Source: a virus. Taken from it: a DNA stretch of 27,937 nucleotides. Location of the stretch: IMG/VR virus record IMGVR_UViG_3300024520_006615, positions 1 through 27,937 of that record, one strand, 5' to 3'. This document shows, one piece after another, positions 1 through 27,937 of this stretch (position 1 is the stretch's first letter; each line of letters begins with the position of its first letter). The position numbers and the translations under genes were made by a program. The notes under the pieces were generated by a model, which worked only from the letters and a program-made list of their open reading frames with translations, did not search any database and was not told where the DNA came from.

Positions 1-336
1 ATGATCTCACGTTCTGCTCTCTTGCCTTTCATTAATCCCATCTTACCCATAATTTACTCCTTCTATTAAAAACCAAAGCTAAAATCCAAAAACTGATCAA
101 AATTTGTCATCTTTCCCCCCTTCCCCCTTCCCCCCATAAAAATATCTTGTGGGACTTCAACGAGTTACGTTCAAAACTGGGGGAAAGATGGGGGGAAAGA
201 TCGCCTTTTCTCCCTTTCCCCCCGCTCTAGGATTTGCGAGTCCAAAGCTAAAAGCTAAAAGTTAAAAGCTAAAAACCAAATCCAAAACCAAAACTTTCTG
301 GTGAAGTCCAAAATCCGAATGCCAAATCCAAAAAGC
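1..336. repeat. Gene-free left end with C-tract/G-tract inverted repeats inside A-rich repeats
   Basis: I see no supportable gene here. An arm ATCTTTCCCCCC at 109-120 is matched by its perfect reverse complement GGGGGGAAAGAT at 190-201. The right arm is itself the second copy of a tandem GGGGGAAAGAT repeat (179-189, 190-201). Another CTTTCCCCCC lies at 214-223. Degenerate A-rich units built on CCAAA and GCTAAAA flank this core on both sides, at about 70-103 and 241-330. The region lies beyond the 3' end of the leftward operon. It could be a replication origin, a packaging or terminus region, or a transcription end. None of these is proven by the sequence. Confidence 0.6.
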
Positions 337-867
337 TTAATCGGCTTGAATGAGATGGCCAAAGCTATCGGACCCGATGTCTAGGGCGTTTCTTGCTGCC
401 CCTGTATAGGGATTAAATATCCATGCACTCGTCCCATGATAAGCTCTGTACTGCTTAGCAAGAGAGGGGTATGGGTTCGGCTCGCCGGTTGCTGGGTCGT
501 ATCGCATTAGTGCATTACCCTTTACTTCAACATTCTGTTCTCTTTCTAGTGAAGCCTTTGCGCACTCGAGCATCTTTATAAGCACCCCAAGGCTCTCAGG
601 ACTGTCTGTTAGCAATAAAAGGTATGCATCAAGGGTTGTAGCAGTAATACGGCCAGGCTCATAAGTCGTATGTCCTTCTTCCGTTTTTGTCCCCTTCAAC
701 GCTGCTTCCCTGTACCTAATCCCATCCTCGCTAAAACAAATTCCGCCGAACCCGTGATCTATATTCATCTCGCTTATTATGGTTCTGCCGTCTCCTAACT
801 CAATAGTTGGTATACCGGAAGCGTGCTCGTAAACTCGCTCATTCGAATTTATTACCTTAAGTCTCAT
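337..867 (-). CDS. Hypothetical phage protein
   Basis: I do not recognise this 176-residue protein. It is the last gene of the leftward HTH-primase operon, starting 20 bases after the primase/helicase stop. A strong Shine-Dalgarno (AGGAG, about 7 bases before ATG) supports the start. The protein appears soluble, with no signal peptide, membrane segment or Cys cluster. The N-terminal half looks beta-rich, with a GDGRTI turn near residue 25 and a Gly/Phe-rich stretch near 40. The middle (about 75-110) looks helical. The tail has several Tyr and Asn-Pro turns. Its position suggests an early function accompanying replication initiation, but that is guilt by association only. Confidence 0.75.
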   Translation of the reverse strand: MRLKVINSNERVYEHASGIPTIELGDGRTIISEMNIDHGFGGICFSEDGIRYREAALKGTKTEEGHTTYEPGRITATTLDAYLLLLTDSPESLGVLIKMLECAKASLEREQNVEVKGNALMRYDPATGEPNPYPSLAKQYRAYHGTSAWIFNPYTGAARNALDIGSDSFGHLIQAD

Positions 868-887
868 CTTACTCTCCTTTGTGGTTG

Positions 888-3176
888 TTACCAGGCTTCG
901 CCCAGCGCGTAAAGCGATGCGTCCAGCCCGTACTTTTCTTTTACTTGATGCCTAGGCACCGCCTTTAATATGCCTGCCTCGCACAAATCTTTCATGGCTT
1001 CTTGTATGGCTCGTGCTGGCCCGCGCTTGTCGTTTTTGAACATGGTAAGAGGCCTTAGTCGCCGCCTTAAAAAAGAGTAAGGAATTAGACCTTTTTCTTG
1101 AACCAAAATCTTAGGGGTTTTATACGATAATTTCTTCTCTGCCGGCATGCTCAAATAAGACAGAATTACTGTTCTAATTTCGGCCTCAAATCTATACTCC
1201 CCATCACCCACTTGACCTTTGTCAAAACGGCTAGTTATTTGGAGTATATCTTTTTCAATAAAATCTATCGCCCACTGGGCATTTTGCGCATCAATAATTG
1301 GGTTATGAATATTGCATCCAACGGCTATTAAACCCGCAATTCTTAGAACTTTTAAATGAGCGCGATTCCATAACTGTTTACCTACCTCATTTGACGAGTT
1401 AATCGCGAAATCTGCCCGCTTATTAAACGTTTTTAGCAGAGCACTTGCAGCGGGATCCCTGGCTATTAATTGAAAAGTATTGTTAGCTTCCATCTGTACT
1501 ACTGTGGCAACAACGTCAGCAAGCCTGTCAACTAATTGAGGGCTGGGATCTTGGAAAGCACTGACCTCATTTTCCGGAACTCGTTTGCCCTTGTACTCGA
1601 TGAAAATAAAACGGGTTATGAGCCCGCTTTCTATCTGGTCCTCGCTCAGCTGATTATAGAACCGTCCGGGTGTGGCATCGCCTAGGATTGACATTGCAGG
1701 GGCATAGGCCGAGTGGGAGTTTTTATCGCTATCAGAATAGATAGACTCGTCTAGTACATCATTCTTTCCGGACTTGCTGTAAAGGTCGAGAATTGATTGC
1801 TGCAGCGTTGCCCCAGCCGAGCCCGGTGCTGCATTGGCCCAGCCCTGCATAGTGAAGGCAAACTCAGGGAGCAAACAGAATACACAAGTCTTCTTGGCCA
1901 TGGCTTTGTTGATCGCTTGGCCAGAGGCAATATAAGACGGCCCCTTGAATTGGTCGACGCTGGGAACGGTCTTTCTTACCTGAGCTATTAGTTTGTTGAT
2001 GCCTGACTTAGCGCACTCTTTCCCTATACCGGTCTCACCCAGCAAGATAATATAAAGGTTTAGACCTGAGCCTGGGATTTGAAATTGCCTACCGCATATG
2101 CCGGCCATTAATGTCAAAGCGCCGGCGAGCGAAACCTCTGCTACGGGTCGAATGGATGAGGTAAAAATATACTGAGCAATGTCTCCGACCAGCCCTTGGG
2201 GAAAGATTAGCGGAGCGTTTGCTACTACAGCGACTTCTTCTTCGACCTGAGCCTCTACTATAGCTTCTGTTCTTAGTTTAAGTTTAGAAAAATCAACTGG
2301 GGGAGGATGGTCGTTCTCGTTTCGCTTGCGTGCCGCTGTTAGGGTCCGGATAACGTAATCGGTGCCGTCACCCGTCTTCCTGCCTTTCTTGTTACCGCGG
2401 AAAAGTTTTGAATTTTTAAAAAGCCTAATAGCCTGGTCTACGTCTTTGGTATAGAAGTCTATGAAGGTAAGCAAGGCAAGGTCTGCCCTGGAATGGTCAT
2501 TCTGATGCTCAGGGTAGTCGTGCCACCGCCCTTCCCAAAGCGCTATAAACTTATCACCGTTTTCAGCATCGCGTGCTCTAGCGTAGACTTTCAGATCGCT
2601 GATTGGGCTTGGAGTACTGGGTAAGCCGACCTCCTTAAATTGTCTTCTGCTGTTCTTGATATTCGAAACCAGCCAATCAACCAATTCCTGTCCGTCATTT
2701 ATAGGGTAATTGTTTTTTACCTTTCCGGTCATTAAAATAAAACGACCGTTTGGATAAACTTCAGCGCCGATGGGATCATGCCTATGCCCAGAATCCAATG
2801 TTGCTTTAACAACAATATGCGACCCATTGCCCGAGTATGAAGTCTCGGTATAGGTCTCAGCCTTTGATATCAACTCAGCATGATGGTCCATTAAGTGAGG
2901 CTTCTCGTAAGTATCGAGATCAACAATGCAGTAGGGGTCATTCTTGGTTAGTACAAAACCTATCGGCATCCCGCAGCTAATAGCATCTTTGAAAGTAGAC
3001 CAAGTCTTTGGTTCTGTGACACTTGCAGCGCTTCCGGTTCTTGCGTTAAGCGGAATTTTATTCCATTTTTGTTTTGCGTCATCCCAAAGCACTTTAACCG
3101 TTACCCATTGTGGTAACGCTTGTAGCTCACTTGGAATACAGTACTGAGGATTAGGACGGGGATTAATTACTGCCAT
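888..3176 (-). CDS. Primase/helicase-like replication protein (AEP-like N-terminus, DUF3987 C-terminus)
   Basis: This 762-residue protein probably primes and unwinds DNA at phage replication initiation. The N-terminal part (about 12-170) resembles the archaeo-eukaryotic-type primases of mobile elements. It has a PSELQALPQWV entry, then a GFVLTKNDPYCIVDLD stretch (about 73-88) carrying candidate metal-binding acidic residues, then SGNGSHIVV (about 115-123). Residues 205-285 resemble the helical domain that follows such primases (as in NrS-1-type polymerases), with RLFKNSKLFRG. From about 325 the protein looks like DUF3987, with a Walker A GETGIGKE at 380-387. It overlaps the upstream HTH gene by 14 bases and has a near-perfect AGGAGG site. 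It is the only large replication gene on this strand. Family placement is from motif memory; catalytic activity is inferred. Confidence 0.8.
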   Translation of the reverse strand: MAVINPRPNPQYCIPSELQALPQWVTVKVLWDDAKQKWNKIPLNARTGSAASVTEPKTWSTFKDAISCGMPIGFVLTKNDPYCIVDLDTYEKPHLMDHHAELISKAETYTETSYSGNGSHIVVKATLDSGHRHDPIGAEVYPNGRFILMTGKVKNNYPINDGQELVDWLVSNIKNSRRQFKEVGLPSTPSPISDLKVYARARDAENGDKFIALWEGRWHDYPEHQNDHSRADLALLTFIDFYTKDVDQAIRLFKNSKLFRGNKKGRKTGDGTDYVIRTLTAARKRNENDHPPPVDFSKLKLRTEAIVEAQVEEEVAVVANAPLIFPQGLVGDIAQYIFTSSIRPVAEVSLAGALTLMAGICGRQFQIPGSGLNLYIILLGETGIGKECAKSGINKLIAQVRKTVPSVDQFKGPSYIASGQAINKAMAKKTCVFCLLPEFAFTMQGWANAAPGSAGATLQQSILDLYSKSGKNDVLDESIYSDSDKNSHSAYAPAMSILGDATPGRFYNQLSEDQIESGLITRFIFIEYKGKRVPENEVSAFQDPSPQLVDRLADVVATVVQMEANNTFQLIARDPAASALLKTFNKRADFAINSSNEVGKQLWNRAHLKVLRIAGLIAVGCNIHNPIIDAQNAQWAIDFIEKDILQITSRFDKGQVGDGEYRFEAEIRTVILSYLSMPAEKKLSYKTPKILVQEKGLIPYSFLRRRLRPLTMFKNDKRGPARAIQEAMKDLCEAGILKAVPRHQVKEKYGLDASLYALGEAW

Positions 3177-3480
3177 CGAGTGTATCCTCCTGTTGAATGG
3201 GTTCTTTTACGATGCTGTATAGCCCAACTATCCGGTTAACAGACGGGTTACAGATATTTCCTTGTGAGAAATCTAATAGCCATGAGTAAGGGATACCAGT
3301 CCGCTTGTTTATTTCTTTTAAGGAAAAATTTGATGCATGGGTTAGCGTTATCACTCTAAGCATAAATTTGGTGGGCATATCGCAGATAGGCGAGTCTTTT
3401 TCTAGGGCTTTAAGGAGAACTCTTGTTATTGCTTTGTTTGCTTTTTTGGTAGGTTTAAGGGTACTTTGCAGGTTTGACAT
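3163..3480 (-). CDS. Small helix-turn-helix protein, putative Cro/CI-like regulator
   Basis: This 105-residue basic protein is the first gene of the leftward operon. Residues about 52-90 fit a Cro/CI-type helix-turn-helix: FSLKEINKRTGIPYSWLLDF, then a QGNICNPS loop, then a closing helix. This matches the family pattern of turn, recognition helix and rG..xPs loop. The N-terminus (1-25) is Lys/Arg-rich. AGGGA lies just before the ATG, and a consensus-like promoter lies about 40 bases upstream. Its end overlaps the primase gene by 14 bases, suggesting translational coupling. The location beside a divergent promoter region is typical of a regulator of early genes. It could instead be a replication accessory that binds origin DNA. 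Confidence 0.65.
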   Translation of the reverse strand: MSNLQSTLKPTKKANKAITRVLLKALEKDSPICDMPTKFMLRVITLTHASNFSLKEINKRTGIPYSWLLDFSQGNICNPSVNRIVGLYSIVKEPIQQEDTLDGSN

Positions 3481-3517
3481 TTAATTCCCTATGGTTATTT
3501 CCATTAGCGAGGCGGTA

Positions 3518-3547
3518 ATTATATGAGTACTCCTTTGCAGCTATCAA
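3518..3547 (-). promoter_or_regulatory. Sigma70-type promoter for the leftward HTH-primase operon
   Basis: Read on the minus strand there is TTGATA (3542-3547), an 18-base spacer and a perfect TATAAT (3518-3523). Transcription would start near 3511, giving a leader of about 30 bases before the HTH gene. It lies in the 200-base divergent region (3481-3680). Confidence 0.75.
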
Positions 3548-3565
3548 GGGTTTACCTGTATTTTT

Positions 3566-3574
3566 CTTTCCCCC
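3566..3574. promoter_or_regulatory. CTTTCCCCC motif in the divergent promoter region
   Basis: The nine-base motif recurs in the left-end repeat region (111-120, 214-223, and as its complement at 179-200). Here it lies between the two divergent promoters. It could be an operator for the neighbouring HTH protein or an origin iteron. With one copy here, chance is also possible. Confidence 0.3.
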
Positions 3575-3603
3575 GTAGCTCCGAGCAAGGCACTACCTAG
3601 TCG

Positions 3604-3632
3604 TTGCTAAATCCTTGTTTGTTGTCTAATAT
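3604..3632 (+). promoter_or_regulatory. Sigma70-type promoter for the rightward recombination/replication genes
   Basis: TTGCTA (3604-3609), a 17-base spacer and TAATAT (3627-3632) form a good promoter. Transcription would start near 3639, about 40 bases before the ATG at 3681. That start has a GAGGT ribosome site about 8 bases upstream. No other gene occupies 3481-3680. Confidence 0.65.
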
Positions 3633-3680
3633 GTTACCCTACCCGACGTTAATCCTAATCTACCCTATGAGGTAACAATT

Positions 3681-4097
3681 ATGCCGCAAGTTGAATTCAC
3701 AGAAAGCGTTAGCGATATGCTATGGCTCTGGGAAAAAGCTGCTGCCGATCTGATCAAGGCCAAGACTTATGAAATGGCTTTACGAAAGAAGATAGTCGCA
3801 GCCCTATTCCCTAACCCGACTGAAGGAACCAATACATACCAGCTCCCGGGTGAGTGGAAGCTTAAGCTGACTCACAAGATTGATAGGAAACTTGATGAGT
3901 CTGCTTTGGAAGCTGTTTGGGAAAATCTTGCTGAAGGCAGCGAGGACAAGCTTATCAAAAACAAACCTTCCCTAATTAAAAAGGCGTATGATGACCTCAC
4001 CTCCGAGGAACAAGTAATTTTTAACGAGGCCCTAATCTTAAAGCCCGGGTCGCCAACTCTTAAACTAATCGAACCTAAGCCTACCGTAGAGGTATAA
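3681..4097 (+). CDS. Hypothetical early phage protein preceding the recombination genes
   Basis: A 138-residue, mostly helical, charged protein that opens the rightward block. GAGGT upstream supports the start. Its stop is one base before the ATPase start. Residues about 20-45 form an amphipathic helix. Residues 57-80 (GEWKLKLTHKIDRKLDESAL) look like a short beta hairpin followed by a helix, and Lys-rich sequence lies at about 92-106. I recall similar short proteins beside SSB and nuclease genes in other phages, usually annotated as hypothetical, so a role in recombination or SSB handling is plausible but unproven. No catalytic motif is visible. Confidence 0.7.
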   Translation: MPQVEFTESVSDMLWLWEKAAADLIKAKTYEMALRKKIVAALFPNPTEGTNTYQLPGEWKLKLTHKIDRKLDESALEAVWENLAEGSEDKLIKNKPSLIKKAYDDLTSEEQVIFNEALILKPGSPTLKLIEPKPTVEV

Positions 4098-4098
4098 A

Positions 4099-4941
4099 AT
4101 GAACCAGTACAAAGGAGTCAATCAACCCTATCAGCAGGGAGGACAAATGGTGGTACAGCAGCAAGGTGCCTTGACCCAGACCCCTAACACATATGGAGTA
4201 AGCGGCCCGCAGGTAGTACTAAAGTCTTCCCAAAGCTTAGCCGTGACTCACGGGGTTAAGCTTTTAATCTTTGCCCGTGCTGGGATGGGAAAAACTATGC
4301 TTACTGCGACTGCCCCTAACCCGATTCTAATCTCAGCTGAAAGCGGTATGCTATCATTATCCAAGCAAAACATAGAACGGGTCTTTGGTGTAAACACACC
4401 GGGCATAACCTACAATATTCCGACTATTGAGATTACCACAATAGCTGATCTTATCAACGCTGAGCAATGGGCTAGGAATTCTGGTGAGGCCAGGCAGTTC
4501 CAAACTGTTTGTATTGACTCTTTGAGTGAGATTGGTGAAAAGGTTTTGGAAAATGCTAAAGGCCAGGTAAAAGATCCTAGACAGGCTTACGGTGAGTTAC
4601 TGGATAAGATGGGCCCGACCATAAAAGCCTTTAGAGACCTGTCTGGTAAGCACGTTTATATGTCTGCTAAAGAAGAAAGGATCCAGGATGAATCAAACGG
4701 CTCAGTGCTGGCGGGACCTGGGATGCCCGGAAAAAAGCTTGGGCCACAACTACCTTACCTATTTGATGAAGTGTTCCAATTGAATACAGCCAAGGACCCC
4801 AAGGATCAGTCATCATATCGTTACTTAAGAACGGCGCCAGATTTTAACGTAGACGCGAAAGACAGATCCGGTGCACTGTCTGAAATTGAGCGTCCACACC
4901 TAGGTTATATCATTGCTAAAATAATGGGCGCTCCTGCCTGA
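4099..4941 (+). CDS. AAA_24/Sak4-like RecA-fold ATPase, putative single-strand annealing or recombination protein
   Basis: 280 residues. A Gln-rich disordered N-terminus (1-45) precedes a P-loop ATPase core. The Walker A is ARAGMGKT (59-66) within LLIFARAGMGKTML. ILISAESGML (about 76-85) follows, as in this family, where the retrieved data are treated as a target sequence. The Walker B is TVCIDSLSE (about 136-144). The C-terminal part carries PYLFDEVFQL and a YRYLRT strand. This layout matches the phage AAA_24 family that includes Sak4-type recombinases, usually encoded beside an SSB; here the next gene is the SSB. It likely binds ssDNA and promotes annealing or strand exchange. The link to Sak4 specifically is less certain than the AAA_24 assignment. 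Confidence 0.8.
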   Translation: MNQYKGVNQPYQQGGQMVVQQQGALTQTPNTYGVSGPQVVLKSSQSLAVTHGVKLLIFARAGMGKTMLTATAPNPILISAESGMLSLSKQNIERVFGVNTPGITYNIPTIEITTIADLINAEQWARNSGEARQFQTVCIDSLSEIGEKVLENAKGQVKDPRQAYGELLDKMGPTIKAFRDLSGKHVYMSAKEERIQDESNGSVLAGPGMPGKKLGPQLPYLFDEVFQLNTAKDPKDQSSYRYLRTAPDFNVDAKDRSGALSEIERPHLGYIIAKIMGAPA

Positions 4942-4948
4942 TCTTAAC

Positions 4949-4965
4949 TGAGGGTCGCACCCTCA
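4949..4965 (+). other. Intercistronic hairpin before the ssDNA-binding protein gene
   Basis: TGAGGGT (4949-4955), loop CGC and ACCCTCA (4959-4965) form a perfect 7-bp stem with no U-tract, so it does not look like a terminator. It sits between the ATPase stop and an AAGGAAAG ribosome site for the SSB gene. It may protect or process the mRNA so that the SSB is made at a different level. Confidence 0.5.
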
Positions 4966-4981
4966 CTAAAAAGGAAAGAAA

Positions 4982-5872
<891 letters not shown>

Positions 5873-5895
5873 TACCTTAGCTTAATGTAAGATCT

Positions 5896-5926
5896 AAAAT
5901 GCCGGACTTAGCGCCGGCATTTTTTT
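5896..5926 (+). terminator. Rho-independent terminator or attenuator after the SSB gene
   Basis: ATGCCGG (5899-5905) pairs with CCGGCAT (5914-5920) around an 8-base loop. A/T pairs extend the stem and seven Ts end it (5920-5926). I find no clear promoter between it and the next gene at 5946, so partial read-through is likely. It would lower nuclease and helicase expression relative to SSB. Confidence 0.85.
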
Positions 5927-5945
5927 AACTGATGGGGAATGATCA

Positions 5946-6989
5946 ATGTCTGACGTCTTTATAGCTACAAAAACAATCGCTGCCATTGAGCAAACCATGG
6001 CACACGACCAAGGCGCTTCTTTTAGAACAAGGCTTGAAACGCTTTTGCCGAAGATGGATGATGCCTACCGCGGAAAAGATGACGCACCTTACAGATCTCA
6101 CCTAGGCATCTCACTTATAGGTAAAGAGTGTGCTAGGGATCTCTGGTACGGGTTTCGCTGGGCACAGGAATCAAGGTTTCCAGCAAGAGTGCTAAGGTTA
6201 TTTAACCGAGGGCATCTAGAGGAGGCACGTTTTATAGCGTTACTTGAGATGATAGGTGTAACCGTTTGGTATGAGACTATGGATGGAGGTCAGTTTAGGG
6301 TTTCTCATTTCAACGGACATCTAGGTTCAGCTTTAGACGGGGTTGTCCAGAATGTTCCTGACCTCCCCCCTAGAGCTGTGGCATATGCAGAGTTTAAAAC
6401 CTCTGCATTAAAGGCTTTCAAAGCAGTAAAGAAAGATGGCGTATTTAAAGCTAAGGAGCAACACTACACACAGATGCAACTCTGCATGTATAAGAATGAC
6501 CTCCCATATGGGCTCTATATGGTGGTACATAAGGACACCGATGAACTCTATGCTGAGATAATAGAACTAGACAGAGTGTATGCTGAAAGGTTCCTACGGC
6601 GTGGTAGTAATATCATTTTTTCCAATTCCCCCCCGGAGAAAATAGGAACTAACGCTGCCTGGTCCAAGTGTAGATTCTGTGATTTTAAAGAGTTGTGCCA
6701 TGGCACCGATATGCCGGACATCAACTGTAGAACGTGCTTACACTCACAGGCCTTGGAAGACGGTTCTTGGACATGTAACAGGGCTCAGGCTGCTATAGCC
6801 ATAACAGAGCGTTTCAGGGGTTGTCCTCAACACATCTTTAATCCTACTATGCTGAATGGGGTCAAACTCATATCAATCAAGCACTACCTTGGCTACGTAG
6901 AACTGGAAATGCCTACAAAAGAGATAATCCGCCACGGTCCTGACTATGTGACTAGCGCGGACCTGACTTTGGATAATGGAGCGTATTAA
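5946..6989 (+). CDS. Cas4/AddB-type PD-(D/E)XK nuclease with Fe-S cysteines and an extra Cys cluster
   Basis: 347 residues; probable exonuclease for recombination or DNA processing. Nuclease core motifs are GHLEE (H90), GSALDG (D131), AEFKT (E149, K151) and YTQMQ (about 174-178), in the order expected for the PD-(D/E)XK fold. C62 (in GKECARDLWYGF) upstream of the core, with C242, C245 and C251 downstream, reproduces the 1+3 cysteine layout of the Fe-S cluster in Cas4, AddB and Dna2 nucleases. A second cluster follows: C261, C264, C277 and a Cys near 293 (GCPQH), probably a zinc site. The gene overlaps the helicase start by one base, suggesting they act together. A GGGGA site precedes ATG. The nuclease fold is secure; the Fe-S cluster is inferred from spacing. 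Confidence 0.82.
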   Translation: MSDVFIATKTIAAIEQTMAHDQGASFRTRLETLLPKMDDAYRGKDDAPYRSHLGISLIGKECARDLWYGFRWAQESRFPARVLRLFNRGHLEEARFIALLEMIGVTVWYETMDGGQFRVSHFNGHLGSALDGVVQNVPDLPPRAVAYAEFKTSALKAFKAVKKDGVFKAKEQHYTQMQLCMYKNDLPYGLYMVVHKDTDELYAEIIELDRVYAERFLRRGSNIIFSNSPPEKIGTNAAWSKCRFCDFKELCHGTDMPDINCRTCLHSQALEDGSWTCNRAQAAIAITERFRGCPQHIFNPTMLNGVKLISIKHYLGYVELEMPTKEIIRHGPDYVTSADLTLDNGAY

Positions 6990-8626
6990 TGCAGCTACGC
7001 CAATACCAGACAGATGCAGTTTATAGCATTTGGGAATATTTTAGGAGTAATGACGGCAACCCAATTGTGGCCATGCCTACTGGCACGGGTAAGTCAATAG
7101 TTATAGCAAATTTTATAAGAGGCGCGCTATCGGTTTTTCCAAACCAAAAATTTATGATGGTAACCCACGTAAAGGAGCTGATAGAACAGAATTTCGAGAA
7201 GCTTCTTTTGCATTGGCCTACCGCACCAGCTGGTATCTATTCTGCTGGGTTAGGCAGGCGGGAGGCTTGGCCGAAAATTGTTTTTGGTGGAATAGGCACT
7301 GTTAAGAATTGCCCCGAAGAGTTTGGGCATGTTGATATACTGCTAATAGATGAGTGCCATCTTGTCAGCCCAAAAGCATTCACGTCATACCGAAAGTTTA
7401 TAGACGCACTCATGGTAGTAAATCCTAATCTACGTGTTATCGGCTTTACAGCAACACCTTACCGCTTAGGCCTGGGCTCGCTACTAGACGGTGGATTGTT
7501 CACCGACACTTGCTTTGATCTTACCGAGCTTAACAAATTCAATAAGCTTGTAGAAGACGGGTACTTAGCCCCATTAATTCCTAAAAGGTTAGGGTTAGGG
7601 TTAAGCGTAGACGGTGTTAAGATCTCTGGCGGTGAGTTTGTCAGCAAAGACCTTCAAGCGGCAGTGGATAGAGAAGAGATAACTCATCAGGCATTGATTG
7701 AGACCCTTGAGGTGGCTTCTGACAGAAAGCATTGGCTCATCTTCGCAACTGGGGTTGACCATGCCAATAATATAGCGGAGATGCTCAACACGTTTGGCAT
7801 TAAGACTGCGGCTGTACACAGCAAAGTGACCAAGAAATATAGGACTGATAGTCTTGAGGCGTTTGCTACTGGTGAGCTGACTTGTCTAGTCAATAACAAC
7901 GTTCTGACTACGGGTTTTGATAGCCCTTGGATTGACCTTATTGTTGTGCTAAGGCCTACCGCATCTGTAGGGTTATGGGTACAGATGCTGGGACGAGGAA
8001 CCAGGCCTTATGCCGGAGATGAGTTCAATCCTGTAAAGGAGAATTGTATGGTCCTCGACTTTGCGAGAAACACCCAACGTCTAGGCCCTATAAATGATCC
8101 AGTTCTTCCCAAAAAGAAAGGGAGCAAGGGGGGGATAGCACCAGTACGGCTATGCGAGAACGTCCTCCCTAACGGGGTGGTATGTGATACCTACGTGCAC
8201 GCATCATTAAGGATCTGTCCTGAGTGCGGTTATGAGTTTCCAATTGGCGTTAAATTTGGTATCTTTGCGGACACGAAACCTCTCATGGCTGCTAGTGATA
8301 TACCATCAGTCGAGATTTTTAACGTAGATAAGGTGACTTACACCAGACACATTAAGCAAGGTGCTCCTGATTCTATGCTGGCAACCTACTACTGCGGATT
8401 TAGGCGCTTCAAGTCTTTTAAGTGTATAGAGCATAAAGGCGGCGCAAGAAAAAGGGCGCTGCGCTGGTGGGGGAGACACTCGCGTCTTGAGATGCCTATA
8501 AGTGTTACTGCTGCGCTCGCTTTGTCAGGAAACCTAGCTGTACCTACCTCTATACGGGTTTGGTACAATAAAAAACATCCAGAGGTACTAGACTATGCCT
8601 TCCAGAATCAACCCTTCATCACCTAA
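6989..8626 (+). CDS. SF2 DEAD/DEAH-type DNA helicase
   Basis: 545 residues. It has all core superfamily 2 signatures: Q-motif-like LRQYQTDAV (3-11), Walker A PTGTGKS (30-36), DECH box (121-124), FTATPYRLG (about 153-161) and motif VI QMLGRGTRP near residue 335. After the helicase core, C..C and CPEC (in the region about 389-418) form a likely zinc finger. A C-terminal domain of about 120 residues has no motif I recognise. The organisation resembles phage repair or replication-restart helicases of the RecG/UvsW/type III-res type. It starts on the last base of the nuclease stop (TAATG), and this coupling suggests a nuclease-helicase pair resembling AddAB-like or Cas4-helicase modules. Partnership is inferred from position. 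Confidence 0.85.
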   Translation: MQLRQYQTDAVYSIWEYFRSNDGNPIVAMPTGTGKSIVIANFIRGALSVFPNQKFMMVTHVKELIEQNFEKLLLHWPTAPAGIYSAGLGRREAWPKIVFGGIGTVKNCPEEFGHVDILLIDECHLVSPKAFTSYRKFIDALMVVNPNLRVIGFTATPYRLGLGSLLDGGLFTDTCFDLTELNKFNKLVEDGYLAPLIPKRLGLGLSVDGVKISGGEFVSKDLQAAVDREEITHQALIETLEVASDRKHWLIFATGVDHANNIAEMLNTFGIKTAAVHSKVTKKYRTDSLEAFATGELTCLVNNNVLTTGFDSPWIDLIVVLRPTASVGLWVQMLGRGTRPYAGDEFNPVKENCMVLDFARNTQRLGPINDPVLPKKKGSKGGIAPVRLCENVLPNGVVCDTYVHASLRICPECGYEFPIGVKFGIFADTKPLMAASDIPSVEIFNVDKVTYTRHIKQGAPDSMLATYYCGFRRFKSFKCIEHKGGARKRALRWWGRHSRLEMPISVTAALALSGNLAVPTSIRVWYNKKHPEVLDYAFQNQPFIT

Positions 8627-8792
8627 ACGGCATACGCATAGGCGTATGATTAGGACCCTTGAGCTTGAGAGCTGTATTAATTGCGATTGGTGGGAGGATA
8701 AGGACGAAAGTTGCTTCAAGTATAAGGTTACCCCTCCGATAGATGTTATAGTCTTTGGTTGTGAAGAATGGACCGATCCTATACCTTTTTAG
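8595..8792 (+). CDS. Small Cys-rich protein
   Basis: 65 residues, overlapping the end of the helicase gene by 32 bases in another frame. The start at 8595 is supported by AGAGG nine bases upstream; an internal ATG at 8646 is possible. From about residue 20 the sequence has CINCDWW, a Cys in SCFKY and a Cys in GCEEW. Four Cys with adjacent aromatic residues suggest a small metal-binding fold. The C-terminus ends in DPIPF, which resembles the DIPF tip with which SSB proteins recruit partners, but this may be chance. I cannot assign a function. Confidence 0.55.
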   Translation: MPSRINPSSPKRHTHRRMIRTLELESCINCDWWEDKDESCFKYKVTPPIDVIVFGCEEWTDPIPF

Positions 8793-8815
8793 TCTTAATA
8801 GAGTAGTATACGTAG

Positions 8816-8843
8816 TTGCTCTAATCCGTGAGAAGCCTATAAT
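8816..8843 (+). promoter_or_regulatory. Promoter before the first shared-domain gene
   Basis: TTGCTC (8816-8821), a 16-base spacer and a perfect TATAAT (8838-8843). Transcription would start near 8850. The gene at 8880 has AAGGA about 8 bases before ATG. Confidence 0.6.
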
Positions 8844-8879
8844 TGAACCATACAAACAAACAAGCACAAGGATAAAAAT

Positions 8880-9449
8880 ATGACTACTTATGGAACTAGA
8901 GCAACAGCGGTACGCGGGGCAGTAAGGAAACTAAAGGTCTCCAAAGACGTAGCACTTAAGGCGATAACTTTATCAGAAGACGGAGATGGCCGCTGGAGCT
9001 GGGCAGTTAAGGCTGTTCTTCCTTCGGCGGCTGAGCTGGTCGAGACTGAGGAATTGGCCCTACCCGTAGTTTCTAAACCTAACCCTTCTTTATTCGCTGC
9101 AGAAGAAGCTGAGCCCAGCGTTGTTAAGACAATCGTGGTAGCCCCTGCTGACCTACCGCCCGGTGAATATGAAGCAGAGATAGTTAAAATAGAAGTCGCA
9201 CCGATATCGGAGCAAACTATCACTATCGAAGCTAAGCATATAAACGCTAGAAGAATGCATTTTGAGCATTCTTCTACTTGCGAGAATCCTACTCGCTTGG
9301 TTTGGGTAATTGCTGATGAAATGAAAGGCGCCAGGAGAAAGGACGTAATCGCTGCTTGTGTTGATAAAGGTGTAGCGTATAACACAGCCCGAACACAGTA
9401 TCAGTTGTGGTTCACCGCAACTAAGAACAGTAGCCCCGCTATCGAGTAA
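8880..9449 (+). CDS. Shared C-terminal domain protein A (putative DNA-binding)
   Basis: 189 residues; first of three neighbouring genes with the same C-terminal domain. The N-terminus (1-45) is a small basic segment (GTRATAVRGAVRKLKV) ending in GRWSWAV. An acidic, Ala/Val/Pro-rich linker spans about 50-125. The shared domain at about 139-178 reads VWVIADEMKGARRKDVIAAC, then VDKGVAYNTARTQYQLW. Its pattern is W.IAD, a gap, R.dv....., then N.aTA.TQ(Y/F)..W, a helical arrangement resembling a small HTH in which the second half would be the recognition helix. A DNA-binding role is inferred, not demonstrated. It has its own likely promoter and precedes the DNA modification operon. Confidence 0.7.
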   Translation: MTTYGTRATAVRGAVRKLKVSKDVALKAITLSEDGDGRWSWAVKAVLPSAAELVETEELALPVVSKPNPSLFAAEEAEPSVVKTIVVAPADLPPGEYEAEIVKIEVAPISEQTITIEAKHINARRMHFEHSSTCENPTRLVWVIADEMKGARRKDVIAACVDKGVAYNTARTQYQLWFTATKNSSPAIE

Positions 9450-9502
9450 CAGTTCCACCCTTTGTGCTTAATTAATCTAATCTTTTATCTTCGGAGAAAA
9501 AA

Positions 9503-10174
9503 ATGGACAAAATAATCTTAATAAATAATGAAGCTCTTTGCTTTCTTAAGGCTGTAGATTCTGTGGAAAAGGCGATCCTTTGGGCTGACATCCTGGTCCC
9601 TACCTGTGACTACATGGTCACAGACGTCCAGTCTACAAAAACCTTTTCGATCTACACAGATTACGAGTTGAGAAAGCTGTTTTTCAACACGGTAGGGCAG
9701 CACCCTCCTGTTAACACAAAGTACTCTACCCTTTTAAAGGGGGTACTCGACCTAGCAAGCAAGCTTCGGCTTGACGAAACCCCTTTGGAAGATTTAAAGG
9801 GTCGGTTAGAAATTCCCGCTACTGTAGAAGTACCAGTTGACGTTGACCACATTAACGAAACGCTAAACCAGCATGAAGCGGATGAGCCACAGGACTCGCA
9901 TGAAATAGAAGAAGCTGAAGCCGCGAAAAAAGAGAAGCCCAAGACCAAAAAGAAAGCTGCTAAAAAAACGTTGGGTAAACCCAAAGAAGGCACTGCTACA
10001 GCGACCGTTTGGATAATCGCTGATGAGCTAAACAAAGTAGATCCAGGCCTCGGTATTGATTCAAAAGAGTTTAGAAAATGCGTGGTTGATCAATGCGTAG
10101 AGAAGGGCGTAAATAAATCAACAGCATCTACCCAATTTGGGAAATGGAAGAAGCATCTACAAACTATGACCTAA
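9503..10174 (+). CDS. Shared C-terminal domain protein B
   Basis: 223 residues; second member of the trio. The first 100 residues form a globular region unlike the other two members, with several Phe/Leu/Tyr positions and C13 and C34. Then comes an acidic stretch (about 115-140), a Lys/Ala-rich segment (about 143-163, KKEKPKTKKKAAKK) and the shared domain at about 170-218: VWIIADEL, FRKCVVDQCVEKGV, NKSTASTQFGKWKK. The basic segment beside the domain would suit nucleic acid contact. GGAGA lies upstream of the ATG. N-terminal function is unknown. Confidence 0.7.
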   Translation: MDKIILINNEALCFLKAVDSVEKAILWADILVPTCDYMVTDVQSTKTFSIYTDYELRKLFFNTVGQHPPVNTKYSTLLKGVLDLASKLRLDETPLEDLKGRLEIPATVEVPVDVDHINETLNQHEADEPQDSHEIEEAEAAKKEKPKTKKKAAKKTLGKPKEGTATATVWIIADELNKVDPGLGIDSKEFRKCVVDQCVEKGVNKSTASTQFGKWKKHLQTMT

Positions 10175-10187
10175 TTGTTCATATCAA

Positions 10188-10210
10188 GGTGACTACTTTA
10201 CCTAGTCACC
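10188..10210. other. Perfect inverted repeat between the second and third shared-domain genes
   Basis: GGTGACTA (10188-10195) and TAGTCACC (10203-10210) around a 7-base loop, with no T-run after it. It is therefore not a standard terminator. It could be an mRNA stabiliser or an operator for a dimeric regulator, perhaps one of the neighbouring proteins. Confidence 0.55.
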
Positions 10211-10268
10211 CTAATATGGGTGTCAAGATTATACTCGTAAGACAAACTATTAATAGGAAGAATTTATC

Positions 10269-10613
10269 ATGAGCAAAGAAAAAGAAGTAGAAGTAGACGC
10301 GGCTTTGGCTGGAGAAGCCAAAGCTAAGGTAACGAAAAAAACAGCGCCTAAAAAGAAGGCTCCTAAAAAGCAGCCCCTTGTAAGGAAGGTACCGGACCAC
10401 AAAAACGGAGTCACTCGTCCTGGTAAAAATACCAAGACAGGTAGAATCTGGGAAATAGCCGATACTTTATCCAAAAAGATGGCTGAACCAGCACCTCGCA
10501 GAGATGTCCTAGCACAGGCCAAAGACGAGGAAATAAATATGGCTACAGCGGCAACTCAGTATGGACGCTGGAGAAAGTACAACGGGCTAAAGGGGAAGGG
10601 TACAGAAGAATAA
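10269..10613 (+). CDS. Shared C-terminal domain protein C with histone-like Lys-rich tail
   Basis: 114 residues; shortest of the trio. Residues 18-41 are Lys/Ala/Pro-rich (KAKVTKKTAPKKKAPKK), like the tails of histone H1 or bacterial H1-like proteins. The shared domain follows at about 58-104: GRIWEIADTL, RRDVLAQAKDEEI, NMATAATQYGRWRKY. This is the cleanest copy and almost the whole protein. A basic tail plus the domain fits a small abundant DNA-binding protein. A strong terminator follows at 10635, closing this transcription unit. AGGAAG lies before ATG. Nucleoid-like function is a hypothesis. Confidence 0.7.
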   Translation: MSKEKEVEVDAALAGEAKAKVTKKTAPKKKAPKKQPLVRKVPDHKNGVTRPGKNTKTGRIWEIADTLSKKMAEPAPRRDVLAQAKDEEINMATAATQYGRWRKYNGLKGKGTEE

Positions 10614-10634
10614 GCATTTTTCTGTTGCTGAACT

Positions 10635-10665
10635 AAAAGGGGAACTTATGTTCCCCTTTTTTTTA
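10635..10665 (+). terminator. Strong rho-independent terminator before the modification operon
   Basis: AAAAGGGGAAC (10635-10645), loop TTAT and GTTCCCCTTTT (10650-10660) form a perfect 11-bp stem that runs into a long T tract. It isolates the shared-domain genes from the preQ0 operon. Confidence 0.93.
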
Positions 10666-10694
10666 TTCCCTAGCCCTTTGTTTAGTGTTATAAT
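10666..10694 (+). promoter_or_regulatory. Extended -10 promoter of the preQ0 modification/replication operon
   Basis: TGT directly precedes a perfect TATAAT (10689-10694), forming the extended -10 TGnTATAAT. The -35 position (10666-10671, TTCCCT) is weak, as is usual for extended -10 promoters. Transcription would start near 10701 with AGAGGA as ribosome site before ATG 10718. The leader is too short for a preQ1 riboswitch. Confidence 0.75.
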
Positions 10695-10717
10695 CTAACT
10701 AACAAGAGGATAACAAA

Positions 10718-11422
10718 ATGATTAATAACCAACCCCCCGACCAACTCGCCCCTTCCGTAATAACAGCTAGCCTTGAAGTCCACAGCATCTTTGATACTAT
10801 ACAAGGCGAAGGCCCATTCTCTGGAGTTCCTGCTGTTTTCGTTAGATTAGCAGGGTGTAACCTAAGATGCCCGCTTTGTGACACTGACTATACCTCAGTT
10901 AGAGAGGTTATGGAGATAGACACGATTGTAAAAACTGTCGCTGCCTTAGCATTCCCATCTCGCCTAGTGGTAATTACAGGAGGCGAGCCTTTTAGGCAGA
11001 ATATAAGACCCCTAGTCGTAGAGCTTTTGCTTAAACAGTTTAAGGTCCAAATAGAGACAAACGGAACTACAATAGTTGGTGATTATGCCTACCTGCACCG
11101 TAAGGATGTAACCGTAGTCTGTAGCCCAAAAACTGGGACGGTAAACAAAAAGCTGCTCCCCTATATTGACGCTTATAAATACGTCGTAGAAGAAGGTAAC
11201 TGGAGCCCTATAGATGGGCTTCCTTTTACCTCTTTAGGGCATCCCGCAAGCCCTCAGCTCGCTAGACCTCACCAGGGGTTTAAGGGCACCATCTACGTCC
11301 AGCCAATAGATAAGCACGGGCAAGGGCTTAGAACGCTCCAACTGGAAACGGCAAAGAAAATCTGTATGAAATATGGGTACACTTTGTGCCTTCAAATTCA
11401 CAAACTTATAGGTGTAGAATAA
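10718..11422 (+). CDS. queE: 7-carboxy-7-deazaguanine synthase (radical SAM)
   Basis: 234 residues. QueE uses S-adenosylmethionine and a 4Fe-4S cluster to convert 6-carboxy-tetrahydropterin into 7-carboxy-7-deazaguanine (CDG), the ring-contraction step of the preQ0 pathway. The radical-SAM triad CxxxCxxC is present as C47, C51, C54 (GCNLRCPLCDTDYT). It is preceded by the QueE-typical SIFDTIQGEGPFSGVPAVFVRL and followed by the TGGEP motif (87-91), IETNG near 125 and CSPKTG near 145. It is the first gene of the operon, and one base separates its stop from queC. Length and motifs are normal for QueE. Assignment is strong. Confidence 0.95.
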   Translation: MINNQPPDQLAPSVITASLEVHSIFDTIQGEGPFSGVPAVFVRLAGCNLRCPLCDTDYTSVREVMEIDTIVKTVAALAFPSRLVVITGGEPFRQNIRPLVVELLLKQFKVQIETNGTTIVGDYAYLHRKDVTVVCSPKTGTVNKKLLPYIDAYKYVVEEGNWSPIDGLPFTSLGHPASPQLARPHQGFKGTIYVQPIDKHGQGLRTLQLETAKKICMKYGYTLCLQIHKLIGVE

Positions 11423-11423
11423 T

Positions 11424-12107
11424 ATGGACACTGTAAATACAGCATTAGTCGTTCTTTCAGGTGGGCAGGACTCGGTTACCTGTTTAGGTATAGCACTGAA
11501 ACGTTTTGAGAAGGTCTATACGATAGGTTTTTCCTATGGACAGAAGCACAAGATCGAGCTAGAACAGGCAAGAAAAATCTGTGATAGATTGTGCCTACCT
11601 TTCCAGCTCATGGAAATCCCCGCATTAGAGGAGCTCGCAGATAGCGCACTAACGACTGACGGTGACGTTACTAAACCGCATCACAGAAATAGTGCCCTCC
11701 CTGCATCATTTGTCCCAAACAGAAATGCCCTCTTCTTAACCATAGCTCATGCTTATGCTCAGAAAATAGGGGCAGAGTTCATCTACACTGGCGTTTGCCA
11801 AACTGATTACAGCGGGTATCCTGATTGTCGCTTTGATTTTATTAGGCGACTTCAGGTCACTTTAAATATCGGTTATCAGACTAGCATTAAAATCCTAACC
11901 CCACTCATGTACCTAACAAAAGCCGCTACATTTAGCTTAGCCGAGGATGCTGGTGTTCTGGACGTAGTACTAGAATTGAGTCATACCTGCTACAATGGAA
12001 ACAGAGAAGATAGCCATGCCTGGGGCTACGGTTGTGGTGAGTGCCCTGCTTGTGTTCTTAGGGCTAAAGGCTATACAGAGTACTTACAGAAAAAATCTTT
12101 TGATTAA
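11424..12107 (+). CDS. queC: 7-cyano-7-deazaguanine (preQ0) synthase
   Basis: 227 residues. QueC converts CDG and ammonia to preQ0 with ATP, through an amide intermediate. The PP-loop SGGQDS lies at 12-17. The C-terminal zinc site CGECPACVLRAKGY is intact, with another Cys in SHTCYNG ahead of it. The length is that of stand-alone cellular QueC. There is no fused glutamine amidotransferase domain as in the Gat-QueC proteins of archaeosine-making phages, which points to preQ0 rather than deoxyarchaeosine as the product. It is tightly packed after queE. Assignment is strong. Confidence 0.95.
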   Translation: MDTVNTALVVLSGGQDSVTCLGIALKRFEKVYTIGFSYGQKHKIELEQARKICDRLCLPFQLMEIPALEELADSALTTDGDVTKPHHRNSALPASFVPNRNALFLTIAHAYAQKIGAEFIYTGVCQTDYSGYPDCRFDFIRRLQVTLNIGYQTSIKILTPLMYLTKAATFSLAEDAGVLDVVLELSHTCYNGNREDSHAWGYGCGECPACVLRAKGYTEYLQKKSFD

Positions 12108-12143
12108 AGAAAACTTTTTCTAACAAACGATAGGGATAGCACT

Positions 12144-12581
12144 ATGGGCGTTTCAGCAACACGATTCCACCAGATCTCAGCAGGACATAGAGTATGCGGA
12201 CATGAAGGTAAGTGTAAGTATCTCCATGGCCACAATTATGGATTCCATCTCACTTGTGAGCCTACCGAGGGGCTCGATAGTATAGGTAGGGTTATAGACT
12301 TCTCCGTTATCAAGGAACTACTGTGTGAATGGTTAGAAGATAATTGGGATCACCATTTTCTGGTCTGGGAAGAAGACTTGCTTAAATCATTTCTACTCGA
12401 TATAGATCCCACTGTAGTCGTAGTCCCTTTTAACCCAACAGCAGAAAATTTGGCAGGCTATATGGTTAACGTAGTAGGCCCTCAGCAGCTTAGTGGAACC
12501 GGTGTGATGTTGACCAAGGTAATTGTAGACGAAACCGCTAAATGCTCTGCCACATATGAGAGAGAAAATCATGGTAAATAA
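12144..12581 (+). CDS. queD: 6-carboxy-5,6,7,8-tetrahydropterin synthase
   Basis: 145 residues. QueD converts dihydroneopterin triphosphate, the product of FolE, to 6-carboxy-tetrahydropterin. It belongs to the 6-pyruvoyl-tetrahydropterin synthase family. Zinc-ligand histidines appear at H15 and in LHGHNY (H28, H30), with the catalytic Cys just before (C24 in GKCKYLHGH). DFSVIK, DNWDHHFLV, NPTAENLA and a final VDETAKCSATYE complete the family signature. ATAGGGA precedes the ATG after a 36-base gap from queC. The 3' end overlaps the next gene, the enzyme acting just before it in the pathway. Assignment is strong. Confidence 0.94.
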   Translation: MGVSATRFHQISAGHRVCGHEGKCKYLHGHNYGFHLTCEPTEGLDSIGRVIDFSVIKELLCEWLEDNWDHHFLVWEEDLLKSFLLDIDPTVVVVPFNPTAENLAGYMVNVVGPQQLSGTGVMLTKVIVDETAKCSATYERENHGK

Positions 12582-13476
12582 AAAGTACTTGAATCATGCA
12601 GACATAGAAAAGCTATGCTTAGATCTAGGCAGAACATTAGCCGGCCTAGGCTACCTGGACTATACAGCGCCTGGCAGGTGTTACCCGATACCGAGAGGCG
12701 GTATTCCGGCCGCTTACGCACTATCCGGAGAGTTCAATATTGAAATAGTGGACAAGCCAGAGGATGCGGACTTCTTTTTTGACGATATCATAGATTCTGG
12801 CGAAACTATGAAAACCTGGTGTGATAGTTATCCGGAAAAACCTTTTCTTGCACTCATAGATAAGACAGATGGGCTCTGCCCGTACCTAGATTACTGGGTA
12901 GTTTTCCCCTGGGAAGGTTCAGCGGTCGGTGGGATTGAGGATAACATTATAAGACTTCTTCAATTTGTTGGTGAGGACACAGACAGAGGCGGGTTACGCG
13001 AAACGCCTAAACGTGTTGCTAAGGCTTGGCAGCATTGGTGTAAGGGCTACACTGAATCCCCAGAAGACGTTTTAAAGGTATTTGAGGACGGTGCCGAGAA
13101 ATGCGATGAGATGGTTGTAGTCAGGAACATTCCTTTCTACAGCCAGTGCGAGCACCATATGGCACCTTTTTTCGGCACTGCCACAATAGCTTATATCCCT
13201 AATGGCAGGATAGTAGGGCTATCAAAACTCAGTCGTTTACTTGACATATACGCTAGACGCCTACAGGTACAGGAGAGGCTTACTAATCAGGTAGCAGACG
13301 CCTTAACCAGGCACTTAGGAGCGCAAGGTGCGGGAGTTATTCTTGAGGCACGGCACCTTTGTATGGAGTCAAGGGGAATTTGCCAGCAAGGCAGCACAAC
13401 TGTTACCTCAGCACTCCGCGGCGCCATTAGGAATAAGCCTGAGGCAAGGGCCGAGTTTATGGTCTTAGCGAAATGA
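12571..13476 (+). CDS. folE: Fusion: Gpt-like purine phosphoribosyltransferase + GTP cyclohydrolase I
   Basis: About 301 residues from the ATG at 12571, chosen for the GAGAGA upstream; an in-frame ATG at 12556 would add five. Residues about 120-301 are a complete FolE, which turns GTP into dihydroneopterin triphosphate. CEHHMAPFFG carries zinc ligands C193 and H196, the third is C264 in ARHLCMESRG, and GLSKLSRLLD and RLQVQERLT are canonical. Residues 1-118 form a compact type I phosphoribosyltransferase: IPRGGIPAA (40-48), PRPP loop DDIIDSGET (71-79), K98 and DYWVVFPWE with W109. These align with the PRPP loop, purine-contacting Lys and stacking Trp of E. coli Gpt, but the segment before the PRPP loop is much shorter. 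Guanine salvage feeding FolE is my inference. It overlaps queD by 11 bases. Confidence 0.88.
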   Translation: MVNKKYLNHADIEKLCLDLGRTLAGLGYLDYTAPGRCYPIPRGGIPAAYALSGEFNIEIVDKPEDADFFFDDIIDSGETMKTWCDSYPEKPFLALIDKTDGLCPYLDYWVVFPWEGSAVGGIEDNIIRLLQFVGEDTDRGGLRETPKRVAKAWQHWCKGYTESPEDVLKVFEDGAEKCDEMVVVRNIPFYSQCEHHMAPFFGTATIAYIPNGRIVGLSKLSRLLDIYARRLQVQERLTNQVADALTRHLGAQGAGVILEARHLCMESRGICQQGSTTVTSALRGAIRNKPEARAEFMVLAK

Positions 13477-14375
13477 GATTGTTCCTAGCCGGTATTTATA
13501 CGTCCAACTTTGATCTTGAGGGGCGAATTTTTTCTCGCCTCACTGATAAGGAAAAAGAATATCGGCTAGGAGTCGCAAACTACCTAGAATCACACCACTA
13601 CGTTAGTAGAGCTTCTTACGTTAGAAAGATGCGGAGAGACGGAGTAAAGGTTTTTCTCGACTCAGGAGCCTTCTCAGCATTCACTAAGGGTGTGGATGTC
13701 GATATGAAGGGCTACTGCCGCTATATTCAGGAGAACGCAGATATCATAGAGGTTGCTTCAGTTTTGGACAAAATTGGCTCAGACCAAGGGACCTATGAGA
13801 ATCAGGGAGCAATGGAGCGGTTAGGGGTTAACCCCCTCCCGTGCTTTCACTACGGCGAAGATCTTCGCTATCTAGAGTACTACGTAGATAACTATGAGTA
13901 CATAACGCTAGGTGGAATGGTAGGCAAGCCAGTTCCTCAACTTATTCTCTGGTTAGACGACCTTTGGAAAAATTACTTAGCTGATAAGGAAGGGAAACCT
14001 AAGCTTAGGATTCATGGGTTTGGACTTACTTCGCTGCCACTAATGAGACGCTATCCCTGGTACTCCGTTGACTCCTCTACTTGGGTGCAATGGGCAGCGA
14101 ATGGTATGATACTTGTTCCGTCTTTAGGGCAAATAAATATTTCTAATAAGAGCTCAGCCAGGAAGATACCTGGGCAACATATTGACAGTATTCCTGAACC
14201 GCAAAGGGTAGCGGTAGAGGCCGAGATACGGCGGTTTGGTTTTGACCCTGACCGCTTACGTTCGGAGTACATAGCCCGGTGGATTTTTAACATATGGGCT
14301 TTTCCTTACTATATGAAAGATAAGAACGATTATGCCAACGATAGATTTATCCAAAAACAAATAGGACTATTCTAA
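13473..14375 (+). CDS. dpdA: DpdA-like DNA guanine transglycosylase (inserts 7-deazaguanine into DNA)
   Basis: 300 residues with the tRNA-guanine transglycosylase (TIM-barrel) fold in its phage DpdA form, which swaps guanine in DNA for a 7-deazaguanine base. FLDSGAFSAF (61-70) matches the TGT DSGGFQ region with a catalytic Asp (D63). ITLGGMVG (144-151) matches the GGLAVGE base-recognition loop. HGFGLTSLPL (181-190) then YSVDSSTW (197-204) place D200 where the TGT nucleophile lies. The zinc-binding Cys cluster of tRNA-modifying TGT is absent and the protein is shorter, both consistent with DpdA. It overlaps folE by ATGA and directly abuts the clamp gene. The full preQ0 gene set upstream supports the role. 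Target base context cannot be read from sequence. Confidence 0.88.
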   Translation: MRLFLAGIYTSNFDLEGRIFSRLTDKEKEYRLGVANYLESHHYVSRASYVRKMRRDGVKVFLDSGAFSAFTKGVDVDMKGYCRYIQENADIIEVASVLDKIGSDQGTYENQGAMERLGVNPLPCFHYGEDLRYLEYYVDNYEYITLGGMVGKPVPQLILWLDDLWKNYLADKEGKPKLRIHGFGLTSLPLMRRYPWYSVDSSTWVQWAANGMILVPSLGQINISNKSSARKIPGQHIDSIPEPQRVAVEAEIRRFGFDPDRLRSEYIARWIFNIWAFPYYMKDKNDYANDRFIQKQIGLF

Positions 14376-15338
14376 ATGCTCGAGTCACTAAAGTTTGTTC
14401 AAGGCGCAGTAGCCAAGAAAGATTTTGTCCCAACGTTAACCCATTTTAGGATTGAGAACAATATAGTCAAGGGCTACAACGGCAGTTTGGCACTAGCTAG
14501 CCCTATAGACCTAGACGTAACCGCCTCACCCAAAGGGACCACCTTTGCCAAGGCAATAAAGGCATGTAAAGATACAGTCTCTATCACTTTAACATCTACC
14601 CAGCGATTATCAATCAAGTCCGGAAAATTTAAGGCATTTGTAGAATGCACACCTGAGCCATTCCCAGACATAGAACCGGAAGGCCCCATAATCCCTATGG
14701 AACCTGGTTTGATCGCAGTTGTTAAACAGCTCTCCCCATTTATGGGGATAGATGCCTCTAGACCTTGGGCACTAGGTATGTTGTTCAGAGATGGGTCAGT
14801 TTTTGCAACTAACAATATCATAGTTGTAGAGCGCTGGTTGGGGTTCAGCTTTCCCGTAGTAAATATCCCGGCTGCAGCCATTAAAGAACTCATCCGAATA
14901 AACAAGGACCCAATAAGTGTCCAAGTTTGCAGCACTTCAATAACTTTTAACTTTGAGGAAGGGCGATGGCTTAAGTCACAATTGTCCACACTTGAATGGC
15001 CTGATCTTAGTCCGTTGCTAGATCGCAAGTCAAACCAGAAACCATTTGAGGACGGATTTTTTGACGCGGTTGAACACCTCATTCCTTTTATAGATGACCT
15101 TGAGCGTCTTTACTTGCTTGAGAATTTGCTGGCAACCGCAAACTCGCCTGATGAAGGGGCGTCCGTAGAGCTCGATCCAGAGTCCGTAATAAGAACAGAA
15201 TTCGGCGGCTGTTTTAACGCTAAACAGTTGTTCCACCTGAAAGGAAGGGTCGACACAATTGACTTTACCCAATACCCAAACCCTTGTTTATTTTTTGGCG
15301 ATAAGATAAGAGGAGCAATTGTGGGTATCAGAGCCTAA
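14376..15338 (+). CDS. DnaN-like sliding clamp
   Basis: 320 residues, slightly shorter than cellular beta clamps (about 366). The N-terminal domain follows the DnaN plan: LESLKFVQGAVAKKDFVPTLTHFRIENN at the start, NGSLALASPIDLDV where clamps carry the ATDLE strand, IKACKD, then SGKFKAFVECTPEPFPDI, which parallels the clamp strand ending in edFP. The remaining two thirds is more divergent, with alternating hydrophobic strands. It starts immediately after the dpdA stop, and its own stop overlaps the polymerase start (TAATG), as expected for a processivity factor of that polymerase. No clamp-loader gene is visible. Other phage hypothetical proteins cannot be fully excluded. Confidence 0.65.
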   Translation: MLESLKFVQGAVAKKDFVPTLTHFRIENNIVKGYNGSLALASPIDLDVTASPKGTTFAKAIKACKDTVSITLTSTQRLSIKSGKFKAFVECTPEPFPDIEPEGPIIPMEPGLIAVVKQLSPFMGIDASRPWALGMLFRDGSVFATNNIIVVERWLGFSFPVVNIPAAAIKELIRINKDPISVQVCSTSITFNFEEGRWLKSQLSTLEWPDLSPLLDRKSNQKPFEDGFFDAVEHLIPFIDDLERLYLLENLLATANSPDEGASVELDPESVIRTEFGGCFNAKQLFHLKGRVDTIDFTQYPNPCLFFGDKIRGAIVGIRA

Positions 15339-17398
15339 TGGCACGCTTTGATTCCATAGGGCTATTCTGGGAGGACATCCAATCGTCTAAACGGGGTGAG
15401 CGTGTTGAGGGACCTATGCCCTCAATCCCTGAGACTGGGTGGCTTCCTCCGACCTCCTTCCCTAATCTGGACAATGCCGTAGTACTCGCCCTAGACACTG
15501 AGACTTTTGATCCGGAGCTAAAGTCTAAGGGGCCCGGGTGGGCGCGTGGTGTAGGGCATATCATAGGGGTATCAATCGCTGCACTTCATCCAGACGGGAG
15601 CACGGCAAAATGGTACTTCCCTTTTAAGCACGAAACTATGCCAGAGCATAACCTTGATAGGGCCGCAGTTATGCGCTGGCTCCAGCATACCCTAAGCGAT
15701 CCTAAGCAAGATAAGATAGGGGCCAATATAACTTATGATATCGGATGGCTCCAGCATGAAGGGATAAAAGTTGAGGGTAGGCTACTGGATGTCCAATTTG
15801 CAGAAGCGCTCCTAGATGAGTCTGCAAGGGTCAGCCTAGACATTCTTGGAATAAAATATCTGGAAGAAGGCAAGGAATCGAACTTGCTTTACGAATGGCT
15901 ATGTAATTGGTTCGGCGGAAAACCTAATGAGGGGCAAAGAAAGCATATGTATAGAACTCCCCCGTGCCTTGCAGGGCCCTATGCTGAGGCCGATGCCGAC
16001 CTACCCCTACGTTTAATGCCTATCCTCTATAGGCACCTCGAAGGGGAGGGCCTTCTTGCGGTATTCCATATGGAGTGTGGCTTAATCCGCTTGATGCTTA
16101 AGATGCGCTTTGCGGGTATAAGGGTAGACCTCGATAAGGCAGAGATTATTCAAGCTGACCTATTAAAAAGAGAGGAGAGATATACAGCAGAATTAAAACG
16201 TTTAGTCGGTTTTGAGGTAAACGTAAATGCTAGTGACAGCCTCTCTAAGGCCTTCGACGCAATAGGCCTACCCTATGGGAGGACAAAGCCGTCAACTACG
16301 CACCCTAACGGGCAACCAAGCTTCACTAAAGCATTTGTTGAGAGCGTTGAACATCCCGTCGCCGACCTAATACGCGAAATTAAAAAGTGCAGCAAGTTAA
16401 GAGGCACGTTTATTGAGTCGTATATCCTAAACTCACACGTTAACGGAATGGTCCATGGGCAGTTCCATCAGCTTAGGGGCGATTCAGGCGGAACGCGGTC
16501 CGGACGCTTCAGCTCCTCAACACCTAACCTACAGAATATCCCTGCAAGGGATGACGAGCTAGCACCATTAATTAGAGGAATATTTGTCCCAGACATAGGA
16601 CACGTAGGTATAAGGAAGTACGATTACAGTCAGATAGAGTATAGGCTCTTGATCCACTTTTCAGTAGGCTTAGCAGGCAGAGAGATAAGGGGATACTTTG
16701 CTAGAAACCCGGACACTGACTATCACGTCTACGCTCAAGCGTTGGTCAAAGAAAAAACAGGGGTCTTTATAGAACGCAAACCTATAAAGAACATAAATTT
16801 TGGTTTAATCTACGGGATGGGGGATGCTACCCTTGCCTCTACCTTGGGAATGACAAGAAAGAAAGCCAAAGCGCTAATGAAAGCATACTTTGAGGGTGTC
16901 CCTTTTGTCAAACCAACAATGGAGGCGAGCATAGCAGAAGCTCAAAGGACAGGCGTTATAACCACAATAACCAATAGAAAGTCTCGCTTTGACCTATGGG
17001 AAAAATCAGGTTGGAATAACAAATCTGTACCCATCCCATACGATCAAGCTGCTCTCCAGTATGGCGGAAATATAAAAAGGGCGGGAACCCATAAAGCGCT
17101 CAACAGGCGGTTACAGGGGTCAGCTGCTGACTTAATGAAAATAGCTATGCTTAAGTGTTACGAGGACGGCGTTTTTGATGAGACAGGAATCCCACGTTTA
17201 ACCGTTCATGACGAACTAGATTTTTCTGATGAAGGTGGCAAAACGAAAGCCTTTGCTGAGATGAACCATATCCTAGAGACAGCGGTAAAGGTTAACGTCC
17301 CTATAAAAGCGGACGGTGAGATCGGGCCAGACTGGGGTCATGTAAAGGATTTATCCGAACTAACTAATAGTGAGCGGAAACTTTATAACATTAATTAG
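15338..17398 (+). CDS. polA: Family A DNA polymerase with 3'-5' exonuclease
   Basis: 686 residues; the replicative polymerase. A proofreading domain comes first: DTET (53-56), NITYDIGWL exo II and YAEADAD exo III. The polymerase domain carries SGTRSGRFSSSTPNLQNIP, motif A DYSQIEYR starting at D429, motif B RKPIKNINFGLIYG from R480 and motif C VHDE (623-626). The 5' nuclease domain of bacterial Pol I is absent, as usual in phages. It is the final gene of the preQ0 operon, and its stop overlaps the stop of the convergent tail gene. It must copy templates bearing modified guanine, but no residue obviously reflects this. Confidence 0.96.
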   Translation: MARFDSIGLFWEDIQSSKRGERVEGPMPSIPETGWLPPTSFPNLDNAVVLALDTETFDPELKSKGPGWARGVGHIIGVSIAALHPDGSTAKWYFPFKHETMPEHNLDRAAVMRWLQHTLSDPKQDKIGANITYDIGWLQHEGIKVEGRLLDVQFAEALLDESARVSLDILGIKYLEEGKESNLLYEWLCNWFGGKPNEGQRKHMYRTPPCLAGPYAEADADLPLRLMPILYRHLEGEGLLAVFHMECGLIRLMLKMRFAGIRVDLDKAEIIQADLLKREERYTAELKRLVGFEVNVNASDSLSKAFDAIGLPYGRTKPSTTHPNGQPSFTKAFVESVEHPVADLIREIKKCSKLRGTFIESYILNSHVNGMVHGQFHQLRGDSGGTRSGRFSSSTPNLQNIPARDDELAPLIRGIFVPDIGHVGIRKYDYSQIEYRLLIHFSVGLAGREIRGYFARNPDTDYHVYAQALVKEKTGVFIERKPIKNINFGLIYGMGDATLASTLGMTRKKAKALMKAYFEGVPFVKPTMEASIAEAQRTGVITTITNRKSRFDLWEKSGWNNKSVPIPYDQAALQYGGNIKRAGTHKALNRRLQGSAADLMKIAMLKCYEDGVFDETGIPRLTVHDELDFSDEGGKTKAFAEMNHILETAVKVNVPIKADGEIGPDWGHVKDLSELTNSERKLYNIN

Positions 17399-18273
17399 AC
17401 AGTACGTTTTAACTCAGTCACCAACAAAACGGCATCTCCAAAAGTAACGTTTCCATTTTTATCAGCAGCAGCATGAGCCGATATAACCGCACCTGCTGCT
17501 AGAGACCTTATCTCGTACCCGCCCATATTTCCGTGATCACCAGCAGTTCCTACTTTTCTAGCGATTTTCCTAGAACCGGTAACTACACCGTCAACTCCGA
17601 ACATAACACCAACAACAGTATTGGTTACTGAGAAAGTAACGTTAGTCCAGATCTCTATTTTGTAGATTCCGTCAGCTCCTACGGTAACACTATTGGTTTG
17701 CTGTGTCATACCGTTTTGCTCGCCATGCGGTACAGCATCCCAAATTCCGGTAATCTGTGCATAGTCGGCAGGCGTAGCTAATGTACTGTCGCTTGCTATA
17801 CTTAGAGCTATGGTCGCCGCGTTGTCAGATATGCACAACTGACCAAAATTGATTGCCGGAGTTGTCGCCATAGTCATAGCGGACCAGGTAAGCACACCCG
17901 GGCTCACACCTTGATCTGACCAAACGAAAAGACTATTATCAAAAAGAGACCAGATAAATAGACCCTCTTGATCGGCACCCATTGGAATGACTGTTCCTGA
18001 TGAGTCAACGTCTGGTAGGAAATTCCATTGTGAGAGGAAGTACCCTGTTATGCAATTAGCCCTACCTGCCCATAGTCCGGTAGGTGATGGCCCAACCACG
18101 TAAACATCACCCTCACTGGGAGCTCCCGGAGGTGCGTTATCGCCTACGGTGATGGCACCACCGGCAACTGCCATTTGTAAAAGGATTATTGCCTCATTGT
18201 GCGTTACCTCTGGTTGGCTCTGCTGTGATGAAACAAATGGAATTCCTAAAACCCCGCTAGTAACTGTGCTCAT
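17395..18273 (-). CDS. DUF2793 tail protein with C1q-like C-terminal domain, probable fibre or receptor-binding protein
   Basis: 292 residues. Residues about 22-130 match DUF2793 of phage tail proteins: PEVTHNEAIILLQ, APPGAPSEGDVYVVG, GLWAGRANCITGY, then a WNFLP strand. Residues about 145-292 form a beta-rich domain with a GADGIYKIEIWTNVTF strand and ADKNGNVTFGDAVLLVTELKR at the end, like the trimeric C1q/TNF-like heads found on phage fibres. It is the last tail gene and overlaps the tip protein gene by 4 bases. Terminal location and a trimer-type head suggest receptor binding. It could instead be a minor tip decoration. The convergent polymerase gene overlaps its stop. Confidence 0.7.
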   Translation of the reverse strand: MSTVTSGVLGIPFVSSQQSQPEVTHNEAIILLQMAVAGGAITVGDNAPPGAPSEGDVYVVGPSPTGLWAGRANCITGYFLSQWNFLPDVDSSGTVIPMGADQEGLFIWSLFDNSLFVWSDQGVSPGVLTWSAMTMATTPAINFGQLCISDNAATIALSIASDSTLATPADYAQITGIWDAVPHGEQNGMTQQTNSVTVGADGIYKIEIWTNVTFSVTNTVVGVMFGVDGVVTGSRKIARKVGTAGDHGNMGGYEIRSLAAGAVISAHAAADKNGNVTFGDAVLLVTELKRTV

Positions 18274-20648
18274 ATTGTAGCTTCCTCCGCATAACCGCGG
18301 CCTCTTGTTTCTGAAATTTGATAGACTTTTACGTCTACGTTATCACCTGGGGTAAGTCCGTCTGTGGTTTGTTCAGCTGCGGTGTAGCTCGCTGTTTCAC
18401 TCGTTACTTCTATCGTCCGAACAACGGTTGCTCCACTCATAATGTCCACCTCGTACTGCTCAACAGCCTCACCTAGCGGTGGGCTACCGTTACCGAATCC
18501 AAGCTGCCTTTTTCTCGACCGTCTTAGCCAAGTTACAGTCAGGTCATTACTGCCATTCCTCGCACCTTTTACACGACTTGGTGAAAGAGGTTTTGAGCGG
18601 ATACCTGTATTGGTAAAAGTCTGCTCAACCGCTTGTAACTCGTCTGTAAGGAGCGAGACTGGTTTGTATATCCGTGCTTTGTCCCAATCTCCTACTCCAA
18701 ACGAGCTTGACCCCAAGGTGCCTCCCTGAAGAAGAACAAAATACTCTCCAGCTACGTGAGTAGCGATAGCATGCTCAGTCCCTAGGCGACCCCTTAATAA
18801 AGTTGTCAGCTCATAGGTATTCTCAGCTATCAGGGTAGCAGTAGTGAATTGGATTACCTCTCCTGCCCCTCCGGTTATAGGGCCGACCCAAGCAGCGTTG
18901 TTACCGTTGAGCACTAATAATTCACTCAGACTCTCTAAAGTATTGGTTGATGAGGTAAGGGTTACGGTTAATGTAGTAGTCTTGTCAAAAACTGAGCTAG
19001 GACCAGCAGAAAGGACGCCAGTTACCAGCCCAAGCGGATTTCTTACAGCTACATCACTTATTGTGGTAAAGGTTAATCCAGCATCGCTAGAACGTTTAAT
19101 TGATGCTCCACGCCACCCGGAGGATGCAGCCGTAGCCGCCCAGTAGAGCCCGTCCTCTAGGTCCTCATCTCTGAGCAAGGGAGCGTCCATCGGAACAAAA
19201 AGAGTCTCACCGGGTAATGTCACTGTACCTGAGCTCACGGGTCCGGCTACACCTAAGGCTAAAGAATTATTAATCTCTGGATCATCATAAGATGCCTCCA
19301 TTTCTATGATTCCATTATTTCCGCGAGTTATCCGTATAACTCGCATGGGTAATGTCTCGCCGTATGCTGGGATACCTAAAATGTCAGCTGGGCTTATCCT
19401 AGCCCACCTATCGTCAACTCTATACCTCACTCCAAGCTTATGGGCCCAGGCACCCCACAATAATTTATCAGCTAACCGCCTAGCCTCATCTTCGCTCATA
19501 ACAAGCGGGATATCCTGAGAGACTTTATTAATTGCGCTACCAGTACGCCTAAATGCCGTCTGAGTGTTAATCTGATAATCCATAGCCGGGTCTTTAAAGG
19601 TTATGGATACAATATCAGGCATAACTATTTCAGTTTTATTTTTATAAGTTATTGGGCTCAGCTCTTTACTAGATGAGAAGGGAACTCTAGCGTTCATGTC
19701 CTCAAGCTCTATAGTTCCCTTCATACCGAGAGAACGCTTAATAAAGCGAATTTGTCCATGTTGCTCAGTAGAATCAAAACCAAAATTAATTTCTAATGCT
19801 AAAACACCCATAGTTATAGATGTCTGCCTGGCTAAAGCGTAGCCTCTAACAGAGTCGGTTAGCCCTTGGACTGAGACATTCGTAAGCCCCGCCCTAGCCG
19901 TAAGATCAAGTAAGATATCTCCTACGGTTATGCTATCGTCTGCCTGTAACTCAAATTCGAAGGTAGGTATCCTATTTCCAAAATCAGCAAGCTGAAGGTC
20001 AGTTAAGATTGCGTATGCATGATGCCGATATGAGGGTACATTACCTACACCTTCAAAACTCTCAATTACTGGATCTGGGATCTGAACACTTGAACCTGGG
20101 TAAAATCTTAAATCTTCAAAAATAAAATGAGACCCCCTAAACTGGTTGGTTCCTGTATTGGGGTCTATGTAACTCCTTTCTACTATTTGACCGTTAACAG
20201 GATCTACTGCTGGGGCCTCATGGTCTGGCGAAAAGCCTGCCTCTGTATCTGCGGCTATATCGTAGATAACCTTTTTATTGGCCCAAATTCGCTTAATTCC
20301 TAGTGTACCGTTCATTTGTCGCCCGGCAAGGCCTACAGCAACGGATACTTTATAGCTGTACGTTGTGAGCGTGGGCCCACCGCCTTTCCCACCTTCTTCT
20401 CTTGATGATTCTATTAAATCTGTTGCCCAAATTACGTTACCAGAAACCCTATTTCCGGGTCCATAGATTAAAGGGATACCCTTTCCATAAGATGAGGTTG
20501 TTATACCTAGGTCTTCTAATCGTGGACCATCTTGATCATCCGGCCCGAATAACTCTTGATCGATTAAACCACCTACAACTGCACCTATCGCACCCCCTAT
20601 AGGGCCGCCGAAGGCATAACCAATTGTCTGCAAAACTACAGTAGCCAT
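18270..20648 (-). CDS. Tail tip/host-specificity protein (phage-tail_3, GTA baseplate-like)
   Basis: 792 residues, following the peptidase gene as in lambda-like and GTA-like tails. The N-terminus has a Gly-rich hydrophobic stretch (about 12-32, GGPIGGAIGAVVGGLID), which could be a membrane-active segment used in DNA ejection. Next come YGKGIPLIYGPGNRVSGNVIWATDL and the TYSYKVSVAVGLAGR strand typical of this family. A fibronectin-like region near the C-terminus contains RVKGARNGSNDLTVTWLRRSR. The TIM-barrel glycosidase domain of the longer GTA version is absent. It likely forms the tip hub connecting tube to fibres. It ends 4 bases into the fibre-like gene. Family assignment is good; exact place in the tip is inferred. 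Confidence 0.8.
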   Translation of the reverse strand: MATVVLQTIGYAFGGPIGGAIGAVVGGLIDQELFGPDDQDGPRLEDLGITTSSYGKGIPLIYGPGNRVSGNVIWATDLIESSREEGGKGGGPTLTTYSYKVSVAVGLAGRQMNGTLGIKRIWANKKVIYDIAADTEAGFSPDHEAPAVDPVNGQIVERSYIDPNTGTNQFRGSHFIFEDLRFYPGSSVQIPDPVIESFEGVGNVPSYRHHAYAILTDLQLADFGNRIPTFEFELQADDSITVGDILLDLTARAGLTNVSVQGLTDSVRGYALARQTSITMGVLALEINFGFDSTEQHGQIRFIKRSLGMKGTIELEDMNARVPFSSSKELSPITYKNKTEIVMPDIVSITFKDPAMDYQINTQTAFRRTGSAINKVSQDIPLVMSEDEARRLADKLLWGAWAHKLGVRYRVDDRWARISPADILGIPAYGETLPMRVIRITRGNNGIIEMEASYDDPEINNSLALGVAGPVSSGTVTLPGETLFVPMDAPLLRDEDLEDGLYWAATAASSGWRGASIKRSSDAGLTFTTISDVAVRNPLGLVTGVLSAGPSSVFDKTTTLTVTLTSSTNTLESLSELLVLNGNNAAWVGPITGGAGEVIQFTTATLIAENTYELTTLLRGRLGTEHAIATHVAGEYFVLLQGGTLGSSSFGVGDWDKARIYKPVSLLTDELQAVEQTFTNTGIRSKPLSPSRVKGARNGSNDLTVTWLRRSRKRQLGFGNGSPPLGEAVEQYEVDIMSGATVVRTIEVTSETASYTAAEQTTDGLTPGDNVDVKVYQISETRGRGYAEEATI

Positions 20649-20649
20649 A

Positions 20650-21117
20650 TTATCCTAATCCCGGAAAGCGCCAGAAACTGACTATTCTTTCTTCCCATTG
20701 CGGGGTTAATGAGTGCTCTACCACCTTACCGGCAGCGCTTATCCCATGAAGAAGCGTTCTTCTTTCTTCGAACTGGCTAAGCAATGCTAGGTGCATGGGT
20801 AAATCCTGCCGCCACTGAATCCATGCTATATCGCCTACCAGTTCCTCATTACATGGAAGAAGGAACCTTTCTAGCATTTTTCTCATCATGTTAGGATTAG
20901 GTAGCCTTCCGTATCCTGAGTAGATTTTCTTTTCGCGTTTGCTTAACGTTAGAACCCCTGCTTCTATGCCTACCCCTGCTACTAGGCCTACACAATCTGC
21001 ACCTACCCCTTTTAGCATGGCTTGATGCTGGTACGGGGTATTAACCCACTCCTTACCTATCCTTAGGATGTTACTTCGCATCCGGAGTTTGGAATAATCT
21101 ATCATCACCTGGGACAT
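20650..21117 (-). CDS. NlpC/P60-type tail cell-wall peptidase
   Basis: About 155 residues from ATG 21117, chosen for GGCGGA seven bases upstream; a TTG at 21132 or ATG at 21081 are alternatives. It would cleave peptidoglycan cross-links while the tail penetrates the cell. The catalytic Cys is C42 in KGVGADCVGLV after the NTPYQHQAML lead typical of the tail peptidase subfamily. The His is H109 in LPMHLALL. The position between DUF2163 and the tip protein is the standard place for this enzyme. It overlaps DUF2163 by about 47 bases in another frame. Assignment is strong, the start less so. Confidence 0.82.
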   Translation of the reverse strand: MSQVMIDYSKLRMRSNILRIGKEWVNTPYQHQAMLKGVGADCVGLVAGVGIEAGVLTLSKREKKIYSGYGRLPNPNMMRKMLERFLLPCNEELVGDIAWIQWRQDLPMHLALLSQFEERRTLLHGISAAGKVVEHSLTPQWEERIVSFWRFPGLG

Positions 21118-22312
21118 GAGGAAATCCGCCAAAGTTTATAAAATTACTAAATTTAGAGGTACAAGCTGTAGTGCTCTTATCACAACCTGGCCTAATAGTA
21201 TAGGCGTCCCCTATAACAATGGCATTTTTTACAGGTGCCCACAATACAAAGCTCGTGCCATCAAAATCTTTTATCTCAGAGGTGAGGCCTATATTATCAC
21301 CGGAAGTCCAAGTTAGCTCGCCATTCTCATAAAAGCGCGCTACCTCCGTTCTAGCTGAGTCAACAAACACTCTCCTTGCGGCAGCATTTGGCCCGGTAAA
21401 GGCGAGTAATGCCGTAACTGATCCGGTTAGCTCTAGCGTAGATAAGTCAATTGTGCACCTAGAATCCCCTAATTTAAACCTACAGGATGGGGTATACACC
21501 TCTAGGAGGGGCCTCTGCTGCATAATTGCCGCGGGTGTTATTATTTCAGCAGTAAAAGAATTTAGCTTTTGCTCAACATTACCGATAGTCCCGGCTAATA
21601 ACCTAAAAGGGATTTCACCCTCTGTGTTCTCCCATGGAACTACCCATACCTCGACTGTAGCCCCATCAAACAGCCCTCGGTATAGATCAAGTGCAGTAAT
21701 TGAGCTATCAGAAATAAGCCCCTCTAGTTCCATGTTCCCAGTTGATGCTAAAGCAGCAGACATCTCAGTAGCTGTGGCTGATAAAGAGTCGCATGCTTTA
21801 TGGCTAACTCCTCTGAACATGATATCGCTATCAAGTGAAGTAAAGGCAAAAACTTGGGCGTCTGTTCTAGTTATCGTCCACGTCTGGGCCCACTTGGTTA
21901 TGCAGGGGACAGAGTCAGCCAGCGCTAACAAAGCTGATTGGGTTGTTCTTGCGCTCACTAATTCCTCCGTTAAAACTAAAAATACTGATTGCGTGTTTCT
22001 GGTGTCTGCCGCGTCGAGCACTGGCGGACCACTGAGAGCCAGAAATACGCCTTGGGTCACCCTTGCATCAACAGTTAGTTGCTCTAGGGATAGAAAAGCG
22101 TTGCTAGTGCTCCTTACCGATCCAGCGTTCTCAGCGTCAATAGGTACAGCTGTGGTATCATCATGAAGTACCAGAATAGCTGACTGTGTTATTTTTACGC
22201 TAGGCCTAGGTGGTCCGTATAAAATTTGCCCAGCAGTTTGTGTAATCTTTGCTGTAGACCTAGGCGGACTGTATAAAACTTGGACTGCGGTTTGTGTTAC
22301 CCTTACGGCCAT
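21071..22312 (-). CDS. DUF2163/BR0599-type tail protein with an N-terminal repeat extension
   Basis: 413 residues. The C-terminal part (about 140-413) is the usual tail-tip assembly protein: FTSLDSDIMFRGVSHKACD, an ELEGLISDSSI strand, YTPSCRFKLGDSRCTIDL and the closing RPGCDKSTTACTSKFSNF with NFGGFPHVPGDD. The paired cysteines are conserved in the family and may bind metal, as in other tails of this type. The first 135 residues are unusual: seven repeats of (R/K)xTQxxxxxL. A good ribosome site (AGAGG, about 9 bases) supports the start at 22312, so the repeats are translated. The start overlaps the preceding stop by one base. The core assignment is strong; the extension's role is unknown. Confidence 0.85.
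   Translation of the reverse strand: MAVRVTQTAVQVLYSPPRSTAKITQTAGQILYGPPRPSVKITQSAILVLHDDTTAVPIDAENAGSVRSTSNAFLSLEQLTVDARVTQGVFLALSGPPVLDAADTRNTQSVFLVLTEELVSARTTQSALLALADSVPCITKWAQTWTITRTDAQVFAFTSLDSDIMFRGVSHKACDSLSATATEMSAALASTGNMELEGLISDSSITALDLYRGLFDGATVEVWVVPWENTEGEIPFRLLAGTIGNVEQKLNSFTAEIITPAAIMQQRPLLEVYTPSCRFKLGDSRCTIDLSTLELTGSVTALLAFTGPNAAARRVFVDSARTEVARFYENGELTWTSGDNIGLTSEIKDFDGTSFVLWAPVKNAIVIGDAYTIRPGCDKSTTACTSKFSNFINFGGFPHVPGDDRLFQTPDAK
21917..22309 (-). repeat. Seven TQ-type repeats in the DUF2163 N-terminus
   Basis: Core units start at residues 4, 22, 40, 67, 84, 105 and 122 with pattern (R/K)xTQxxxxxL (one unit has TS in place of TQ). The first three are spaced exactly 18 residues (54 bases) and share PPR spacers. 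Their DNA is still similar (copies around 22200-22310), indicating recent duplication. Confidence 0.85.
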
Positions 22313-23352
22313 TAGCTCGTGACCTCTACTCCTACCTTTATTGCGTTGACTGCCGCCTCAAGCCAAGCTGCTGCTGTGTCGGGGTCATTTTCAAAAACAT
22401 CAGTGCTTATATTATACGAGCTTTCAGAAGGTGCTATTTCAGTCCCTGCTCCCTCAGTCCCCGCGCTTTCAACATATGAGGTGTACCCTATAGAACCAGC
22501 GTCAGTCTTAGAAGCTCGAGTTGATACAGCAACGGCATGGATTGAGGTAGGCGACTCTGCTAAGTCCTCCATCTCAAACTCTGACTTGTTGTTTATAGTG
22601 GTTTCACTGATGTAACTAGTATCGCCATCCCCGTTAGTCCCTATATTATCATTGATAAGATCAAAAGCGTTTTCAGGAGAACCGGCTGCACTTGGCGTCC
22701 AGTCACTTACCCCCGTATCATTGTTAGGGAGGAGGGTAGAGATTCTAACATCTCCTAACTCAGTCGGGAGGGCTGAGGCATCAGTAGCTACGTAAGCGTC
22801 ATCTATGAAGGTGATGGCCCCATCACTGCTCCCTACAGAACCGAAAGCGAAGTAACTATTAACCGATCCCTCTAGAAAATCTTGAGAGGATACGCTTAGT
22901 TCAGACACACCATTAACAAAAACCTCCGCGCTACCTGAAGCAGCACGATGAACTTTTAATTCAATGTAATACCAAGTATCTGCCACTATTACGCCAGAAG
23001 CGGTGCTCCCCTTATCGGCACCGCTATCACCCTCTATGGTCAATGACCCGTCAGCGTTGACCTGAACGGAAGCGTTAATGTCACCTGGTGTAATGCCCAC
23101 ATTGTCCTTCCAGGCGAGCACTCTTACTGCTGCCCCTAGGTCACTTTTAAAAGCACAACCAAAGGTGGCATAGTCGTTATTAGCGGCATCTGTATAGTAG
23201 ATATGGTCGTCTCCGTCGGCACACTTAACGGTGCCTCCTGCGAAACGCCCAAGATTAGTAACAACAACAGGTGCCCCTACTTTACCCCATTGTTGCTCTG
23301 CCCCGGTAATGTTTAAGTAAAGGTCAAAGCCATCTAGAAAATCGATTGACAT
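22312..23352 (-). CDS. Concanavalin-like tail protein, paralog 2
   Basis: 346 residues, homologous along its whole length to the gene upstream. The N-terminus FLDGFDLY precedes a jelly-roll domain of the LamG/concanavalin type (about 30-195): TWYYIELKVH, SAEVFVNGVSELSV and FAFGSVGSSDGAITFIDDAYV. The C-terminal region (about 205-346) is shared between the pair: RISTLLPNNDTGVSDW, then SEFEMEDLAESP, a STRASKTDAG strand and DPDTAAAWLEAAVNAIK. Such domains often bind sugars. It may be a minor structural or adhesion component on the tail tip. Its place inside an otherwise conserved tail cluster is unusual. Confidence 0.72.
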   Translation of the reverse strand: MSIDFLDGFDLYLNITGAEQQWGKVGAPVVVTNLGRFAGGTVKCADGDDHIYYTDAANNDYATFGCAFKSDLGAAVRVLAWKDNVGITPGDINASVQVNADGSLTIEGDSGADKGSTASGVIVADTWYYIELKVHRAASGSAEVFVNGVSELSVSSQDFLEGSVNSYFAFGSVGSSDGAITFIDDAYVATDASALPTELGDVRISTLLPNNDTGVSDWTPSAAGSPENAFDLINDNIGTNGDGDTSYISETTINNKSEFEMEDLAESPTSIHAVAVSTRASKTDAGSIGYTSYVESAGTEGAGTEIAPSESSYNISTDVFENDPDTAAAWLEAAVNAIKVGVEVTS

Positions 23353-23354
23353 AG

Positions 23355-24443
23355 TTAAGTTGTCCTATCAAGTTTTAACTTGGCTGCATTTACTGCGGTC
23401 CTGGTAAAAGCTGCTGCCGTATCCGGATCTGCCTCTACAACGTCATGATAGTAAGTATAGCTTTCAGATAACGCTTGATCTACACCCTGTTCCTCTGTTG
23501 CTGCCGATACCAGGCTAGGTTGAACGAAGGCGGTGCCGGCATCCGTTTTTCTCATGCGATTAACTAAGACTACTGCGGAGATAGAAGAGACGCCGACTGC
23601 TAGATCCTCCATTTCAAATTCTGATACAGGGTTAGGAGAAATGCCCGGATTGGCAAAAATATAATCAGTATCGTCATTTGGGTCGGCTTCGTTTATGGTG
23701 TCGAAACCGTTGCCGCCTGTACTTACACTCCAATCAGCTTGTGAGGTGTCTGCTTCAGGAAATAGGGTAAACACACGTCTATCACCGAGAAAAGTGTTAT
23801 TAAAGGAGCCAGAATCATCGTAGCAATAAACATCGTCGAAGAAAGTAGTCACGTTAAACGCGCCTGCTGAACCAGAGTTATTCCCACCGAGGAGTGCAAT
23901 CTGACTACATTCTGAATTACTAGTCGCTACTGTATCAAGGGAGGTGGCCGCTATGACTGTTACACCATTAAGCCTTACCTCTACAGCGCCATTAGTATTA
24001 TCGAAAGTTACTAGGATCTCGATATGCTGATAGGAGCCTGTTAAGACTACGGGGGTAACAGAGTCAACGATTGAGGTTCCTGTCCTTGCCCCCTTAAAAA
24101 TATCAATAATACCGGTGGACTGAACAATAACACTTAAATTAACAGCATTAGCGGTGTCTCTGAAGTCACAAAGGCAGTAGGTGTCATTGACAGAAGGTAG
24201 TTGATCAATATCAAAGGCGAAACCTAGGCCTACAGTAGTTTTTGCTCCTCCAAGAACTCTTCGAGCGACGTTTTCTGTCTGTAATAAATTGTCCCTACGT
24301 AAAGAGTGAGTACCCGTCCTTGGGTTTTCTGTAGAAACCTCAAACTTAGTAGCGCCCGCATCGACTTCGCCCCAAGCACCGGCTTCCATGTTGGTTACAT
24401 CTGTCCCGTAGTGGTCGAAACCGTCGCAGAATAATAACGTCAT
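23355..24443 (-). CDS. Concanavalin-like tail protein, paralog 1
   Basis: 362 residues. It begins LLFCDGFDHYGT, has a jelly-roll domain (about 30-215) with YQHIEILVTF, AVEVRLNGVTVIA and a FDDVYCYDD strand, and then the C-terminal region shared with its neighbour: RVFTLFPEADTSQADW, EFEMEDLAVGV, VNRMRKTDAGTAF and DPDTAAAFTRTAVNAAK. The two genes are separated by two bases, so tandem duplication is likely. Many phages carry one such protein, annotated as a virion structural protein. A carbohydrate-binding role is a family-level guess; neither copy shows catalytic residues. Confidence 0.72.
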   Translation of the reverse strand: MTLLFCDGFDHYGTDVTNMEAGAWGEVDAGATKFEVSTENPRTGTHSLRRDNLLQTENVARRVLGGAKTTVGLGFAFDIDQLPSVNDTYCLCDFRDTANAVNLSVIVQSTGIIDIFKGARTGTSIVDSVTPVVLTGSYQHIEILVTFDNTNGAVEVRLNGVTVIAATSLDTVATSNSECSQIALLGGNNSGSAGAFNVTTFFDDVYCYDDSGSFNNTFLGDRRVFTLFPEADTSQADWSVSTGGNGFDTINEADPNDDTDYIFANPGISPNPVSEFEMEDLAVGVSSISAVVLVNRMRKTDAGTAFVQPSLVSAATEEQGVDQALSESYTYYHDVVEADPDTAAAFTRTAVNAAKLKLDRTT

Positions 24444-24457
24444 CTCAATTCTCCAAA

Positions 24458-25129
24458 TTAACTACAGGGGCGTACTTCTGTTAGCTCTATGTCGGCAAAC
24501 CCTGTAATTCCAAAAGTTTTTACTATTCCGTCAAAAGCATCATCCGAGTCAAAGCGTACTTGGACGTCATACAAAAACCCGGCGCTTACAACTACACCCG
24601 GGCTGGGTGGGGTGTCGAAAGTAACAATCCCGGTTAATCTATCTACGCTATACCCCATAGTAGGCGACACTGTTAGAGGATCAACCCCGTCCAGCCCTAT
24701 AAGGACAGTTGATACCACGGGGTGGTATATGTTTCGAGAATAGCTCTGAGCCCCTCTAGCATACGCTTTCACAAGCTGGAAAAGGATAGTTGAGCCATCG
24801 CCGGTACCCAGCGTTTGATCTGTTCTGCTTAGGGTAGGAGCAATGTTGGGTGAGACCAGAGGCGTACTAGCAAAATCTAAAGGATCCTTAAAGGGGAATG
24901 TATAAGCTGGGCCACGCATTGCCATCCAATGATCGTGGATACCTTCAAAAGTATCATGCGTTCTTATAGCGTCTGGGAGGTTAAACGTGTGGAGTGGATG
25001 CTCCCAACGTTGGTTTGCCCTTTCGGCTCCTGAATCTACTTGCTGTAGATCTGTGGACCAGCGCGGAGACGATATGCAAGGGAATCCAGGAACAGAATCC
25101 GGAATGTATTGATCTACGAATCTAGTCAT
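24458..25129 (-). CDS. DUF2460 tail protein (distal tail)
   Basis: 223 residues. DUF2460 proteins occur directly after the tape measure in GTA-like tails and are taken to be distal-tail (Dit-like) hub parts. Visible family features are GAERANQRWEHPLHTF (about 34-49), IHDHWMAMRGPAYTFPFKDP (about 64-83) and, in the second half, GDGSTILFQLVKAYARG with YSRNIYHPV. The C-terminus has FDSDDAFDGI followed by IELTEVRP. It overlaps the tape measure stop by ATGA, indicating translational coupling. Assignment is good on motif order and context. Confidence 0.85.
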   Translation of the reverse strand: MTRFVDQYIPDSVPGFPCISSPRWSTDLQQVDSGAERANQRWEHPLHTFNLPDAIRTHDTFEGIHDHWMAMRGPAYTFPFKDPLDFASTPLVSPNIAPTLSRTDQTLGTGDGSTILFQLVKAYARGAQSYSRNIYHPVVSTVLIGLDGVDPLTVSPTMGYSVDRLTGIVTFDTPPSPGVVVSAGFLYDVQVRFDSDDAFDGIVKTFGITGFADIELTEVRPCS

Positions 25130-27912
25130 GTATTAGCCGTATCTGCTTTTAGTTGTCTTGAGAACTGCCTTTTTGACGCCCTAAATGAGTCAGCGTCTGG
25201 TGTTACCACATTAAAAATTACATCACCGCGGCTTCTCCCTCGCTCATTGCCGACCTTATCTTTTGGCGTTACCTCTTCACCTTTTTGCAGTATCGCCGGA
25301 AACTCATCAGGTCTCAACCCGTTATGGAACCTAGGTGCCGAGATAAAGGTAGAAGGTGCTGAGTTGACGGTCTGTCCACTGCTTCCAACAATCCCACCGG
25401 TATGCATCTTTACTGCTGCGAGCGGCGACCCTCCGCTAAACAAACCCAAAGAATCGGCAGCACCGGTTCCACCTGAGCTGCCAATGTCTCCAGCGCCGAA
25501 ACCTCCGCCACCCCCACCCCCGCCTCCTATTAGAGAACTAAATAGGGCTGAAAAAATCCCACCACCTGGACCGCCGCCGCCGGGTGAGGTTGCGCCACCT
25601 GAGAGGAACTTAATACTGTTGAGTATGTTTGCTTCTACAATTGCACGCGAAATGCTAAGGATCATCCGCTTCATCGCGTCTTCTACACTATCGGCCTCAA
25701 AAATCAGGTTAGTAAAACCTGCTGCCATTTGCTCCTGGAATTCTAAACGAGAGGAAGCCGCCTCTTCCTCAGCAGTAAACATCTTGTCTTGTACTTCTTG
25801 AAAGTCCTCTAGCTGAACTGTTGCCTCTGCCATAGCCCGTGCTTGCTGTTGTATGCTGGTGACTTGCGTTTTACTTAGCGCTTCCTGCTTTGTAAGGGCG
25901 CTGGCAATCAATTCTTGCTCAAGCCGATACGCCTTGCTCACCACCCGGGCTTCCCTAAACTCTTCAGCAGATTTTCCGATAGCGTTTGTTAGCGTTCTTG
26001 TGCTCTCGATCTCAACGTTAATGGCACTTAATGCAGCCGCGTTATTTTTAGTGCTCTCCCTAGCCGCCCGTTCTTCAGCGAGTGCTTGAGTAAGACGCAT
26101 TTTTTTCTCTATTAATGCGTCTACGGCCAGGCCTTCAGCGCTAGCAGCATCAAAGCTAAGTTTAGAGAACGCCGCTACTTTCGCTTCTGCCCTTGCGAAC
26201 TCATTAGCGGTAAGAGCTGAATCTATATAGACAAGGGATAATTGCTCAAGAGCTGCTACCTCCTCTTCGATAGTTCGAACAGTAGTCAACCTTAATTTCG
26301 CTAAGCGTTTCCGTTCCTTTTCTTGTGCTTCGAATATTTTAGCGGCTTTTGCTTCTGCCTCTGCTAACTCTTTCGCGGCAATAGCGGCCTTCCTAGCAAC
26401 GTCTGTAGCCTTGATCTCCTCAACACGCTTATTCTGGATTGCCCTTATTTCTTTATTAATACCAGAGATCTTGTCCTCAATGTTTTTAACTACAAGCTTT
26501 TCACCCCTGCCTCCGAATGAAAAGCGCTGCTGTCTTTCTAAGACCGCTACTAGCTCCTTTTCTAGGGCAATACGATCTGCTAATAGCCCCTGAAGATTAT
26601 CTTGTGGTGTCTTAAAAAAAGCTGCCCTTTGATTGTTGATGGCTTTGGTCATCATGACCATTGCATCTGTCCAAATCTCAAGTGGACCGCTATCACCGAC
26701 GCTTTGGAGAAACTCGCTGACTGCTTGACTTAGGCTATCGTATGCACCAGCCAGGCCCTTGGCAGCCGCTACGCCGGCACCGCCAACCTGCTCATCTAGA
26801 GCCTTTAGTATGGCAGCTTGTGCTTGTGCTAAGTTTCCTGTCCGCTCAAATTCTGCACCTATCTTTCTCTGCTGCGCCTTAGTTAAAGCGCCTTGTCTTG
26901 TAAGGAGTGTTAATCCTGTGGCTGGATCTTGCAAGGCCTTACCTAAGCCTACGGCCCCCGCCTCAACAGAACCAAAACCTATTTCTGCTAGATCCTGAGA
27001 AAGACGTATGGCTTCTTTAAATACGTCACCTTGAACCGTTCTGAACGTCAAAAGTTTAGCGGCCGCAGCCTCTACCCCCTCAGTTGATGCTAAGGTGTTT
27101 AAAGCGGTCTCTCTTGATAACTCTCTTATTTGTTGTGCTGTGAAGCCAGCAGACATTCCGGTTGCTTTTAAAACTGCCTGTATTCGAAAACCAGAAGTCT
27201 CAAACTTTTCAGACTCGCTTATAGCTTTGGCTAGGCCTAGTGTTACGGCCCCTAGAGCGACAGAGAACCCAAGCACAGCAGCACCGGATACTGAGGATAC
27301 CCGAGATAGTATGCTTAAGCGTGAGGCTATGCCGCCTAGGGGACCCGTAAGCAGGGCTGAAGATTCAGCAGCTTGTTTTAACGCGCTTTGAAACTTCTTA
27401 ATGGGAGGAGTTGCTTTTTTCGTCTTTCTACCAAGCTTGGTGGCCTCATCGCCAGCCTTCTTGGTTTCTTCCTTGAACTTCTTTGCGCCCCTTTTGCCTG
27501 CCCTCTCAGTGTCCTTTGAGAATTTATCTACAGCCGGGGTTGTTTTTTTGACTTCTTCTGTGAACGCTTTGGCGCTATCACGCGCCTTCTTGGTTTCATC
27601 GGAGAGTGCTTTAACAGCAGGAACAGCTTTTTTAGCGTCGTCTGAGAACCCTTTGACACCGGTTTGAGCTTTTTTTGTTTCATCGCCTAGGGCTTTTATA
27701 GGTCTAGTGGTTTTCTTCACACTTTCGCCTAACCCTTTTACGCCTTCGGCAGCTTTCTTGGTCTCGCCTTCAAGGGCTTTGACACTACCGGAGGTGACTT
27801 TGTCTACCTCTTTGTCGAACTTCTCAGCTTCTTTTTTTGAATTTTTTAGGGCTTTATCGAAGGGGGCAGTAGATGCTGTGACCTGTACCTTAATTTCACC
27901 ATCGTTTGCCAT
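25126..27912 (-). CDS. Tail tape measure protein (lambda gpH-like)
   Basis: 928 residues; sets tail length and is injected with the DNA. By the rule of thumb of 0.15 nm per residue the tail would be roughly 140 nm. The N-terminus has ten 14-residue Lys-rich repeats (43-183). Next comes a hydrophobic helical stretch (about 200-225) and the lambda-family core IGFGSVEAGAVGLGKALQDP, LTRQGALTKAQQRKIG and NLAQAQAAILKALDEQVGG. Long coiled coils run to about 720. The tail end has Gly-rich linkers, KMHTGGIVG and FHNGLRPDEFPAILQKGEEV, as in the processed C-terminus of other tape measures. AGGAAA precedes ATG by about 8 bases. It is the first tail gene visible and nothing else is seen before the window edge. 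Confidence 0.92.
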   Translation of the reverse strand: MANDGEIKVQVTASTAPFDKALKNSKKEAEKFDKEVDKVTSGSVKALEGETKKAAEGVKGLGESVKKTTRPIKALGDETKKAQTGVKGFSDDAKKAVPAVKALSDETKKARDSAKAFTEEVKKTTPAVDKFSKDTERAGKRGAKKFKEETKKAGDEATKLGRKTKKATPPIKKFQSALKQAAESSALLTGPLGGIASRLSILSRVSSVSGAAVLGFSVALGAVTLGLAKAISESEKFETSGFRIQAVLKATGMSAGFTAQQIRELSRETALNTLASTEGVEAAAAKLLTFRTVQGDVFKEAIRLSQDLAEIGFGSVEAGAVGLGKALQDPATGLTLLTRQGALTKAQQRKIGAEFERTGNLAQAQAAILKALDEQVGGAGVAAAKGLAGAYDSLSQAVSEFLQSVGDSGPLEIWTDAMVMMTKAINNQRAAFFKTPQDNLQGLLADRIALEKELVAVLERQQRFSFGGRGEKLVVKNIEDKISGINKEIRAIQNKRVEEIKATDVARKAAIAAKELAEAEAKAAKIFEAQEKERKRLAKLRLTTVRTIEEEVAALEQLSLVYIDSALTANEFARAEAKVAAFSKLSFDAASAEGLAVDALIEKKMRLTQALAEERAARESTKNNAAALSAINVEIESTRTLTNAIGKSAEEFREARVVSKAYRLEQELIASALTKQEALSKTQVTSIQQQARAMAEATVQLEDFQEVQDKMFTAEEEAASSRLEFQEQMAAGFTNLIFEADSVEDAMKRMILSISRAIVEANILNSIKFLSGGATSPGGGGPGGGIFSALFSSLIGGGGGGGGGFGAGDIGSSGGTGAADSLGLFSGGSPLAAVKMHTGGIVGSSGQTVNSAPSTFISAPRFHNGLRPDEFPAILQKGEEVTPKDKVGNERGRSRGDVIFNVVTPDADSFRASKRQFSRQLKADTANT
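27364..27786 (-). repeat. Ten tandem 14-residue repeats in the tape measure
   Basis: Units such as SVKALEGETKKAAE, PIKALGDETKKAQT and AVKALSDETKKARD run consecutively, with consensus (a/g/p)(V/I)KalsdeTKKa. Nine are exactly 14 residues (42 bases) and one is 15. Each unit equals two heptads, predicting a continuous basic helix or coiled coil. Confidence 0.88.
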
Positions 27913-27937
27913 CGTCTATTTCCTTTTTGAAAATCTC

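Follow-up and report, generated by a model that had tools for sequence, protein, structure and literature searches.

Three adjacent genes of a virus record, here called A, B, and C, are homologous paralogues that carry one C-terminal domain, and together with their relatives they form a real, conserved, uncharacterized, and modular family. We give a probability of about 50% to the reading that their products are DNA-tethering or regulatory phage proteins, with C perhaps autoregulated. The shared domain, which appears tri-helical and helix-turn-helix (HTH)-like, would bind DNA and serve as a tether, and each paralogue would bring a distinct N-terminal module to the phage DNA. The window, i.e., the whole stretch of DNA analyzed here, is an IMG/VR virus record of 27,937 bases, and its genes were named via their likeness to annotated relatives. 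On the + strand, genes for a DUF669-like protein, an exonuclease, and a helicase and a small CxxC open reading frame (ORF) are followed by A, B, and C, and then by QueE, QueC, QueD, FolE, DpdA, a clamp, and DNA polymerase. The three genes are thus located in a DNA-metabolism block, with the helicase on one side and QueE on the other. The synteny helicase-A-B-C-QueE-QueC-QueD-FolE-DpdA is Queuovirinae-like, and VpKK5 and other Queuovirinae-like phages have the same gene order as the window. The features in and around the three genes are listed in Table 1. The small ORF between the helicase and A (8595–8792) encodes 65 aa with a CxxC...C...C pattern, and VpKK5 has a small ORF in the same place. 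In the DUF669-like protein (4982–5872), a long tail is rich in Q and N and includes runs of Q. An Rfam search of the whole window gave 0 matches.

Table 1. Features of genes A, B, and C and of the DNA around them (window coordinates; aa, amino acids)
Feature	Position	Strand	Description
Gene A	8880..9449	+	189 aa: N-motif, acidic linker, C-terminal shared domain; ORF call; slot-1 orthologues before B and C
A-type N-motif (KxYxxKSxAxRAAK-like)	8880..9002	+	HMM E 9.3e-9, window copy in seed
Shared domain, copy in A	9291..9416	+	Domain HMM i-E 2e-18
Gene B	9503..10174	+	223 aa: globular N-terminal domain, K/E/A-rich linker, C-terminal shared domain; phrog_7864; AlphaFold2
B-type globular N-terminal domain (~residues 1-103)	9503..9811	+	Blocks of residues 1-100 with pLDDT 94-98
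Shared domain, copy in B	9998..10156	+	Domain HMM i-E 7.4e-17; predicted helices 165-179, 188-200, 205-222
Inverted repeat between B and C	10180..10218		16-nt arms, 14/16 paired; exact core 10188-10210
Promoter-like GTGACT-17-TAATAT before C	10189..10217	+	Overlapped by palindrome
Gene C	10269..10613	+	114 aa: low-complexity Lys-rich tail, NGVTRP segment, shared domain; PHROG matches, AlphaFold2
Shared domain, copy in C	10437..10580	+	Domain HMM i-E 4e-20; predicted helices 56-71, 77-86, 91-104
Intrinsic-type terminator between C and QueE	10635..10664	+	11-bp stem, then T tract

The original prediction, that the ORFs starting at 8880, 9503, and 10269 share one C-terminal domain of about 45 residues on unrelated N-termini, was confirmed. 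Local alignment of the whole proteins gave scores of 84, 69, and 115 for the three pairs (mean scores after shuffling, 33, 30, and 39), and 0 of 1000 shuffles matched the observed score in any pair. The alignment was also highly significant when the group profiles of the three domains were compared with hhalign (E = 2.5e-16, 3.7e-25, and 2.9e-21). For the regions N-terminal to the domain, the scores were 26, 24, and 41, and these were equalled in 856, 719, and 143 of 1000 shuffles; because shuffles often reach such scores, the front parts of the three proteins are not detectably related. An iterated domain HMM recognized all three copies, and its i-E values in Table 1 should be read with the window copies in mind as part of the seed. 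The consensus of 58 diverse rows is VWxIAD......RKxV..AC...GIN..TAxTQY..W, in which one T and the Q are invariant and the W, the R, the second T, and the last W are nearly so. Each type also has its own signature: TARTQYQ.W in A, TAaTQFGKWKK in B, and ATaATQYGRWRK in C. The domain is mostly C-terminal and is found on many unrelated N-terminal parts.

Among known families, B matched phrog_7864 (E = 2e-24, residues 4–218), and C matched phrog_11298 (E = 3.4e-16) and phrog_18634 (E = 3.6e-16), all of unknown function. The best PHROG match of A itself had an E-value of 0.059, and A is linked to this family through the domain HMM and hhalign. The 58 domain rows likewise match these PHROG families (49, 30, and 25 of 58); PHROGs 7864, 11298, and 18634, and also 22313 and 21588, represent one domain family split over several groups with no assigned function. 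Pfam, NCBIfam, and PADLOC gave chance-level matches at most for A, B, and C, and PDB sequence profiles gave nothing significant for C, the A-type domain, or the 58 domain rows. The orthologues of C in Iggy, CA8, Vid5, and EC151, which lie in the same place, are labelled “putative transcriptional activator” or “FtrA domain-containing.” Pfam, NCBIfam, and PDB lend the activator label no support: for an FtrA-type activator profile there was no Pfam or NCBIfam match up to E = 5 for A and C, and only a chance-level one for B. The accessible portions of the Vid5 and EC151 papers contained no evidence for it either. The domain is not described in the accessible parts of the literature covered, mostly outside subscription journals (PMC8265664, PMC6884629, PMC8310023, PMC6266253, PMC8306585).

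Structure models were obtained for B and C, and the copy of the domain in A was assessed by sequence. The AlphaFold2 models had a mean pLDDT of 85.8 for B and 78.2 for C, and the 10-residue blocks of the domain were mostly > 90. The domain consists of three helices in both models, so the predicted folds agree, and a compact tri-helical domain of this kind would be compatible with DNA binding. No PDB chain reached E < 0.001 in Foldseek searches with either model; in BFVD, the B model had 6 matches at E ≤ 0.001, all uncharacterized or unnamed. Among the structural families listed by VIA-align, the neighbors of C were weak, and the best was a designed cage (Z = 5.3), but they were rich in HTH and winged-helix proteins, such as PefI (Z = 4.5), SelB (Z = 4.2), LexA (Z = 4.1), and Fur (Z = 4.0). 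Those of B, whose N-terminal domain they barely covered, were mixed and not HTH-dominated. The three-helix models and the weak, HTH-rich neighbors of C suggest a likely, putative HTH identity of the shared domain. PefI, the LexA N-domain, Fur, and DeoR resemble it in having three helices similarly arranged (Z up to 4.5), a range that may reflect a common arrangement alone, and a palindrome over a promoter-like element is a further likeness to small HTH or winged-helix regulators. In contrast to these regulators, the shared domain has no visible wing and no sequence match to them. An alternative that we consider rather unlikely is that the domain is a protein address tag, which docks A, B, C, and others on one phage or host protein, possibly of the replisome, a recombination complex, or the virion, without contacting DNA. 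One conserved, mostly C-terminal domain on many unrelated front parts would suit such a tag, as would the TA.TQ and W residues common to all paralogues, which a single partner would predict, and the lack of a significant match to DNA-binding families. However, it does not account for the HTH-like neighbors of C, and it leaves the palindrome and promoter-like arrangement before C without a role.

The front parts agreed only partly with the original description, which held for the globular domain of B, was incomplete for A, where an N-motif in the first ∼40 residues precedes the acidic linker, and for C named a Lys-rich tail that is not a trait of the family. The N-motif was found in 29 distinct proteins, and the shared domain was present in 29 of 29, in a sample that is biased because the seed included the window copy and domain hits had guided the fetching of loci. 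Some A-type relatives have CxxC segments with weak zinc-ribbon matches, the best of which (E = 0.00094) was below the Pfam cut-off. In other organisms, proteins of the SprT-like family act on DNA–protein crosslinks. In one relative, a SprT-like protein (L042:5203–5886; PF10263, E = 1.6e-8, 34.8 bits, cut-off 25.6) occupies the first slot of the trio and has the shared domain at its end. The globular domain of B occurred in 52 distinct ORFs, of which 40 had the shared domain and 12 had no significant match to it; some of the latter are truncated at contig ends, and some have an apparent diverged copy, as judged by eye.

The DNA around C contains several signals. The palindrome noticed earlier is exact (8 + 8 nt, with a loop of 7) and extends to the longer arms given in Table 1, and its overlap with a promoter-like element was supported. 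A 16-nt pair of this kind (loops of 3–10) was found once in the window and once across 20 dinucleotide shuffles combined, and the hairpin had P = 0.075 against shuffles of the gap. The promoter-like element of the window is weak on its own, with a score of 8 of 12 that is expected often in this gap (P = 0.91); its position is that of a motif enriched upstream of C in relatives. Of the 58 regions of 150 bases that precede C, 13 contained a strict pattern (TTGAC-17-TA..AT), itself set after looking at the gaps; the mean in shuffles was 0.03. The counts elsewhere were 1 of 26 regions before A, 0 of 26 before B, 0 of 58 at QueE, and 0 of 56 inside the helicase, which served as a control. We regard the strict pattern as the fair count because the loose one was widened post hoc, after inspection of the window and the loci L008 and L104. 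In 36.7 kb of VpKK5, the strict motif occurs only before A and before C. The general sigma-70 score was barely raised over 34 gaps (8.29 vs. 7.80; P ≤ 0.05 in 4 of 34). Inverted repeats at P ≤ 0.05 were found in 13 of 34 B–C gaps, where ∼1.7 were expected, and in 2 of 9 A–B gaps. In several relatives the repeat overlaps the promoter-like element with a different sequence, and a sequence-conserved palindrome was rejected, since the arms differ among phages. The palindrome was also rejected as a terminator, as it is not listed among terminators. Many relatives also have a stem after C, and the annotations of Seurat and PaMx25 place terminators at this site. Before A, the window has a TATAAT (8838–8843) that lacks a good −35 box.

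With a promoter-like element and a palindrome upstream and a terminator downstream, C would form a separate unit, and this layout, which is usual for an autoregulated DNA-binding protein, suggests that C may be one. The reading of A, B, and C as DNA-tethering or regulatory proteins is favored by the homology of the domain, its three predicted helices, the HTH and winged-helix proteins among the weak neighbors of C, the SprT-like fusion, the site between the helicase and QueE, the enrichment of the strict motif before C, and the inverted repeats in the B–C gaps. It is weakened by the absence of a significant fold or sequence match to known DNA-binding families, by the designed cage as the best match of C and the mixed neighbors of B, and by the unexceptional promoter-like element of the window, the unconserved palindrome sequence, and the many A and C proteins whose total charge is not basic. 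The original interpretation was partly supported: the amplified domain family with its conserved gene order, the compact fold, and the palindrome over a promoter-like element agree with it, and DNA binding, an action on transcription, and mixed assemblies are putative.

We also analyzed the spread of the family. In a tblastn search of 50,697 phage records, gene C had matches in 152 when E-values up to 1 were accepted and in 149 at 0.01; among 72,556 plasmid records it had 0. With the iterated HMM, 214 distinct ORFs had the domain (i-E < 1e-3) among 142 sequences, i.e., the window and fetched loci, several of which overlap or are duplicates. In 61 QueE-bearing loci, de-duplicated by their last domain gene, the 3.5 kb upstream of QueE contained three domain genes in 26, two in 25, one in 9, and none in 1. 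The layout and the three paralogue types recur in relatives, in line with the expected amplification of the domain just before the modification operon. In 49 records hand-picked from the fetched loci, there were 1 to 5 copies per record, and in the 29 of these with at least 40 kb there were 2 to 5, counts that are lower bounds because of the threshold of the A-type profile (E = 0.001). It is unusual that one lineage has a small domain at such a number per genome with many front ends, and the domain genes adjoin a well-studied DNA-hypermodification operon. In a tree built from 208 domain sequences (29 A, 38 B, 67 C, and 74 other), the type labels, defined by motifs outside the domain, required 28 changes, whereas none of 200 shuffles required fewer than 94. 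Because the labels track the domain tree in this way, the sequences speak for an old multiplication of the domain rather than a recent local one. A genome scan based on one short motif, which diverged copies may escape, confirmed one locus, in a Desulfocapsa MAG, where the phage gene order is identical from the exonuclease to PolA.

The linkage of the domain to deazaguanine genes was strong but not absolute. QueE or DpdA was found in 27 of 29 chosen domain-bearing records of at least 40 kb, and in some of the 27 QueE and its neighbors alone were seen. The two exceptions, G005 and G011, have the domain and no DpdA or QueC match. DpdA matched 236 phage records, 152 of them over at least 80% of the query. 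In a comparison of genus totals, not of individual records, the numbers of records with the domain and with DpdA were equal in Escherichia (40/40), Vibrio (23/23), Rhizobium (14/14), Enterobacteria (8/8), Providencia (4/4), and Stenotrophomonas (3/3), but differed in Pseudomonas (32 vs. 30). DpdA was also found in Mycobacterium (52), Cellulophaga (7), and Arthrobacter (4), which are outside the ten commonest domain-bearing genera. The domain therefore does not occur always and only with the deazaguanine pathway, as G005, G011, and the Mycobacterium DpdA records indicate, and because of these exceptions and the unmatched DpdA genera we conclude that it is a marker of one phage lineage and not of the pathway. 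The same data bear on the possibility that A, B, and C serve the pathway as dedicated partners, which guide DpdA to its sites or regulate the que operon. The position of the genes directly upstream of QueE, the 27 records, and the six genera with equal counts agree with it, whereas the two exceptions, the DpdA genera without a counterpart, the Pseudomonas counts, extra domain copies far from que genes, and the terminator-like hairpin between C and QueE make it distinctly improbable. In G005, a 46.8-kb record, two domain proteins (L084:4100–5159) are located beside an integrase-like gene, named by eye.

A still more doubtful role for C is that of a nucleoid or histone-like phage protein, which would coat the phage DNA or compact it; this role is suggested by the Lys-rich tail and the net charge of +13 in the window and by the long K/A/E-rich tails of some relatives. 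Across 36 C-type proteins, however, the net charge ranged from −4 to +8 for the N-tail and from −6 to +16 for the whole protein, and several were acidic; neither a basic tail nor a strongly basic protein is conserved, and the histone-like reading was rejected on this ground. Five C-type relatives have a hydrophobic, signal-peptide-like start (L028:6884, L065:6833, L032:7857, L037:7903, and L004:17454), which in L028 and L032 is preceded by a good ribosome-binding site. This segment is absent from C in the window and would be odd for a cytoplasmic DNA-binding protein.

If the domain binds DNA, its proteins are candidate regulators or tethers of Queuovirinae. TF1 of SPO1 is of the HU/IHF type. 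According to a title cited in PMC8306585, this phage protein needs hydroxymethyluracil in DNA for its site-specific binding, and it thus sets a precedent for the adaptation of a phage protein to the modified base of its own phage, with no kinship in sequence or fold to the domain being claimed. In the accessible text of Hutinet et al. (PMC6884629), it is noted that DNA-binding proteins dependent on the guanine N7 might be blocked by deazaguanines and that phages encode transcription factors of their own; the family makes this question of deazaguanine and DNA-binding proteins testable. A further reading, very unlikely in our view, is that the domain reads the phage's own 7-deazaguanine-marked DNA in preference to host DNA, in which case the modules (protease, zinc-ribbon-like segments, charged tails, and the globular domain of B) would be delivered selectively to phage genomes, as a self/non-self addressing system within the infected cell.

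When 203 N-terminal parts were clustered, 92 groups were obtained, 11 of them with at least two members; 92 is not the number of domain kinds because most singletons are low-complexity C-type tails. Two other front ends looked “SAP-like” and “SH3-like” by eye, and these labels are not claimed, since Pfam gave nothing; the PDB profile of the former matched just a designed filament (E = 0.11). In VpKK5, a further short copy of the domain, comprising mainly the second and third helices, is located in a leftward gene block (L004:3847–4155, − strand).
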